From Asanoa ishikariensis (GTDB lineage Bacteria > Actinomycetota > Actinomycetes > Mycobacteriales > Micromonosporaceae), in NCBI RefSeq assembly GCF_900107455.1, contig NZ_FNQB01000001.1, positions 930,001-994,000 on the forward strand: a stretch of 64,000 nt of DNA, in the 5' to 3' direction. Position 1 is the first letter of the stretch. Each line of letters opens with the position of its first letter. The position numbers were made by a program, and so were the translations under genes. Below are positions 1-64,000 of the stretch, piece after piece. The notes under the pieces were generated by a model, which saw nothing but the letters and a program-made list of their open reading frames with translations, did not search any database and was not told the DNA's origin.

Positions 1-2
1 TC

Positions 3-269
3 GCGGTGCACCGCTACCGGATCAGCGGTTCGCACGGCGTGCTAGCGGTCGACGCCCGTAAGCCGGCTCTCCAGGTGCGCACCACGAACACCAACGGTCC
101 GGTGTGGACCGGACCGGGAACGGTCGACGCGCTGCTCGACGTGGTGGCGGCGGGCGTCGCCTCCGGCCGGGCGGCGATCGGCCCCCACGACGCGGTGCAG
201 GCGCAGCGCGTGATCGAAGCCGCGCAGCGATCGATAGAGGCCGGCCAGCCGGTCGAGACAGGGGAGTGA
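3..269 (+). CDS. Gfo/Idh/MocA-family oxidoreductase, C-terminal fragment (cut by window edge)
   Basis: The reading frame is open from the left edge, so this is the last 88 codons or so of a longer gene. The residues resemble the C-terminal part of NAD(P)-dependent Gfo/Idh/MocA sugar or cyclitol dehydrogenases, in which a short amphipathic helix containing AQRVIEAAQRSIEAGQPV closes the protein. The nucleotide-binding half lies outside the window. The stop codon is followed 6 nt later by the next gene, so both probably belong to one transcript and to the catabolic cluster that follows. The family call rests on a short tail and is only moderately safe; the substrate cannot be told. Confidence 0.6.
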   Translation, partial: AVHRYRISGSHGVLAVDARKPALQVRTTNTNGPVWTGPGTVDALLDVVAAGVASGRAAIGPHDAVQAQRVIEAAQRSIEAGQPVETGE

Positions 270-275
270 GCAACG

Positions 276-1121
276 ATGCGACTCGTCACCTACCGCCGCG
301 CCGGCGAGGTGCGCCACGGCCGGCTGACCGACGACGACCGGGTGGTCGAGTTCGGCGACGGTGACCTGGAGGGCTACCTCGACGGCCGCACCGGCGAGAC
401 CGGTCGGCTCGAGGTCGCCGTGGCGGACGTCGAGCTGCTCGCACCGCTGCTGCGTCCCGGCAAGCTGTTGGCGGCGGCCGCGAACTACCAGGACCACGTC
501 ACGGAGTCCGGTGCCGAGCCGCTGGACAAGACGCGACTGAGCCCTCGGCTGTTTCTCAAGCCGTCGACCTCGATCGTCGGCCCCGACGCGACGATCCCGC
601 TGCCGGCGGTCAGCTCTGAGGTCGACTGGGAGGCCGAGCTCGCGGTCGTGATCGGCCGCCGGGTGCGCGACATCGCCGAGGCGGACGCGCTCGACGCGGT
701 GGCCGGCTACATGACCTCCAACGACGTCTCCGCCCGGTCGGTCGACTACGGCTTTCCGCGCGACACCGACGACAAGATGGTCTGGTTCTTCGACTGGCTG
801 GCCGGCAAGTGGCTCGACGGCTTCGCGCCGCTCGGGCCCTGGCTGGTCACCGCCGACGAGGTGCCGGACCCGCAGGCGCTGTCGGTGCACCTCGACGTCA
901 ACGGGGTCACCAAACAGACCGGATCTACAAAGGACATGATTTTCAGCGTGGCGGAGCTCGTCGCGCACGCGTCACGACTGATGACCCTCGAGCCCGGTGA
1001 CGTGATCCTCACCGGTACGCCGTCCGGCGTGGGCGCCGCGACGGGTGAATTCCTGAAGGCCGGTGACGTGATGACCGTCGTCGTCGGCCCGCTGGGCCAA
1101 CTCCGCAACACGGTTGCTTAG
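276..1121 (+). CDS. Fumarylacetoacetate hydrolase (FAH) family protein
   Basis: A 281-residue enzyme of the FAH fold, which uses Mg2+ or Mn2+ to cleave C-C bonds or decarboxylate 2-keto acids. Around residues 114-127 the motif EVDWEAELAVVIGR supplies the acidic metal ligands. Near the C terminus the family hallmark LEPGDVILTGTPSGVG is complete. Length is normal for single-domain bacterial members such as acylpyruvases, 2-keto-3-deoxy-sugar-acid dehydratases and oxaloacetate decarboxylases. It sits between an oxidoreductase and a peptide-type ABC importer, so a role late in a catabolic route, acting on a 2-oxo acid, is likely. The exact reaction cannot be assigned from sequence alone. Confidence 0.88.
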   Translation: MRLVTYRRAGEVRHGRLTDDDRVVEFGDGDLEGYLDGRTGETGRLEVAVADVELLAPLLRPGKLLAAAANYQDHVTESGAEPLDKTRLSPRLFLKPSTSIVGPDATIPLPAVSSEVDWEAELAVVIGRRVRDIAEADALDAVAGYMTSNDVSARSVDYGFPRDTDDKMVWFFDWLAGKWLDGFAPLGPWLVTADEVPDPQALSVHLDVNGVTKQTGSTKDMIFSVAELVAHASRLMTLEPGDVILTGTPSGVGAATGEFLKAGDVMTVVVGPLGQLRNTVA

Positions 1122-1147
1122 GCACCGCCCCCACTGAGAGGTCCAAC

Positions 1148-2758
1148 ATGTTCAGAAACCGGATACGGACGGCGGTCGTAGGTCTGACCGTCGCCACTCT
1201 CGCGGTCGCCGGATGCACGGGGCCGTCGACCACCCCCGAAGGCAGCGGCGCGGCCGCGAACAAGGCTCTCAACATCTACCTCTACCAGGAGCCGGCCGGG
1301 GTGTTCAACCCCATGGCTCCGGTCAGTGGTCCCGACGGCCAGGTCATGTCGTTCATCTACGAAGGCCTGCTCGGCGTCGACCCCAGCTACAAGTTGCAGC
1401 CCCGGCTCGCCGAGAGCTACGAGGTCTCGACCGACGCGACGACGTTCACCTTCAAGCTCCGTCAGGGTCTCAAGTGGAGTGACGGCACGCCGTTCACGTC
1501 CAAGGACGTGCTGTTCACCTACAACCTGATGGCGAACCCGAAGACCACCAGCACGACGGCCGGCAACTACAGCGGCGTCGCGGGCGTCACCGACTTCGTC
1601 GGCGGCAAGGCGACCAGCATCTCGGGCTTCACCGCGCCCGACGACAACACTTTCGTCATCAAGGCGACCAAGCCGAACTTCGGCCTGCTGGCGCTGATCG
1701 GCAGCGTGTGGATCCTGCCCGAGCACATCCTGGGCAAGGACAGCCCCGAGGCCGTCGCGAAGAACGAGTTCTTCCGCAAGCCGACCGTGGGCATGGGCCC
1801 GTACACGTTCGTCGAGTACAAGACGAACCAGTACGTGCACGTCACGGCGAACGCGAACTACCGCAGCCCGGCGAAGATCAAGGACGTCTACCTCAAGCCG
1901 ATGACGTCGGACAACGCCACCGCGCAGCTCGGCAACGGCGGCATCGACATCGCCTCGTACTCGCCGACCGACATCGAGACGGTCAGCGGCTTCGGCACCG
2001 TCACCACGCAGGAGAAGCCGGGCGCCGGTTTCGTCCGGATCGCGGTCAACCAGGCGAAGCCGTACTTCAAGGACGCCAAGGTCCGTCAGGCGTTCCTGTA
2101 CGCCCTCGACCGCAAGCAGATCGTGCAGACCGTACTCGCGGGCAAGGCCGAGGTCCGGCTCTCGAACTTCGCCAAGGCCAACGAGCCCGCGGGCCTCAAC
2201 GAGTACGCCCAGGACGTCAACAAGGCCAAGGCGCTGCTGGCCGAGGCGGGCTGGGACAACAACCGCGAGATCGAGCTCCAGTGGGTGCACGGCCAGCGTG
2301 ACCGCGACGCCACCTCGACGATCGTGCAGAGCCAGCTCGCCGCCATCGGCGTCAAAGTGAAGCTGGTCAACATCCAGGCCGCGGAGATCCCCAAGACGTA
2401 CGCCGAGAAGACGTACGACATGGTGCTCTACGGCGGCGGCAACTACGCGGTGGACTCGTCCACGATCAACGGAATCACCGCGTGCGCCAACGCCTACCCG
2501 GCCGGTGGCAACATCAACTACTTCTGCAACGCGCAGCTCGACGAGCTGATGGCGCAGGCCAACTCCACGGCCGACGAGGCCCAGCGCAAGTCGCTCTACG
2601 ACCAGGCGGCGAAGTTGGAGAACGACCAGGCCGACCTGATGTGGCTGTACTCGCCGTACGGTCTGTGGGCCGTCAACAAGAAGGTCCAGGGCTTCCAGGC
2701 GTCGGGCTCGCAGGATGCCCTCTACTGGGACCCGGCGAGCTGGAGCATCACGGGCTGA
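1148..2758 (+). CDS. ABC importer substrate-binding lipoprotein (SBP_bac_5, peptide/nickel type)
   Basis: A 536-residue extracytoplasmic binding protein. The N terminus has a lipoprotein signal ending in the lipobox VAGC, with Cys23 as the lipidated residue, followed by a Ser/Thr/Gly linker. The mature part has features of the DppA/OppA class, including GLKWSDGTPFTSKDV near residue 110 and a C-terminal region rich in aromatic residues. Two permeases and two ATPases follow in order, giving a full Dpp/Opp-type system. Members bind di- and oligopeptides, opines, Ni2+ complexes or glycosides. Next to D-aminoacylase and amidohydrolase genes an N-acyl amino acid or peptide-like ligand is the best guess, but this is inference from context. 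Confidence 0.93.
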   Translation: MFRNRIRTAVVGLTVATLAVAGCTGPSTTPEGSGAAANKALNIYLYQEPAGVFNPMAPVSGPDGQVMSFIYEGLLGVDPSYKLQPRLAESYEVSTDATTFTFKLRQGLKWSDGTPFTSKDVLFTYNLMANPKTTSTTAGNYSGVAGVTDFVGGKATSISGFTAPDDNTFVIKATKPNFGLLALIGSVWILPEHILGKDSPEAVAKNEFFRKPTVGMGPYTFVEYKTNQYVHVTANANYRSPAKIKDVYLKPMTSDNATAQLGNGGIDIASYSPTDIETVSGFGTVTTQEKPGAGFVRIAVNQAKPYFKDAKVRQAFLYALDRKQIVQTVLAGKAEVRLSNFAKANEPAGLNEYAQDVNKAKALLAEAGWDNNREIELQWVHGQRDRDATSTIVQSQLAAIGVKVKLVNIQAAEIPKTYAEKTYDMVLYGGGNYAVDSSTINGITACANAYPAGGNINYFCNAQLDELMAQANSTADEAQRKSLYDQAAKLENDQADLMWLYSPYGLWAVNKKVQGFQASGSQDALYWDPASWSITG

Positions 2759-2831
2759 CCACGAGCACCGCGGTCGGGCTGGTCAACGGCGCCCGGCCCG
2801 ACCGCGGTCCGCACCACCGAAAGGAGTGAGT

Positions 2832-3791
2832 ATGGGCGCATTCTTGGTCCGGCGACTGTCGATCAACGTGCTGGTCTTCTTCCTGATCACCATCGCGATC
2901 TTCGCGTTGGTGCACAAGACACCGGGCGACCCGATCGCTATGCAGATCCCGGCCGACCAGCTCAACTCCGGCAGTGCCGAGTTCATCGCACAGAAGCGGG
3001 CCGAGCTGGGTCTCGACGGTTCGCTGTTGACGCAGTACTGGCACTGGTTGACCAACGCGCTGCACGGCGACCTCGGCTACTCGTTGCTCAACGGGCGACC
3101 GGTGACCGAGGTGCTGGGCGAGCGGGTCGGCCCGACCGTCGAGCTGATGGGCGTCGGCCTGCTCGTCTCCGTGCTGATCGCGTTCCCCCTGGGCATCCTC
3201 GCGGCCCGCCGCCGCAACTCCTGGCTCGACTACGGCGCCACCGTGGTCAGCCTCGGCTCGGTCTCGGTGCCGGTGTTCTTCGTGGCGCTGATCGTGATCT
3301 ACGTGTTCACGCTCAAGTTCCAGTGGTTCCCCTCGTCGGGCATCTCCGACCCGACCAACCCGAGCCTGCTGAACACCCTGCACCACCTGGTCCTACCAGC
3401 GCTGATCCTCGGCTTCGGCAACTCCGGACCCTTCATGCGGTACGTGCGCAGCAGCATGATCACCGAGCTGAGCGCGGACTACGTGCGCACCGCCAACGCC
3501 AAGGGCGCCCCACCGCGCCGGGTCGTGCTGCGGCACGCGTTCCGCAACTCGCTGATCCCGGTGCTCACGGTGATCGCCTCGAACCTGCCGCAGTTGCTCG
3601 CCGGCGCGGTGGTCATCGAGCAGGTCTTCGCCTGGCCGGGCATGGGCCAGCTCGCGGTCAGCTCGGTCAACCAGCACGACTACTCCGTGATCGTCGGCTT
3701 CGCCCTCCTGATCGCGATCCTGGTGCTGATGTCCAACCTGCTCGCCGACGTGCTCTACACGGTCGTCGACCCGAGAGTGAGGCTGCGATGA
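2832..3791 (+). CDS. ABC importer permease (DppB/OppB type)
   Basis: A 319-residue inner-membrane permease with the N-terminal signature of the DppB family (MGAFLVRRLSINVLVFFLIT), six membrane spans and a large extracytoplasmic loop after the first. The cytoplasmic EAA loop that docks onto the ATPase is visible as ADYVRTANAKGAPPRRVVLR. ATG 2832 is chosen over upstream in-frame starts because AAGGAG lies just before it and the conserved N terminus begins there. Its stop overlaps the next start (ATGA), implying translational coupling. It forms the transmembrane channel with the permease encoded at 3788. Confidence 0.94.
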   Translation: MGAFLVRRLSINVLVFFLITIAIFALVHKTPGDPIAMQIPADQLNSGSAEFIAQKRAELGLDGSLLTQYWHWLTNALHGDLGYSLLNGRPVTEVLGERVGPTVELMGVGLLVSVLIAFPLGILAARRRNSWLDYGATVVSLGSVSVPVFFVALIVIYVFTLKFQWFPSSGISDPTNPSLLNTLHHLVLPALILGFGNSGPFMRYVRSSMITELSADYVRTANAKGAPPRRVVLRHAFRNSLIPVLTVIASNLPQLLAGAVVIEQVFAWPGMGQLAVSSVNQHDYSVIVGFALLIAILVLMSNLLADVLYTVVDPRVRLR

Positions 3792-4657
3792 CGGTGTCCG
3801 CGCCGGCCGTTCGAACACCCGCGGGAGCCGCCCTGCGCCGCTTCCGCAAGCACCCGGCGGCCGTGGTCAGCGTGGTGTTCATCGCGCTGGTGGTGCTCGC
3901 CGCGATCTTCGCGCGGCCGCTGTCGGGGCATGACCCTAACGCGATCGACCTGCTCAGCGCCCGGTCCGGCCCATCGGGTGGGCACCTGCTCGGCACCGAC
4001 TCGACCGGCCGGGACGTGCTGTCGCGGCTGCTGTTCGCCGGCCGGATCTCCCTCGGCGTCGGCATCGCGTCCGCCGCGATCGCGGTCGTGATCGGCACCG
4101 TCCTCGGCAGCATCGCGGGCCTGCTCGGCGGCTGGGTCGACGGCCTGGTGATGCGGCTGGCCGACGTCTTCATGTCGTTCCCGTCGCTGGTGGTGATCGT
4201 GGTCGTAGCCGGCATCCTCGGACCCAGCGTGCTCACCATGGTGATCGCGATCGGCCTGTTCCAGTGGCCGGTCTGCGGCCGGATCGTCCGCGGCGTCACG
4301 CTCTCCCTGCGCGAGCAGGAGTTCGTGCTGGCCTCCCGAGCGACCGGCGCGGGTCCACTGTGGCTGATGCGCAAACACATCATCCCGGCCGCCCTGCCGC
4401 CCGTCAGCGTGGTCGCCACGTTGGCCGTCGCGCAGGCCATCGCACTGGAGGCCACCCTGTCCTTCCTCGGTCTCGGTGTGCAACCCCCGGCGGCGAGCTG
4501 GGGCAACATGCTCACGGACGCGCAAAGCCTCACGGTGATCCGCTCGGAGCCCTGGCTGTGGCTGTCACCCGGCATCGCGGTGGCCCTGACAGTGCTGGCG
4601 GTCAACTTCATCGGCGACGGCCTGCGCGACGCCGTCGACCCGAGGTCATCGTCATGA
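3788..4657 (+). CDS. ABC importer permease (DppC/OppC type)
   Basis: A 289-residue second permease of the importer. It has a cytoplasmic Arg-rich N terminus, a first membrane span at about residues 25-45, the OppC-type motif LLGTDSTGRDVLSRLLFAGR, and an EAA loop EQEFVLASRATGAGPLWLMR for coupling to the ATPases. The start codon overlaps the stop of the DppB-type gene and its own stop overlaps the ATPase start, so the subunits are likely made in step. Upstream in-frame codons would add over 150 residues of non-homologous sequence and are rejected. Confidence 0.94.
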   Translation: MTVSAPAVRTPAGAALRRFRKHPAAVVSVVFIALVVLAAIFARPLSGHDPNAIDLLSARSGPSGGHLLGTDSTGRDVLSRLLFAGRISLGVGIASAAIAVVIGTVLGSIAGLLGGWVDGLVMRLADVFMSFPSLVVIVVVAGILGPSVLTMVIAIGLFQWPVCGRIVRGVTLSLREQEFVLASRATGAGPLWLMRKHIIPAALPPVSVVATLAVAQAIALEATLSFLGLGVQPPAASWGNMLTDAQSLTVIRSEPWLWLSPGIAVALTVLAVNFIGDGLRDAVDPRSSS

Positions 4658-5748
4658 CGGCCGAGCAGATTCCCGGGGCTGCGGCGGCGTCCGTGCCCGG
4701 GGCGGCGTCCGCGCCAGGGGCTGCGGCAGCGTCCGTGCCCGGGGCGGCGCCCGCGGCAGCGCAGCGGGTCGGCGAGGCGCCGTTGCTGCGCATCGACGGG
4801 CTGAGTGTCGACTTCCACACCGACGACGGGGTGGTGCACGCCGTAACCGACGTCAGCCTCGAGGTCGTGGCCGGGGAGATCGTTGCGATTGTTGGTGAGT
4901 CCGGGTCCGGGAAGACCGTGACCGCGATGTCCGTGCTGCGGCTGTTGCCTAAGGCCGCCGAGGTCAGTGCCGACGCGATCGCCTTCCGGGGCACGGATCT
5001 GCGGACGCTGTCCGGCTCTGAGCTTCGGAAGGTCCGTGGTGGGCCGGTCGGGATGATCTTCCAGGATCCGATGACCGCGTTGAACCCGGTGATGACCATC
5101 GGTGCCCAGGTCGCCGAGGCGGTGGTGCTGCACCAGGCCCGGTCGGACAAGAAGGCCGCCTGGCAGCGGGCCGTCGAGCTGCTCCGGCTGGTCGGGGTGC
5201 CGGACCCGGCCGAGCGGGTCAAGCAGTACCCGCACGAGTTCTCCGGTGGCATGCGCCAGCGGGCGATGATCGCGATGGCGATCGCCAACGACCCGGATCT
5301 GATCATCGCCGACGAGCCGACCACCGCGCTCGACGTGACGATCCAGGCGCAGGTGTTGGCGCTGCTCAAGAAGGCACAGGCGGAGACCGGCGCGGCGACC
5401 ATCCTGATCACCCACGACCTGGGCATCGTCGCCGAGCTCGCGGACCGGGTCGTCGTCATGTACGCCGGCCGCGTGGTCGAGACGGCCGGCGTGGGTGAGC
5501 TCTTTGCGACGCCCCGGCATCCGTACACGAAGGGTCTGCTGGCCAGCCTGCCCCGGATGGACGTCGACGTCGACCAGCTCGACCCGATCCCCGGCAACCC
5601 GCCGAACATGGCCGACCCGCCCGCCGGCTGCGCGTTCCATCCCCGTTGCCCGCTGGCCCGCGACAAGTGCCTGACCGACCGGCCGCCGTTGCTGGCGATC
5701 GGTGCCGGACGGACGAGCGCCTGCCACTTCAGTGAGGAGTTGGCATGA
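4654..5748 (+). CDS. ABC importer ATPase (DppD/OppD type) with repetitive Ala/Pro/Gly N terminus
   Basis: A 364-residue ATPase that powers the importer. Walker A GESGSGKT, signature FSGGMRQR and Walker [10 protein letters not shown] are intact, and the C-terminal oligopeptide-transporter extension carries the Cys cluster GCAFHPRCP. The odd part is the first 40 or so residues: an Ala/Pro/Gly/Ser tract made of two imperfect 14-residue units (a 42-bp DNA repeat at roughly 4674-4755) before the normal start of the family at [10 protein letters not shown] later start is possible, but no strong alternative ribosome-binding site is visible and the ATG overlaps the upstream stop as elsewhere in this operon. 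Confidence 0.93.
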
Positions 5749-6740
5749 CGAGCCTGTTGAAGGTCGAGGGGCTGCACAAGCACTTTCCGATCCGGCGTGG
5801 CGTGCTGCGGCGGCAGGTCGGTGAGATCCGGGCCGTCGACGGTGTCGACCTCGAGCTGGAGACCGGCGAGACGCTGAGCCTGGTCGGCGAGTCCGGCTGC
5901 GGAAAGTCGACCACCGGCCGGCTGCTGGTCCGGCTGCTGGAGCCGACCGCCGGGAAGATCCTCTTCGAGGGGGCCGACCTGGCCACGCTGTCCCAGCGGG
6001 AGCTGCGGGCCAAGCGGCAGGCGATCCAGATCATGTTCCAGGACCCGTACGCGTCGCTGTCGCCCCGGATGACCGTGCAGGAGATCGTCGCCGAGCCACT
6101 GCGGGTGCAGGGCCGTTACGCCGATGCGGGCGCCGACCGCGTGCGCGAGCTGCTGGAGCTGGTCGGGCTGCGGCCCGAGCACTCCCGGCGCTACGCGCAC
6201 GAGTTCTCCGGCGGGCAGCGGCAGCGGATCGGGCTGGCCCGGGCGCTCGCGCTCAACCCGCGGCTGCTGGTGCTCGACGAGCCGGTCAGCGCGCTGGACG
6301 TGTCGGTACAGGCCCAGGTGATCAACCAGCTTCGCGGGCTGCAGGACCGGCTCGGGCTGGCCTACGTGTTCATCTCGCACAACCTGTCGGTCGTGCGGCA
6401 CATCTCGCACCGGGTCGCGGTGATGTACCTGGGCTCCATCGTGGAGGTCGGCAGCCGCGCCGACATCTTCACCGCGCCGACCCACCCGTACACGCAGGCG
6501 CTGTTGTCCGCCATCCCCGTGCCCGACCCTGTCGGCCGCGACGAGCGTGACCGGATCACGCTGGCCGGAGACGTACCCAGTCCGAGTAACCCACCGACCG
6601 GTTGTCGGTTCCGCACGCGGTGCTGGAAGGCTCAGGATGTGTGCGCGCAGGAGGCGCCCCCGCTGATCGACCGGATCGGCGTGGGCCACCCCAGCGCGTG
6701 TCATTTCCCCGAGGTTCCAGCCACCGTCGGCGGCGCGTAG
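5745..6740 (+). CDS. ABC importer ATPase (DppF/OppF type)
   Basis: A 331-residue partner ATPase. Walker A GESGCGKS, signature FSGGQRQR and Walker [13 protein letters not shown] are all present, and the C-terminal extension has the Cys pattern GCRFRTRCW typical of OppF/DppF. The start overlaps the DppD-type stop by 4 nt. Together with the preceding ATPase it forms the heterodimeric motor for the permease pair. The regulator that follows 11 nt downstream is probably on the same transcript. Confidence 0.94.
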
Positions 6741-6751
6741 GAGAGTCCACA

Positions 6752-7603
6752 ATGCCGAGAGCAACCCGCATCTCCGTCGACGACGCCAAGCCGGCGTCGG
6801 CCAACTACCACGCCAACGCCCTCGCCCGCGGCCTCGCGCTGCTGGAGATGCTGGCGGCGGCACCCGATCCACTGACGCTCACCGAGTTCAGCGACGCGAC
6901 CGCGCTGCCGAAGAGCACGCTCGTGCGCCTGCTCGCGGTGTTGTCCGAAATGGAATATCTCGTCCGGGTAGACGACCGACCGTCGTACCGGCTCGGCCAC
7001 AAGGTTCAACGGCTGGCCGCCGCGTACGTGTCCAACCTGGACCTGACGGTGGTCGCCGAGCGCTACCTTCAGCCGGTCGCCGAGCAGACCGGGCAGACCG
7101 CCAACCTCGGCGTGCTCGACGGTGACCAGGTGTTGCACATCTGTGTCGCCGAGCCGGACCGGCCGCTGCGGTTCACTAGCTCGCTGGGCGCGCGCGACCA
7201 CACGTACGCCACCGGTCTGGGCAAGGTGCTGCTCTCCGCGCTGCCGGACGACCAGGTCGCCGCGGCCGTGCCGGCCGAGCCGTTCGCGGCCTTCACCGAT
7301 AGCACCATGACCACGCTGGCCGACCTGCGCAAAGACCTGAAGAAGGTGGCCCGGCGCGGCTTCGCGCTCGACGACAGCGAGCGCAGTGTCGGCTTGCGGT
7401 GCGTCGCGGTGCCGGTGCGGATCGACGGTGACTGCCTGGCCGCGATCAGCGTCTCCGGCCCGTCGGGCGAGTTCAGCACGGCCAAGCAGCAGGTCTACGT
7501 CGCCGCGTTGGATGAGGCCGCCAAGGCGGTGACCGACGACCCGGACTTCGTCACGGCGCTGCGCATCGTGCACCGTTCCCTCCGGGTCGCCGGTCGCCCA
7601 TGA
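6752..7603 (+). CDS. IclR-family transcriptional regulator
   Basis: A 283-residue regulator. The N-terminal winged helix (residues 15-75) carries the recognition region LPKSTLVRLLAVL, and the C-terminal IclR effector domain contains the conserved stretch ATGLGKVLLSALPDD. IclR proteins usually bind palindromic operators and sense small organic acids. Two such palindromes lie in this cluster, between ridA and the deacylase and upstream of the PIG-L gene, and none is obvious before the importer, so control of the downstream catabolic genes by this protein is a direct prediction. ATG 6752 fits the family length; upstream in-frame codons lie inside the ATPase gene. Confidence 0.92.
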   Translation: MPRATRISVDDAKPASANYHANALARGLALLEMLAAAPDPLTLTEFSDATALPKSTLVRLLAVLSEMEYLVRVDDRPSYRLGHKVQRLAAAYVSNLDLTVVAERYLQPVAEQTGQTANLGVLDGDQVLHICVAEPDRPLRFTSSLGARDHTYATGLGKVLLSALPDDQVAAAVPAEPFAAFTDSTMTTLADLRKDLKKVARRGFALDDSERSVGLRCVAVPVRIDGDCLAAISVSGPSGEFSTAKQQVYVAALDEAAKAVTDDPDFVTALRIVHRSLRVAGRP

Positions 7604-7608
7604 GCCGC

Positions 7609-7986
7609 TCAGCCCACGTAGGCGATCGCCTCGATCTCCACGCGTACGTCGGGGTGGCCGAACGCGACCACCACCGTCGTGCGGGCCGGCGGCGCCTCCG
7701 GGAAGCGGCGCCGGTAGATCTCGTTGAACGGCGCGAACAGGATCGCGTTGGACAGGAACGCGCCGATCTTGACGATCTGGTCGGGACGCGCGCCGGCCGA
7801 GGCCAGCACCGCCTCCACGTTGTCCAATGTGCTCTCCACCTCGCGGGCGAAGTCGCCGATGAAGACCTTGTTCTCGTGGTCGGTGGCGATCTGGCCGGAG
7901 ACGAAGACGAAGTCGCCCGCCTTGACGGCGGGGGACAGCGGCACGGTCGGTGCGGGGAGCCCCTCGGGGTGGAACCTCTCGATCAT
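7609..7986 (-). CDS. RidA (YjgF/UK114) family enamine/imine deaminase
   Basis: A 125-residue protein of the Rid family, which hydrolyses reactive 2-aminoacrylate-type enamines released by PLP enzymes. The catalytic Arg is seen in PPARTTVVV and the supporting Glu in VEIEAIA, so it looks competent. It converges with the IclR gene (5-nt gap) and diverges from the deacylase, with only 34 nt between the two start codons and an IclR-like operator inside them. ATG 7986 is preferred; an in-frame ATG at 8004 lies within the palindrome. Its presence fits a D-serine/threonine-type PLP enzyme in the same cluster that would release enamines. Confidence 0.9.
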   Translation of the reverse strand: MIERFHPEGLPAPTVPLSPAVKAGDFVFVSGQIATDHENKVFIGDFAREVESTLDNVEAVLASAGARPDQIVKIGAFLSNAILFAPFNEIYRRRFPEAPPARTTVVVAFGHPDVRVEIEAIAYVG

Positions 7987-7993
7987 TGGCACA

Positions 7994-8008
7994 TGGAACC
8001 ACATTCCA
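7994..8008. promoter_or_regulatory. Predicted IclR-type operator 1
   Basis: The 15-mer TGGAACCACATTCCA is a perfect 5-5-5 palindrome, or 17 bp with one more A/T pair on each side. It matches the general form of IclR-family operators (TGGAA-N5-TTCCA). It occupies the middle of the 34-nt gap between the divergent ridA and deacylase start codons, so a bound protein would affect both promoters. Confidence 0.75.
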
Positions 8009-8020
8009 TTCGAGCTGCCC

Positions 8021-9586
8021 ATGCCTGACGAACTGCTGTTGACCGGCGGCCTGGTGGTCGACGGCTCGGGCGGCCCCGCCGTCACCGCCGACGTGCTGGT
8101 GCGCGAAGGCCGGATCGCCGCGATCGGCTCCGGGCTCACCGCGGGCGAGGTTCGCGACGTCACCGGCCGCGTGATCTGCCCGGGTTTCGTCGACGTGCAC
8201 ACCCATTCCGACCTGACGCTGCTCTCTGATCCGCGCGCGCTGAGCAAGGTGCACCAGGGCGTGACCACCGAGGTCGTCGGCAACTGTGGCCTCGGCGTGG
8301 CGCCGTTGGCGTCCGGCGCGGACATCGGCCCGATCCGGCAGGCGGTCGGCTACCTCGACCTCGATCCTGACGTTGACTGGTCCTGGCCGGATCTCGGCGG
8401 CTATCTCGACGTGCTGGCCGCAGCCGGCCCGGGCATCAACGTCGCCACGCTGGTCGGGCATCTCGCGCTGCACGCCTCGGTGGTCGGCTTCACGGACCGG
8501 CCGGCCTCGCCTTCCGAGATCGACCGGATGTGCGGGCTGCTCGGCGACGCCTTCGACGCGGGTGCGGTCGGGCTGTCCACCGGGCTGGTCTACGCGCCGT
8601 TGCCCTACGTGCGCGACGCCGAACTGCTGGCCCTGGCGTCGCTGGTCGCCGACCGGGACCGGATCTTCACCTGGCACGTCCGGAACTACGACGACGACCT
8701 GCTCGACTCGGTGGCGCAGGCGGTCGCGGTCGCGCGGGCGACCGGCGCCCGCACCCAGATCTCGCACCTGGCCGCGGTCGGCCGCCGCAACTGGGGCGCG
8801 GTCCGGCGGGCACTCGACCTGGTCGACGCCGCCAACGCGGACGGCTGTGACGTCGGCGTCGACATCTACCCCTACCTGCACGGCAACGCACCCCTGTCGC
8901 AGTTGCTGCCCGCGCACGTCCAGGAGGGTGGCCCCTCGGTGTGGGGCCCCCGACTGCGTGACCCTGACGTGCGTGCCGAGGTCCGCGCCGCCTGGGTGGA
9001 CCGGCCGACCGGCTGGGACGAGCTGATGTTGAGCTGGACCAGCCGGCCGGCGCCGGACCCGGTGGTCGGGCGAACGATCGCGGACCTCGCGGCCTCGGCC
9101 GATCCCGCTGATGTCGTGCTCGACCTGCTCGCCGAGCTCGGCAACGGCGTGCTGATGACGGCCGGCGGGCGCAGCGAGGACGACCTGCGTGCCGTGCTCG
9201 GCCACCCGGCCGCGGTGGTCGCCTCGGACGGGCTCGCGCTCGACCCGAGCGGCGTGACCGGGGCTGGCGTGCCGCACCCGCGCAGCTACGGCACGTTTCC
9301 GCGCTACCTGCGCTCGTACGCCGCCGATCTGCCCGATGCGGTGCGGCGCTGCACCTCGGCGCCGGCGGCCCGCGTCGGGCTGCGCGACCGAGGTTGGCTG
9401 CGCCCGGGCGCGCCGGCCGATGTCGTGGTCTTCGACCCCGCGCGGTTGATCGACCGGGCCACCTTCACCGATCCGCACCAGTTCGCCGCCGGCATCGACC
9501 TCGTGCTCGTCAACGGCGTGGTCACCGTCGACGGGGGAGAGCACACCGGCCAGCGGGCCGGGAGCGTCTTGAAAGGGTCAGCATGA
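8021..9586 (+). CDS. N-acyl-D-amino-acid deacylase (D-aminoacylase) family amidohydrolase
   Basis: A 521-residue metal-dependent hydrolase predicted to release D-amino acids from N-acyl-D-amino acids. The HxH metal motif is in GFVDVHTHSDLTLL, the cysteine loop typical of D-aminoacylases is in GNCGLGVAPL, and the catalytic Asp is in VASDGLALDPSG. Length matches D-aminoacylases (about 480-530). Starts further upstream would run through the divergent promoter. No Shine-Dalgarno sequence precedes ATG 8021 and the intergenic space is tiny, so the message may be leaderless. It overlaps the next gene by 4 nt (ATGA). Confidence 0.9.
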   Translation: MPDELLLTGGLVVDGSGGPAVTADVLVREGRIAAIGSGLTAGEVRDVTGRVICPGFVDVHTHSDLTLLSDPRALSKVHQGVTTEVVGNCGLGVAPLASGADIGPIRQAVGYLDLDPDVDWSWPDLGGYLDVLAAAGPGINVATLVGHLALHASVVGFTDRPASPSEIDRMCGLLGDAFDAGAVGLSTGLVYAPLPYVRDAELLALASLVADRDRIFTWHVRNYDDDLLDSVAQAVAVARATGARTQISHLAAVGRRNWGAVRRALDLVDAANADGCDVGVDIYPYLHGNAPLSQLLPAHVQEGGPSVWGPRLRDPDVRAEVRAAWVDRPTGWDELMLSWTSRPAPDPVVGRTIADLAASADPADVVLDLLAELGNGVLMTAGGRSEDDLRAVLGHPAAVVASDGLALDPSGVTGAGVPHPRSYGTFPRYLRSYAADLPDAVRRCTSAPAARVGLRDRGWLRPGAPADVVVFDPARLIDRATFTDPHQFAAGIDLVLVNGVVTVDGGEHTGQRAGSVLKGSA

Positions 9587-10416
9587 TCGACGTACACACC
9601 CACTGTCATCTCGCCGAACACTGGGGTTGCGAGTGGCATCGCAACTGGCAGCCCGTCTACGGCCACGAGTACGCGAACCGCACCCCCGAGCAGTACGACG
9701 AGGCGATGGCCGCGGCCGGCGTCGACCTGGCGTTCGTGTTCGGCATGCGGGCCACCCGGGCCGGCGTGATCACCCCGAACGAGTACGTCGAGCAGTTCTG
9801 TGCTGACACCTCGACCAACACGATCGGCTTCATGGCGCTCGACCTCTCCGACGCCGACGTCATGGACCAGCTCGCCGACGGCATCGCCCGCGGCCTGCGC
9901 GGCGTCAAGCTCTACCCGGTGCTGGCCCACTTCGACCCGCGCGACGAGGCACACGACCCGTTCTTCCGGGCGGCCACGGAGGCTGGGCTGATCGTGCTCT
10001 GGCACATGGGCACCACCCCGAGCCCCGAAGGGCGGCTGGAACTGACGAACCCGCTGCTGGTCGACGACGTGGCCCGGCGGCATCCCGACCTCAAGCAGAT
10101 CATCGCCCACCTGGGCCACCCGTGGCAGCGCGAGACGATCGTGGTGCTGCGCAAGGCGCGCAACGTGTTCGGCGACGTGTCCGCGTCGTGGGCCCGGCCC
10201 TTGGACGGCTTCATGGCGCTGGTACGCGCGCAGGAGTGGGGCGTCACGCAGAAGCTGCTGTTCGGCTCCGATTATCCGATGTGGACTCCGGCCGAAGCGG
10301 TCGCCGGGCTGCGTTCCCTGGCCGAGATGCGGCCTTCCGGCCTGCCGGCGATCAAGCCTGAGACGCTCGAATGGCTGCTCGACGGCGACCCGCGCGCGGC
10401 GCTGGGGCTGGCATGA
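9583..10416 (+). CDS. Amidohydrolase-2 family metal-dependent hydrolase
   Basis: A 277-residue TIM-barrel hydrolase of the amidohydrolase-related family. It begins with the metal motif MIDVHTHCHLAEHWG, continues with GVKLYPVLAHFDPRD and IIAHLGHPW, and ends with LLFGSDYPMW, where the Asp is the usual catalytic residue. Such enzymes catalyse hydrolysis or decarboxylation of small ring or carboxylated compounds. ATG 9583 overlaps the stop of the deacylase gene. Coupling to a deacylase and a PLP lyase suggests it acts on the same substrate chain; the reaction cannot be read from sequence. Confidence 0.88.
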   Translation: MIDVHTHCHLAEHWGCEWHRNWQPVYGHEYANRTPEQYDEAMAAAGVDLAFVFGMRATRAGVITPNEYVEQFCADTSTNTIGFMALDLSDADVMDQLADGIARGLRGVKLYPVLAHFDPRDEAHDPFFRAATEAGLIVLWHMGTTPSPEGRLELTNPLLVDDVARRHPDLKQIIAHLGHPWQRETIVVLRKARNVFGDVSASWARPLDGFMALVRAQEWGVTQKLLFGSDYPMWTPAEAVAGLRSLAEMRPSGLPAIKPETLEWLLDGDPRAALGLA

Positions 10417-11492
10417 TCCCGCTCGCCGCGCTGCCGACCCCCGCGCTGCTGGTCGACCTCGACCGGCTGGAGCGCAACATCGCCGCCATGGCCGGAGCGT
10501 TCGCGGCCGCCGGTGTCGCGCTGCGCCCGCACATCAAGACCTCCAAGTGCTGGGAGGTCGCCCGCCGCCAGCTCGCCGCCGGCGCGATCGGCTTCACCTG
10601 CTCGACCGCGGCGGAGGTGGCCTGGCTCCAGTCGCGCGGCGTCGGCGACCTGCTGTGGGCACACGTCCCGATCGGGCCGCGCAAGGTGGCCTTCGTCGTC
10701 GACGCGATCGCCCAGCACGGCGGCGGGCTGACCGTCTCGCTGGACTCGGTCGAGGCGGCGCGGCCGCTGTCGCGCGCGGCCGCTGCCGCGGCCGTCACCG
10801 TGCCGTTCGTGCTCGAGGTCAACACCGGGCACGCCCGGCTGGGCGTCGAGCCTTCGTCGGCGGTCGCGACGGCTACCGCGATCGCGTCGCTGCCGGGTCT
10901 GCGGCTGCGCGGCGTGCTGACCCACGAGGGGCACATTTCCGCGCTGGCCGACCGCTCGGCTCTGGAACAGGCCGGCGGGGCGGCGGGTGCGCTGCTGGTG
11001 TCGGTCGCCGACGCGCTGCGTACCGCCGGATTTCCGATCGAGGTCGTCTCCGTCGGCTCGACGCCCGGTGCCACGTCGACGCCGTTCGTGCCCGGGGTGA
11101 CCGAGGGCCGGCCCGGCACCTACGTCTACTACGACGCGAACCAGACCCGGCTCGGTAGCTGCACGCTCGACCAGTGCGCGCAGACCGTGCTCGCCACCGT
11201 GGCGTCCGTGCAGCGCGCCGGCCGGCCGATCATCGACGCCGGCATCAAGGCGATGAGCTCCGACGCGATCGCGGCCGCGGGCGGGGTGGGCCTGGTGCTC
11301 GACCGGCCGGACGTCACCTTCCCGGAGGCCAACGAGGAGCACGGGTTCCTGCTCGGTAGCGGCTTGGCCGTCGGTGACCTGGTGCGGCTGGTGCCCAACC
11401 ACGCCTGCGGCACGACCAACATGTGGAGCCACCTGTACGCGGTGCGCGGCGACATGGCGGTCGAGCGGTGGGAAATCTCGGCCCGCTACTGA
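10413..11492 (+). CDS. D-threonine aldolase / D-serine dehydratase-like PLP enzyme (fold III)
   Basis: A 359-residue PLP enzyme with an alanine-racemase-type barrel and a C-terminal D-serine-dehydratase-like domain. The PLP lysine lies in RPHIKTSK, and the metal site HxC of DSD/D-threonine aldolase is intact in PNHACGTTNMW. Members cleave D-threonine, D-serine or D-3-hydroxyaspartate. Enamine products of such dehydratases are the classic substrates of RidA, whose gene is in this cluster. It starts in a 4-nt overlap with the amidohydrolase gene. Substrate choice (aldolase versus dehydratase) is not decidable here. Confidence 0.87.
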   Translation: MIPLAALPTPALLVDLDRLERNIAAMAGAFAAAGVALRPHIKTSKCWEVARRQLAAGAIGFTCSTAAEVAWLQSRGVGDLLWAHVPIGPRKVAFVVDAIAQHGGGLTVSLDSVEAARPLSRAAAAAAVTVPFVLEVNTGHARLGVEPSSAVATATAIASLPGLRLRGVLTHEGHISALADRSALEQAGGAAGALLVSVADALRTAGFPIEVVSVGSTPGATSTPFVPGVTEGRPGTYVYYDANQTRLGSCTLDQCAQTVLATVASVQRAGRPIIDAGIKAMSSDAIAAAGGVGLVLDRPDVTFPEANEEHGFLLGSGLAVGDLVRLVPNHACGTTNMWSHLYAVRGDMAVERWEISARY

Positions 11493-11498
11493 TTGACA

Positions 11499-11513
11499 TG
11501 GAACGACGTTTCA
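11499..11513. promoter_or_regulatory. Predicted IclR-type operator 2
   Basis: TGGAACGACGTTTCA repeats the palindrome found at 7994-8008 with a single mismatch in the right arm. It lies 7 nt after the stop of the PLP-enzyme gene and 16 nt before the PIG-L start, suggesting an internal promoter under the same regulator. Confidence 0.62.
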
Positions 11514-11529
11514 CGTTCGCTGGACAACC

Positions 11530-12372
11530 ATGAAGGTCATGACCATCTACGCCCACCCGGCGGACACCATCACGAACTGCGGCGGCACCCTGGCCCGGCA
11601 CGCGGCCGCGGGTGACGAAGTGGTTGCGCTGATCCTCACTCACGGCGGCCGGATGCACGCCAACCGGTACGCGGAGGAATGGCGTAAAGAGAGCCCGGAC
11701 GAGGCGATCGTCTCCGCCGACCTGGAGGCGATCGCGGCACACAAGAAGGACGAGCTGAAGCGCGCCGCGGAGATCGTCGGTATCTCCCGGGTGATCACGC
11801 TCGACCTCGACGACCACTACGCCGCCCTCCAGGAAGCGGTCGTCGACCAGATCGCCGAGCAGCTCGCGATCGAGCGCCCCGACGTGGTCATCTGTGACTA
11901 CCCGGTCAATCCGGTGATGGCCGCCAACATGCACACGGTCGCGACGGTGAGCGTGCTGGCCGCCCTCGGCCGTGCGGGCATGTTCCTGCGCAACCTCGAC
12001 GGCAAGTCAGAGTTCCACGTCAAGCAGGTCTTCTTCACCTCGCTGCCGGTGATGGCCGGTGACGGGCTGAGCCTGTACGGGTTGCGCAACGACGTCTACA
12101 TCGACATCACGGACGTGGTCGGCAAGAAGGTCGCGGCGATGGACTGCTTCGACAGCCAGGGCTACTCGGGGTTGTTCGCCCGCAAGCTGATCGAGGCCAA
12201 CAACGGCGAGAGCGGCCGGGTGGCGGGGGTCAACTTCGCCGAGGCGTTCTACCGCATGAACAACGAGACCCACACGCTGCTGCCGGTCACCGAGGCCGCG
12301 CGCGGCGACGACGTGCTGACCCGGCACATCACGTACAGCACGATCGACCTGCGGGCGACGTACCCGATCTGA
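11530..12372 (+). CDS. PIG-L/LmbE-family deacetylase homologue with altered catalytic motif
   Basis: A 280-residue protein of the PIG-L fold (N-acetylglucosaminyl de-N-acetylases, MshB, Mca). The N-terminal motif reads HPADTITNCGGT, where active family members have HPDDxExxxGGT. The zinc ligands His and second Asp are kept, but the position of the general base (Asp15 in MshB) is Ala and the following Glu is Thr. The downstream N-x-x-H segment is present (AANMHTVA). It may therefore hydrolyse poorly, use another base, or catalyse a different reaction. An IclR-like box lies directly upstream and a HisD-like gene follows after 20 nt. No clear ribosome-binding site precedes ATG 11530. Confidence 0.83.
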   Translation: MKVMTIYAHPADTITNCGGTLARHAAAGDEVVALILTHGGRMHANRYAEEWRKESPDEAIVSADLEAIAAHKKDELKRAAEIVGISRVITLDLDDHYAALQEAVVDQIAEQLAIERPDVVICDYPVNPVMAANMHTVATVSVLAALGRAGMFLRNLDGKSEFHVKQVFFTSLPVMAGDGLSLYGLRNDVYIDITDVVGKKVAAMDCFDSQGYSGLFARKLIEANNGESGRVAGVNFAEAFYRMNNETHTLLPVTEAARGDDVLTRHITYSTIDLRATYPI

Positions 12373-12392
12373 CTTTCTGGAGGTTTCTGGTC

Positions 12393-13715
12393 ATGGCGGC
12401 GCGATATCTGAAGTCGGCTCCGGCGGCGGCCCACGACGACGCGCAGTCGCGCGGGGTGCGGGAGACGGTGGCGACGGTGATCGCCGACGTGCGGTCGCGC
12501 GGTGACGCCGCGGTCCGGGAGTACTCGGAGAAGTTCGACAACTGGTCGCCTTCGTCGTTTCGCCTGTCTCCCGAGGAGATCGAGCGGATCGTGGCGACTG
12601 TGCCCGCACAGGCCATCGCGGACATCAAGACGGTGCAGGCGCGGGTACGCGACTTCGCGCAACGGCAGAAGGACTCGCTGCGCGACTTCGAGGACGAGGT
12701 CTCGCCGGGTGTGTTCCTCGGTCAGAAGAACATCCCCGTCACGGCGGCCGGCGCGTACGTGCCCGGCGGCCGCTACCCGCTGGTGGCGTCGGCGCACATG
12801 ACCGTGGTGACCGCGAAGGTCGCGGGCGTCTCGCGCGTCACCTCGTGCACGCCGCCGATCCGGGGCGAGATCCCGGCGGCGACGGTCGCGGCGCTGCACC
12901 TGGCCGGCGCCGACGAGATCTACCTGCTCGGCGGCACCCAGGCGGTGGCGGCGATGGCGCTGGGCACCGAGACGATCGGCAAGGTCGACCTGCTGGCCGG
13001 CCCGGGCAACGCCTACGTCGCCGAGGCCAAGCGCCAGCTCTTCGGTGAGGTCGGCATCGACCTGTTCGCCGGGCCGACCGAGATCCTGGTCATCGCGGAC
13101 GGCGCGGCCGACCCCTTCGTGGTCGCGGTCGACCTGCTCAGCCAGGCCGAACACGGCCCGGACTCGCCGGCCATCCTGATCACCGACTCCGAGCCGCTGG
13201 CCCGTCGGGTGCTGGAGCTGATCGAGGAGATCCTGCCCGGCATGCCCACCCGTGACTTCGCCGCGCCGGCCTGGCGCGACCACGGCGAGGTGGCCGTGGT
13301 CGCCGATCTGGCGGAGGCGTTCGCGCTGGCCGACTCGTACGCCTCGGAGCACGTGCAGGTTTTGACCGAGTCACCCCGCGACGCGCTGACCGCGATGCGG
13401 AACTACGGCGCGCTGTTCCTCGGTGAGGGCACCTGTGTGTCCTATGGGGACAAGGTGATCGGCACGAACCACACGCTGCCGACCCGGGGCGCGGCCCGCT
13501 ACACGGGCGGTCTGTGGGTGGGCAAGTACCTCAAGACGGTCACGTACCAGGAGGTCACCAGCCGGGAGGCCAGCGTCGAACTGGGCCGCCTGTGCGGCCG
13601 CGCGGCGCGGGTGGAGCTCTTCGAAGGCCACGCCCGATCCGGCGACGTGCGGGCGCACAAGTACGCCGGCGACCCGCTGCCCTGGGCTCCTACGGGATCG
13701 GGTGTGTCTGGTTGA
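12393..13715 (+). CDS. HisD-like (histidinol dehydrogenase superfamily) NAD-dependent alcohol dehydrogenase
   Basis: A 440-residue enzyme of the histidinol dehydrogenase fold, which oxidises an alcohol to a carboxylate in two NAD+-dependent steps with bound zinc. The zinc ligands appear in LLSQAEHGPDSPA and FEGHARSGD, and the acid/base pair Glu-His in ASEHVQVLTES. No other histidine genes are nearby, and catabolic relatives such as sulfopropanediol dehydrogenase use this fold, so a non-histidine substrate is likely. GGAGG precedes the ATG. Its 3' end overlaps by 26 bp the convergent membrane-protein gene. Confidence 0.87.
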   Translation: MAARYLKSAPAAAHDDAQSRGVRETVATVIADVRSRGDAAVREYSEKFDNWSPSSFRLSPEEIERIVATVPAQAIADIKTVQARVRDFAQRQKDSLRDFEDEVSPGVFLGQKNIPVTAAGAYVPGGRYPLVASAHMTVVTAKVAGVSRVTSCTPPIRGEIPAATVAALHLAGADEIYLLGGTQAVAAMALGTETIGKVDLLAGPGNAYVAEAKRQLFGEVGIDLFAGPTEILVIADGAADPFVVAVDLLSQAEHGPDSPAILITDSEPLARRVLELIEEILPGMPTRDFAAPAWRDHGEVAVVADLAEAFALADSYASEHVQVLTESPRDALTAMRNYGALFLGEGTCVSYGDKVIGTNHTLPTRGAARYTGGLWVGKYLKTVTYQEVTSREASVELGRLCGRAARVELFEGHARSGDVRAHKYAGDPLPWAPTGSGVSG

Positions 13716-14595
13716 GGTCCCACTCGTAATGCCGCCCGGCGGGCTTCTCGTCCCGCCACACGATGACCCATTCCTCGGTGCGCTCGTCGCGGGCCGGTTC
13801 GTCGAGCTCGCCGTACCCTCGTCGCTCTTTGACACTCGGTGGCTGGTCGCTGCGCGGGAAGACGAACCGGACCACGAACGAGGTCAGCGCCGAGGGAGCG
13901 CCGTTGGCCGTGGGGAGGCGGTCGTCCCAGCCGAGCCGGTCCCAGCCGCGTTCGCGCAGCGGCCGCCACAGACCCTTGGGGTGGTACTCCACCTCCCACC
14001 GGGTCTCGTGGGTCAGAGCCGGGTCGAAGACGAGCCAGACGCGCAGCAGCCCGATCCGCTCGCGGAGCGGCAGCGGGGTGATGCTGCCGGCGCCGTCGCG
14101 AAGCTCGGCCTTGAAGTCGATCTCCTCCAGCCGGACCACGCGCTCGTCGTCGGAGGGGATGATCGGCCGCATGGTCAGGTGGGTGACCCGGGGATTGGGT
14201 GTCGTCTGCCGTTTCTCGACGATCAGGTCGCTGTCGTCGTCGGTGCCGACTGTGACGGTGACCTCGAGCGTCTCGCGGAACAGTGGCGTCTCGCGGTCAC
14301 TGATCCGCTCGATGGCGTCCCGGTAGCGTTGATGGCCGGCCTGGTGCATGTCGAGTAGCTGGGTGACCTTCTCGAGCTCGGTGCGGAGCCGCTTGACGTG
14401 GGCGCGGAAGTACACGAGCCAGAGCCGCGCGGCGAGGTAGAGCACGCACGAGATCAGCACGGCCCGCAGGATGATCCGGGCGACGCCGGCGGGGAAGTCC
14501 GCGAGCTGCGCGATGCCGGACGCCAGGCCGACGACGACCACGGTGTAGTTCAGGACCCGTAGGACGAGCCCCTTGACCTCGGTCGGCATGCGCAC
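13690..14595 (-). CDS. Membrane-anchored protein of unknown function
   Basis: About 300 residues. Two hydrophobic segments lie near the N terminus (roughly residues 9-32 and 38-60), followed by a long soluble domain of mixed charge with no motif I recognise. It starts at GTG 14595 or at ATG 14589, two codons later. The soluble part includes a short coiled segment rich in Arg/Glu after the second membrane helix. Its last 26 bp overlap the convergent HisD-like gene, which argues for real coding sequence on both strands. No function is proposed. Confidence 0.7.
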   Translation of the reverse strand: MRMPTEVKGLVLRVLNYTVVVVGLASGIAQLADFPAGVARIILRAVLISCVLYLAARLWLVYFRAHVKRLRTELEKVTQLLDMHQAGHQRYRDAIERISDRETPLFRETLEVTVTVGTDDDSDLIVEKRQTTPNPRVTHLTMRPIIPSDDERVVRLEEIDFKAELRDGAGSITPLPLRERIGLLRVWLVFDPALTHETRWEVEYHPKGLWRPLRERGWDRLGWDDRLPTANGAPSALTSFVVRFVFPRSDQPPSVKERRGYGELDEPARDERTEEWVIVWRDEKPAGRHYEWDLNQTHPIP

Positions 14596-14825
14596 TGTCG
14601 GTTCATCCCCGTGGATCGGCTGGTCGTCTCAGCTTTCCAAAACAGGGCAAAGTCGACCAACCCCCGAACGGGCGACCGCGCCCGAACGGGCTCGCCCGAC
14701 CGGCGCGTAACGATCGACCGGGTACTGACCGGGTGAATGCCGGCGGGTGCCTATTGCCCCGCCGTGACGGCGAACGCATGCTGTGGTGAGCCTGCGATCG
14801 CCATTGATCAATGTGGAGGGACTTC

Positions 14826-15005
14826 GTGCCGACCCGGTTACCGCACTTGCGCTTCGTGCTCCCTCGCCCCGAGCTGACCGACGGGACAGGTGGTGACGGC
14901 GGCAACCGGTGGGCGCTGACGAGCAACCCGTCGGCCTTGCTGGCGGCGTCACTGACCGTGTCGGCGCTGCTGGTCGCGCTGTTGACGGCCGGGTTGCGGT
15001 TCTAG
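14826..15005 (+). CDS. Small single-span membrane protein (hypothetical)
   Basis: A 59-residue reading frame with high G+C at third positions and a good ribosome-binding site (GGAGGG, 5 nt before GTG 14826). An upstream in-frame ATG at 14811 lacks such a site and contains the GGAGGG itself. The protein has an Arg/Pro-rich N terminus, a Gly/Asp linker and a C-terminal hydrophobic helix SALLAASLTVSALLVALL ending in GLRF. It could be a C-tail-anchored peptide. Short length makes the call tentative; the 230 bp on either side show no other gene. Confidence 0.45.
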   Translation: MPTRLPHLRFVLPRPELTDGTGGDGGNRWALTSNPSALLAASLTVSALLVALLTAGLRF

Positions 15006-15232
15006 CGTCGGGTCCCGCCGTCGCCGCCGCGCCGGTGGCAGGTGCTGATCCCGATCCTCATTCGCGTCCCCTTCGACGTCGGTGCGCTCGTTGCTACAAC
15101 GGCGTACCCGCCGGGTCGGTGATTGCCGCCCACGGCCGAACCCACGACTCGCAGCTTAGCGAGCGTTGAGCCCCGGTTCGTCCGTTCCGCCCACCTGGTG
15201 TCACCCGCGCGCGGTGCGTTTCGCACACCTGT

Positions 15233-15679
15233 CTAGAAGTCCCCGTCGGCGACCTGGCAGACGGTCAGCTTGAAGACCGTGCGCCACATGCGGACCACGC
15301 TGTCGCGGTCGTCGATGACGAACGCGACCTCGTAGCGGGGCGCGACGAAGCGGCGGTAGAGGTCGGCCTTGGTCTTGTGGTCCGGGCGGTCGTCGTGGTC
15401 GGCCCGCAGGAACAGGTCGTCGAACTCGATGCCCTGCGCGTCGAGCCACATCTCGGTCTGCTGGCGGCACTGTTCCTTTCGCCCGGACATCACGACGATC
15501 CGATGCCGGCCGGCGGCCGAGACCGTCTGGACAAGCTCGATCACGGCCGGGTTCGGTTGGTCCTCACCGACCCGGCTCCAGTCGTAGGGCGAGCGCTTGC
15601 CACGGATGGCCAGCGTGCCGTCGACGTCGACCAGCACGGCCCGCTGTCGTCTGGTCACGGGCGGGTCGATCGAGGTCAT
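15233..15679 (-). CDS. HAD-superfamily phosphatase, PNKP C-terminal-like
   Basis: A 148-residue HAD phosphatase. Motif I is VLVDVDGTLA, motif II falls in RIVVMSGRKEQCR and the acidic motif IV in FVIDDRDSVV. Together with the conserved YDW after motif I this matches the polynucleotide kinase 3'-phosphatase-like group found as stand-alone proteins in actinomycetes, phages and RNA-repair loci. The likely reaction is removal of a phosphate from a polynucleotide 3' end, but only the fold is certain. ATG 15679 is preferred over the upstream in-frame ATG because the conserved domain begins shortly after it. Confidence 0.8.
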   Translation of the reverse strand: MTSIDPPVTRRQRAVLVDVDGTLAIRGKRSPYDWSRVGEDQPNPAVIELVQTVSAAGRHRIVVMSGRKEQCRQQTEMWLDAQGIEFDDLFLRADHDDRPDHKTKADLYRRFVAPRYEVAFVIDDRDSVVRMWRTVFKLTVCQVADGDF

Positions 15680-15721
15680 CCCATGATGATCGCTGGCGGA
15701 ATGCCGCGCAGCCAAGGCGGT

Positions 15722-16444
15722 TTAGGTCAGGGCCACCTGCCCGACGATCGGCAGGGTCGGGGTCGGTGAACCGCCCTCGGGCTCGATGGTGGCCGCGAAC
15801 ACGTCGGCCGACGCCGTGCCCTGGATCAGGCGGGTCGCCGTCGTGGTGCCCACCGGTAGGACGCCGGCGTTGGTCGGGGTGGTGCCGTCGAGCATCCATA
15901 GCTGGTAGGTGCGGTCGGTGCCGGCCGGCCGGTCGGCCGTCATCGTCAGGACGGCCTCGCCGCGGGCCGCCGAGGCGACCACCGTGAGGCGCACGCCGCT
16001 GGTGGACCCGGCCGAGCGGAGGACCGCGTCGGGCGCCGACAGGACATCGGTGACGCGGGCGGACTCGGCCTGGGCTGTGGTGCGTTGCTGGTCGAGTCGG
16101 CGTTCCTGGACCACGAAGGTGCCGGTCGCCGCCACCGCGGCCAGCACGACGGCCGCGGCCACCGTGAACAGGCGGCGGTTGCGTTGCGGGCGCACCGGTC
16201 TGGCCGGGGTCGGCGCGTCCTGGCGGGTGCGGGAGACCTCGGCGAAGACCCGGTCGCGCAGCGCGGGCGGTGGCACCGACCAAGCGCCGTCGGCCAGCCG
16301 GGCCGCCGTCTCCTGGAGCTCGGCCACCTCGATCGCGCAGGTCGCGCAGCCCGCCAGGTGGCGGCGGAAGGTGGCGCGCTCGATGTCGGTCAGCGCGTCG
16401 AGCACGTAGGCACCGGACAGCGCGTGCACGTCGCCATTCGTCAT
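15722..16444 (-). CDS. RskA-like anti-sigma factor
   Basis: A 240-residue single-pass protein. Residues 1-60 form a zinc-associated anti-sigma domain with the H-x3-C-x2-C motif (HLAGCATC). One transmembrane helix follows at about 94-114 (FTVAAAVVLAAVAATGTFVV), and the C-terminal extracytoplasmic part resembles the RskA domain (YQLWMLDG, AGVLPVG). It overlaps the sigma gene by 4 nt. It should bind and inactivate the ECF sigma factor until proteolysed in the membrane. The partner is almost certainly the adjacent gene. Confidence 0.9.
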   Translation of the reverse strand: MTNGDVHALSGAYVLDALTDIERATFRRHLAGCATCAIEVAELQETAARLADGAWSVPPPALRDRVFAEVSRTRQDAPTPARPVRPQRNRRLFTVAAAVVLAAVAATGTFVVQERRLDQQRTTAQAESARVTDVLSAPDAVLRSAGSTSGVRLTVVASAARGEAVLTMTADRPAGTDRTYQLWMLDGTTPTNAGVLPVGTTTATRLIQGTASADVFAATIEPEGGSPTPTLPIVGQVALT

Positions 16445-17061
16445 GACGGCACCTCCACGCCCAGGCAGTCGCGCAGGCGGATCAGGCCGTCGCGCATGCG
16501 GGTCTTGATGGTGGGCAGGCTGACGTCGAGCAGCGTGGCCACCTCGCGGTAGCTGCGGCCGCCGTAGTAAGCCAGCGTGATGGACTCCCGCTGCAACGAC
16601 GTGAGGTCGTCGAGGCAGCGCCGGACCTGTTGCCGCTCCAGCCGTTCCTCGACCTCGCCGGACACCTCGTCGTAGGGCGTCTGCGCCGACCAAGAGCCGG
16701 CCTTTTGCACGCGGTCGCTGGCGGCCTGCTCGGAGCGCACCCGGTCGACCGCCCGCCGGTGGGCGATGGTGAACACCCAGGCGGTGGCCGAGCCGCGGAC
16801 CGGCTCGAAGCGGGCGGCCGTGCGCCAGACCTCGACCAGCACCTCCTGTGCCACCTCCTCGGCCTGGGCGGGGTCGCGCAGCACCTGTCGGGCCAGGCCG
16901 TAGACGCGGGCCGCGACGAGCTCGTAGAGCTGCCGGAAGGCGCCCTCGTCGCCCCGACCGACCGCGACCAGTAGCCGGTCGGCCACGGACCGGTCATCGA
17001 CCGGCTCGGGCACCGCGGTCAGGTGGTCGCGCGGCGGGTCGCCGTGGCTCTGCTCGCGCAT
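16441..17061 (-). CDS. sigK: ECF RNA polymerase sigma factor, SigK-like
   Basis: A 206-residue ECF sigma factor with region 2 (AFRQLYELVAARVYGLARQV, then DPAQAEEVAQEVLVEVWR) and region 4 (LTSLQRESITLAYYGGRSY, then EVATLLDVSLPTIKTRMRDG). The pairing with an RskA-type anti-sigma factor and the overall pattern resemble the SigK group. ATG 17061 is preceded by GAGGAG; an in-frame extension upstream has no homology. It lies last but one in a leftward operon with DUF4331, TPR and NicO genes, so it probably controls that operon, as ECF factors often autoregulate. Confidence 0.88.
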   Translation of the reverse strand: MREQSHGDPPRDHLTAVPEPVDDRSVADRLLVAVGRGDEGAFRQLYELVAARVYGLARQVLRDPAQAEEVAQEVLVEVWRTAARFEPVRGSATAWVFTIAHRRAVDRVRSEQAASDRVQKAGSWSAQTPYDEVSGEVEERLERQQVRRCLDDLTSLQRESITLAYYGGRSYREVATLLDVSLPTIKTRMRDGLIRLRDCLGVEVPS

Positions 17062-17141
17062 GAAGACTCCTCGCCGCTGCTGGTGTCGCGCTCTTCGCAG
17101 GGGGAATGATTCCGCTCCCGTGGTCATGGTCGCCACCCCGG

Positions 17142-18554
17142 TCAGGCGATTGTGGATAACGCTCGGCCGGCCAGGCCGAGGCCGACCACGACGATCAGGG
17201 CCGCGGTGGCCGAGGGCGCTGCCAACTGCCATCTCTCCAGCAGCCGCAACCGGCCGGCGAACCGGTCTCGGACCCGGATGAGCAGAAGGCCCGCCGCGGT
17301 CAGGGTGGCCGCCATGCCCAGGCCGTAGGCGAAGACCAGCAGGACACCGAATGCGGTACGTCCCAGCGCGATCGCACCCAGCAACACCACCAGTGCGGAC
17401 GGGCTGGGCACCAACCCGCCGGCGACCCCGATGCCGGCGATGCCCCACTTGCCAGGCCCGTGCGAATGCGAGTGGCCAGGTCCGTGGTGGTGGCCGTGGT
17501 CGTGGTCGTGGCTGTGCGAGTGGTCGTGGGGGTGGTCATGCGTGGCTGCGTGGCGGTTGCGGCTGCGTCGGCGCAGCGCGGACACCAGGGCGCCCACGCC
17601 GATCGCCGCCACGATCCCGCCGCTGACCACGCCCAACCACGCCAACACCGACTCGCCGGCGATCCCCGCGAACGTGGTCAGCAACAACCCGAGCGCCAGC
17701 ACACCCCCGGTGTGGGTAAGCGTCACCGTCGCACCGACGGCCACCGCGTCCCGGGGCCGGCCCGCCCGCCCGGCCAGGTACGCCGCCATCACCGTCTTGC
17801 CGTGCCCCGGCAGGGCCGCGTGGGCCGCACCGAGCAACAGCGCCAACAGCACGGCCAGCAGCCCGACCAACGGCGTCAGCCGCGCACCGCCGACCACCGA
17901 GTCCAGCCACCGTTCGGCACCGGCCAACGGCCCGGACAACCCGAGCGGTGCCGCACCCGACGATTGCGACGCCGTAGCGCCCGCGGCCACCGCGGCACCG
18001 TCCGCCACGGCGGAGAACATAGCCGTGCGTACGTCCGGCGGCGACGACAGCAGATCGTCCGGGTACCCCCGCAGCTCGGCACTGACCGTGGCGGCCGGCA
18101 CGGTGGAACCCTCCAACCGCACGCCGGCCCCCGTCGCGGTCAGCTCCCGCCACCCGATCCGGTCGGCCCGGAAGCCGTTGTCGACAGTGATGGCCGCACG
18201 GGAGGAGAACGAGGCGGGCGCGGTCAGCCGGCAGTCCAGCCGACTCGTCTGAAGCCCGCCGGCCCCGTCGGACAGCGTCAGGTCCGACGATCCGACCGTC
18301 CATGGGAGACGCCGGCCGGAGACGGTCACCACCAGCGCGTCCGCCGCTTCCGTGCACGACGGGGCCGGGTCCTGCAACGTCGGAAGCTCGGCCACGTCGG
18401 CCACCACGACGGCGTCGACCCGGTCCGGATGCAGCGTCAGCCCGGCGTACCGGTTGACCGAGAAGTTGCCCAGCGGGTGCGCCGCGGCAGGCGCCGACGG
18501 CAGCGCCAGGAACCCGACGACCGCCAAGCCCACGAATGCCAGGAAACGCCTCAC
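17142..18554 (-). CDS. NicO-family (RcnA/HoxN-like) metal permease with His-rich loop
   Basis: A 470-residue membrane protein. A signal peptide is followed by a periplasmic-type domain starting HPLGNFSVNRY, and then a polytopic NicO-type transporter domain (about residues 220-470). Between two helices lies a long loop very rich in His and Asp (for example HDHPHDHSHSHDHDHGHHHG), the usual metal-collecting loop of Ni2+/Co2+ permeases and exporters. GTG 18554 is chosen because it overlaps the TPR-gene stop (GTGA) and gives a clean signal peptide. Role: Ni, Co or other transition-metal movement across the membrane, direction unknown. Confidence 0.86.
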   Translation of the reverse strand: MRRFLAFVGLAVVGFLALPSAPAAAHPLGNFSVNRYAGLTLHPDRVDAVVVADVAELPTLQDPAPSCTEAADALVVTVSGRRLPWTVGSSDLTLSDGAGGLQTSRLDCRLTAPASFSSRAAITVDNGFRADRIGWRELTATGAGVRLEGSTVPAATVSAELRGYPDDLLSSPPDVRTAMFSAVADGAAVAAGATASQSSGAAPLGLSGPLAGAERWLDSVVGGARLTPLVGLLAVLLALLLGAAHAALPGHGKTVMAAYLAGRAGRPRDAVAVGATVTLTHTGGVLALGLLLTTFAGIAGESVLAWLGVVSGGIVAAIGVGALVSALRRRSRNRHAATHDHPHDHSHSHDHDHGHHHGPGHSHSHGPGKWGIAGIGVAGGLVPSPSALVVLLGAIALGRTAFGVLLVFAYGLGMAATLTAAGLLLIRVRDRFAGRLRLLERWQLAAPSATAALIVVVGLGLAGRALSTIA

Positions 18555-19858
18555 GACCGTGCCTCCAATGCGGACAGTGCCCGACTGGCCGTCGGCCCGT
18601 CGGCGGGCGAGAAGTAGGGGTTGACGGCGCGCACCTGCCGTAGGGCGGACAGCGCACCCGGCTGGTCGCCCAGGGACAGGAGCGTCATGCCGAGGTGGTA
18701 CGCGTAGCCGGCGTTGCGCGGCGACCCGGCGACCGCCCGCCGCAGCAGCGGCAGCGCCTCGGAGTCGCGCCCGGCCGTATGCAGTGACCAGCCCAGCGCG
18801 TCGGCCACGTCGGCGAACGGCCGCCGGCGCCACTCGGCCTGGGCCAGCCGCACGGCCGCGGCGGCGTCCCCCCGGGCGAGTGCGAGCTGCGCGCCGGTCA
18901 GGTCGTCCTGCCCGCCGTTCGCGACGAACAGCGTGTGCGCCGCCTCGGCGAGCGTGAGCTGGCGCTGCGACTCGGTGGTCCGGCCGGCCAGCTTCAGCAG
19001 CGTGGCGTACTCCAGCAGGGTGTCCGGGGTGGGCGTGCGGGCGGCGACCGTGCCCGCAGCGGTGACCGCGGCGGCCAGATCGCCCTGCGCGGCGGCGACC
19101 CTGGCCCGGCCCCGGAGCAGCGCCAGATAGCCGGGGTTGGCCGACAGTCCTGCCGCGTACTCGCGCGACGCGGTCGAGAGGTCACCGGTCGACCAGGCGA
19201 GGTCGCCCAACTGGTTGCGGCAGAAGGCGATGTCGGCCGGGTCGACGGCGGCGTCCAGCGCCCGCCGCATCAGGTCGGCGGCCTCGGCGGCCTCGCCGCG
19301 CTGTTCGAGGTCGTAGGAGGCGCGGGCGTACGCGGCGAGCCCGGGCCGCAGGTCGAGCATCCGCTGGATCGCGGTCGTCGCGGCGGCGGGGTCGCCGAGC
19401 TGGGTGTGCGCGTCGGCCAGCACCCCGTACGCGTCGGCGTCGAAGGGGTTGGCCTTCAAGGCGTCGGTGGCGAACTTCCGCGCGGCCGCGAACTCGTGCC
19501 GGGCGTTGGCGAGCGCGCCGAGTCCGACGAGGGCAGCCGGGTTCTCCTTCGGTTTCACCGCCAGTGAGCGCTTCAGCGCCCCTTCGGCCTTGGGGTAGAG
19601 GCTGGGGTCGGCGGTCACCCGGGCCTGCTCGACGTAGGCGAGCCCGAGTGCGGCCCAGGTCTGGTGGTCGCGGGGCAGGGTGCGCAGCCGTTCCTGGGCC
19701 CGGCCGATGTTCGCGGCCAGCCGGTCGGGTGCCACAGCGGGGGCGGCCGTGGACGACAGCGACGGCGCCGGCTTGCGAAGGCCGAACACCGCACCGGCAC
19801 CGAGCAGGGCGACGGTGGCGACGGCCACCACCACGACCGTCCGAAGGGGAGTACGCAT
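18551..19858 (-). CDS. Membrane-anchored tetratricopeptide-repeat protein
   Basis: A 435-residue protein with one N-terminal membrane anchor (VVVVAVATVALLGAGAVFGL), a Ser/Pro/Ala linker, and then about ten helix-turn-helix TPR units, such as TWAALGLAYVEQA and YAYHLGMTLLSLGD. TPR arrays hold protein partners together; here they face outward. ATG 19858 follows a GGAAGGA ribosome-binding site, and longer in-frame extensions lack homology. The gene lies between DUF4331 and NicO and overlaps the latter, so it may organise a DUF4331-permease complex at the cell surface. Confidence 0.85.
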   Translation of the reverse strand: MRTPLRTVVVVAVATVALLGAGAVFGLRKPAPSLSSTAAPAVAPDRLAANIGRAQERLRTLPRDHQTWAALGLAYVEQARVTADPSLYPKAEGALKRSLAVKPKENPAALVGLGALANARHEFAAARKFATDALKANPFDADAYGVLADAHTQLGDPAAATTAIQRMLDLRPGLAAYARASYDLEQRGEAAEAADLMRRALDAAVDPADIAFCRNQLGDLAWSTGDLSTASREYAAGLSANPGYLALLRGRARVAAAQGDLAAAVTAAGTVAARTPTPDTLLEYATLLKLAGRTTESQRQLTLAEAAHTLFVANGGQDDLTGAQLALARGDAAAAVRLAQAEWRRRPFADVADALGWSLHTAGRDSEALPLLRRAVAGSPRNAGYAYHLGMTLLSLGDQPGALSALRQVRAVNPYFSPADGPTASRALSALEARS

Positions 19859-19920
19859 GAGCGGGGTCCTTCCGGGAAGGCGGGGCGCGCCCCAGGTTTG
19901 GGACGCGCCCCGTGCACCTG

Positions 19921-21588
19921 TCAGAGCTTTACGGTGTCGTCCGGAGCCGGGCCGGCTGCCGAGGTCGTTGCCGCCACCGGTCGCTGTCGGCGGAACCACC
20001 AGGTCACCAGGACCAGGGCCAGCAGGAGCGTGCCGAGCACGGCGACGGTGAGGACCGAGCCGGTGCCCATGTCGTCGGACGCCGCGGCGGCGGCCGGCGA
20101 GAGGGACGGCGCCGGAGAGTCGTCGTCACTTGGCGGCACGATCGCCGGCGCGTTCGGGTCGGCGGCCGCGCTGCTCTGGCCACCGTTGACCGCACCCACG
20201 TTCGGCAGTGCCACGTACGGGAACTGGCCGCCGAACTGGTTGTCGTTGGCGTCCACCTTGTCGCCCGCGGCGAGCGCGTCGACGAGCTGGCCGGTCTGCG
20301 CCGCGCCCTCGACCGCCTGGATCGAGATGTCAACCGCGTCGTCGGTCAGCCGCCGGCCGTTCGGGAAGCCCTGTAGGTCGCCACCGAGCACACCGAGCCG
20401 GTTGGGCTGGTCGGCGACCGGCACGCCCAGGTTGAGCCGGAGCATCTCGGAGGGCTGGAACCGCTTGGCGTTGACGTCCTTGTTGTTGAGCTGCGAGTTG
20501 AGGTCGGCCTTGATCGGACCGCCGGCCTTGGTGGTGATGCCGGTCAGGAAGATCTCGACCAGGTCGTTGCGGGGTGTGGCCGGCGCGGGCACGCCGTAGA
20601 TGCCCTCGATCAGCTTGGGCAGCTCGGGGTCGGTGACCCGCTTGACGACGGCCGGGATGCCGGCGTCCTTGTCCGGTGAGATCGAGTTGAACGCGTCCTT
20701 CAGGTTCGCCGGCACGACGACCTCGTTGACCAGCGGGTTGCCGAGCCGCGAGACCTGCACGCGCTCGCCGCGGATGCCGTTGGTGCTCTGGCCGGTGACC
20801 CGCACCTTGGCGCGGTCGGTGGTGGTCCAGATGCCGACCACGGGGTTGCGGTTGGCGTCGCCGCGCAGTGCCACGTCCTTGAACGGCACCTGGAGCGCGA
20901 TCGTGTTGACGTTGTAGCCGGCGAGCGTGTCCTGACCGGTCTCGCTCAGGTCACCGCCGTACAGCAGGTCGAAGACCCGCAGGTCGAGGAAGAACGGGTC
21001 GTCGGCCTGGCCGGCGAACAGCTTCCAACCACCGTCGAGCTTGATCGTCGCCTCGTCGCGGAGCTTCTGGTAGTCCGGCATCGACGCGTTGCCGATCCGG
21101 GACGGCGCGACCGGTGCGTTGCTGACGCGGGTCTTGAACGGCCCGCCGTTGAACGACGTCTCCAGCTTGTAGGTCTGCTTGAACAGCAGGTTCGGGTCGT
21201 CGAACGAGTCGACCGGCCCGTTGTTGTAGAGGAACGTCGAGCCGCCGCGCTTGTCGATGTTCTTGAACGTGTAGCGGAACACCGCGTCGGCGCGCGCGTC
21301 GCCGTCGTTGTCGATGTTGATGTTGTACGCCGCGTCGGTCGCGAACGGATAGAAGTTCGGCCCGCCGTTGGGCTCCTCGAAGGGGATCCAGTTGGCGATC
21401 AGCGTCACGTAGTCGGGCCGTTCGGGGCTGACGAACGCGTACAGGTCGGTGTTGTCGGCGGCCGGGTCGCTGGCGATCAGCGGCGCCTCGCGGTGGCTGG
21501 ACGCCACCGTCGGCTGCGGCCCGAGCGCGGCCAGCGCGATGCCGGTTACGGCGAGCGCCGCGAGGATCGCGCGGGGTTTTCTGGTCAT
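19921..21588 (-). CDS. DUF4331 family secreted/anchored protein
   Basis: A 555-residue exported protein. The signal peptide (AILAALAVTGIALAALG) is followed by the DUF4331 core, with its typical start SSHREAPLIASDPAADNTDL and repeated Asp/Asn-rich turns (NIDNDGDARAD). Near the C terminus come a Pro/Ser/Asp linker and one transmembrane helix (VLTVAVLGTLLLALVLVTWW) with Arg after it, so the bulk sits outside the cell attached to the membrane. Function of DUF4331 is unknown. It is the first gene of the operon ending with the SigK-like factor; its ribosome-binding site is buried in a predicted hairpin. Confidence 0.9.
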   Translation of the reverse strand: MTRKPRAILAALAVTGIALAALGPQPTVASSHREAPLIASDPAADNTDLYAFVSPERPDYVTLIANWIPFEEPNGGPNFYPFATDAAYNINIDNDGDARADAVFRYTFKNIDKRGGSTFLYNNGPVDSFDDPNLLFKQTYKLETSFNGGPFKTRVSNAPVAPSRIGNASMPDYQKLRDEATIKLDGGWKLFAGQADDPFFLDLRVFDLLYGGDLSETGQDTLAGYNVNTIALQVPFKDVALRGDANRNPVVGIWTTTDRAKVRVTGQSTNGIRGERVQVSRLGNPLVNEVVVPANLKDAFNSISPDKDAGIPAVVKRVTDPELPKLIEGIYGVPAPATPRNDLVEIFLTGITTKAGGPIKADLNSQLNNKDVNAKRFQPSEMLRLNLGVPVADQPNRLGVLGGDLQGFPNGRRLTDDAVDISIQAVEGAAQTGQLVDALAAGDKVDANDNQFGGQFPYVALPNVGAVNGGQSSAAADPNAPAIVPPSDDDSPAPSLSPAAAAASDDMGTGSVLTVAVLGTLLLALVLVTWWFRRQRPVAATTSAAGPAPDDTVKL

Positions 21589-21592
21589 CTCT

Positions 21593-21624
21593 GTCCTCCC
21601 GTCAGGGGATGCCTGCGGGAGGAC
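21593..21624 (-). promoter_or_regulatory. Hairpin that buries the DUF4331 ribosome-binding site
   Basis: GTCCTCCCG (21593-21601) and CGGGAGGAC (21616-21624) form a perfect 9-bp stem with a 14-nt loop. In the leftward mRNA the 3' arm contains the Shine-Dalgarno sequence GGGAGGA just upstream of the DUF4331 ATG, and the 5' arm is its exact anti-Shine-Dalgarno. Translation of the whole DUF4331-SigK operon could be gated by melting or refolding of this stem. Confidence 0.6.
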
Positions 21625-21677
21625 TTCGATACACGACCGGGTGCCGGATTGGTCGGAGTCGGCTTCCTGTCACCAAC

Positions 21678-21704
21678 CCATCCGGATGCCCCGCGGCTCC
21701 GAAT
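21678..21704 (+). promoter_or_regulatory. Possible SigK-type ECF promoter facing right
   Basis: CCATCC (21678-21683) and CCGAAT (21699-21704) with a 15-nt spacer resemble, from memory, the promoter elements described for mycobacterial SigK, though the spacer is a little short. It points towards the caspase-EAL gene, about 250 nt away, and lies next to the operon that encodes a SigK-like factor. It could be coincidence. A 5-3-5 dyad TGGCA-N3-TGCCA at 21865-21877 is the only other notable element before the gene. Confidence 0.3.
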
Positions 21705-21957
21705 AGCCGCGCCAGGACCGGTAATACCTGGCCAGGGTTGTTGTCAGCATCTGCGCAGGACCAGATGTCGGGCTAAGCGGACTAAGCGTCCAATTAGGGC
21801 GGTTCGGGCGCTCGGAAGCGATCAAAAACGGCGTAACGGGCGGTCGACCCGTTCTTTAGCCACCTGGCACATTGCCAAGTGCCGTTGCGATTGACGTGTG
21901 CCGAGTTGTTTTCGTGTCAACGCTTACTGCACCATGACCTCTTGGCCATTGGGAACC

Positions 21958-24294
21958 ATGGCCAATGCGGAGAGCAACCAAATAGCAGCGGCGCGTAGCC
22001 CCGTGTCGCTAATGGCCGTGGAGGCGGAGCCCGTGGGCGGTCGACGCGTGGCGGTAATTGTCGGCGTGAACGATTGTGGCTTGGATGCGGCGTTGCCGAG
22101 CCTGCGTTACGCCGAGGGTGACGCGCGCGCCGTGCACAAGGCTCTGACCGATCCCGTCACGGGCGGATTCGCTGCGGCTGACGTGTTTCTGCGCACGGGA
22201 GCCGAGGCGGACGCCCGCGGTCTTCGGACTCAGTTGCGGGCCATCACCGAAGAGTCCACGAGTTCCGACACGCTTTTCATTTACTTCGCCGGCCACGCTT
22301 TGACCGCGGACTGGCACGGAATCGCCGACGATTATCTGGTTACGCCGGATCTGCGGCGGGCCGCGTTGAACGAGCATCCGGACGAGGGCCTGCGAATGGC
22401 ATTCCTGCGGGGTGAGGTCCTCGACAGATTCAAAGGCCACGCGTTTCTTGTTCTCGACTGGCAGCACGCCGGGTCGTACGTCGGTGCCGGTGCCGAGCAG
22501 ATCGAGATGATGCGGGTCGGCGGGCGGCATTCGAAACAGCACAGCGTGCTGATGGCCTCGCCCAGGAAGGGCGGCTCCCGGGAGCCGGAACCGCTCGGCC
22601 ACGGCCTGCTGACCAAGCACGTGCTCGACGCCCTCGACGGCAAGGCGGCCGACGGCGAAGGACTCGTGACCTTCGGCGCCATGACGGATTATGTGGTCGA
22701 GCGGGACATCGATCCCGAGCCGGACCTGTTCGTGCAGTCGCGCGGGACGACGACGGTCTTGACGCGCCCGGGCATCCGGACGTCCGGCGCCGTGGGCGCC
22801 GTAGTGGACCCGCTGCCGGCCAATGTGCGGATCGTCGACCTGGCGAACCCGCTGGAAAGGTCGGCCGCGGCGATCGTCGAACTGCTGGTTCGGGTTTTTC
22901 CGCGCCACACCTCGCCTGTCCGGTCGCCGACTTCTTCCACCACAGGGGCGTTCGGAGCGACCAGCGAAGGCCCACATCCCGCGCGCAAGCAGGAAAAGAC
23001 GGAGCTGGTGCGGGCCGCGATGGAGGCCGACGCCGCGGCGGTGCTCGAATACACGAATTCGGGGTTCGTGACGATATCCGCGACGCGGCGCTTCCACGAG
23101 GACGACCTGCATTACCTGCTGCGCGGTACCGCGCAGTACACGTCGTTCCCGCTGCGCAGCCACGTCCTGGAGGGAACCTCTGTCGGTCGGGTGCTGTGCG
23201 TCCCGCTGCGCCATGGCCTGGAGACCTCGCTCGTCCTGGTCGTGGTCAACCCGGCCCAGGCCCTGCTCGACATCGGCGAGCCGCTGGCCAAGATCCTGGA
23301 GGCGATCTGGGCCAACGATCTCAGCGGACCCGTGGAAGAGGGCGAGATCGCGGTGCTCACCGCCCTGCGCGAGAGCTTCGGCCGACTACCTCCGCGGCTC
23401 TACAGCCGCTGCTTCGAGTTGTACCGCCAGGTGGTCGGGTCCTTCTCCATGGTCTTCCAGCCGATCGTCGCCATCGACGGCATGCAGCAGTACGTCGACA
23501 TCCACAGCTACGAGGCGCTCGCCCGGCTGAACGCGGCCGACCCGCGGGCTCCGCGCGACCTGATCCGCCTCGCACACGTCTGGGGCGACGAGTTCGTGAT
23601 CGAACGCGACGAGGCGATCCTGCGAAAAGCGATCCAGTCGTACGCCGAAGCCCATCGGCAGTGCTACGGCGACAACGCGGGTGCGCCGCGTCCCGTCTCC
23701 ATCAACGTCGCCGTGCGCTCGTTGCTGAGCAACCCCTACGTCGACGCGGTCGAGCGGACGATCGCGGCCGCCGGGTTGCGACCGAGCTCGGTCACGCTGG
23801 AGATCTCCGAGCAGGACCCGATCGAGCCGCGCCCGTACGAATTCTGGGGCGACGACAAACTGGGCTACTTCCACGAACGGCTCGTGGCGATCGCGGACCG
23901 TTTGGACATCCGGTTCGCTGTCGACGACTTCGGTGTCGAGCACTCCTCGGTGTCACGCATGGCGGAGCTGCCGCTCACCCAGATCAAGGTCGACCGGGCG
24001 CTGTTGCGCCATCCGTTGGCCTACCAGGAACTCGAGTTGGTGGCCAAGGTCGCCCGACACCCCGTCAAGATCGGGCAATCGCCGGCTCGCCGGAGTGTGG
24101 TCATAGAAGGCGTCGAGGACGATTCGCCGATCAGCCTGCACCGGATCTACGGTCTCGGAATCCGGCACGTCCAGGGATTCATCACGGGAGAGCGGCCGGC
24201 GCCGACGATCAAGCGGGAGATCGGTCGCGAAATGCGTGAGCACCTCGCCTCCCTGGTGCGCGGAAACCGCGGTCCGCTGCGCAAGAGCGCCTGA
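21958..24294 (+). CDS. Pseudo-caspase (peptidase C14 fold) fused to an EAL domain
   Basis: About 778 residues with three parts. Residues 25-270 are a caspase/metacaspase-like p20 fold: VAVIVGVN, then SLRYAEGDARAVHKAL, and the His loop IYFAGHALT (His113). At the catalytic Cys site the family motif DxCHSG reads DWQHAG (Gln169), so the protease is probably dead. Residues 350-470 look like a degenerate GAF-type sensor. Residues 490-745 are an EAL domain with YEALAR (Glu519), LEISEQ, VDDFGVE (Asp656, Asp657), IKVDRALL, VIEGVED and QGF all present, which suggests c-di-GMP hydrolysis or binding. No membrane segment is visible. The start is uncertain: GTG 21898 and others are in frame. Confidence 0.82.
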   Translation: MANAESNQIAAARSPVSLMAVEAEPVGGRRVAVIVGVNDCGLDAALPSLRYAEGDARAVHKALTDPVTGGFAAADVFLRTGAEADARGLRTQLRAITEESTSSDTLFIYFAGHALTADWHGIADDYLVTPDLRRAALNEHPDEGLRMAFLRGEVLDRFKGHAFLVLDWQHAGSYVGAGAEQIEMMRVGGRHSKQHSVLMASPRKGGSREPEPLGHGLLTKHVLDALDGKAADGEGLVTFGAMTDYVVERDIDPEPDLFVQSRGTTTVLTRPGIRTSGAVGAVVDPLPANVRIVDLANPLERSAAAIVELLVRVFPRHTSPVRSPTSSTTGAFGATSEGPHPARKQEKTELVRAAMEADAAAVLEYTNSGFVTISATRRFHEDDLHYLLRGTAQYTSFPLRSHVLEGTSVGRVLCVPLRHGLETSLVLVVVNPAQALLDIGEPLAKILEAIWANDLSGPVEEGEIAVLTALRESFGRLPPRLYSRCFELYRQVVGSFSMVFQPIVAIDGMQQYVDIHSYEALARLNAADPRAPRDLIRLAHVWGDEFVIERDEAILRKAIQSYAEAHRQCYGDNAGAPRPVSINVAVRSLLSNPYVDAVERTIAAAGLRPSSVTLEISEQDPIEPRPYEFWGDDKLGYFHERLVAIADRLDIRFAVDDFGVEHSSVSRMAELPLTQIKVDRALLRHPLAYQELELVAKVARHPVKIGQSPARRSVVIEGVEDDSPISLHRIYGLGIRHVQGFITGERPAPTIKREIGREMREHLASLVRGNRGPLRKSA

Positions 24295-24431
24295 GGGCCC
24301 GAGGGCTGTGGGGTGTCCGGCTGCGCGCGGCCTTCGCGGAGCCGCTCGACGACGTCCAGGCGGTGCTGGCGCGAGCGCTCCGCGAAGACCTCAGCCTGTC
24401 AGGGGCGTCGGGCGTCGCATCGTCCCCAGGG

Positions 24432-24944
24432 TTAGTTTCCCTCGATGCCCCTGGCCCAGGTGAAGATCTGGTTCTGCCCACCGTTGCAGGTGAACTGGAG
24501 CAGCTTGGCCCCGTTGGCCGTGCCGTTGTTCTGGACGGTCAGGCACTTCCCGCTCTTCACATTGCGGATCGTCAGGTCCGCGGGCAGCGTCCACAGCTCG
24601 TTCAGGCCGATGTTGCACGCGTACTGGATGACCGGCGTGTTGTTTGTCGTCTCGGCATTCAGGACCGTGAGGCACTTGCCGGTCTGGATGTTCCAGATGT
24701 TGTACTCCCCGTTGTAGATCTCTTGGATGTAGAAGAGCTGGTTCCCCTTGTCCTTGCACGTGTAGATGGTCAACTGCACGTTGTTGAACGTTCCGTTCGG
24801 CACATCGACGCACTTTCGCGACTGGATGCCCTGGATCTGCCATGGTCCGCGAACCTCGGCCGCGGCAGGCGACTGCGGCAGCACGACCGCCGCCGTGACG
24901 AGCACGACGAGGGCGAGAACGGAACGAAACAAGCGTCTGCGCAC
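24432..24944 (-). CDS. Secreted ricin-type beta-trefoil lectin
   Basis: About 170 residues: a signal peptide (RRRLFRSVLALVVLVTAA, cleavage after AAA) and one complete ricin B-type beta-trefoil. Its three repeats each carry the Q-x-W/F-type core: NQLFYI, NELWTL and NQIFTW. Each also has the disulfide-forming pattern with KC and a following C (SRKCVDV, GKCLTV, GKCLTV). There is no catalytic domain, so this is a free carbohydrate-binding protein released by the cell. GTG 24944 is preferred because AAGGG lies upstream and the signal peptide then begins with Arg; ATG 24968 would add eight residues, two of them acidic. Confidence 0.85.
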   Translation of the reverse strand: MRRRLFRSVLALVVLVTAAVVLPQSPAAAEVRGPWQIQGIQSRKCVDVPNGTFNNVQLTIYTCKDKGNQLFYIQEIYNGEYNIWNIQTGKCLTVLNAETTNNTPVIQYACNIGLNELWTLPADLTIRNVKSGKCLTVQNNGTANGAKLLQFTCNGGQNQIFTWARGIEGN

Positions 24945-25150
24945 GGGGGACCCTTCTTCGACGGACATCGACGTCCAAGGATCATCGCAATGACAGATGC
25001 GTATGTCCATACTCATCAGACACCGACGTGGAACGCGATGCCATATCGGTGACGAGCCGAAGCAGGATGAGCACAACGAAGGCAGCGTTGGACGTGCCGT
25101 CCTCGGGCGGGCGCCCCACGCCGTTCGGACCGAGCCCCTAAGATCGGCCG

Positions 25151-26206
25151 ATGCGGTGGAACCGGGGAAGATCCGTTGCCGAGCTGTGCACGGAGTTGGC
25201 CGAGGCGATCGACCGACAGGACGAGGGCGCGGCGCAGAAGGCTTTCAAGGAGATCGTCGGCGAGGTGGAACGCGCCGACGCCGCCGCCCTCACCGAGGCG
25301 CTGGTCGCGTTGCGGCCGGCGCTCGCGGAGGTGCCACTGGGCAACGGCGCGCCGCTGGCCGCGCTGGCCGGCGGACTGGTCGAGGCGGGCGGCGACCCGG
25401 CCGCGGCGCTCGACGTGCTGGCTTCGCGGGTGGCGGAGGGCCTGGAGCAGGCTTCGCGGTTCCCGGCGCTCGCCGGCACCGAGGTGGAACCGCCCACCGA
25501 CGGGGAGTCCGCACGGGCGATCGTCGAGCGGGTCGCCGAGGCCGGCGGGTTCGACGTCGACGAGGCGTCGCAGGTGACCCAGGCGTGGTTCACGGTCAAC
25601 GAGTGGATCCCGGCGCTGCTGCTGCCGTTGCAGCAGAAGGCGGGTCGGGCGGCGTTGCCGCACCGGCAGCGGCTGATCGAGGCCGCGTCGGTCGTGCCCG
25701 ACGAGATCGCCGACGCGCACTGGCTGCTCGGGCTGTTGCTGGTGCTCGACGACGAGCCGCTGGTCGTGGTGCATCGCGCGTCCGAGGCCGTTTTCCTGCT
25801 CACGATCAGCGGCGTCGGCGACAACTTCCAGCTTCACACCCTGCTCGCCGACGCGCTGGTCGGCGGTGGGCACCTGCCGGGCGAGCCGCCGGAGCCCTCG
25901 TGGGTGGCCGCGGCGAGCGACGGGCCGCTCCAGCCGCAGGGTCCGATCCACGGGCAGTTCAACCTGGTCGACGCCGGCGGCAAATGGATCTGGAACGAGG
26001 GCCGTCCGGTCGACGTCGAACCGGTCGCCGGCCGTCGGATCATCGTGCTCGACCCGGCGCCGTACGACCGTACGTGGAATGTCGGTCGGGTCTATCCGCT
26101 GATGCTGCCGGAGGTCCGGCTCGACGCCGTGTTGCCGCCGGACCAGGCGGCGGGCTGGCTGCGGTTGGTCAGCCCGGCAAAGGACGACCGCCCGGGTCCA
26201 ATGTGA
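25151..26206 (+). CDS. Uncharacterised acidic protein (actinobacterial hypothetical)
   Basis: A 351-residue cytosolic protein rich in Ala, Glu and Asp. Its N-terminal 120 residues look helical (ELCTELAEAIDRQDEGAAQK, then EVERADAAALTEALVAL), followed by a mixed alpha/beta domain with several Trp residues (AWFTVNEWIPALLLPL, GKWIWNEGR). No signal peptide, membrane segment or catalytic motif is recognised. Codon use and third-position GC match the neighbours. A 12-bp terminator hairpin starts inside its last codons and ends the unit. No function is proposed. Confidence 0.75.
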   Translation: MRWNRGRSVAELCTELAEAIDRQDEGAAQKAFKEIVGEVERADAAALTEALVALRPALAEVPLGNGAPLAALAGGLVEAGGDPAAALDVLASRVAEGLEQASRFPALAGTEVEPPTDGESARAIVERVAEAGGFDVDEASQVTQAWFTVNEWIPALLLPLQQKAGRAALPHRQRLIEAASVVPDEIADAHWLLGLLLVLDDEPLVVVHRASEAVFLLTISGVGDNFQLHTLLADALVGGGHLPGEPPEPSWVAAASDGPLQPQGPIHGQFNLVDAGGKWIWNEGRPVDVEPVAGRRIIVLDPAPYDRTWNVGRVYPLMLPEVRLDAVLPPDQAAGWLRLVSPAKDDRPGPM

Positions 26207-26218
26207 ACCCGGGCGGTC
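26186..26218. terminator. Bidirectional terminator hairpin
   Basis: GACCGCCCGGGT and ACCCGGGCGGTC form a perfect 12-bp stem with a 9-nt loop that contains the stop codon of the upstream gene. It lies between two convergent genes (the stop at 26206 and the ahcY stop at 26229) and has no T-run on either side, as is usual in high-GC actinomycetes. Confidence 0.75.
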
Positions 26219-26228
26219 GCTTCGTGTC

Positions 26229-27674
26229 TCAGTAGCGGTAGTGCTCCGGCTTGTACGGGCCTTCGACGTGCAGGCCGAGGTACTCCGCCTGCTTCTTGCT
26301 CAGCTCGGTGAGCTGGACGCCCAGCGAGTCGAGGTGCAGCCGGGCCACCTTCTCGTCGAGGTGCTTCGGCAGCGTGAACACGGTGTTGCCGTACTCGCCC
26401 TGCCACAGCTCGAGCTGGGCCATCACCTGGTTGGCGAACGAGCACGACATCACGAAGCTCGGGTGCCCGGTCGCGTTGCCCAGGTTCATCAGCCGGCCCT
26501 CGGAGAGCACGAGGATGGCGTGCCCGTCCGGGAATCGCCACTCGTGCACCTGCGGCTTGACCTCGATCTTCTCGACGCCCGGGACCTTGGCCAGGCCGGC
26601 CATGTCGATCTCGTTGTCGAAGTGACCGACGTTGGCGACGATCGCGTTGTGCTTCATCCGCGACATGTGGTCCGCGGTGATGATGTCGACGCCGCCGGTC
26701 GTGGTGATGAAGATGTCGGCCTGGCCGACCACGTCCTCGAGCAGCACGACCTGGAGGCCGTCCATCGCCGCCTGGAGCGCGCAGATCGGGTCGATCTCGG
26801 TCACCACGACGCGGGCACCCTGGCCCCGCAGCGCCTCGGCCGAGCCCTTGCCGACGTCGCCGTAGCCGCAGACCACGGCCAGCTTGCCGCCGAGCATCAC
26901 GTCGGTGGCCCGGTTGAGGCCGTCCGTCAGCGAGTGACGGATGCCGTACTTGTTGTCGAACTTGGACTTGGTGACCGAGTCGTTGACGTTGATCGCCGGG
27001 AACAGCAGCGTGCCCTCGCGAGCAAGCTCGTAGAGCCGGGTAACGCCGGTGGTGGTCTCCTCGGAGACGCCGCGCATGCCGGCCGCGATCCGGGTGAAGC
27101 GCTGACCGTCCTGGCTCACGCTGGCCCGCAGCGTCTCCAGGATCAGGCGGTACTCCTCGTGGTCGTCCTCGGTGGCCGCGGGAACCTGGCCGGCCGCCTC
27201 GAACTCGACGCCCTTGTGCACCAGCAGCGTGGCGTCGCCACCGTCGTCGACGATCAGGTTCGGGCCCTGGCCGTCACTGAAGTCGAAGAGGCGCATCGTG
27301 CACCACCAGTACTCCTCCAGCGTCTCGCCCTTCCAGGCGAACACCGGGGTGCCGTTGGGCGCGTCGACCGTGCCGGTTCCCACGACGACCGCGGCGGCGG
27401 CTTCGTCCTGTGTGGAGAAGATGTTGCAGGACACCCAGCGGACGTCGGCACCGAGCGCGACGAGCGTCTCGATGAGCACGGCCGTCTGCACGGTCATGTG
27501 CAGCGAACCGGCGATCCGGGCACCCCGCAGGGGCTGCTGGGCGGCGAACTCGCGGCGCAGCGCCATCAGGCCCGGCATCTCGTGCTCGGCGAGGCGGATC
27601 TGGTGCCGACCGGCGGTGGCGAGGTCGAGATCGCGCACGGCGAACTCGACACCGTTGATGTTTTGGACGTGCAA
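26229..27674 (-). CDS. ahcY: S-adenosylhomocysteine hydrolase
   Basis: A 481-residue cytosolic enzyme that splits S-adenosylhomocysteine into adenosine and homocysteine, clearing the inhibitor of SAM-dependent methylation. Family motifs are complete: [29 protein letters not shown] with the catalytic Lys/Asp/Asn, the NAD+-binding [18 protein letters not shown], and the C-terminal KPEHYRY whose Lys-Tyr reach into the partner subunit. The start is TTG 27674, 5 nt after AGGAGG; no ATG fits the conserved N terminus. Both the start and the Shine-Dalgarno lie in a riboswitch expression platform. The gene converges on a hypothetical gene across a shared terminator. Confidence 0.95.
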
Positions 27675-27769
27675 AGGGCACCTCCTGTGACAGGAGGCGC
27701 CCTTGGGAATCACTTGGCCTGGTCGAGCGTGGCGGACCTCGTTGTCCGTCGCAGCGCCTCTCGACTGGC
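27672..27769 (-). promoter_or_regulatory. SAH riboswitch (translational ON switch) before ahcY
   Basis: Read on the minus strand, the leader carries the hallmarks of the SAH aptamer. P1 is GUCGAG/CUCGAC (27760-27765 with 27722-27727), extended by GGCC/GGCC. The conserved GGCGCUGCGAC leads into P2 (GGAC/GUCC), followed by CCACGCUCGAC. A pseudoknot pairs GAGGCGC (27754-27760) with GCGCCUC (27694-27700). The 3' pseudoknot strand can instead form a 14-bp stem (27691-27704 with 27674-27687, one G-U pair) that traps AGGAGG and the first base of the TTG start. SAH binding should favour the pseudoknot and free the ribosome-binding site. Confidence 0.82.
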
Positions 27770-27786
27770 CCGTCCACCATAACGCG

Positions 27787-28449
27787 TCACCGCGACGGCG
27801 ACACAAGCCCCATTTCAAAGGCCATGATCACCAGGTGTACGCGGTCGCGTGCGTCGAGTTTGGTGAAGAGCCGCGCGACGTGGGTCTTGGCCGTGGCCAC
27901 GCTGATCACCAGGCGTTCGGCGATCTCCGTGTTGGAAAGGCCCTGGCCGACGAGGGTGAGCACCTCGCGTTCCCGTTCGGTGACGGCGGCGAGCGCCTTG
28001 GGGCGCACTGTTTGTGCTTGGTGCGGCCGGCCGGCGAACTCGGCGATCAAGCGGCGGGTGACGCTCGGTGCGATCAGACCATCGCCGGCCGCGACGACCC
28101 GGATGGCGTCCAGGATGTCGTCGAGCGCCATGTCCTTGACGAGAAACCCCCCGGCGCCGGCCCGCAGAGCGCCGTAGACGTTGTCGTCGTCATCGAACGT
28201 GGTCAACATGATCACGTGGGCGACCGAGCCGGCCTCGACGATCTTGCGGGTGGCGGTGATCCCGTCCATGACCGGCATCCGGATGTCCATCACCACCACG
28301 TCGGGTGCGAGCTCCCGGGTGAGGTCGACGGCCTGGGCTCCGGTGCCGGCCTCGCCGATCACCTCGAGGTCGGGCGTATCGGCGATCAGCACCCGCAGGC
28401 CGGCCCGGACCAGCGGCTGGTCGTCGGCGAGGAGAACCCGGACGGTCAT
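27787..28449 (-). CDS. NarL/LuxR-type two-component response regulator
   Basis: A 220-residue regulator. The receiver domain has the acidic pair in [15 protein letters not shown], the phospho-acceptor Asp in [12 protein letters not shown] and the conserved Lys in [10 protein letters not shown]. The C-terminal LuxR helix-turn-helix is [20 protein letters not shown] followed by [20 protein letters not shown]. It overlaps the kinase gene by 4 nt, marking a cognate pair. No target is evident nearby; the ahcY leader lies directly downstream but has its own riboswitch. Confidence 0.94.
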
Positions 28450-29591
28450 GCCTGATCCGCCGGCAACGGCAGGGTGGCGCGGACCTCGAAACCGCCCTCG
28501 GGGAGCGGGCCGGCGGTCAGTTCGCCGCCCAGGAGAGCGGCCCGTTCGCGCATGCCCGGGATGCCGTAGCCGGTGCCGCTGTCGATGCCGCCCCGGCCCG
28601 CATCGCTAACGACGATGGTGAGTGCGGGTAGTGCGTACCCGATGATGATCGTGCAGTTCTCGGTCTGTGCGTGCCGGACGATGTTGGTGAGCGCTTCCTG
28701 GATGATCCGGTACGCGGCGAGATCGACGTCAGGTGGCAGCACCCGTGGCTCGCCCTGGATGCTCACCCTGGCGCGGACGCCGGCGGCTTCTGTTGTCGCC
28801 ACGAGGCTGTCGAGCTCGGCCAGCCCGGTGGTCGCGGTCGCGGCGGGCTCGGCGTCACTGCGGCGCAGGGCGACCAGCGTGCGCCGCAGCCCGGCGAGCG
28901 TCTCCCGGCTGGCGGTCTCGATCGTGTCGAGCGCCTTACGCGCCTCCTCGGGCTGCGTGTCGATCACCCGGCGCCCGACCCCGGCCTGGATCGCGATCAC
29001 GCCGATGCTGTGCGCGACCTGGTCATGCAGATCGCGGGCGATCCGCAACCGCTCGGTGGTCACGGCGTCGGCGGCAGCCCGGGTGAGCAGGGCGGCGCGA
29101 TAGTCGCGGCGTTGCCGCAGCGCGGTGCCGGCCAGCCAGGCGAGGAGGACGCCGAGCAGGAGAGCGACCAGCACGTTGACGTAGGTGTCGCCGCCCCCGG
29201 TGTAGATCGTGGCCGCGGCGCCCTCGGCAACGATGGCGGTGAGCACCGCGCTGACTGTGGCGATCCGCGACCTGGTGGCCGCGATGTAGACGACCGCGAC
29301 GTCGAGGACCACGGCCTGCAGGAAGCCCACGAGCCCCGTGATGTTGAGCGGTGCCAGCCCGACCACACCGAGCAGCAGACCGACGAACCCGACCAGCGGC
29401 CAGCGCGTCAGCAGGAAAGCGGGCAACGCGAGCACGAGCACCGGCAGCACCGTCTCGGGCCCGGTGATGTTCTCGCCCGTGCCGAATGCGACCGCGAGGG
29501 AGAGCGCGATCGGGTACGCGGCGAGCAGGACCCAGGACGTGGCAGCCGAGGGGATCCGGGGATCGACGGGGCGGGGAACGGTGGCTTCCAT
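28446..29591 (-). CDS. Two-component sensor histidine kinase (HisKA_3 type)
   Basis: A 381-residue membrane kinase. The N-terminal half holds about five membrane spans without a large sensor loop, so it may sense the membrane itself. The dimerisation helix carries the phospho-His in RIARDLHDQVAHSIG. The ATPase lid is compact: ALTNIVRHAQTENC, then VSDAGRGGIDSGTGYGIPGM and GFEVRATLPLP. It overlaps the response-regulator gene. It is the usual actinomycete NarL-class architecture; the signal is unknown. Confidence 0.92.
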   Translation of the reverse strand: MEATVPRPVDPRIPSAATSWVLLAAYPIALSLAVAFGTGENITGPETVLPVLVLALPAFLLTRWPLVGFVGLLLGVVGLAPLNITGLVGFLQAVVLDVAVVYIAATRSRIATVSAVLTAIVAEGAAATIYTGGGDTYVNVLVALLLGVLLAWLAGTALRQRRDYRAALLTRAAADAVTTERLRIARDLHDQVAHSIGVIAIQAGVGRRVIDTQPEEARKALDTIETASRETLAGLRRTLVALRRSDAEPAATATTGLAELDSLVATTEAAGVRARVSIQGEPRVLPPDVDLAAYRIIQEALTNIVRHAQTENCTIIIGYALPALTIVVSDAGRGGIDSGTGYGIPGMRERAALLGGELTAGPLPEGGFEVRATLPLPADQA

Positions 29592-29658
29592 GCTGCCGAT
29601 GGTAGATATCCGCAGGTGAGAGCGCGTCGGCCCAGGGGCGTACGACCTCGGGCTGACG

Positions 29659-29679
29659 GCCGGGCTCTAAAAGCCCGGC
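29659..29679. repeat. Intergenic hairpin before tRNA-Arg
   Basis: GCCGGGCT and AGCCCGGC form a perfect 8-bp stem with the loop CTAAA between the divergent kinase promoter and the tRNA gene. It could insulate the two transcription units. The tRNA promoter is probably represented by TACACT at 29735-29740, 10 nt before the mature 5' end. Confidence 0.45.
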
Positions 29680-29750
29680 GACCTGGACGCTTCCCGGGAG
29701 GCACGCCTGCGGTCCGAGCGAACGCCCAAGTCGGTACACTCTTCACTCGC

Positions 29751-29823
29751 GCCCTCGTAGCTCAGGGGATAGAGCATCGGTTTCCTAAACCGTGTGTCGC
29801 AGGTTCGAATCCTGCCGGGGGCA
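29751..29823 (+). tRNA. tRNA-Arg (anticodon CCT)
   Basis: A 73-nt cloverleaf. The acceptor stem is GCCCTCG/CGGGGGC with discriminator A; the D arm is GCTCAGGGGATAGAGC; the anticodon loop is TTCCTAA with CCT at 29784-29786; the T arm contains GGTTCGAATCC. It reads AGG codons. The base of the anticodon stem (27-43) is a T-T mismatch. CCA is not fully encoded. No integrase or duplicated 3' end was found beside it, so it is not serving as an attachment site in this window. Confidence 0.95.
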
Positions 29824-29861
29824 CAATTTCCGCTCGCACAGAGCGCGAGCACAAATTGTGC
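29821..29861 (+). terminator. Long imperfect hairpin overlapping the tRNA 3' end
   Basis: GCACAATTT (29821-29829) pairs perfectly with AAATTGTGC (29853-29861). Inside a 2x2 internal loop GCTCGC pairs with GCGAGC. The outer stem starts with the last three bases of tRNA-Arg, so it may act as the terminator or as a 3'-processing signal. A second, smaller palindrome CCCCACG-C-CGTGGGG (29892-29906) followed by CCTTCT lies just downstream. The rest of the 29862-30283 gap shows no gene. Confidence 0.55.
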
Positions 29862-30283
29862 TGATTCCTCCCCTGGGGCCCGATCCCCAGACCCCACGCC
29901 GTGGGGCCTTCTGCCCCCGGACCCCCGACCGGCCCGCCCGTCGAGGATCGCGCTCCTCGCCCCGACCTGACGGAACGAGTCATCAGGCAGGAGTACGGCC
30001 GTCCGCGTGCGCCTCGGAGGAACGTCATATCCCGTTCCCATGCTTGGCGGGACCCGCCGGGGCACCGGCACAGCGAAGATCGTCGATCCTGACGCTCTGA
30101 GCTGCGGACCGTGCCGCGCATCGGGCGCCGGCCCTTGATCATTTATATATGCACCTCTATCGTTGTCACGAGCCGTTCGCGGTGGTCGGCCAATCGACGT
30201 CTGGCCGGGCGTGACGGTGCCGCTGGAAGCGCAACGGGCCCGGACTCGGCATGTCCGGGTCCAGTAGGGAGCAGAAGATCTTG

Positions 30284-30754
30284 ATGCGTAAGGCTTTCTC
30301 ACCTCTCCGTCTGGCGATGGCCGGACTGCTGGCGATGGTGGTCGTCGTCGCCATCCCGGGGGTTGCCCAAGCCGCTTTGCCCTCCGGCTACACCGTCGTG
30401 ACATACACGACGCCGCGCGACGGCGGGTCGTACGACCGGACTGTCACCCTCTTCGACCCCAACGACGTGGCCCCTGGGGACGGCAAGTTCCAGGCGGACC
30501 CGTACGCGGGCACGCCCGGCGACGCGATCCGGGCGTGTGACTGGCTCGCCGACGGTTGGGGCATGGAGATTCGGCTCGACACCAACCCGGGCACCGGCTG
30601 GGACCGGACGGCGACGACGCGCGGTAACAACTCGCCCTACTGCAGCGGTTGGGCCAGCGGCGACATCGCCGAGGACACGCTGATCTGGATCCAGGTCTGC
30701 CTGGTGAAGGGGGCCACGGAGTACTGCGACCAAATCAGGACCGCCAGGTCCTGA
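30284..30754 (+). CDS. Small secreted protein of unknown function
   Basis: A 156-residue exported protein. The signal peptide (RKAFSPLRLAMAGLLAMVVV, cleavage after AQA) is followed by a compact mature domain of about 125 residues with four cysteines (RACDWLADG, SPYCSGW, IQVCLVKG and TEYCDQ), which suggests two disulfides. No enzyme motif is recognised. ATG 30284 is the start that gives a clean signal peptide; a TTG lies one codon upstream. It may be a surface or envelope-associated factor of sporulating actinomycetes, but this is only a guess from its size and export. Confidence 0.72.
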   Translation: MRKAFSPLRLAMAGLLAMVVVVAIPGVAQAALPSGYTVVTYTTPRDGGSYDRTVTLFDPNDVAPGDGKFQADPYAGTPGDAIRACDWLADGWGMEIRLDTNPGTGWDRTATTRGNNSPYCSGWASGDIAEDTLIWIQVCLVKGATEYCDQIRTARS

Positions 30755-30974
30755 TCACTGGCATCGGCGTCACGGTGACGACCCGTGGGCCGGTGACAGG
30801 TGCCGACGCGACCGACCGGCTCTGGGGTCTCCTGGGCCGGTCGTCCGCGGCTCGGGGCGGGCGACCGGTTAATCATTTGCGCTACGGCACGGCCCTCGCC
30901 AATATTTGACCCATGACGTTCTGACGAAGACACCCAGCCCAATATGAGCCCCGTCTTCGAAGAGAGAACGTCTC

Positions 30975-32045
30975 TTGTCTGTCACCGTGTTCGCTTCCGC
31001 CCGCAGTTGGATCGAGTCCGCCGCCGTTGACCAGTGCCATCAGGTCGCCGCGCTCGACGGGATGGTTCACGTCGCGGGCATGCCCGACCTGCATCCCGGC
31101 AAGGGCGCGCCCATCGGCGCGGCCATGGCCTCGAAAGTGCTTTACCCGCTCCTCGTCGGTTCCGACATCGGCTGCGGCATTGCCGTGTTCCCGGTCGGGC
31201 TCAAGCGGGCCGTTCCCGAGCGGCTGGCCCGCAAGTTCCCCAACCTCGACGACGAGCTGACCGCGGACGACCCGGCCTGGGACGCGGTGACCACGGACGT
31301 CCCGGGCGGTCACCTGGACGGCCTCGGCACCGTCGGCCGGGGCAACCACTTCGTCGAGCTCGCCCGCATCGGCACGGTCTTCGAGTCGGCGAGACTCGAT
31401 CTCGCGAAGAACAGCCTCGTGCTTATCGTCCACAGTGGTTCGCGAGGTCTCGGCGAGCGCATCCTGCGGGCGCACACCGAAGTGCACGGCGCCGGGCCGG
31501 CGCCGGACGTCGGCTACCTGGCCCAGCACGACATGGCGGTCCGCTGGGGTTCGCTGAACCGGCGGCTCATCGCCGCGCGCGTGCTGCGGGCCTTGGGCGC
31601 GCGGATGGCCGAACCGATCGTCGACCTGAGCCACAACCTGGTCGAGGTACGTGACGGCGGATACCTCCACCGCAAGGGCGCCGCGCCCGGCGACGGCCGG
31701 GACGTGCTCATCGCCGGCACGCGAGGCACCCATTCCTACCTCGTGGCCGCCCACTCCGGGCCGGAGGCCAACTGGTCGGTGGCCCACGGCGCGGGCCGCA
31801 AGATGTCCCGTGCCGACGCGCTGCGCCACGGCAAGGCCAAGCACACGGTCGAAGGGCTCCGCCGCACCGCGCTCGGGTCCATCGTGGTGTGTGGCGACCG
31901 CCAGTTGCTGTTCGAAGAGGCGCCCACGGCGTACAAGCGGATCGAGCAGGTGATCGCCGACCTCACGGACCATGGGCTGGCCACTCCGGTGGCCACGACG
32001 GTCCCGCTGGTGACCTACAAGACCGCCGAGCGGGGGCGGTCGTGA
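30975..32045 (+). CDS. rtcB: RtcB-family RNA ligase (RtcB2-type, paired with PrfH)
   Basis: A 356-residue GTP/Mn2+-dependent RNA ligase that joins 2',3'-cyclic-phosphate or 3'-phosphate ends to 5'-OH ends. Metal and catalytic residues are present: the Cys/Asp of GSDIGCGIAVF, GRGNHFVEL, HSGSRGLGERI and the guanylylated His in SVAHGAGRKMSR. At 356 residues it is shorter than housekeeping RtcB and matches the group encoded with prfH. It starts at TTG 30975 in a small hairpin. Its stop overlaps the prfH start (GTGA). The pair is known elsewhere to repair ribosomes cut in the 16S decoding centre. Confidence 0.93.
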   Translation: MSVTVFASARSWIESAAVDQCHQVAALDGMVHVAGMPDLHPGKGAPIGAAMASKVLYPLLVGSDIGCGIAVFPVGLKRAVPERLARKFPNLDDELTADDPAWDAVTTDVPGGHLDGLGTVGRGNHFVELARIGTVFESARLDLAKNSLVLIVHSGSRGLGERILRAHTEVHGAGPAPDVGYLAQHDMAVRWGSLNRRLIAARVLRALGARMAEPIVDLSHNLVEVRDGGYLHRKGAAPGDGRDVLIAGTRGTHSYLVAAHSGPEANWSVAHGAGRKMSRADALRHGKAKHTVEGLRRTALGSIVVCGDRQLLFEEAPTAYKRIEQVIADLTDHGLATPVATTVPLVTYKTAERGRS

Positions 32046-32647
32046 ACCACCTGCTCATCTCGGCCGGCCGTGGCCCGCAGGAGTGTGCCTGGGCGGTGGC
32101 CCGACTGACGAGCCGCCTGGAGGCCGAGGCGGCCCGGCTCAAAACGAAAGTCCAGCGGATCGAGACCGTCGCCGGCGAGCGCCCCGGCACGTACCGCTCG
32201 ATTCTCGTCGGCATCGACGGCCCGGACGCGGACCGGCTCGTCGCGGCGTGGACGGGCACCCTGTGCTGGCAGGCGCCCAGCCCCTATCGGGCGAGCACCG
32301 GCCGGAAGAACTGGTACGTCATCGCCAGCCCGCACACGCCGGACAGCGTCCACACGCCGTTCCGTGAAGCCGACATCGACTTCGTACCCTGTCGCACCGG
32401 CGGGCCAGGCGGACAGCACCGCAACAAGGCGAGCACGGCCGTGCGCGCGACCCACCGCCCCTCCGGCACCGTCGTCGTGGTCGACACCGAGCGCCAGCTC
32501 AGCCAGAATCGCCGCCTCGCCGTCGATCTGCTGCGCGAGCGCCTGGCCCGCACCGACGACGAGGCGGACCGGGCTCGGGACGCTGCGCGCCGGCACATCC
32601 ACGACGAGCTCGTACGCGGAAATCCCGTGCGGATCGAACGGCCTTAA
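32042..32647 (+). CDS. prfH: Peptide chain release factor homologue PrfH
   Basis: A 201-residue release-factor-like protein holding the catalytic GGQ loop (CRTGGPGGQHRNKAST) and a basic C-terminal tail, but without the stop-codon-reading domain of RF1/RF2. In characterised RtcB2-PrfH pairs PrfH recognises 30S subunits cleaved in the decoding centre and releases the nascent peptide so that RtcB can re-ligate the rRNA. GTG 32042 overlaps the rtcB stop, giving tight coupling. Confidence 0.93.
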   Translation: MNHLLISAGRGPQECAWAVARLTSRLEAEAARLKTKVQRIETVAGERPGTYRSILVGIDGPDADRLVAAWTGTLCWQAPSPYRASTGRKNWYVIASPHTPDSVHTPFREADIDFVPCRTGGPGGQHRNKASTAVRATHRPSGTVVVVDTERQLSQNRRLAVDLLRERLARTDDEADRARDAARRHIHDELVRGNPVRIERP

Positions 32648-32654
32648 CCGTTCA

Positions 32655-33221
32655 ATGGAGGGCATGGAAGCGAGGAAGGACGGGCGGAGCTGGCGGATCG
32701 GCACGGCCGCTGACGTCGGCTGGCTGGCCGAGGGCCGCGCCACGGCCGGCTTGTCCATCACGACGGCGATTCCGCCGGTCTATGAGGGGTACGCCACGTT
32801 CCACCTGCCCGAGGGTGTCAGTTTCGCCGCACACGAACGCGCCGTGGTCGACGTGCTGGCGGCGCAGACCCCGGCACAGCCCTGGTGGTTGGGTTTTCTC
32901 GAGACCGGCGCGCACGACGTCGTCTTCCCCGAAGCGCCGCGGGTGCCGCTCTACTGGGACTGGCCCTACGTGTTGGTCGAGGCCGGCCCCGAGCAGGCCC
33001 TCACCTGGCGCACGGGCCACATGCGTGGCGATGGGTCACTGCCCGACCTGTTCTTCCCCACGGACCGCTCGTGGCTCGTCTCGGCGCTCTGGGACGACAG
33101 TTGGACCGACCTGGGTGGCCCGGCATCGCTGATCGCCGCCCTGTGCCGTGACCCGCTCGTCAACGCCCGCCCCGTCGGCCCCGACGAGGACGCGCTGCCA
33201 CCCGGTCTCACCCGCGAGTGA
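32655..33221 (+). CDS. Hypothetical protein downstream of prfH
   Basis: About 188 residues, soluble, rich in Trp (WRIGTAADVGWLAEG, QPWWLGFLE, PLYWDWPYVLVEAG). I do not recognise the family. It starts either at ATG 32655 or at ATG 32664; GGAGGG lies between the two, too close to the second to be ideal. The 7-nt spacing from prfH suggests cotranscription with the RNA-repair pair, so it could be an accessory of that module or simply a passenger. The sequence begins with a charged helix and ends with a Pro/Asp-rich tail (PVGPDEDALPPGLTRE). Confidence 0.72.
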   Translation: MEGMEARKDGRSWRIGTAADVGWLAEGRATAGLSITTAIPPVYEGYATFHLPEGVSFAAHERAVVDVLAAQTPAQPWWLGFLETGAHDVVFPEAPRVPLYWDWPYVLVEAGPEQALTWRTGHMRGDGSLPDLFFPTDRSWLVSALWDDSWTDLGGPASLIAALCRDPLVNARPVGPDEDALPPGLTRE

Positions 33222-33266
33222 CCGATTTCGAAACAGACCGCGCCTGGCTCCAATAGGTTGAGAAAG

Positions 33267-33602
33267 ATGCGGCTACGACGGGTGTACGACGAGATCGAGC
33301 CCGGTGACGGCAAGCGCGTGCTGGTCGACCGGATCTGGCCACGCGGGGTGCACAAGGGCAGCTTCGACGAGTGGCTCAAAGAGGTGGCGCCGTCCACCGA
33401 ACTGCGGCACTGGTACGGGCACGATCCGGACAAGTTCTCCGAGTTCCGCCGGCGCTACCTCGCCGAGCTCAAGGAACCGGAGCAGGCCGGGGCGCTGGAC
33501 CAGCTCCGTACCCTCCAGAAGAACGGCCCGGTCACGTTGCTCACCGCGACCAAGGACGTCGAGATCAGCCACGCCGCCGTGCTGCTCAAGCTCCTGCAAT
33601 AG
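33267..33602 (+). CDS. DUF488 family protein (YeaO-like)
   Basis: A 111-residue protein of the DUF488 family, with the hallmarks RVYDEIEPGDGKRVLVDRIW, then PRGVHKGSFDEWLKEVAPS, ELRHWYGHD and VTLLTATKDVEISHAAVL. Length is typical. The biochemical role of the family is not established. It lies 45 nt after the hypothetical gene and 11 nt before the asparaginase gene. ATG 33267 has AGAAAG upstream; a TTG at 33258 is an alternative. Confidence 0.88.
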   Translation: MRLRRVYDEIEPGDGKRVLVDRIWPRGVHKGSFDEWLKEVAPSTELRHWYGHDPDKFSEFRRRYLAELKEPEQAGALDQLRTLQKNGPVTLLTATKDVEISHAAVLLKLLQ

Positions 33603-33613
33603 AGTCACGCACC

Positions 33614-34615
33614 ATGCCTACCGTCGCGGTGTTCTCGCTGGGCGGCACGATCGCCATGACCACCGGTCCGGACGGCGGGGTGGTGCCCGCGCTCGGCGCC
33701 GCCGACCTGGTGGCCGCCGTTCCGGGGCTGGCCGATACCGGCATCAGCGTCGAGGTCACCGACTTCCGGCGGTTGCCGGGCGCGGGGCTCGGGTTCGCCG
33801 ACCTCGCCGCACTCGTCGCCGCGGCAAGCGGGACCGGCGCTGACGGCGTCGTCGTCACCCAGGGCACCGACACGATCGAGGAGGCCGCGTACGCGCTCGA
33901 TCTGTTGTGGACGCTGGACACGCCCTTGGTCGTCACCGGCGCGATGCGCAACCCGACGCTGGCGGGGGCGGACGGGCCGGCCAACCTGCTGGCGGCGGTG
34001 CGGGTCGCGGCCGCGCCGGAGGCACGTGGGATGGGCTGCCTGGTCGTGCTGGGTGACGAGATCCACGCCGCCCGCTGGGTGCGCAAGACCCACACCACCA
34101 GCCCGGCCGCCTTCCGCTCGCCGGACACCGGCCCGGTCGGCCTGGTCGCCGAGGGCCGGCCGCGCATCCTCACCCGGCCCGTCCGGCACAGTCTGAGGAT
34201 CGACGAGCCGATCGCGACGGTACGCACTGGCGTGGTCCCGGTCGTCCTCGGTGACGACGGTGAGCTCCTGCGCCAGGCCGGCGTTGTGCTGGACGGTCTG
34301 GTCGTCGCGGCCTTCGGGGTCGGCCACGTGCCGGTGAGCACAGTGGACGTCCTGACCGATCTCGCACGATCCAAGCCAGTCGTGCTCGCCTCGCGGATCG
34401 GCGCCGGGCCGGTGCTGACCCATACGTATGGCTACCCGGGTGCGGAAGCGGACCTGCTTCGACGAGGCCTGATCGCCGCTGGCGCGCTGGACCCGTACAA
34501 GGCGCGGATCCTGCTCCATCTCTTGCTGGCCGCGGGCCATGACCGTGCCGGCGTCGTGAACGCGTTCGCCGCGGTCAACGGGCGGGCGTCCGAGGACGCC
34601 CGCCCGCTCACCTAG
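33614..34615 (+). CDS. L-asparaginase/glutaminase family amidohydrolase
   Basis: A 333-residue cytosolic enzyme that hydrolyses L-asparagine to aspartate and ammonia. The two catalytic Thr motifs are intact: VFSLGGTIAM at the N terminus and GVVVTQGTDTIEE near residue 80, with Lys in VRKTHTTS near residue 160. There is no signal peptide, so it is not an exported type II enzyme. ATG 33614 is the only start compatible with the conserved N terminus. A strong terminator hairpin lies within the last 12 codons and closes the rtcB-prfH-DUF488-asparaginase unit. Confidence 0.9.
   Translation: MPTVAVFSLGGTIAMTTGPDGGVVPALGAADLVAAVPGLADTGISVEVTDFRRLPGAGLGFADLAALVAAASGTGADGVVVTQGTDTIEEAAYALDLLWTLDTPLVVTGAMRNPTLAGADGPANLLAAVRVAAAPEARGMGCLVVLGDEIHAARWVRKTHTTSPAAFRSPDTGPVGLVAEGRPRILTRPVRHSLRIDEPIATVRTGVVPVVLGDDGELLRQAGVVLDGLVVAAFGVGHVPVSTVDVLTDLARSKPVVLASRIGAGPVLTHTYGYPGAEADLLRRGLIAAGALDPYKARILLHLLLAAGHDRAGVVNAFAAVNGRASEDARPLT
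34580..34605. terminator. Terminator hairpin inside the asparaginase 3' end
   Basis: GGGCGGGCGTCC and GGACGCCCGCCC form a perfect 12-bp stem with a 2-nt loop (34580-34591, 34594-34605) just before the stop. The convergent beta-helix gene ends 2 nt after that stop, so the hairpin probably stops transcription from both directions. Confidence 0.72.
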
Positions 34616-34616
34616 C

Positions 34617-36626
34617 TCACCACTGCGAAGGCGCCGGAGGCACCACGACCGGAGGCCGGTCGTCGCAGGTGATCGTGTTGGGCAGCTCCCAGGCCGCCAG
34701 CCACGGACCGGTCGTGCCGCCGCCGTCGTTGCCGCCGAGGTCGGTCACGCCGAACTCGGAGCCGGTCGGCGGGAAGTTGAACGACCCGCAGTTGTTGATG
34801 CCGACCGCACCGACGTTGCGGGCGTCGACGTTCTCGAACGACGCACCGCCCTTGACCCGGGCGCTGAGCACCGAGGTGCCGGTGCCGTCCACCCGGACGT
34901 CCTTGAAGTGCACGTTGGTGATCGAGTAGAGGTCCTTCACGGTCCACTCGCTGACCATCATGATCGCGTTGTAGGTGCTGTCCAGGTAGTGGTCGCCGGT
35001 CACCCGGATGTCCGCGTCGATGTTCTTCTCCAACGCGTAGATCCAGATGGCCCCGAGCCCGATGTTCCAGTTGAGCTCGTACGTGCCGGCCCGCACGACG
35101 GTGTTGTCGGTGATGGACAACTTGCCGCCGAAGGCCACCGCGCCGAACCGGGAACCGACCTGGATGCCGCTGCCTTCGCGGATCGGGTCGGCGATCAGGT
35201 TGCGGGACACGGTGTTGTCGGTGCCGCCGTAGATGGCGATGCCGTTGGCCAGCGTGGGCGTCTGCACGGTGTTGCGGTCGAACGTGTTGCCCGTGTTGGC
35301 CGTCGTCTCCGACCACATGGCCAACCCGTCGTCGCCGGTGTTGCGGATGAAGTTGTTGCGCACCAACGAGTTGGTGACTCCGATGTGGAAGTTGAGCGCG
35401 TCGGCGATCTGGTCGACGACGATGTTGTCGGTCACCTTCGTGTTGGTCATGGGTCCGTCGAACCAGAGCCCGACCTTGGTGTGCCGGATGTGCAGCCCGG
35501 AGATGGTCGAGTCGCTCATCGCGCCACCGATGGCGTTGACCTGGTCGGTGTCGATCCGCTCGCGCACGTCGCCTTCGATCGAGAAGCCGGACAGGTGCAC
35601 GTTGCGGCTGCCGCCGTCGGCCGCGTCCTTGCCGTAGAACCCGACGCCGGTGTGCACCGAACCGTCCGGCGCGGGCGGGTTCAGCGCGACTTCTTTGCCC
35701 TTGATCTTCGTGTACCAGTTGCCGGCGCCCTCGATCGTCACGTTGTCGACGATGATGTGCCGGTTGACCTGGTACGTGCCCGGCGGGACGTACACCTTGA
35801 GCCGGGCCAGCCGCGCGATGGCGATCGCCTTCTCGAAGGCCTTCGCCGAGTCCTTCTTACCGGTGGGGTCGGCGCCGAACAGCAGCACGTTGGACGCGAG
35901 CAGGTTGACGTGCGGCGCTTGGACGAGCTCGGAGTCGAGCAGGTCGACCACGGTCCAGGCCGCGGCGGTGCCCTTGGGCGCCGTCAGCCTCACCTTCGCG
36001 CCGGCCTGGTACGTGCGGCCGAGCAGCAGCCGCTCCTCGTCGTAGAAGTGCATCGGGCGGAACGGCTTGGTGATGACGGGAGTGGGGGTGGTGAACGCCG
36101 GGACACACGCGCACTCGGTGATCCACCAGTCCGAGTGCAGCAGGTCGGCCTGTGGGTCGTTGGTGAACGGGTACTGGTTGTAGAGCCATGCGTACTCGGA
36201 CGTGAGCGTCATGGTCTTCTTGCCGCCGCCGTTGACGGTGACGTTCAACGGGGCGCGGATGCCGCCCCCGTTGGGTGAGTCCGGGATGCTGTAGCGCACG
36301 GTGACCGCGTTGGCCGCCGCGGGCAGCGTGAACTCGACGTACTGTCCAGGTTGGAGTCGCACCGCTTTGCGGCCGGACGCCTCGGCGGGCAGCGTGTAGG
36401 CGGTGCGGTCGGGGCCGATGACGGTGCCGTTGGTGGCCGCGTTCTCGGCTTCCTGCTCGAGGAAGTTGACGGAAGCGCCCCGGCCGGCGACCAGCGCCGG
36501 GTCCAGCGCGGCGCGGGTGACGACCGGCGCGGTGCCGGCACTGGCCGGACCCGCGATGCCGATCACGCCGAGGCCCAGGGCGGCGACGGACGCGACGGCC
36601 AGCAAACGAGATGGTGTCCGTGACAT
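34617..36626 (-). CDS. Secreted right-handed beta-helix glycanase (mycodextranase/GH87-like)
   Basis: A 669-residue exported protein. A signal peptide (LLAVASVAALGLGVIGIAG) precedes a beta-sandwich carbohydrate-binding region (residues 55-240; for example AVRLQPGQYVEFTLP and VTVRYSIPDSPNGGG) and then a pectate-lyase-type right-handed beta-helix that starts FGADPTGKKDSAKAFEKAIA and shows repeated coils (NTKVTDNIVV, NSLVRNNFIRN, NTFDRNTVQ) with paired Asp residues (RNTGDDGLAMW, RERIDTDQ). This layout resembles alpha-1,3-glucanases of family GH87. The likely role is attack on fungal or biofilm glucans; the exact linkage is uncertain. Confidence 0.8.
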   Translation of the reverse strand: MSRTPSRLLAVASVAALGLGVIGIAGPASAGTAPVVTRAALDPALVAGRGASVNFLEQEAENAATNGTVIGPDRTAYTLPAEASGRKAVRLQPGQYVEFTLPAAANAVTVRYSIPDSPNGGGIRAPLNVTVNGGGKKTMTLTSEYAWLYNQYPFTNDPQADLLHSDWWITECACVPAFTTPTPVITKPFRPMHFYDEERLLLGRTYQAGAKVRLTAPKGTAAAWTVVDLLDSELVQAPHVNLLASNVLLFGADPTGKKDSAKAFEKAIAIARLARLKVYVPPGTYQVNRHIIVDNVTIEGAGNWYTKIKGKEVALNPPAPDGSVHTGVGFYGKDAADGGSRNVHLSGFSIEGDVRERIDTDQVNAIGGAMSDSTISGLHIRHTKVGLWFDGPMTNTKVTDNIVVDQIADALNFHIGVTNSLVRNNFIRNTGDDGLAMWSETTANTGNTFDRNTVQTPTLANGIAIYGGTDNTVSRNLIADPIREGSGIQVGSRFGAVAFGGKLSITDNTVVRAGTYELNWNIGLGAIWIYALEKNIDADIRVTGDHYLDSTYNAIMMVSEWTVKDLYSITNVHFKDVRVDGTGTSVLSARVKGGASFENVDARNVGAVGINNCGSFNFPPTGSEFGVTDLGGNDGGGTTGPWLAAWELPNTITCDDRPPVVVPPAPSQW

Positions 36627-36764
36627 CAAGGACTCGTTTCTGTGGCGAGGTAGGGAAATGGGGACCCTGACCCTAGAGCCATCGATGTCGATTGCACAAG
36701 CGTCTGTCTATGATTTGCAGAATCTTGTAGTGCGCTTGCAAAGCCACATCATGTTTTTGCGTGA

Positions 36765-38498
36765 TCACGGTCGTGGCTGTGCGGGTCCTACTCGTTTGTA
36801 GATCGACTCCGAGCTGTTGCCGACCACCCTCAGCTCGTCGCCGGTGCAGCTGTACTCCGAGGCTGGTCCACCCTCGGTGTCCTGACTCAACGCCGCGCTG
36901 GTCCGGACTGACCCGTTGACCCGCCAGGTCGTCTTGCCGGTCGCACCCCTGGGCGCGTACGACAATTTGGCGTTGATCGTCTGGTAGGTCCACGAGAGCG
37001 TGCCTTTGTGGATGACCTGGTACGTCTTACCGCCGGCCTTCCCGCTCTTGACGGGGCCCTTGCGGTAGTCGGTCCAGCCCTTGCCGTCAGGTAGGTAGCT
37101 CACGAAGCCACCCGTGCCGCTCAGCGTCAGGTTGACGGTGGTGCCGAACAGGTCCACGCCCGGCTTGTTGTAGCTGACCTCCTGCCACCGGCCCAGCAGA
37201 CAGGCGCTGCCGGTGATCGGCGTGGGGGACGGTGTCGCTCGCGCGCTCGGCGTGACGGATGCGTCGATGACGTGCGGTGTGCCGGTGGTGCCGTCGCCGT
37301 CGGATGGCCGCATGGCCAGCGCCATTCCGGCGGCTATGACGACGACCGTGAGGCCGGCCGCGAGCGGAACGATCCGTCTGGCCTGTTGGCTTTGTCGACG
37401 CTCGGGTGTGGACTGCGGGCCCGTTGTGGCCGCCCCGGCGGCTGGCCGGACCGCACCCTCCGCCACCGCCAACTCGGGCTGTTCGATCGCCGTTGGTGCG
37501 CTGCCCAGTGCCTGGTGCAGGAGGGTGCTCACCAGGGGGTACCGGCTTGCTCCACCGACCAGGTAGACGCTGCTGAGGTCGGCCGGCCCGACACCGGCGG
37601 CGGCCAACGCGGCCCGGCATGCGGTGACCGTGCGGTCGAGCAGCGGCCGGGCCAACGCGTCAAGCTGTTCCCGGCCGAGCGGCGCTTCCTCGTCGAGGAT
37701 CGGCAGCGCGATGCGGGCCGACGTGCGCCGGGACAGGGCCTCCTTGGTGAGGCGCACGTCGTCCCACAGTTGCCGGTTGAGCCGCCGATCCGCGTCCGAC
37801 CGGGGTTCGACGAGCCGACTCCAGCCGTCGCGGCCGCCGTACACCACGGTCAGGTGGGCGACGATCGCCGCGTCGATGTCGAGCCCGCCGGCGCCGATCA
37901 GCCCCTCGGAGGCGAGCACCTCGAACCCGTCGGCCGTGCGGCGCACCACGGACGCGTCAAAGGTGCCGGCGCCGAGGTCGTAGATCAACGTGCGGGCACC
38001 GAGGGGAAGGCTTTCCCCGGCGACGCCGACGAAGTAGCCGGCCGCGGCGACAGGTTCGACCGCAAGTTCAGATCGCGGTACGCCGGCCGCCGCTGCCGCC
38101 GCCAGCAACGTCTCCCGCCGGTGGGGGCCCCAGCTCGCCGGGTGGGTGAGGATCAGCTTGACGGAGGCTTGGTCGGCGATCCGGGTCGCTTCCTGCACCG
38201 CGCGGCGCAGGACCGCGCCGATCAGGTCCGCGATCGGGTACTCCGAGTCTCCCAACAGGACGGTGCCGTCGTCGATGCGCTGTTTGGGGTGTAGCTCGGC
38301 GCCGCTGGGGTTGGCGCGCGACGCCTGGAGAGCGTCGGTGCCGACGAGGATGGTGTCACCCTCCACACAGACCGCGGAGGGCAGCAGCGGCGAGCCGTCG
38401 AAAAGCACGGAGCGAACCCGGCCGTCGGGCCAGCGCAGTGTGGCGGCGGTGTTGGAGGTGCCGAAGTCGACGCCCAACACGACCCCGCCGATATTCAT
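36765..38498 (-). CDS. Hsp70-like ATPase domain fused to a transmembrane helix and an outer beta domain
   Basis: A 577-residue protein. Residues 1-355 are an Hsp70/actin-fold nucleotide-binding domain: phosphate 1 GVDFGTSNTAATL, phosphate 2 LIYDLGAGTFDASVV (about 171-185) and the adenosine motif VYLVGGASRYP (about 311-321). Instead of a substrate-binding domain there is a short Arg-rich linker, one membrane helix (about 376-396), a Thr/Ser/Pro stalk and a C-terminal domain of about 140 residues rich in beta structure with two Cys (SACLLGRWQE, EYSCTGDE). The nucleotide state inside the cell could thus be linked to the outer domain. It lies downstream of the SDR gene. Confidence 0.85.
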   Translation of the reverse strand: MNIGGVVLGVDFGTSNTAATLRWPDGRVRSVLFDGSPLLPSAVCVEGDTILVGTDALQASRANPSGAELHPKQRIDDGTVLLGDSEYPIADLIGAVLRRAVQEATRIADQASVKLILTHPASWGPHRRETLLAAAAAAGVPRSELAVEPVAAAGYFVGVAGESLPLGARTLIYDLGAGTFDASVVRRTADGFEVLASEGLIGAGGLDIDAAIVAHLTVVYGGRDGWSRLVEPRSDADRRLNRQLWDDVRLTKEALSRRTSARIALPILDEEAPLGREQLDALARPLLDRTVTACRAALAAAGVGPADLSSVYLVGGASRYPLVSTLLHQALGSAPTAIEQPELAVAEGAVRPAAGAATTGPQSTPERRQSQQARRIVPLAAGLTVVVIAAGMALAMRPSDGDGTTGTPHVIDASVTPSARATPSPTPITGSACLLGRWQEVSYNKPGVDLFGTTVNLTLSGTGGFVSYLPDGKGWTDYRKGPVKSGKAGGKTYQVIHKGTLSWTYQTINAKLSYAPRGATGKTTWRVNGSVRTSAALSQDTEGGPASEYSCTGDELRVVGNSSESIYKRVGPAQPRP

Positions 38499-38564
38499 GA
38501 CGACAACGGTATCCGCTCGGCCCGTGTGGCCGTGTCGTCCGCTCGATCGCAGCCGTCGGCTTGA

Positions 38565-39257
38565 TCACACAGGTGAACCGACTCGGCGCATCGTGATCGT
38601 GCTGATGTCGACGCCTTCGGGTTGGATCAGGGCCCAGACGATGCTGGCCGCGACCTGTTCGGCCGTGAGGTAGCCGCCGGGCCGGTCGGCCGGTGCGCCG
38701 CCGATCGGGTCGAAGAAGTCCGTGTCGGTGCCGCCCGGCGAGACCAGCGTGACCCCTACCCCCTGGGCGCTGACCAGTTGGCGGGTGTTGCCGGCGAGAC
38801 CCGTCAGCGCCCACTTCGTGGCGCCGTAGATGTTGCCGGGTGTGTGCAGCAGCCCGGCGACGCTGCCGACCAGCACGATGCGGCCGCGGGCGGCGGCGAG
38901 GTGGGGGAGCGCGGCGCGGATTAGCGCCGCCGGGCCGAGCACGTTGGTGAGGACCATGTCGCGCCAGGCGTCCGGGTCGCCGTCGTCGAGGCCGTCGTGT
39001 GTCGCGTACCCGGCGTTGGCGACCACGTTGTCGAGCCGCCCGAACTTGGCCACGGTGCTGTCGACGGCGGCCTGCACCTCGGCCGGCACCGCGCTGTCGG
39101 AGACGAGAGTCAAGGCGTCGGGATTGTCGGTGCCGAACCGGTCAAGTCGATCGGCCCGCCGGCCGGTGACGGCGACGTGCTGGCCGAGGGACATCAGTTG
39201 CCGTGCGGTCGCGGCGCCGATGCCGGCCGATCCGCCAGTGATCAGGGTGACTGTCAT
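38565..39257 (-). CDS. Short-chain dehydrogenase/reductase (SDR)
   Basis: A 230-residue classical SDR. The NAD(P) motif is TLITGGSAGIG, the NNAG equivalent is VVANAGYA and the catalytic Tyr-Lys pair is in IYGATKWALTG; Arg residues in GRRADRLDR suggest NADPH preference. Substrate is unknown. It diverges from a MerR gene and is preceded by a MerR-type promoter with a 19-bp spacer. The predicted transcription start falls at or within 1-2 nt of the ATG, so the message is probably leaderless. Confidence 0.92.
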   Translation of the reverse strand: MTVTLITGGSAGIGAATARQLMSLGQHVAVTGRRADRLDRFGTDNPDALTLVSDSAVPAEVQAAVDSTVAKFGRLDNVVANAGYATHDGLDDGDPDAWRDMVLTNVLGPAALIRAALPHLAAARGRIVLVGSVAGLLHTPGNIYGATKWALTGLAGNTRQLVSAQGVGVTLVSPGGTDTDFFDPIGGAPADRPGGYLTAEQVAASIVWALIQPEGVDISTITMRRVGSPV

Positions 39258-39263
39258 GGGCGG

Positions 39264-39294
39264 ACCATAGGACTTAGAGCGGGCTCTAGCTCAA
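39264..39294 (-). promoter_or_regulatory. MerR-controlled promoter of the SDR gene (19-bp spacer)
   Basis: On the minus strand TTGAGC (39294-39289) and TATGGT (39269-39264) are separated by exactly 19 nt, and the spacer contains the perfect dyad TAGAGC-N2-GCTCTA (39275-39288). An over-long spacer with a central dyad is the signature of MerR-family promoters, which the regulator untwists to bring the -35 and -10 into register. Confidence 0.8.
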
Positions 39295-39310
39295 GCGCTA
39301 ACCTGCGGTT

Positions 39311-39724
39311 ATGGCGTACGGCATCGGAGAAGTAGCCGCCCGCACGGGGCTGAGCGTGCACGCACTGCGGTTCTACGAGCGGGAGGGCTTGTTCGTCGGC
39401 CCGATCGTCCGCGACCCCGGCGGCCGGCGCGTCTACTCGGACGGCGACATCGGGTGGGTGGAGCTGTGCGCCCGGCTGCGGGAGACCGGGATGCCGCTGG
39501 AGGTGATCCGGAAATACGCCGACCTGGTCCGCGACGGCGTGGGCAACGAGCCGGAGCGCCTGGCGCTGCTGCGTGAGCACCAGGAACGCATCGAGTCGCA
39601 GATGCAGGCGCTGTCGGTTGGCCTGAGCATGATCAGTTACAAGGTCCGGGTGTACGAGAAGCGCCTGGCCGAGGGCACGGCGGCCGCGCTGTGGTCGAGC
39701 TCGACGTCTTCTTCGGGCGATTAA
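39311..39724 (+). CDS. MerR-family transcriptional regulator
   Basis: A 137-residue regulator with the MerR winged helix at the N terminus (GIGEVAARTGLSVHALRFYE, then REGLF) and a long C-terminal dimerisation helix (REHQERIESQMQALSVGLSM). No metal-binding Cys cluster is present, so an organic or redox signal is more likely than a metal. It is divergent from the SDR gene and the dyad between them should be its operator. The short upstream region suggests a leaderless or very short-leader message. Confidence 0.92.
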   Translation: MAYGIGEVAARTGLSVHALRFYEREGLFVGPIVRDPGGRRVYSDGDIGWVELCARLRETGMPLEVIRKYADLVRDGVGNEPERLALLREHQERIESQMQALSVGLSMISYKVRVYEKRLAEGTAAALWSSSTSSSGD

Positions 39725-39760
39725 ACACGAAAAAGACACATATGAAGGTACGTTGACCGC

Positions 39761-40288
39761 ATGGCCGACGCCTCCGACGACACTCCGACGTCGAAGGCTG
39801 CCGTGCCCACGCCCGCCGAGTTCCGCCAGGCGTACCGGGAAGAGCTAGCACCCAACGAACGCTCGGTGCTCTGGTCCTGGCTCGGCTTCACGGTCACCTT
39901 CGCGGCGGTCCGGGCGATCACGTACAGCATCCGCCGAGGCGGCACCGGTTTCCACAACGTGAGCATCGGCGGCATCCACCTCCACCACTACATGTGGGGG
40001 ATCGGCATGGTCAGTGCGGTCGGCGCGCTGGCAGTGGCCGGCTGCGAAGACGCCCGCCGCCATCCCGCGACGGGCGTGGTCTACGGGTCGGGGCTCGCCT
40101 TGATCGTCGATGAGTTCGCGCTGCTGCTGGATCTCAAGGACGTCTACTGGGCCAGCCAGGGCCGTGTCTCGGTTGACCTTGGCGTCGGGATGGTCGCCCT
40201 CGGCGGCACGGGGCTGAGCATCCGCCCGGTCCTGTCCCGTCTCGCTCGCGACCGCGGCTTGACCCGCCGGCGGCCCTCAACCGGTTGA
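39761..40288 (+). CDS. Integral membrane protein, hypothetical
   Basis: A 175-residue protein with a soluble N terminus of about 40 residues and four predicted membrane helices (SWLGFTVTFAAVRAITYSI, YMWGIGMVSAVGALAVAGC, a helix around GSGLALIVDEFALLLDL, and VDLGVGMVALGGTGLSI). The motif IHLHHYMWG just before helix 2 clusters three His residues and could bind a metal or heme. No family name is recognised. It follows the MerR gene by 37 nt and may share its transcript. Confidence 0.72.
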   Translation: MADASDDTPTSKAAVPTPAEFRQAYREELAPNERSVLWSWLGFTVTFAAVRAITYSIRRGGTGFHNVSIGGIHLHHYMWGIGMVSAVGALAVAGCEDARRHPATGVVYGSGLALIVDEFALLLDLKDVYWASQGRVSVDLGVGMVALGGTGLSIRPVLSRLARDRGLTRRRPSTG

Positions 40289-40355
40289 TCCCCGCTCTGG
40301 GTCCGCGATCGCGTTCCGTCTTTCTTGTTCTGCCGGTCGGGCGGTTAACCGGTTG

Positions 40356-40925
40356 ATGCCCGCGCGCCTGGTGCTCCACGCTGACGGGGTGCGGGTGACC
40401 TTCGAGCGACCGCAAGACCACGTCTGGGGCTCGATCCTGATCGAGCGCGACGACGGCGTCGTCTATCGGATGAACGCGGGACCGATCACCGCGGAACTCC
40501 CGCACGACCTGGTGCACTTCACCGTCGAAGACGCGATGCGAGTCCGCGACGGCATCTGGGGCGCCATCGCCGGCGGCGTGGTCTTCAAGAGCATGACCCA
40601 CCAATCCGGGCGGCGGCCACCGCATGCCGCGGAGCGGTCGGCCGCGCTCATCCGGGAGTACCGGGATCGCATCCAGCATGCCGAGCTCCTTGGTGGCTTT
40701 GTCGAGGCGGCGGCAGCGAAGCCCGGCGCCGACCTACGAAGACTGGCCGCGCAATGGTTCGCGACCCGGCCCGAGGACGCTCCGCCGAACGAGGCGGTGG
40801 TGGCCGCCGTCGAAGCCCTGCGGGTCGTGGCGGAGCGATGGCGCGCAGTGCCGGTCGGGAGTGGACTGGCGGTCGAGTGGCCGGCGTTTCGCAGCCTTAG
40901 GCCGCGCCGGGTGTCCCGACGCTGA
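40356..40925 (+). CDS. Hypothetical protein
   Basis: About 189 residues. The N-terminal 100 look like a compact beta-rich domain (VLHADGVRVTFERPQDHVWG, then SILIERDDGVVYRMN); the C-terminal part is helical and basic at its end (SLRPRRVSRR). No known family is recognised and no signal or membrane segment is present. Codon use fits the genome. A start at TTG 40353 is equally possible. Confidence 0.6.
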   Translation: MPARLVLHADGVRVTFERPQDHVWGSILIERDDGVVYRMNAGPITAELPHDLVHFTVEDAMRVRDGIWGAIAGGVVFKSMTHQSGRRPPHAAERSAALIREYRDRIQHAELLGGFVEAAAAKPGADLRRLAAQWFATRPEDAPPNEAVVAAVEALRVVAERWRAVPVGSGLAVEWPAFRSLRPRRVSRR

Positions 40926-41253
40926 GGGCGCCGGAGCCGGCGGACTGCCACCCTGCGCCGGTCGGCGCACTGGAGACGTTCCGGCGGGTCCGCCCTGACC
41001 GCCCGCATCCGTCCCTGGCTGCGGCGGAGAACGGCACGCAGATCCTCGGCCGGCGGACTGCCGAGGCAGGCTGGGCGGCTGCTCGGCAGTGCTGATCGCG
41101 CCCGCACTGCGCCTTTCGGTTGGGGCAACAATGCCACAAAGCCCTCATATACCTCAAAATCCCCGAACCGGGCGTACCGGTGCGGCGGAGCTAGGCTCCG
41201 AAGGAGGCGGTTGAACCAGGCGCCTCCGGCTTGCCTGGGATTGGAGACGCACC
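40926..41253. other. Intergenic region without a recognisable gene
   Basis: No reading frame with convincing codon bias or homology is seen in these 328 bp. The left part is G+C-rich with short GGCGGACTGCC-type repeats; the right part has the leader of the aldo-keto reductase, which resembles the leader of its paralogue at 43166 (shared ATTGGAG and GCACCATGCC). Confidence 0.5.
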
Positions 41254-42117
41254 ATGCCGAACGCCAGCGCCGCGGGGACTATCGACCTCGGCGGGGATCT
41301 CACCGTTAACCGGTTCGGTTTCGGAGCAATGCGGATCACCGGGCCCGGCATCTGGGGCCCACCGGAAAACAAGCAAGACGCCCTGGCGGTCCTGCGCCGA
41401 GCGGTCGAGGAAGGAATCAACTTCATCGACACGGCGGACTCGTACGGACCCAACGTGAGCGAGGAACTGATCGCCGAGGCGCTCTACCCTTACCCGGACG
41501 ACCTGGTCATCGCGACGAAGGCGGGCATGTACCGCACAGGCCCCGACGACGGCGAGCCGGACGGGTTCTGGCCCAAGGACGGCCGTCCGGAGCGAATCGT
41601 CGAGGCCTGCGAGGGATCGCTGCGTCGGCTCAGGCTCGAACAGATTCCGCTGTTCCAGTTCCACAAGCCGGACCCCAAGGTGCCGTTCGAAGAGTCGATG
41701 ACCGGCGTGGTGCGACTCAAGGAGGAAGGCAAAGTCCTCCACGTTGGACTGTCAAACGTGAGCGAGGAGCAAATTCGCGTCGCTCAACAGATGGTCCCGA
41801 TCGTCTCGATTCAGAACCGCTACAACGTCGATGACCGCCGCTCGGAATCCATCGTGGACCTGTGCGAGCAGGAGCAGATGGTCTTCATCCCATATGCGCC
41901 GATCCAGAACAGGGACAACCCGACGGTGGCGGAGATCGCCGAGCGACACTCGGCCACCCCACGCCAGGTGGCGCTCGCCTGGCTACTCGGCCGGTCACCG
42001 TCAATGCTCCCGATCGCGGGCACCGGCGACCCAGAGCACCTTGACGACAACCTGGCCGCCCTGGACCTCAACCTCACCCGCGCCGAGATCGGCGCCCTCA
42101 CCCAACTCGGAAGCTGA
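41254..42117 (+). CDS. Aldo/keto reductase, paralogue 1
   Basis: A 287-residue NADPH-dependent reductase of the AKR fold. The catalytic Asp/Tyr are in INFIDTADSYGPNVSEE and the Lys in DLVIATKAGM; the motif SIQNRYNV and the C-terminal cofactor loop MLPIAGTG follow. Substrate unknown. It is closely related to the gene at 43166 (same opening GTIDLGGDLTVNRFGFGAM versus GTIDVGGDLTVNRFGYGAM) and the two share even the bases just before the start, pointing to duplication. Its catalytic His equivalent is in LFQFHKPDP. Confidence 0.92.
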   Translation: MPNASAAGTIDLGGDLTVNRFGFGAMRITGPGIWGPPENKQDALAVLRRAVEEGINFIDTADSYGPNVSEELIAEALYPYPDDLVIATKAGMYRTGPDDGEPDGFWPKDGRPERIVEACEGSLRRLRLEQIPLFQFHKPDPKVPFEESMTGVVRLKEEGKVLHVGLSNVSEEQIRVAQQMVPIVSIQNRYNVDDRRSESIVDLCEQEQMVFIPYAPIQNRDNPTVAEIAERHSATPRQVALAWLLGRSPSMLPIAGTGDPEHLDDNLAALDLNLTRAEIGALTQLGS

Positions 42118-42591
42118 AGCCTCGCGCCAGGACGGTCGCGGCGATCAGCCCGAAGCATGGGGGCCGCGCGGCCCGTGCAGGCCGCGCAAGGCGTTTCCGG
42201 GCGTCCCTACGACGCAAGGGGTGTCGCGCAACGCGGTGAGCTGCGTCTACCGCGTTCGGCGTGTGGCTGCGCCTGCGGCGCGGGCGTGCGGGCTGCGCAC
42301 TGCGAGTGCGGGCTGCTCGACGGCGCGGAGGCGCTGTGGGCTATGCCGATGGCGTGGGGCCGCGGGCTGCGCGACGCGTGTGGGCTGCGCCTACGGCGCG
42401 AGGCGTGCGGGCGCGGGCGTGTGGGCCGCGCCGATAGCGCGAGCAAATGGGAGCCGTGCTGGACGTCGGCAGCCGAGCTGCCAAAGCCCCGCTGTGCGGA
42501 GTTTTCTCAAGGCGACCTCGGCGGAACTGCGTATGGCCGCGTCGGGCGCATCCTTGTCCGGCTCAGAGCCGCGCGAACTTGCCCCGCGCCG
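42118..42591. repeat. Degenerate G+C-rich repeat region between the reductase paralogues
   Basis: These 474 bp contain many imperfect copies of a short word close to GTGCGGGCTGCGC (for example near 42285-42310 and 42362-42430). No convincing gene is present: open frames encode Arg/Ala/Gly-rich low-complexity sequence. It may be decayed sequence left from the duplication that gave the two aldo/keto reductases. Confidence 0.5.
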
Positions 42592-43062
42592 CTAGTCAGC
42601 GGCCGGCATGGGTCGTTTAGCGGTCAATGCCTGTAGGTCGGCCTCGACCAGTGCGCGATCGTCCGCCTCCGCGATGCGAGCCGCCGCGCCGCGTGCCTGC
42701 TCCAGCAACGCGGCTGCGGCCTGGTCGCCGCCCGTGAGCGCTGCCCGGGCCAGGGCCTCGTACGCGTACGCCAGGTCAAAGTCCCCGATCCCGTGCTCGA
42801 TACAAAGATCGAGACATCGCTGAGCGTGGTGGGTGGCGGGCTCCGCCCGGCCGCGTACCGAATAGACGCGCGAGCACTGCCACTCACCGCGCGCCAGGTT
42901 GACCGGTTCACCGACCTGGCCCCAATGGTGTCGGGTGGCGTGCGCCATGTGCAGCATCGTGTCGTCGTCCGCCGGGCTGCGGTCGGTGCGTTCCAGCAGG
43001 TCCCAGACGCGGTTGAAGAGTTCCGCCGCCAGCGTCCGTTCGTCGCCAACCTCCAACGCCAT
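42592..43062 (-). CDS. Hypothetical helical protein (possible TPR-like fragment)
   Basis: About 156 residues, mostly helical (ERTLAAELFNRVWDLLERTD, HMAHATRHHWGQV, YAYEALARAALTGGDQAAAA), resembling a short TPR or solenoid protein. ATG 43062 is used; longer in-frame starts would run into the promoter of the divergent reductase. No catalytic motif is present. Location between two paralogous reductases gives no functional hint. Confidence 0.65.
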   Translation of the reverse strand: MALEVGDERTLAAELFNRVWDLLERTDRSPADDDTMLHMAHATRHHWGQVGEPVNLARGEWQCSRVYSVRGRAEPATHHAQRCLDLCIEHGIGDFDLAYAYEALARAALTGGDQAAAALLEQARGAAARIAEADDRALVEADLQALTAKRPMPAAD

Positions 43063-43165
43063 TCGGCCACCGTACGCAGGCAACCGACCGGAGATACGCT
43101 CGCAGGTACGCGGAGGTGAGTGCGTGTCGCGTCCGCCTCCGACATCGGATTGGAGTGTCTGCACC

Positions 43166-46382
<3,217 letters not shown>

Positions 46383-46387
46383 GCGCC

Positions 46388-47379
46388 CTATGTTTCCACG
46401 ACCGAGCGGCGCCGGTACGCACTCGGTGACACCCCGTTCCAACCGCGGAACGCGCGATGGAACGAGGTCGGGTCGGTGAACCCGAGTAGGAACGCGACCT
46501 CGCCGTCGGTGAACCCGGTATCAGCGAGGTATGCGCGGGCGTGCTCGTTGCGCACCTCGTCGAGCAGTCGGCGAAAGGTCGTGCCCTGCTCGTGCAGCAA
46601 TCGTTGCAGCGCGCGCCCGCTCATCGCGAGGTCCCGCCCGACGGCACTGACGGTCGGCCGCTGGCCGCGCAACCGGTCCGCGATGGCGCGGCGCACGCGG
46701 GTGAGCGCGTCGTCGGTGGTGGCCGGCGTGCGTTTCTCCAGGTACGGCAGGAGCGCGCGGAGCAGGTCGGGATTGTGGCTGAGGAACGGGCGAGCGGCGT
46801 CGACCGCCCCGAACGCGATCGTGGTGACCGGCCGACCGAGGTGGATCGGGCAGCGGAAGTAGTCGTGGTGCGCCAGGTTGACCGTTTCAGCAATGAGCTC
46901 GATCCGACGCGGGGCGAGGTCGGACACCGGGTGGCGCGCCGCGCCACCTCGACCAGGAAGGCGAGCTCGGCGTCGACCAGCACACCGGGCGGACGCTCAC
47001 CGGGCCAGCGCCATTCAAGCGTGACCAGCCCATCCGAATTGGACAGATCCAGCGTCTCCGGCGTCAGGATGCGCTTGTACGCGGCCACGGTGGCGAGAGC
47101 AGCGCCCACCGTCGCGGCGCCGAGGATGGCGAGGAAGAGCGGTTCGGTGTGGTCGGCGCGCAGCGCCTGGGCCAGCCGGATGCCGATCGCCGGGTCGCCG
47201 CTCGCGTCCTCGACCGCCTGCCAGAGCGCGAAGTAGTCCGGCACTGTCAGGCGGGCGCCGGGCACGTCGAGCAGGCGGGGTGGCAGGCCGGCCAGGGCAA
47301 GCACATCAGCCACTGCGATGCCCTGCTCGGCCAGCGCCGCCGCGAGCCCAACCGGCGGCTTGCAGCGCGCGGATGTCAT
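46388..47379 (-). pseudogene. AraC-family regulator disrupted by a frameshift
   Basis: The first two thirds (47379 to about 46930) encode an AraC protein with an arabinose-binding-type N-terminal domain, such as TVPDYFALWQAVEDASGDPA and LAFLVEVARRATR. From about 46925 the homology continues in another frame (SDLAPRRIELIAETVNLA) to a normal AraC DNA-binding domain (GRALQRLLHEQGTTFRRLL, GFTDPTSFHRAFRGWNGVSP). The two frames meet around 46925-46935. A real mutation or a sequencing error would both explain this. If real, the truncated protein has no DNA-binding domain. Confidence 0.8.
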
Positions 47380-47835
47380 TGCTCACCGTCCGACGGCGCG
47401 GCGGCGAGCCTGATCGGTGGCTTACCGCGGATGAACGCCATTTTGTCACCCGCCAGGCGCTGCGGCGAGCCTTGCCTACCGGCTGACAGCGGTCGGACGT
47501 CACTGGTCACCCACCGCGCTGCTACGGCGAGCCATGCCTACCGGCTGACAGCGGTCGGACGTCACTGGTCACCCGCCGGGCCGCTGCGGCGAGCCATGCC
47601 TACCGGCTGACAGCGGTCGGACGTCACTGGTCACCCGCCGGGCCGCTGCGGCGAGTCCTGCCCGTGGGCTCACAGCGGTCGGAGGTCACTGGTCACCCGC
47701 CGGGCCGTTGCGGCGAGTCCTGCCCGCAGGCTGACAGCGGTCGGACGTCGTCACCGGTCACCCGCCGGGCGCTGCGGCGAGCCATGCCTACCGGGTCACA
47801 GCGCTCGGAGGTCACTGGTCACCGGCCGTCCGGCG
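47339..47835. repeat. 62-bp tandem array spanning an intergenic region and both flanking gene ends
   Basis: Units begin (plus strand, word GCGGCGAGCC or variant) at 47339, 47401, 47462, 47524, 47586, 47648, 47710 and 47774: eight units with 61-64 bp spacing. The first unit holds the start codon of the AraC gene, the last the stop codon of the upstream membrane-protein gene. On the minus strand each central unit encodes a GTG-initiated 21-residue peptide of the type MTSDRCQPVGMARRSGPAG, whose TGA overlaps the next GTG. The peptide resembles the N terminus of the AraC protein. Confidence 0.85.
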
Positions 47836-48215
47836 GCCACGATCGCTGCGGTCAGCAGCAGTCCGAGCAGGTAGTGGCTGGGTATCGCGGCGATGATCGC
47901 GACCCGGGCCTGCGTCGTGGCGAAGATGCCGTCGTCGCGAAGCGTCAGCCACATCATCCAGTCGATGGTGGCGCTGCCGAACTGGTAGGCGGCTAGGGCT
48001 GCTGCGATTCCCCGGTGCGGTTGGTGGCGTAGCAGCCATGCGATGGCCGCCTGAACGGCCAGCGAGACGCCGAGCAGCTTGAGCGTCCAGTGCCCGTCGG
48101 CGTTGAGGCGAAACCCGTACAGCGGCTCGACCAGGCTTGGTGGGGTAAGGGCGACGACCGTGTACGCCGCCTCCACGACTGCGATGATCGTGAGTGCCCT
48201 GCTCAACCGGTTCAT
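47796..48215 (-). CDS. Small four-span membrane protein (hypothetical)
   Basis: A 139-residue protein with about four membrane helices (LTIIAVVEAAYTVVALT, LKLLGVSLAVQAAIAWLL, a helix around AAALAAYQFGSATIDWMM, and YLLGLLLTAAIVAAG). Function is unknown. ATG 48215 overlaps the stop of the preceding membrane-protein gene, so they are coupled. Its last codons (GRPVTSDL) already belong to the first unit of the 62-bp array, indicating that the gene end seeded the repeats or was rewritten by them. Confidence 0.75.
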   Translation of the reverse strand: MNRLSRALTIIAVVEAAYTVVALTPPSLVEPLYGFRLNADGHWTLKLLGVSLAVQAAIAWLLRHQPHRGIAAALAAYQFGSATIDWMMWLTLRDDGIFATTQARVAIIAAIPSHYLLGLLLTAAIVAAGRPVTSDLRAL

Positions 48216-48631
48216 GCCGGCACCGGGCGCGGCGTGGCCGGGCGGTTGGTGAGTAGCTGCCACGGCGTCCGGCCAAGCACCAGGGGGAGGCCGATGAGAG
48301 TGCCTGCCACGAGTACGAGGTCACCAGCCGCGAGCAGCGTGATGAAGGTGCCGGCGCTGTCGCCGAAGCCGAGTGTGAACGTCGCGATCACGAAGCTGAA
48401 CCGGATAATGCCGTTCCAGAACGGGAACGCGCCGTACTGCTGGAGGTCCATCGCGGACAGCAGCAGCACGATGCCGGCGAACAGGCCCATGAGTGCGGGC
48501 AGCCAGACCCAGAAGTCGGAGTACGGCGGTGCGACGCCGAACGCGTCGAGGGCGCCCGGCGTCAGGAAGACGATCACCGCGCTCGCGTTGTACAGGCCGG
48601 CGGCGCGGACGAACCAGTTCATGAAGCGCAT
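48212..48631 (-). CDS. Small four-span membrane protein, paralogue-like
   Basis: A 139-residue protein with four predicted membrane helices, starting MRFMNWFVRAAGLYNASAVI; the general layout (a partly polar first helix, then FWVWLPALMGLFAGIVLLL) resembles the gene it overlaps. The pair is probably cotranscribed. No family function is known. ATG 48631 is preferred over the upstream ATG because the latter would add a Pro/Gly-rich stretch before the first helix. Confidence 0.75.
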   Translation of the reverse strand: MRFMNWFVRAAGLYNASAVIVFLTPGALDAFGVAPPYSDFWVWLPALMGLFAGIVLLLSAMDLQQYGAFPFWNGIIRFSFVIATFTLGFGDSAGTFITLLAAGDLVLVAGTLIGLPLVLGRTPWQLLTNRPATPRPVPA

Positions 48632-48706
48632 GACTGGAGCATCCGCGCCGCCGGTGGGGCCGGACAATGGCAAACCGCGCCAGCCGGCTGGCCGAACCCG
48701 CCTGCG

Positions 48707-49060
48707 TCAGTCGGGGGGTGGGGCGTGCATCAACCAACGCATGACGAGCCCGGCGATATACGCGAGGCCGAACGCGACGAACTGCCAGAGGGCATCGTGG
48801 CCCCGCCAGGACAGCACGCCCATGTCTCCGGCGATGAAGCCGACGAACAGGAAGTACGTGATGACCGCCAGACCGAGGCTGTAGCGCCAGTCGGGGATCA
48901 GGACCGCGCCCACGATCGTCGCGATCGCCAGGCCGGCCATTCCGAGCGGGAGGGGCACGGAGGCCAGCATGATCGTGAGTACGACGACCGCGACGGAGCC
49001 GATTCCAAGCTCGAGTCCGGGGGTCACCCGGGGGGTCGTCGGGTGCCGAGTTATTGCCAT
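48707..49060 (-). CDS. Small membrane protein (hypothetical)
   Basis: A 117-residue protein with four predicted hydrophobic helices (SVAVVVLTIMLASVPL, GLAIATIVGAVLIP, LGLAVITYFLFVGFIAG, FVAFGLAYIAGLVM). No known family was recognised. It diverges from the TetR gene, whose predicted operator lies in the 140-bp gap between them, so it might be under the same control as the exporter. Confidence 0.72.
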   Translation of the reverse strand: MAITRHPTTPRVTPGLELGIGSVAVVVLTIMLASVPLPLGMAGLAIATIVGAVLIPDWRYSLGLAVITYFLFVGFIAGDMGVLSWRGHDALWQFVAFGLAYIAGLVMRWLMHAPPPD

Positions 49061-49164
49061 GCGCCCAGCTCAGCGCGGGTACGATCACGCATCCACGATC
49101 TTGACGGGTTCGCTATGCGGGTCGCGCGTGTCTTGACGTACCCCTGATTTGTGCCTTGCTTCAC

Positions 49165-49183
49165 ACACTAAAACTTTTCGTGT
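49165..49183. promoter_or_regulatory. Predicted TetR-type operator
   Basis: ACAC-T-AAAA-C-TTTT-C-GTGT is a 19-bp dyad with one mismatched pair, in an AT-rich patch (about 49161-49190) that stands out in this GC-rich genome. It lies 20-35 bp upstream of the TetR start, the usual place for autoregulation. Confidence 0.6.
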
Positions 49184-49201
49184 TGTGCAAGATTGGCCGG
49201 T

Positions 49202-49843
49202 ATGGTGTGCGGCGTGAACACCGCACCAGTACTGGGTCGTCGCGACAGGAAGAAGCTGGCCACCAGGGCCGCGCTCTCTGCCGCAGCCCTGCGGCTGGTG
49301 GCCGAGCACGGGCTCGAGCACGTCACGGTCGAGCAGATCAGCGAGGCGTGCGACGTCTCCTCGCGGACGTTCTTCAACTACTTCGCCAGCAAGGACGAGG
49401 CGGTGCTCGGCAGCGACAGCGAAATCGGCGGCACGCTCGAACTGTTCCGCTCACTGCCGGCCGACATCGGCCTGTTCGAGGCGCTCCGGCTGGCGTTCGT
49501 CCCGGTGATCCACCAGATGGAGGACCACCGGGAGATGGTCAGCCTGCGGATGCGGGTGGTCGGCGACAATCCGCAGTTGCTGCCGCGGCTGCTTGCCACC
49601 AGCGTTGAGTCCGAGCTTGCGGTGGCATCGGCGATCGGTGATCGGCTCGGGCTGCCTGCCGGCCACAGCTACCCGGGGGTTGCGGCCGCGGTTGCTGGCG
49701 CTGCGTTTCGGGTCGCGCTCATGCGGTGGGCCAATGCCGAACCGGTTGAGCGACCGGCGACTCTCGCCAAGTTGGTTGACGAGGCGTTCGACATGGTCGC
49801 CAGCGGACTCGCCGAGCCACCACGAGACGGTGGGTCGCGATGA
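49202..49843 (+). CDS. TetR-family transcriptional regulator
   Basis: About 213 residues. The N-terminal TetR helix-turn-helix is ATRAALSAAALRLVAEHGLE, then HVTVEQISEACDVSSRTFFN and YFASKDE. The C-terminal ligand domain is helical with no special motif. It most likely represses the DHA2 exporter gene that follows after a 680-bp spacer, and itself. ATG 49202 and GTG 49214 are both possible starts; no strong ribosome-binding site marks either. Confidence 0.9.
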   Translation: MVCGVNTAPVLGRRDRKKLATRAALSAAALRLVAEHGLEHVTVEQISEACDVSSRTFFNYFASKDEAVLGSDSEIGGTLELFRSLPADIGLFEALRLAFVPVIHQMEDHREMVSLRMRVVGDNPQLLPRLLATSVESELAVASAIGDRLGLPAGHSYPGVAAAVAGAAFRVALMRWANAEPVERPATLAKLVDEAFDMVASGLAEPPRDGGSR

Positions 49844-50522
49844 AGGCGTGAGCGGAGAGAAGTGGGCGCAGTCCGAGAACGCGCAGCCGGTCCGGCGGGA
49901 CTAGCCACCCAGGGGCGTTGGCAATCCCCGGAGGCGGAGCTGTCCCGGAGGGCCGGGCTGCCTGCACAGGCTGAGGTTCGCGGCAAGCTGAGCCTGTGCC
50001 GCGGAGGCAGATCCATTCGGGCAGGCTGACCATCCCGACAGTTCGGCTATCCCGATGGGCGGACCGCATCCCGAGGCTGAGCGACCGCTAGAGCGAAGCC
50101 GCTGGAACCAGAGCGACCGGCGAAAGCTGAACCACTGCCGACAGGCGTGAGCGAGCGCCGAAAACCTGAACCACCGCCGACGAGCCCGAGTCACCACCGA
50201 AGATCACGAGCGACCGTCGAGAAGGCTGAACCACCCCGGAAAGTACGAGCCACTCCGAAAGCCGAGATCCCTCCCGAAAGCCCACCCACGTCGAGAAGGT
50301 CGAGCCGCCCACGAGGGGGGCTCACCCCGAGAAGCTGAGCCACCCGCGTGGTTGGCCCATCCCGAGATGCCGGGCCAACCGCAAGGTTGGCCATCCCGAG
50401 ATGCTGGGTCATCCGTGAGGGTGGCCAACCCCCCAGAAGCTGAGCCACCCCGAGTAATCCGGTCTGAAATCGCGTCCTCTGAGTCGCCGGGCCGGCGCAC
50501 ACCCCTCCACTAAGGACAGTTA
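49844..50522. repeat. Degenerate about 20-bp tandem repeats between tetR and the exporter gene
   Basis: From about 50050 to 50460 the sequence is a chain of imperfect units of 17-24 bp of the form GAGCCACC-CCGA-GAAG-, for example near 50215-50300 and 50325-50440. No gene with normal codon use is present; open frames on either strand are low complexity. The left part (49844-50050) is plain G+C-rich spacer. The exporter promoter and ribosome-binding site must lie in the last 60 bp (AAGGACAGTTA before the ATG). Confidence 0.6.
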
Positions 50523-52124
50523 ATGACCGACGTCACCACCTCGCCCGAGCCGGCCGCGGCGGCTACGCCCGAGTCGCCGGTCGGCGGCCAGGCGCCCGCG
50601 CGAATGTCTCAGCGTGAGGTGCTCCAAGCCCTGTCCGGCCTGATGGTCGGGCTTTTCGTCTCGATTCTCGCGTCGACGATCGTCGGCAACGCGCTGCCGC
50701 GCATCATTGCCGACCTCAACGGCAGCCAGTCCGTGTACACCTGGATCGTCACCACCGAGCTGCTCGCGATGACCGCCACCGTGCCGCTCTGGGGCAAGAT
50801 GGCCGACCTTTACAGCCGCAAGCTGCTGATCCAGCTTTCGCTGGCGCTGTTCGTGGCGGGCTCGCTGATCGCCGGCTTCACGCCCAACGTGGAGGTGCTG
50901 ATCCTGAGCCGGGTCGTACAAGGCGTCGGCGCCGGCGGCATGACCGCACTCGCGATGATCGTCATGGCAGCGATGATCCCGCCGCGGGAGCTGGGTCGGT
51001 ACTCCGGCATCTTCGGCGCCGTCTTCGGCGTCGGCACGATCGCCGGTCCGCTGATCGGTGGCGTACTCGTCGACACGAGTTGGCTCGGCTGGCGCTGGTG
51101 CTTCCTGCTGGGCGTACCGTTCACCCTGCTCTCGATCTTCCTGCTCCAGCGGACGCTGCACCTCCCGGTCGTACGCCGCAAGGTCCGGATCGACTGGCTC
51201 GGCGCCCTGCTGATCACCGCGGGCGTCTCCACCCTGCTGATCTGGTCCACCCTCGCGGGCAGCAAGTTCGCGTGGGCGTCCTGGCAGACCGCCGTGCTGG
51301 TGGCCGCCGGCATCGTGATCCTGGCGCTGGCTGTGCTGGTCGAGTCGCGCGCCCCCGAGCCGATCATCCCGCTGAACATCTTCCGCAACCGAACCGTTTC
51401 ACTTGCCACCATCGCCTCGATCCTGGTCGGCGTGGCGATGTTCGGCGGGACGGTGTTCCTGGCCCAGTACTTCCAGGTCGCCCTCGGCAAGTCCCCGACC
51501 GTGGCCGGCCTGATGAGCCTTCCGCTGATCTTCGGTCTGCTGGTCTCGTCGACGGTCGCCGGCCAGCTGATCACCAAGACCGGCAAGTGGAAGATCTACC
51601 TGGTAAGCGGCGCGCTGGTGATGACCGTTGGCATGCTGCTGCTCGGCACGATCGGCGCTGACACCAGCGTGGTGCTGATCTCGGTGTTCATGGCGATCCT
51701 CGGCGTCGGCGTCGGCATGCTGATGCAGAACCTGGTGCTGGCCGCGCAGAACGACGTACCGGCCGGGGAGCTCGGCGCCGCCACCTCGGTGCTGACGTTC
51801 TTCCGCAGCATGGGCGGCGCCATCGGCGTCAGCGCCCTGGGCGCGGTCCTGGCGAGCAAGGTCACCAGCGGCCTCACCGAAAAGCTGGGCGCGCAGGCCG
51901 GCGGCGGCTCCGGCACCGCAGCGGTCCCGGACCTGAAGGACCTCCCAGAACCGATCCGCCAGATCATCGCCGACGTGTACGGCTCGGCCACCGCCGAACT
52001 GTTCCTGATCGGCGCGCCGATCGCCTTCCTCGCCGTGATCGCGGTGGTCTTCATCAAGGAGAAGCCCCTGTCCACGCTGACCGGCGACGAGCGGCTCGCC
52101 GCGGAGACGACCGCCGTCCACTAA
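50523..52124 (+). CDS. MFS drug-resistance exporter, DHA2 (EmrB/QacA) family
   Basis: A 533-residue membrane transporter with 14 predicted helices. Family motifs are present: ASTIVGNALPRIIADL after helix 1, WIVTTELLAMTATVPLWGKM, then ADLYSRK in loop 2-3, and GPLIGGVL in helix 5. Such proteins expel hydrophobic or cationic drugs using the proton gradient. The Pro/Ala-rich N terminus is cytosolic. A TetR gene upstream is the probable regulator. A classic hairpin terminator follows 10 nt after the stop. Confidence 0.93.
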   Translation: MTDVTTSPEPAAAATPESPVGGQAPARMSQREVLQALSGLMVGLFVSILASTIVGNALPRIIADLNGSQSVYTWIVTTELLAMTATVPLWGKMADLYSRKLLIQLSLALFVAGSLIAGFTPNVEVLILSRVVQGVGAGGMTALAMIVMAAMIPPRELGRYSGIFGAVFGVGTIAGPLIGGVLVDTSWLGWRWCFLLGVPFTLLSIFLLQRTLHLPVVRRKVRIDWLGALLITAGVSTLLIWSTLAGSKFAWASWQTAVLVAAGIVILALAVLVESRAPEPIIPLNIFRNRTVSLATIASILVGVAMFGGTVFLAQYFQVALGKSPTVAGLMSLPLIFGLLVSSTVAGQLITKTGKWKIYLVSGALVMTVGMLLLGTIGADTSVVLISVFMAILGVGVGMLMQNLVLAAQNDVPAGELGAATSVLTFFRSMGGAIGVSALGAVLASKVTSGLTEKLGAQAGGGSGTAAVPDLKDLPEPIRQIIADVYGSATAELFLIGAPIAFLAVIAVVFIKEKPLSTLTGDERLAAETTAVH

Positions 52125-52134
52125 AAAGTGCGTG

Positions 52135-52166
52135 AGGCCCCCTTGCCGGTGCGGAAGGGGGCCTTT
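52135..52166 (+). terminator. Rho-independent-type terminator after the exporter gene
   Basis: AGGCCCCCTT and AAGGGGGCCT form a perfect 10-bp stem with a 10-nt loop, followed by TT. It is the strongest intrinsic terminator seen in the window. Confidence 0.85.
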
Positions 52167-52199
52167 CGCATGTCCTTGTGCGGGCGACTGGAACGGTTA

Positions 52200-52505
52200 A
52201 GCGCGGCCTGGCAGAGCTGGCTTGAGCGAGTGGCCCGCCGGGGGTTGAGCGCCTCGGCCAGTGCGGCGGTTCTGCGCGTTGGCGACGCCAGAGCGAGTGG
52301 AGGCACGGCACGGCAACGCCAGGTACGGCCGGCCCAGGCCAGGGGCAGGCGCGGCACGGCTAGGCGGCGGCATGCTCCGGCCACGCCGGGTTCGGCCAGG
52401 CGGACACGGCCAGGCGGCGGCACGGCAAGGTGGCATGGCCACGCGCGGCCAGGCACCGCGAGGCGGAGCGGGCCACGCGCGGCTCCGGGCCGGCTATGTC
52501 GCCCT
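52200..52505. repeat. G+C-rich degenerate repeat spacer
   Basis: These 300 bp are made of loosely repeated words such as CACGGC-AGGCGGCG and GGCCACGC. Open frames encode low-complexity Arg/Gly/Ala sequence, so no gene is called. The spacer separates the exporter terminator from the convergent FAD-oxidoreductase stop. Confidence 0.5.
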
Positions 52506-52512
52506 GGTCAGG

Positions 52513-54516
52513 TCATGCCGTGCGGAGCCACCGAGCGGCGTCGGCGATGACGTAGCCGTTGGTGTTCTCCGTGCGGATCAGCAGGCTGCCGCCAGTGCCA
52601 GCCGCAAAGGCATAGGAACCCAGCGACACCCATGACCCACCACTGCCCCGCTGGTCGACCGATCGCGTGGTCACGCCGGCGCTGTGGACGATGTCGATCG
52701 GTACGTTGCTGGCCCGGTTCGGGTCTGCGGTCCAGCGCAGGTAGACCGTGTACGTGCCGGCCTCCGGCAGCGACGGCCGGAAGCGTAACCGGTTAACCCC
52801 CTTGGCCGTGTTGCCGTCGTGCTCATAGTCGGTCCCCCAATAGCCACCGATCGACGTGCTCGACACCCACGTGCCGGCGCGCGTCACGGACGGGTCGTGG
52901 CTGTCCACGACCACTTCGCCCGGCGCCGAGGGTGGCGGCCATTGCAGGAGCTGACCGTCGGCCAGCAGGCGGGCGCGCAACGTGGCGTACGGGACCGCCT
53001 GCACCGACGACGACGCGGTCAGGGCCAGCATCGCCGCGGTGGCCGCCGACTGGCCGAGGATCATGAAGACCGGTTCCATACGGATCGAGCCGTACGCGAC
53101 GTGGCTAGCCGCCAGACACACCGGGACCAGCAGGTTCGCACACTGCGCCTCGGCGGGCACGATCGAGCGGTAGCTGATCCCGTACGGTCCGGGCACGCCG
53201 ATCTGCACGTCGCCTTCGTTCTTGACCAGCCCGCCCACCACCACCCGCTGGCAGTTGTGGGAGTCCATTGTGTAGCTGGCGAGCCCCACTGGATCCGGAA
53301 TCGGCGATTGCCCGCGGCAGTTGAGCTCAGTCATGACGTGCGCGGAAATCATCCTGCGGGCCTCGCGGACGTAGAGCTGCGGCGGCCAGCCACCGCTGGT
53401 GGTGAACTCGTCCGCGGCCAACCCCCACGACGCGGTCGCCGAGCGGATCGACGCGGGCAGGCGGGGATCGTTGGCCAGGAACCACATCAAGCCCTGCTGA
53501 TAGGTGCGGTGGTCGGCGGCGATGCTGTCGCGCACCGCGTACGAGGCCGTGGGATACGCGTAGTTGCCACCGATGAGGTCGGTGGAGAACGCGCCGTTGT
53601 TGTTCGAGTCCGTCTTGCCGGCGCCGACGCCGTGCGTGGTGAAGAACGGACCGTTCCAGCCAGCCTGCACGTAGCGGAGCAGCAGCTCGTAACGCGCGGC
53701 GTCGTAGCCCGCCGGCCGAGGGAACGGAAGACGGGACGCCGCCTGGGTCAGGCACATCCGGTAGTTGTAGGCCTGGATCAGCCCGTCACCGGAGCCGGCC
53801 GGCGCGACCGGCGTGGACGAGATGCCCGGCAGCAGGCCCGACGAGGGGCTCCCCGCCACGACATAGGGCGAGACCGGGAAGTTGAACTGGTGTCCACTCC
53901 GGACCTGCACACCGTTGATGGTCTCTCCGTAGGTGGCGTTGCTCTCCCGACCCACAGTCCACGACACCCCGGCCCGATCCATCAGGTCGCCCTCGTAGGA
54001 CGCGTCGACGAACATCAGACCCTGGAACGCCTGCCCGTTATCGCCGATGACCGAGACCAGCCGGTTGCCCGACTTGCTGACCGTCGCCAGCCGCAGTCCG
54101 AAATAGACCGGGACACCAGCCGCGGCGAGCATCTCGTCGAACACCGTCCGCGCCACGTGCGGCTCGAAGGTGAACCGGGCGGGGGAGGTCGGGGTCACCG
54201 GCGTTCCCGCGTACGCCGCGTGGATCCGTCGGTAGAACTCGCCCGCGATTCCCTTGATGGACGCGGCCGTTCCGCTGTCCGTCTGGCCCAGCCCGCCGGT
54301 CGTCAGACCGCCGAGATGGTTCGACGGCTCCAGCACGACCGCCGTCCGGCCCATGCGGCGGGCCTGGATCGCGGCCACCAGGCCACCGGCGGTGGCGCCG
54401 TAGACGACGAGGTCGGCGGATACGACCGGCGCGGCGAGCGCCGATGGAGACAGGCCACTGGCGAGGACGGCAAGACCGCCGACGCGCAACAGGCCACGAC
54501 GAGAGATGGACGGCAC
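52513..54516 (-). CDS. Secreted FAD-dependent oxidoreductase with C-terminal golvesin/xanthan-lyase-type domain
   Basis: A 667-residue exported flavoprotein. The twin-arginine signal is SRRGLLRVGGLAVLASGL, so it is folded with FAD before export by Tat. A dinucleotide-binding motif (ADLVVYGATAGGLVAAIQAR) and the FAD-dependent oxidoreductase hallmark LEPSNHLGGLTTGGLGQTDS follow. The last 130 residues form a separate beta-sandwich domain (TYTVYLRWTADPNRASN, SWVSLGSYAFAAGTGG) resembling golvesin C-terminal or carbohydrate-binding modules. It probably oxidises an extracellular sugar or polymer-linked substrate. No operon partner is visible. Confidence 0.87.
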   Translation of the reverse strand: MPSISRRGLLRVGGLAVLASGLSPSALAAPVVSADLVVYGATAGGLVAAIQARRMGRTAVVLEPSNHLGGLTTGGLGQTDSGTAASIKGIAGEFYRRIHAAYAGTPVTPTSPARFTFEPHVARTVFDEMLAAAGVPVYFGLRLATVSKSGNRLVSVIGDNGQAFQGLMFVDASYEGDLMDRAGVSWTVGRESNATYGETINGVQVRSGHQFNFPVSPYVVAGSPSSGLLPGISSTPVAPAGSGDGLIQAYNYRMCLTQAASRLPFPRPAGYDAARYELLLRYVQAGWNGPFFTTHGVGAGKTDSNNNGAFSTDLIGGNYAYPTASYAVRDSIAADHRTYQQGLMWFLANDPRLPASIRSATASWGLAADEFTTSGGWPPQLYVREARRMISAHVMTELNCRGQSPIPDPVGLASYTMDSHNCQRVVVGGLVKNEGDVQIGVPGPYGISYRSIVPAEAQCANLLVPVCLAASHVAYGSIRMEPVFMILGQSAATAAMLALTASSSVQAVPYATLRARLLADGQLLQWPPPSAPGEVVVDSHDPSVTRAGTWVSSTSIGGYWGTDYEHDGNTAKGVNRLRFRPSLPEAGTYTVYLRWTADPNRASNVPIDIVHSAGVTTRSVDQRGSGGSWVSLGSYAFAAGTGGSLLIRTENTNGYVIADAARWLRTA

Positions 54517-54570
54517 GAAGCTCTCCTCCCGGATCGGGGTGAGCGCGCCGCCGCTCGTACATCGATGACT

Positions 54571-54966
54571 CTAACGCCGTCCGGGCGCCTTCTCCACTAC
54601 GACGGTCGTCGACTTGATGACGGCCGTGGCCACCGAGCCCACCCGCAGGTCGAGCTCGTCGACCGCTTCGCGGCTCATCAGCGAGACGATCCGGAACGGG
54701 CCGGCCTGGATGTCGACCTGCGCCATCACCCCGTCCTTGACCACCGCGGTGACGATCCCGCGCAGCCGGTTGCGGGCCGAGGTCTCGCCACCCTCGGCCT
54801 GCTCGTGCTGGGCCCGCGCGAACGCCGCGAGCTCGGTGCCCTCGACCAGCCGGTGCCCGTGCTCGTCGCGCTCGGCGGGTAGCTTGCCGGCGTCGATCCA
54901 CCGGCGCACCGTGTCGGGGCTGACGCCGAGCAGCTCAGCCGCCTCGCTGATTCGAAACCGCACCAC
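54571..54966 (-). CDS. HTH-TOBE (molybdopterin-binding-like) regulator
   Basis: A 131-residue protein joining an excisionase/MerR-type helix-turn-helix (FRISEAAELLGVSPDTVRRW, then IDAGKLPAERDEHGHR) to one TOBE/Mop domain (SARNRLRGIVTAVVKDGVMA, QVDIQAGPFRIVSLMS). TOBE domains bind molybdate or related oxyanions, so this is likely a small oxyanion-responsive regulator. Two adjacent GTG codons at the start are equally possible. No molybdate transporter genes are nearby; the neighbours are an ABC-F gene and an FAD oxidoreductase. Confidence 0.85.
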   Translation of the reverse strand: MVRFRISEAAELLGVSPDTVRRWIDAGKLPAERDEHGHRLVEGTELAAFARAQHEQAEGGETSARNRLRGIVTAVVKDGVMAQVDIQAGPFRIVSLMSREAVDELDLRVGSVATAVIKSTTVVVEKAPGRR

Positions 54967-54975
54967 ACTGCCACC

Positions 54976-56580
54976 CTACGCAGCCGGCGGGTCCGACTCA
55001 CTCAGCGCGCCGTCGAGCCGCAGCCAGCGCGTGATCCCGAGGGTGTGCAGGAAGCCCAGGTCGTGACTCGCGACAACCAGAGCGCCCTGGTACGCGGCCA
55101 GCGCCTCGCCGAGCTGGCGCGTGCTGGCCAGGTCGAGGTTGTTGGTCGGCTCGTCGAGCAGCAACAACTGCGGCGCCGGTTCGGCCAGCATCAGCGCGGC
55201 CAGCGTGGCCCGGAACCGCTCGCCGCCGGAGAGCGAGCCGACCGGCCGCTGTGCCCGGGCCCCACGGAACAGGAACCGGGCCAGTCGCGCGCGGATCGCG
55301 TTGTCACCCGCCTCCGGCGCGAGCCGGTGCACGTTGGCCACAATCGACAGATCATCGTCGAGTACGTCGAGTCGCTGCGGCAACAACCGCACCGGCACGG
55401 CCACGTCGACCTCGCCGCGTTCGGCCGGCAACCGTCCGGCGAGCGCGGACAGCAACGTGGTCTTGCCGGAGCCGTTGGCGCCGAGTAGGGCGATCCGCTC
55501 TGGCCCGTACACGTCCAGGTCGATCCGCGCACCGTTGCGCAGCACGGCGTCACGCACAACGGCCACCCGGCGCAGCGCGGGCACCGCCGTCGCCGGGAGG
55601 TCGACCCGGATCGTGGCGTCGTCGCGGACCGCGTCCTCGGCCGAGGTCAACCGGTCAAGCGCGCTCGCGAGCCGGTCCTCGTGCAGGCCGCGGTACTTGC
55701 CGGCGGACACCTGCGCCTCGCGTTTGCGCTGGTTCATGATGGCCTTCGGCTCACGCTTGGTGTCCCATTTCTTCTGGCCGAAGCGGACCCGTCGGGCCAG
55801 CGTCACGTGCGCGTCGGCCAGCTCCCGCTTCTGGCGCCGCACGTCGCTCTCGGCGGCCCGCACGGCACGCTGCGCGGCCTCCTGCTCGACGGCCAGCGCG
55901 TGCTCGTACTCGCTGAACGAGCCGCCGAACAGCCGTAGGCCGCCGTCGTGCAGCTCCGCGACCTGGTCGGCCAGGTCCAGCAGCTCGCGGTCGTGGCTGA
56001 CCAGCAGCAGGACGCCGGACCACGCGGCCACCGTGGCGTACAGCCGTTCCCGCGCGGCCCGGTCGAGGTTGTTGGTCGGTTCGTCGAGCACGAGTACGCC
56101 CGGGCGGCGCAGCAGTTGGCCCGCGAGCCCGAGCAGGACCGCCTCGCCGCCGGAGAGCGCGCCCACCGGCCGGTCCAGGCCGACGTGGCCTAGGCCGAAC
56201 CGGTCAAGCGTCTCGCGGGCGCGATCGTCGACGTCCCAGTCGTCACCGATCGTCGTGTAGTGAACCGGATCAGCGTCGCCGCGCTCGACCGCGGCCAGTG
56301 CCCGCCGGGTCGCGGCGATGCCGAGCACGTCGTCGACCGGGCGGCCGGCGTCGAGCGTCAGGTCCTGCGGCAGGTAGCCCAGCGTGCCCTCGACCCGGAC
56401 GGTGCCCCGGGCCGGCGTGAGCGCCCCGGCGACCAGGCGCAGCAGCGTGGACTTGCCGGAGCCGTTGGTGCCGATGAGGGCGGTGCGGCCGGTGCCGAGG
56501 ACCAGGTCGAGCCCGTCGAACACGGGCTCGCCGTCAGGCCAGGAGAAGGTGAGGTCGGATATCAGGATGGCAGGAGACAT
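54976..56580 (-). CDS. ABC-F family ATP-binding protein
   Basis: A 534-residue protein with two ABC domains and no membrane spans. Walker A motifs are GTNGSGKSTLL and GANGSGKTTLL, the signatures LSGGEAVLLGLA and LSGGERFRATLA, and both Walker B motifs end in LDEPTNNLD. A charged linker with RRQKRELADAHVTLARRV sits between them, as in ribosome-protecting ABC-F proteins that confer resistance to ribosome-targeting antibiotics. Such genes are often induced by attenuation, and a hairpin lies directly before its ribosome-binding site. GGAGG precedes the ATG. Confidence 0.92.
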   Translation of the reverse strand: MSPAILISDLTFSWPDGEPVFDGLDLVLGTGRTALIGTNGSGKSTLLRLVAGALTPARGTVRVEGTLGYLPQDLTLDAGRPVDDVLGIAATRRALAAVERGDADPVHYTTIGDDWDVDDRARETLDRFGLGHVGLDRPVGALSGGEAVLLGLAGQLLRRPGVLVLDEPTNNLDRAARERLYATVAAWSGVLLLVSHDRELLDLADQVAELHDGGLRLFGGSFSEYEHALAVEQEAAQRAVRAAESDVRRQKRELADAHVTLARRVRFGQKKWDTKREPKAIMNQRKREAQVSAGKYRGLHEDRLASALDRLTSAEDAVRDDATIRVDLPATAVPALRRVAVVRDAVLRNGARIDLDVYGPERIALLGANGSGKTTLLSALAGRLPAERGEVDVAVPVRLLPQRLDVLDDDLSIVANVHRLAPEAGDNAIRARLARFLFRGARAQRPVGSLSGGERFRATLAALMLAEPAPQLLLLDEPTNNLDLASTRQLGEALAAYQGALVVASHDLGFLHTLGITRWLRLDGALSESDPPAA

Positions 56581-56593
56581 GGCGGTCCTCCAG

Positions 56594-56616
56594 GGTTGTC
56601 GGAAACGTCGACAACC
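56594..56616 (-). promoter_or_regulatory. Hairpin in the leader of the ABC-F gene
   Basis: GGTTGTCG and CGACAACC form a perfect 8-bp stem with a 7-nt loop, ending a few nt upstream of the GGAGG ribosome-binding site. It could be part of an attenuator or a translational regulator, as found before other ABC-F genes; no leader peptide was convincingly identified. Confidence 0.5.
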
Positions 56617-56687
56617 TCAGATCCGCATCGGCCCTGCCCCTCTCTGTCCGTTGATCGACTACGTTAGCGCGGCTCAACCGCTCAACT

Positions 56688-56868
56688 CAATCGATTAACG
56701 GGGCAGCCGAGTCCGCGAACGGGCTAGCCGTCCGCGGAGCGGTCCAGAAGGCGGCGCGGCTAGTTCTTCGGTCCGATCAATCGATTAACGGGCAGCCGAG
56801 ACCGCGAATGCGATAGTCGTCCGCGGAGCGGTCCAGAAGGCGGCGCGCGGCTAGCTCTGCGGTCCGAT
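56688..56868. repeat. 90-bp direct repeat duplicating the 3' end of the citrate synthase gene
   Basis: Copy 1 (56688-56777) and copy 2 (56778-56868) both start with CAATCGATTAACGG and share GTCCGCGGAGCGGTCCAGAA. Copy 2 contains the last codons and stop of the citrate synthase gene; copy 1 carries a mutated version of the same codons, ending in TAG on the minus strand, lying downstream of the gene. This is a tandem duplication of the gene end plus its 3' region. Confidence 0.8.
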
Positions 56869-58161
56869 GTAGACGGCGCGAAGCCGAAGCGGAGTCCGCC
56901 GCTCGTACTCTTCCATCGCGTGCGCCAGCCAGCCGGCGACACGGGCGATCGCGAAGATCGCTTCACCGGCGCCGGTGGGCATCCCGGCCGCCCGGGTCAG
57001 CGTCGCGAGCGCGAAGTCGATGTTGGGTTCGGGCAGCCGGCGCCGGCTGGCGGCCGCGATCAGCGCCTCGGCGCCGCGCAACACCGGATGGTCCGGCGCT
57101 GCGGCGGTGATCCGGTTAAGCAGGGCGCCGGCGCGGCCGTCGCCCGACTTGTAGACCGCGTGGCCGAAGCCGGGAATCCGCTCGCCACGACGCAGCAGCA
57201 GCCCGATCGTCTCGTCGGCGTCGGCGGGGTCCGCGACCGCGTCGAGCAGGGCCTCGGCGCCGAGCGAGGCGCCGCCGTGCAGGGTGCCGCTGACCGTGGC
57301 GAGCCCGGCGGCGACCACCGCATAGGGGTCGGCCCGGACCGACGCGGCCACCCGCGCTGCCAGCGTCGAGGCGGCCAGCTCATGGTCGGCGAGCAGCACC
57401 AACGCAGCCCGAATGCCGTCGATGAACCGGTTCTCCGCCCCGAGCCGAGCCGCCAACCGCCCCGCGATGCTGTCCTCGACGGCCTGGCCCGGAGCGTTGG
57501 GGTCAGCCCCGTGGGCCGCGAAGCCCGCCCCGCCGGTCTGGGCGGCGGAGCCCGCGTCGCTGACCACTGCGTCGCTGGCCCGAGCCGCAGAACCCGCCCC
57601 CGCGCTCGGGGCTGGGAGGCAGTCGACGATGCCAGCTACCAGCGCCCGCCCGATGTCGACCACCGCACCCGGATCCAGGTTGCCCCGCAGCGGGTCGGTC
57701 ACCGCCAGCGCAGGCACGACGGCCTGGATCCGATCGAGCAGCAGCACCTTGCCAGGCAGCGCCGCGCCAGCCGCCCGCCCCGCCCTCAGCGCCGCCTCGC
57801 CCGCCCGCCACACCCGCGGACCCGAAGAGAGCTCCCCGGTCCACAAAAGCTCAGCGACCGACTCGAACGACGCCGACGAGGCCAGGTCGAGAGCGTCATG
57901 ACCCCGATAGAACGGCCGGTCCGCGCCGAGCGCGGTGATCCGGGACTCGATCACCACTTCCGAGGCGCCGGTGGGCCGCTGGCGGGGACGGCCGCGCCGG
58001 GCCAGGCGCTCGACCTCGGCCGGGTCGAACAGGCTCTGGCCCGAGGGGGACTGGCGGCGGCCGAGCACACCGCGGCTGACGTACGCGTACAGCGTGGCTG
58101 GCTTCACACCCAGCCGCTCGGCCGCCTCGGCCGCCGTCAACCAGCCCGTGAGCTGCTCCAT
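56851..58161 (-). CDS. Citrate synthase with an N-terminal HTH domain
   Basis: A 436-residue protein. Residues 5-50 are an excisionase/MerR-like helix-turn-helix (LTAAEAAERLGVKPATLYAY), a known but unusual N-terminal addition in actinobacterial citrate synthase homologues. The catalytic triad is complete: His260 in LLADHELAAS, His334 in IPGFGHAVYKSGDGRA and Asp382 in PNIDFALATL. Between residues about 183 and 228 lies a low-complexity Ala/Gly/Asp insert. It may condense acetyl- or propionyl-CoA with an oxo acid and also bind DNA. It diverges from a homocitrate-synthase-like gene. Confidence 0.9.
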   Translation of the reverse strand: MEQLTGWLTAAEAAERLGVKPATLYAYVSRGVLGRRQSPSGQSLFDPAEVERLARRGRPRQRPTGASEVVIESRITALGADRPFYRGHDALDLASSASFESVAELLWTGELSSGPRVWRAGEAALRAGRAAGAALPGKVLLLDRIQAVVPALAVTDPLRGNLDPGAVVDIGRALVAGIVDCLPAPSAGAGSAARASDAVVSDAGSAAQTGGAGFAAHGADPNAPGQAVEDSIAGRLAARLGAENRFIDGIRAALVLLADHELAASTLAARVAASVRADPYAVVAAGLATVSGTLHGGASLGAEALLDAVADPADADETIGLLLRRGERIPGFGHAVYKSGDGRAGALLNRITAAAPDHPVLRGAEALIAAASRRRLPEPNIDFALATLTRAAGMPTGAGEAIFAIARVAGWLAHAMEEYERRTPLRLRAVYIGPQS

Positions 58162-58182
58162 CGTGCCTCCGTACTCACGCAG

Positions 58183-58206
58183 ATGTTGATTTTAGTCAAC
58201 ATTGAC
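58183..58206. promoter_or_regulatory. Nested dyad between the divergent citrate synthase and homocitrate-synthase-like genes
   Basis: ATGTTGA-N6-TCAACAT (58183-58202) is a perfect 7-6-7 dyad, and GTCAA-N2-TTGAC (58195-58206) is a second, overlapping 5-2-5 dyad. The patch is AT-rich for this genome and lies in the 76-bp divergent intergenic region, the natural place for an operator. The HTH domain of the adjacent citrate synthase is one candidate ligand. Confidence 0.6.
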
Positions 58207-58237
58207 TGCTCGCAACCCATGCTGTCAACCTGAGGTT

Positions 58238-59461
58238 ATGCCACGCATTCATTTCCTCGACGTCACCAACCGGGACGGCGTGCAGACGGCCCGGACCGGG
58301 CTGTCCAAGTTCGGCAAGACGATGGTCAACTTCTACCTGGGAAAGCTCGGGGTCGCGCAGTCCGAGATCGGCTTCCCGTTCCTGTTCCACGAGGTGCCCT
58401 ATGTGCGGGCGCAGGTGGCGCTGGCCGAGGCGGGCGCTTTCGGTGACCTGCGGCTGTCGGGCTGGACCCGGGCGGTGGCCGGAGACGTAACAGCGTCCAC
58501 GCCGCTCGGCCTCAAGCACTACAACCTGTCGATCTCGACCAGCGACCAGATGTTGCGCAACAAGTTCCGGGGCAAGTTCGACCGGGCCGCCGTGGTCGCG
58601 GAGATGGTCGGCGCGGTGCGGGCGGCCAAGGAGGCCGGCGTCGCGACCGTCGGCGTCAACGCGGAGGACGGCTCGCGGACCGATTTCGGGTTCCTGACCG
58701 AGTTCGCGTTGGCGGCGAAGGAGGCGGGTGCCGACCGGGTGCGCTACTGCGACACGATCGGTGGCGAGACACCCGGTCGGATCGGGGAGCGGTTCGCCAA
58801 GCTGGCCAGCGCCGTCGGCATGCCGGTCGAGACGCACTGCCACAACGACCTGGGCATGGCGGTGGCCAACTCGGTCGCGGGCGCGCTCGGTGACCTCGAC
58901 GCCGGCCAGGACGCCTGGATCAACACCTGTGTCAACGGGATCGGTGAGCGCTCCGGCAACGCCGATCTGGTCTCGACGATCCTCGCGCTCCAGAACGGGT
59001 TCGGCGTCGCGGACCGGGTGGAGATCGGCGATCCGTTGGACCTGTCGTGGGCACGGCGGTTCGCCTACTGGGCCGCGTACGCCTTCAATCAGCCCTTGGC
59101 GATCAACCAGCCGGGGGTGGGGCGCAACGCGTTCGCGCACGAGTCGGGCATCCACGCCGACGGCGCGCTCAAGGACCATCGGAATTACGAGTTGTACGAC
59201 GAGGATGTGCTCGGCCCGTTCCCGGCGGATTGGCACGAGCGGCGCGGTCGGGTGGTGTTGACCGGCGAATACGGCGGCATGGCCGGTTTCCGGCACGTCA
59301 TGGACGGGCTCGGGGTCACGGTCGCGGAGCCGGAGCTGACCTTCAAGCTGGTGCAGCTCTGCAACGCCTCGACCGGCCGCCCGCTCACCGACGACGAGTT
59401 GCGCCTCATCGCGGCGTATCCGCACCAGTTGGCACTGCTTTATCCCGGTCTGCTGGCGTAA
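58238..59461 (+). CDS. DRE-TIM metallolyase (homocitrate/2-isopropylmalate synthase-like)
   Basis: A 407-residue Claisen-condensation enzyme of the HMGL-like TIM-barrel group. The catalytic Arg-Asp is in FLDVTNRDGVQ, the metal-binding His pair in ETHCHNDLGMAVANS and the phosphate/Cys loop in NTCVNGIGERSGN. HESGIHADGAL near residue 310 follows, as in homocitrate and isopropylmalate synthases. A C-terminal leucine-sensing domain is absent, so it resembles NifV-like or Re-citrate-synthase enzymes. ATG 58238 fits the family. It is divergent from a citrate synthase with a shared dyad, suggesting a joint role in an acyl-CoA/oxo-acid condensation. Confidence 0.88.
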   Translation: MPRIHFLDVTNRDGVQTARTGLSKFGKTMVNFYLGKLGVAQSEIGFPFLFHEVPYVRAQVALAEAGAFGDLRLSGWTRAVAGDVTASTPLGLKHYNLSISTSDQMLRNKFRGKFDRAAVVAEMVGAVRAAKEAGVATVGVNAEDGSRTDFGFLTEFALAAKEAGADRVRYCDTIGGETPGRIGERFAKLASAVGMPVETHCHNDLGMAVANSVAGALGDLDAGQDAWINTCVNGIGERSGNADLVSTILALQNGFGVADRVEIGDPLDLSWARRFAYWAAYAFNQPLAINQPGVGRNAFAHESGIHADGALKDHRNYELYDEDVLGPFPADWHERRGRVVLTGEYGGMAGFRHVMDGLGVTVAEPELTFKLVQLCNASTGRPLTDDELRLIAAYPHQLALLYPGLLA

Positions 59462-59499
59462 CAAATTCTGTCGGTGGGTTCCGATACCGTCTATGGGTC

Positions 59500-62400
59500 A
59501 TGGGGACCCGGGTGGGGGAGACGGTCATCGGGCGGGAGCATCCCGCCTCGATGCTGCGCGTCGAGGTCGACCGGGTGACGGAAAGCCACGGTGGGCTGGT
59601 GCTGGTCACCGGCGAGGCCGGCATCGGCAAGACCACGCTGGTGGCCGGCGCCGTCGACGAGGCCCGGGCGCGCGGGGTGACGGTGCTCGGTGGGCGCTGC
59701 TGGGATTCGGAGAGCGCACCCGGCTACTGGCCGTGGGTGCAGGTGCTGCGCGGGCTGCGCCGGCACGCCACCCCAGACCAGTGGGCGGAGATCCAGGAGG
59801 CCGGCGGCGGCGCGCTCGCGGTGTTGCTCGGCAAGACCTCAAACCCTGACACCGAGGCATTCACGTTGTACGACGGGGTCACCGCCGCGTTGGTCGCCGC
59901 GTCCCAGCACGCGCCGGTCATGGTTGTCTTCGACGACCTGCACTGGGCCGACCCGGCCTCGCTGCGGTTGCTGGAGTTCGCGGCGCAGCACACGTGGTTC
60001 GAGCGGCTGCTGCTGGTCGGCACCTACCGTGACGTCGAGGTCGAGTCGGCCGCGCACCCGCTTCGGCCGCTGCTGCTTCCGTTGCAGGCCAAGGCGACCA
60101 CGGTCACCCTGACGGGGCTCGAGCCGGCCGATGTGGGCGCGCTGATCGAGCGGGCGGCGGGTCGGGCGCCGACCGACGACGTGGTCGCCGAGGTGCACCG
60201 GCGCACCGGCGGCAACCCGTTCTTCGTCGAGCAGACCGCCCGGTTGTGGCGGGCCGACGGCTCGTTGACCGCAATACCGCCAGGTGTACGCGACGCGGTG
60301 CGCCGCCGGCTCGACCTGCTGCCGGGTTCGTTGGTCGAGTTGTTGACCGCCGGTTCGGTGCTCGGCCACGAGTTCCACCGGCAGTTGCTGGCCGCGGTCG
60401 TCGCCGAGCCGGTGCCGCAGGTCGACCGCCTGCTTGACCAAGCGATCACGGCGCGGCTGGTGGTCGGCCGGGGCGGCGGGCGGTTCGCGTTCAGTCACGA
60501 CCTGGTCCGCGAGACCCTTTACGACGGGCTCTCGGACGACGCCCGCCGGGTCCGGCACGCCGCGGTGGTGCGGGCGGTCGACGAGGCGCCGGGTTTGCGC
60601 GGCCGACTGTTCCCGGCCGATCTGGCCCGCCACGCGTACGCGGCCGGCGGCGAGATCCCGTCGGCGCAGGCGGTCGACCACCTGGTGGCCGCCGCCACCG
60701 ACGCCTCGGGCCGGCTCGCGCCCGAAGAGGCGCACAACCACTTCCGGCGCGCGCTGGAACGCGTCGAGGACCCGGCCCGGCGGGTGAAGCTCCACCTGGA
60801 CCTCTCGATGGAGCTGTTCCACGGCCGCTCCCGCGACGACGCCTGGGCGCAGATCGAGGCCGCCGCCGAGGTCGCCCGCACGCTCGACGAGCCCTCGGTG
60901 CTGGCCCGGGTGGCACTTGTCGCCGAGCGCCACCGCGGCCCCCAGAGCAGCCGCACCGCCGTGATCGAGGCGTTGCTACGCGAGGCACACGCCCGCTACG
61001 TGGGCGGCGACGGTTCCGAGCTTTCCCGCGAGCGGTTGGTCGGCAACCTGATCGCCCGCACCGAGGCGGATGCCCGCGCCGACAACAACGACGAGGCGCT
61101 GGCGTTCAGCCTGTGGAGCCGGCACGACGCGATCTGGGGCGCGGGTTCGGCCCGGGAGCGCGCGGCCCTGATGACCGAGATGGAGACCGTCGCCACCCGC
61201 TCCGGCGACTGGCAGACAGCGGCCTTCGCAGTGTCGCTGCGCTGGGTGGCGTTGCTGGAGATGGGCGACCCGGGCTACTACGCGCAGGTGCAGGCGCTGC
61301 ATGCGATGACCGAGCGGTTCGACGTCGCGATGGCCCGGCTCATGTCGACGATCGACCGCAGCATCATCGCGACCCTCCGCGGCGACTTCACCGAAGCGGC
61401 CGCCCTGCACCGAGACCTGGCCGGCTTCATCGACGGCGACCAGGACGAAAACGCCTACATGGGCCAGCACATCCGCTGGGCGCTGCTGATGCTGCGCGGC
61501 CGATTCACCGAGTCGGCCCAGCTGATCGGGACGCGGGTCGCCGCGCACCCGCCTTACTACCCGCTGGTCACCGCCCTCAACGCCGTCGCCCAGGGCGACC
61601 CCGGCCCCGGCCTGCGCCACGTGGCCGAGACCGACGCGGGAGACCGCAGCTACCAGCGCTGGATGCAGCCGCTGTTCCTGCGGCTGGTGGCGGAGCTAGC
61701 GGTGCTGACCCGCGACCCGGACCTGTGCGCCCGAGCCCGGGAGGCGTTCGAGCCTTATGCCGGCGAGTGGCTGGTGTCCCTCTACGGCTGCGATGTGAGC
61801 GGCCCGGTCGAGCTCTGGCTGGCCCGCGTCGACGCCGCCGAGGAACGGTGGGCCGAGGCGGCGGAGGGTTTCGCCCGAGCACACGCAGCGGCCGACGAGC
61901 TGGGCGCGCGGCCGTGGTCGGTCCAGGCCCGCCTCGGCCTGGCGACGGCCCGACTAGCTCAGGGCGCGGACGCGGCGGAGCTGCTGTCCGAAGTGGAGCG
62001 GGAGGCCACGGACCTCGACATGCCGCACGTGGCCGAAGAGGCTCGCACATTGGCAGCCCGGCCGCCGCGCGTCTCCGACCGGCCCGCGCCACGGGCGGGC
62101 GTCGTGCCTTCCTCCGGGCGCACTGGGGCGGGTCGAGACGGTGATGGCCCGGCGGCCTGGTCGCTGCCATGGGCGGATACCACGGTGGACGGCCCCGGCG
62201 GCTTCGCCGCCGGTCCAGGGAAGGCGGGCGCTCCCGCCGCCAACACCGGATCTGCGGTCGCACACCGCTCCCCGGGCACCGGCGGCACGCCGCTGGCAGG
62301 GGAGGACACGCTGCCAGCCGACACAGCGGTCGAACGCGCTCGTTCGGCGGGCGGGGGCGGTCTTGACGGCGCACCGGTCGACAGGGCTCTTCCCGCGGAC

Positions 62401-63087
62401 GGCAGCGGCCGTGACGGCGCACCAGTCGACAGGGCTCGGTCCACGGGCGGCAGCGGTCTTGGCGGCGCACCGGTCGGACATGTGCGTCCCGCGGGCGGCG
62501 GCGACCATGGCGTTGCGCCGGGTGATACGGCCGGAGCATCGCCGGCCGAGTTCCGCCGGGAGGGCGACGTGTGGCGTCTGGCGTTCGCCGGTCACGTGGT
62601 GCATTTGCCGGACGCCAAGGGACTACGCGACCTCCATGAACTGCTGAGCCACCCTGGCGACGACATCGCCGTCGCGGTGCTGCTCGACCCGACGGCCGGC
62701 CCCGAGTTGTTGGCGGCGCGCCGGATGGGCGGCGACCCGGTGCTCGACGACGAGGCCAAGGCCCGCTACAAGCGCCGGCTGAGCGAGCTGGACGACGCGA
62801 TCGACCTGGTCGCCCAGCGGGGCGACGAGAGCAAGCTGGCCACGCTCGACGCCGAGCGCCGCGCGTTGATCGACGAGCTCCGCGCGGCAGCCGGGCTTGG
62901 CGGCCGGACCCGCCGGCTGGGCGACGAGGCCGAACGCGCGCGAAAGACGGTGACGGCGCGAATCCGCGACACGTTGCGCAAAATCGACGAGCGACACCCG
63001 GACCTGGCCGCTCACCTTCGCGAAGCGGTCTCGACGGGTGCTACCTGCCGCTACGCACCGACCAGCACCACCACCTGGCGGCTATAG
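59500..63087 (+). CDS. Large AAA_16 ATPase with TPR-like region and unusual C-terminal domain
   Basis: A 1195-residue protein with the STAND-like layout of LuxR-type ATPases but no LuxR helix-turn-helix. Walker A is GEAGIGKTT (about 38-46) and Walker B VMVVFDDLHWAD (Asp145-Asp146). A helical solenoid of weak TPR repeats (about 370-850) follows, then a Pro/Gly/Ala linker built from 48-bp DNA repeats (about 860-1010). The final domain (about 1016-1195) has a beta start (VWRLAFAGHVVHLPDAKGLR) and long charged helices (RYKRRLSELDDAIDLVAQRG, RTRRLGDEAERARKTVTARI), a coiled-coil. It may be an actinomycete signalling hub. ATG 59500 overlaps nothing. Confidence 0.85.
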   Translation: MGTRVGETVIGREHPASMLRVEVDRVTESHGGLVLVTGEAGIGKTTLVAGAVDEARARGVTVLGGRCWDSESAPGYWPWVQVLRGLRRHATPDQWAEIQEAGGGALAVLLGKTSNPDTEAFTLYDGVTAALVAASQHAPVMVVFDDLHWADPASLRLLEFAAQHTWFERLLLVGTYRDVEVESAAHPLRPLLLPLQAKATTVTLTGLEPADVGALIERAAGRAPTDDVVAEVHRRTGGNPFFVEQTARLWRADGSLTAIPPGVRDAVRRRLDLLPGSLVELLTAGSVLGHEFHRQLLAAVVAEPVPQVDRLLDQAITARLVVGRGGGRFAFSHDLVRETLYDGLSDDARRVRHAAVVRAVDEAPGLRGRLFPADLARHAYAAGGEIPSAQAVDHLVAAATDASGRLAPEEAHNHFRRALERVEDPARRVKLHLDLSMELFHGRSRDDAWAQIEAAAEVARTLDEPSVLARVALVAERHRGPQSSRTAVIEALLREAHARYVGGDGSELSRERLVGNLIARTEADARADNNDEALAFSLWSRHDAIWGAGSARERAALMTEMETVATRSGDWQTAAFAVSLRWVALLEMGDPGYYAQVQALHAMTERFDVAMARLMSTIDRSIIATLRGDFTEAAALHRDLAGFIDGDQDENAYMGQHIRWALLMLRGRFTESAQLIGTRVAAHPPYYPLVTALNAVAQGDPGPGLRHVAETDAGDRSYQRWMQPLFLRLVAELAVLTRDPDLCARAREAFEPYAGEWLVSLYGCDVSGPVELWLARVDAAEERWAEAAEGFARAHAAADELGARPWSVQARLGLATARLAQGADAAELLSEVEREATDLDMPHVAEEARTLAARPPRVSDRPAPRAGVVPSSGRTGAGRDGDGPAAWSLPWADTTVDGPGGFAAGPGKAGAPAANTGSAVAHRSPGTGGTPLAGEDTLPADTAVERARSAGGGGLDGAPVDRALPADGSGRDGAPVDRARSTGGSGLGGAPVGHVRPAGGGDHGVAPGDTAGASPAEFRREGDVWRLAFAGHVVHLPDAKGLRDLHELLSHPGDDIAVAVLLDPTAGPELLAARRMGGDPVLDDEAKARYKRRLSELDDAIDLVAQRGDESKLATLDAERRALIDELRAAAGLGGRTRRLGDEAERARKTVTARIRDTLRKIDERHPDLAAHLREAVSTGATCRYAPTSTTTWRL
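62333..62508 (+). repeat. 48-bp in-frame repeats in the linker of the large ATPase
   Basis: GACGGCGCACC(G/A)GTCGACAGGG recurs at 62365 and 62413 and in altered form at 62461, a 48-bp period that keeps frame (16 residues per unit, of the type GxGxxGAPVDRA). The repeats have a Gly/Pro/Ala-rich disordered character and likely vary in number between strains. Confidence 0.75.
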
Positions 63088-63094
63088 GCACCTC

Positions 63095-63420
63095 GGGCCG
63101 GCTTGACCGACTCGACCTGCCGCGGTCCCTTCGGCCTGGCGCCGAACGAGCACGCCAGGCCGGCTTGACCGACTCGACCTGCCGCGGTCCCCCGGCGTGG
63201 CGCCGAACAAGCACGTCAGGCCGCCTTGACCGACTCGACCTGCCGCGGTCCCCCGGCGTGGCGCCGAACAAGCACGTCAGGCCGCCTTGACCGACTCGAC
63301 CTGCCGCGATGCCCCGGGCCTGGCGCCGAACAAGCACGTCAGACCGCCTTGACCGACTCGACCTGCCGCGATGCCCCGGGCCTGGCGCCAAACACGCACG
63401 CCAGGCCGGCTTGACCTGCT
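63095..63420. repeat. 61/62-bp minisatellite downstream of the ATPase gene
   Basis: The word CTTGACCGACTCGACCTGCC starts at 63102, 63164, 63225, 63286 and 63348, with a partial copy at 63410: five full units and a sixth fragment. Units contain GGCGTGGCGCC or GGCCTGGCGCC and AACAAGCACGTCA. There is no leader, no spacer diversity and no cas gene, so it is not a CRISPR array. No convincing gene is encoded. Confidence 0.85.
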
Positions 63421-63442
63421 GGTCTCGAAGCTCTGAGCTCCG

Positions 63443-63760
63443 TCAGATCGCTCCTAGCAACTTCGCGGCCGCAGTCAGAAGGAAGGCGATCGCGAAGATA
63501 TACATCAGGATTCGGTCGTGGGCTGCCGCGTTGGCCAGCGCCATGAAGGCGGTGGCAGGTCGGACCGGTGGGAAGGACGCAGCCTCTGATTTGGGCACCG
63601 GTTCGTCCGGCTGCGCTTCGGGTCCGGCAGCGTCAGGATCGGGCGCGCTGTGGGCTCCACCGACCGCCCCTTGTTGGCTGTGCCGCTGACGACGCCGGCT
63701 GCCACGAGGTCTCCGGCGATGGTGACTCTCGCCTGCGCTTTGCTCCTCCAGCTGCGACAT
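63443..63760 (-). CDS. Small tail-anchored membrane protein (hypothetical)
   Basis: A 105-residue protein with a long polar N terminus, rich in Arg, Gln and His (SHHRRRPRGSRRRQRHSQQG) and then Pro/Glu/Asp, followed by one C-terminal hydrophobic helix (ILMYIFAIAFLLTAAAKLLG). The layout suggests a cytoplasmic, possibly nucleic-acid-binding region anchored to the membrane. No family is recognised. High third-position GC supports coding. Confidence 0.55.
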   Translation of the reverse strand: MSQLEEQSAGESHHRRRPRGSRRRQRHSQQGAVGGAHSAPDPDAAGPEAQPDEPVPKSEAASFPPVRPATAFMALANAAAHDRILMYIFAIAFLLTAAAKLLGAI

Positions 63761-63927
63761 CAGACGACCTTTCTCTGGGGCAGGGCAGTGGAACCGACTG
63801 TCCGGCGCGGACGGTCGGGCGCTTAAGAGACTCAGGCGTACGTGCTCTAGGGCTGGTCGGCTGCCGACGTCTTGGGGCAGGACATCAGGCCGCGAACGAA
63901 GATCATCGCCCTTTCATTTTTCGAAGG

Positions 63928-63943
63928 CATGAAATATTTCATG
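63928..63943. promoter_or_regulatory. 16-bp perfect palindrome in an AT-rich patch
   Basis: CATGAAATATTTCATG is a perfect 16-bp palindrome within an AT-rich stretch (about 63910-63950) in otherwise GC-rich sequence, as expected for an operator or promoter. The genes it would control lie at or beyond the right edge; nothing else convincing is coded in 63761-64000. Confidence 0.5.
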
Positions 63944-64000
63944 GCAACAAGAGGAGGCTACATATCACTCGAACTGGCGCCTAGATCGCGAAGTTTCGAT

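Follow-up and report, generated by a model that had tools for sequence, protein, structure and literature searches.

A caspase-like/EAL fusion protein of Asanoa ishikariensis with a replaced caspase cysteine, and its relatives among the Micromonosporaceae

The fusion gene, its genomic place and its distribution

The stretch of DNA analysed here, 64,000 nucleotides from Asanoa ishikariensis (NCBI RefSeq assembly GCF_900107455.1, contig NZ_FNQB01000001.1, positions 930,001 to 994,000; hereafter the window), carries on its + strand at 21958-24294 a gene for a caspase-like/EAL fusion protein. The open frame encodes a product of 778 aa with an N-terminal caspase-like domain, a middle region and a C-terminal EAL domain. 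That both domains share one ORF had been proposed in a preliminary description made from the sequence alone, and was confirmed by PF00563 for the EAL domain and by NF047832 and hhalign for the caspase-like domain. The N-terminus is uncertain because alternative starts lie upstream (GTG 21898) and downstream (ATG 22012) of the ATG at 21958, and as several relatives start close to an MGGRR/VGGRR motif (their starts having been picked by script near the match), translation may really begin downstream of 21958. A scan for consensus promoters gave no + strand site ahead of the gene. Conservation of the protein in three relatives within the genus, at 86, 74 and 71% identity in three genomes, places the gene beyond chance.

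The gene lies in a 3449-bp block (21686-25134) that is missing from the same-genus genome G004, which has no caspase-EAL gene and in which the matches to the flanks 19000-21685 and 25135-29647 are 52 bp apart; the gene is therefore accessory. That its genomic place is fixed is shown for G004 and supported by neighbours common to the loci L012, L047 and L048; the contig of another genome, G003, ends before the right flank. The block contains, besides the caspase-EAL gene, a ricin-type lectin gene (24432-25076, - strand), and no lectin gene was called at the homologous locus L012 by the crude gene caller that was used. The divergent neighbour at 19921-21588 (- strand) encodes a DUF4331 protein which is ~90% identical in G003 and G004, and the frame at 25151-26206 (+ strand) encodes a 351-aa protein with no Pfam match at E 0.1 and with homologues in L012 and in G004 (82% identity).

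The genus Asanoa belongs to the Micromonosporaceae, and four of the six genus genomes had a caspase-EAL relative, as did 32 of 250 sampled genomes of the family, the genome of the window being included in both counts. Asanoa hainanensis NZ_FZPH01000022 carries a relative with 86% identity. A sample of the order gave relatives in 4 of 298 genomes, all four of them Micromonosporaceae, and a sample of the phylum gave one in 396, the window's own genome; two to three candidates were scored per genome among the matches listed for these two samples, and no member of the family was seen outside the Micromonosporaceae in either. The fusion is thus as rare as the preliminary description had supposed. 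The viral contigs scanned held no caspase relative and one EAL relative.

Domains of the fusion protein

The caspase-like (p20) region occupies 22039-22827 (+ strand; residues 28-290). The best NCBIfam match of the window protein was NF047832, a caspase of the EACC1-associated type, at residues 31-248 (E 4.2e-19; 68.9 bits against a cut-off of 140 that applies to the whole protein), and the same model matched 29/29 family members at E 0.01. In the window protein Pfam recognised the EAL domain alone, with no caspase at E 0.1; Pfam Peptidase_C14 matched 21 of the 29 members at E 0.01, the window protein not being among them. When the window protein together with L012 was compared by hhalign with four caspase domains of its own genome (from four of the five caspase loci seen there), the probability was 97.9% with E 6.3e-13. 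NF047832 and hhalign together place a p20-type domain of the peptidase C14 kind in the protein, on the evidence of sequence. A profile of 15 N-terminal domains (A2) matched plant metacaspases in the PDB, the best at E 7.5e-7, with a scoring stretch that ends at the His loop and ~0 bits over the Cys-site stretch. AlphaFold2 models reached a mean pLDDT of 38 (alignment A5: window, L012, L104 and L013) and 34 (A6: window and L012), so they neither support nor refute the p20 fold.

The family alignment (A1) comprised 29 of the 32 homologues; G061, which is truncated, and G197 and G229, whose loci the family search had not returned, were added for a second tree. Asp55 (22120-22122, + strand) and Asp167, which by metacaspase work we take to be residues of the S1 pocket, are kept in 29/29 rows; against the PDB metacaspases Asp55 aligned with the metacaspase Asp within the significant stretch, and Asp167 in a non-significant stretch only. 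The His loop YFAGHA (22282-22299, + strand) is kept, as had been noted preliminarily, with His113 (22294-22296) at the position of the catalytic His. The Cys site reads DWQHAG (22456-22473, + strand; Asp167, Trp168, Gln169), where the 15 rows that keep the dyad have Asp-Cys-Cys. It aligned in hhalign with DCCFSG of the own-genome caspases, and this and the family alignment both put Gln169 at the Cys position, in keeping with the replacement of the caspase Cys claimed earlier. As the homologue L009, from another genome, has the same Trp and likewise no Cys, a sequencing error behind DWQ is unlikely. The window protein accordingly has His113 and, in place of the Cys of the catalytic dyad, Gln169, which is a p20 domain with a substituted dyad as in pseudo-orthocaspases. 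A catalytic Cys elsewhere had been named as the finding that would overturn this view; the sole Cys before residue 414 is C40, and it lies far from the Cys site. The 15 His/Cys rows share 48 invariant caspase positions; the window protein keeps 46 of these and differs at exactly two, by C168W and C169Q, and L009 keeps 44.

The middle region (22990-23397, + strand; residues 345-480) is not recognisable as GAF. A GAF domain had been considered from its look and was not supported, as hhalign gave a probability of 0.5% against 16 of the 25 GAF_2 matches of the own genome, and no GAF was among the Pfam matches of seven middle regions of the family. A short MshEN match below the Pfam cut-off was seen in two of these seven, at L015:2398-2799 (E 0.0096) and L016:2410-2823 (E 0.0037), and Pfam gave none in the middle region of the window protein itself. 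MshEN domains can bind c-di-GMP.

The EAL domain (PF00563) lies at 23437-24186 (+ strand; residues 494-743) with E 6.3e-23 and 81.8 bits, above the curated cut-off of 31.3, and its sequence matches in the PDB include MucR, PA3825, DosP and RocR. The residues E519, N583, E615, D656, D657, K677, E717 and Q739, which presumably make up the metal and substrate (catalytic) set of an EAL phosphodiesterase, are identical in 29/29 rows; the Glu, Asp-Asp, Lys and Gln landmarks read from the sequence at the outset are among them. The 15 dyad-kept rows have 74 invariant EAL positions in common, of which a clade of ten homologues keeps all and the window and L009 keep 73. Their single change is Gly661 to Glu in the beta5-alpha5 loop, which is DDFGVEHSS in the window (23923-23949, + strand); the Gly is present in all 15 dyad-kept rows. 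Both sequences thus have DDFGVE where a loop of the DDFGTG type is expected, and seven own-genome EAL loci, examined among 13 matches, have DDFGTG (six) or DDFGAA (one). According to PMC5301497, the DDFGTG-type loop places the metal-binding Asp pair upon dimerisation, so that EAL activity of the window protein is likely and yet not assured; the change G661E in this metal-loop motif may have weakened or abolished hydrolysis.

The dyad and the small partner gene across the family

Both His and Cys are present in 15 of the 29 rows of A1, and likewise in 15 of 31 scorable homologues, G061 being unscored. The dyad-kept rows include the same-genus L010 and L011, both with DCCRAG. At the dyad site the window has HQ, L009 HR, L038 HS, and L039 and G197 QC. 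In the clade of ten, Ala or Val stands in place of the Cys; two members retain the His, the other eight have Q, R, S or G instead, and all ten have lost the Gly that follows the Cys site. G229 has no caspase. On an unrooted tree built from the columns after residue 340 only, the dyad label needs at least three changes, the Cys three and the His four, and since other caspases have the Cys, these changes probably represent losses. By this comparison the apparently dead state of the caspase in the window is derived, its same-genus relatives L010 and L011 keeping DCCRAG, and the predicted loss of the dyad is recurrent within the caspase-EAL family. The alignment of the Cys site over homologues that had been recommended agrees with the initial reading, the Cys being replaced in the window and L009 and intact in 15 rows. 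As a separate observation, the frame L101 (G229:C34, 4262-5698, - strand) is 479 aa long and has the middle region and EAL left, with no caspase domain found.

A gene of ~108 aa overlaps the 3' end of the caspase-EAL gene in 12 of the 32 homologous loci (L014, L016-L024, L027 and G061/L037). When 26 genomes were searched whole, this small partner was found in five (G061, G242, G129, G221 and G211), always adjoining a caspase-EAL gene, which in G211 is a second, broken copy. The same whole-genome search found no partner in the 16 dyad-lost genomes, in the six genomes of the genus or in G202, which like G001 and G005 keeps the dyad; no partner-like ORF occurs within the window or in its own genome. 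Over 31 rows, from which G061 and the second G211 copy were left out, the dyad was kept with an adjoining partner in 11, kept without one in four (L010, L011, L015 and L025), lost without a partner in 16 and lost with a partner in none. With three independent pairs on well-supported branches this association cannot reach significance. Loss of the partner before the dyad is also not a rule, as two damaged genes still have it: G061 (L093, G061:C1) misses its first 198 residues including the dyad and has the small partner intact beside it, and the second G211 copy (L092, G211:C3) is broken in the caspase region with the partner likewise intact.

Scans of four partner proteins gave no Pfam or NCBIfam match above cut-off and no EACC1, the best match below threshold being BT_MCC_alpha (E 0.0071). 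Compared by hhalign with 16 EACC1 domains, the partner gave a probability of 60% (P 8.6e-5 over 46 columns), and the controls gave P 0.73 for the partner against GAF and P 0.21 for the middle region against EACC1. The hydrophobic stretch of the partner is placed as in EACC1, with best 19-residue means of 1.6-2.0 as against 1.0-2.2; such a stretch alone is no proof of a membrane helix, because a value of 1.68 also occurs in the window protein, at residue 412. These comparisons suggest a weak resemblance of the partner to EACC1. The preliminary description had contained neither the partner gene nor the derived and recurrent loss of the dyad, nor G661E.

Possible roles of the two halves and known systems

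Within the reach of sequence comparison, the family is shown to have a caspase related to the EACC1 type, an apparent loss of the nucleophile with the scaffold kept, the EAL landmarks, recurrent loss of the dyad, and a partner in 12 of 32 loci. We consider it fairly probable that the gene product is a c-di-GMP phosphodiesterase (EAL) placed under a regulatory pseudo-caspase module, which would descend from a partner-activated protease switch; that the pseudo-caspase acts by binding is plausible. In the two-gene EACC1-caspase conflict systems, EACC1 is proposed to act as the sensor and the caspase to cleave itself (Kaur et al. 2020, PMC7159879), and activation of the caspase by the partner is carried over here from that proposal. 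In the ancestral form, a small EACC1-like and possibly membrane-associated partner would switch on the caspase, and a cut by the activated caspase, perhaps in its own linker, would change or free the EAL unit. The partner would then have gone in the genus of the window, and the nucleophile would have been replaced on the branch of the window. With the partner gone and the nucleophile replaced, control of the EAL half in the window lineage would no longer be proteolytic, and such control, if any, may be conformational or work by binding through the pseudo-caspase. A more far-reaching version is put forward tentatively and is, taken whole, rather unlikely: a Micromonosporaceae switch of membrane-linked partner, caspase and c-di-GMP phosphodiesterase, of which the protease step was dismantled repeatedly while the messenger enzyme was kept, and in the window lineage a change of both active sites on one branch (C168W, Cys169 to Gln/Arg, G661E), which would leave a c-di-GMP-responsive scaffold with a pseudo-caspase working by binding.

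It is possible, although we hold it less likely, that the EAL phosphodiesterase alone is in use and the caspase half is a decaying remnant, a dead N-terminus in the course of being lost. Relative to the EAL half, the caspase half changes faster in dyad-lost than in dyad-kept pairs, which makes a partly relaxed remnant a serious rival. The ratio of caspase to EAL dN (NG86, 500 codon bootstraps, chosen pairs) was 2.65 [1.69-4.85] for window/L009; four further dyad-lost pairs gave 3.25-8.53, six bootstrapped dyad-kept pairs 0.93-1.77 and the dyad-kept pair L018/L022 ~2.0 (no bootstrap). Relaxation in the branch of the window itself is not clear-cut, since its interval of 1.69-4.85 overlaps some dyad-kept intervals (for example 0.99-3.50). 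The reduction of G229 to the middle region and EAL, the truncation of G061, and the eroded His site and lost Gly in the clade of ten point towards decay too. Against it, the window protein has an intact reading frame, keeps the His and has changed just two Cys of 48 invariant positions, and its caspase omega with L009, 0.26 [0.19-0.38], is clearly below 1, and six dyad-kept pairs span a range (0.07-0.33) that includes it; the EAL omega of the same pair is 0.083. The putatively dead caspase is constrained, less so than the EAL half, which fits a binding module and slow decay alike. The pseudoenzyme scaffold of the preliminary description is upheld by the 46 kept positions and the omega value and qualified by the faster change of the caspase half in dyad-lost pairs.

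An unlikely possibility is that both halves have changed their role, the EAL half having become a c-di-GMP receptor or decoy without hydrolysis and the pseudo-caspase a partner-binding one. Known EAL domains of the receptor type have usually lost some metal or substrate residues, whereas the eight residues that we take for this set are all present here, and DDFG, the first four letters of the loop, is kept. The one change among 74 invariant EAL positions, Gly661 to Glu, does fall within the DDFGTG-type loop and arose on the same branch as the change of the Cys. This loop is described as moving to place the metal-binding Asp pair (PMC5301497). The sub-threshold MshEN matches in two of seven middle regions would also suit a receptor, but the middle region of the window protein has none. 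That the caspase half still cuts, with C40 or a Ser/Thr close to the site serving as nucleophile, is very improbable even with His113 and Asp167 kept. C40 precedes the His, and L011, L014 and others do not have it; at the catalytic position itself stand Gln (window) and Arg (L009), which are not nucleophiles.

Returning to the favoured reading of a phosphodiesterase under a pseudo-caspase, its nearest known counterparts are the EACC1-caspase systems, which according to PMC7159879 combine, in actinobacteria, an N-terminal EACC1-associated caspase with a variable C-terminal domain. The window family has a comparable layout, its caspase being a candidate for the EACC1-associated type by a best NCBIfam match below the cut-off. 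The EAL domain of this family is such a variable effector or signalling domain, and the overlapping small gene with its hydrophobic stretch in 12 of 32 homologous loci adds to the likeness. The family differs in that its partner is 3' and weakly EACC1-like, the window has neither partner nor nucleophile, and an EAL domain is not named in the main text of PMC7159879. Pseudo-orthocaspases (Klemencic et al. 2019, PMC6426788) resemble the window protein in having a p20 with a replaced His-Cys dyad; for Actinobacteria that survey gives 3 of 636, the dyads YS, YA, FS, QC and HA are named there for Rhizobiales, and its main text does not mention 'EAL'. The Micromonosporaceae proteins differ in being fused to EAL and in having HQ (window), HR (L009) and other dyads. 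A cyanobacterial caspase-GGDEF protein (Asplund-Samuelsson et al. 2012, PMC3501461) joins a caspase to a c-di-GMP turnover domain, as here, but GGDEF makes c-di-GMP and the report concerns a single sequence, its main text likewise being free of the term 'EAL'. MucR, PA3825, DosP and RocR share with the window protein the presumed metal and substrate residues, and differ from it in that the window has the loop DDFGVEHSS, not of the DDFGTG type, and an N-terminal pseudo-caspase. No caspase-EAL protein in print was found in the text of the open PMC literature as far as it was searched. There are precedents for EACC1-type caspases with variable C-termini, for pseudo-orthocaspases and, in one protein, for a caspase-GGDEF fusion; what is new here, within the reach of that search, is a caspase-EAL family in which 12 of 32 loci have a ~108-aa partner gene that overlaps the 3' end.

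Bacterial proteins with EACC1-type caspases are discussed as parts of conflict systems (PMC7159879), and c-di-GMP controls development in sporulating actinomycetes (PMC4151990). A caspase wired to c-di-GMP breakdown would, if true, tie conflict machinery to a developmental messenger. The family also forms a natural experiment, with relatives having and lacking the nucleophile, having and lacking the small partner, and one kind of EAL throughout, so that protease and pseudo-protease roles in the control of a messenger enzyme can be tested with natural proteins.

The window has no EACC1 gene beside its caspase gene. Its genome gave three EACC1 matches, all on contig C3, the window being on contig C2, and each is overlapped by a DCC[FY]SG caspase frame or has one within ~1.2 kb. 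At one locus (L096, G000:C3:898500-905000), a DCCFSG caspase frame is followed by a weak EACC1 match, in the same order as the small partner follows the caspase-EAL gene.
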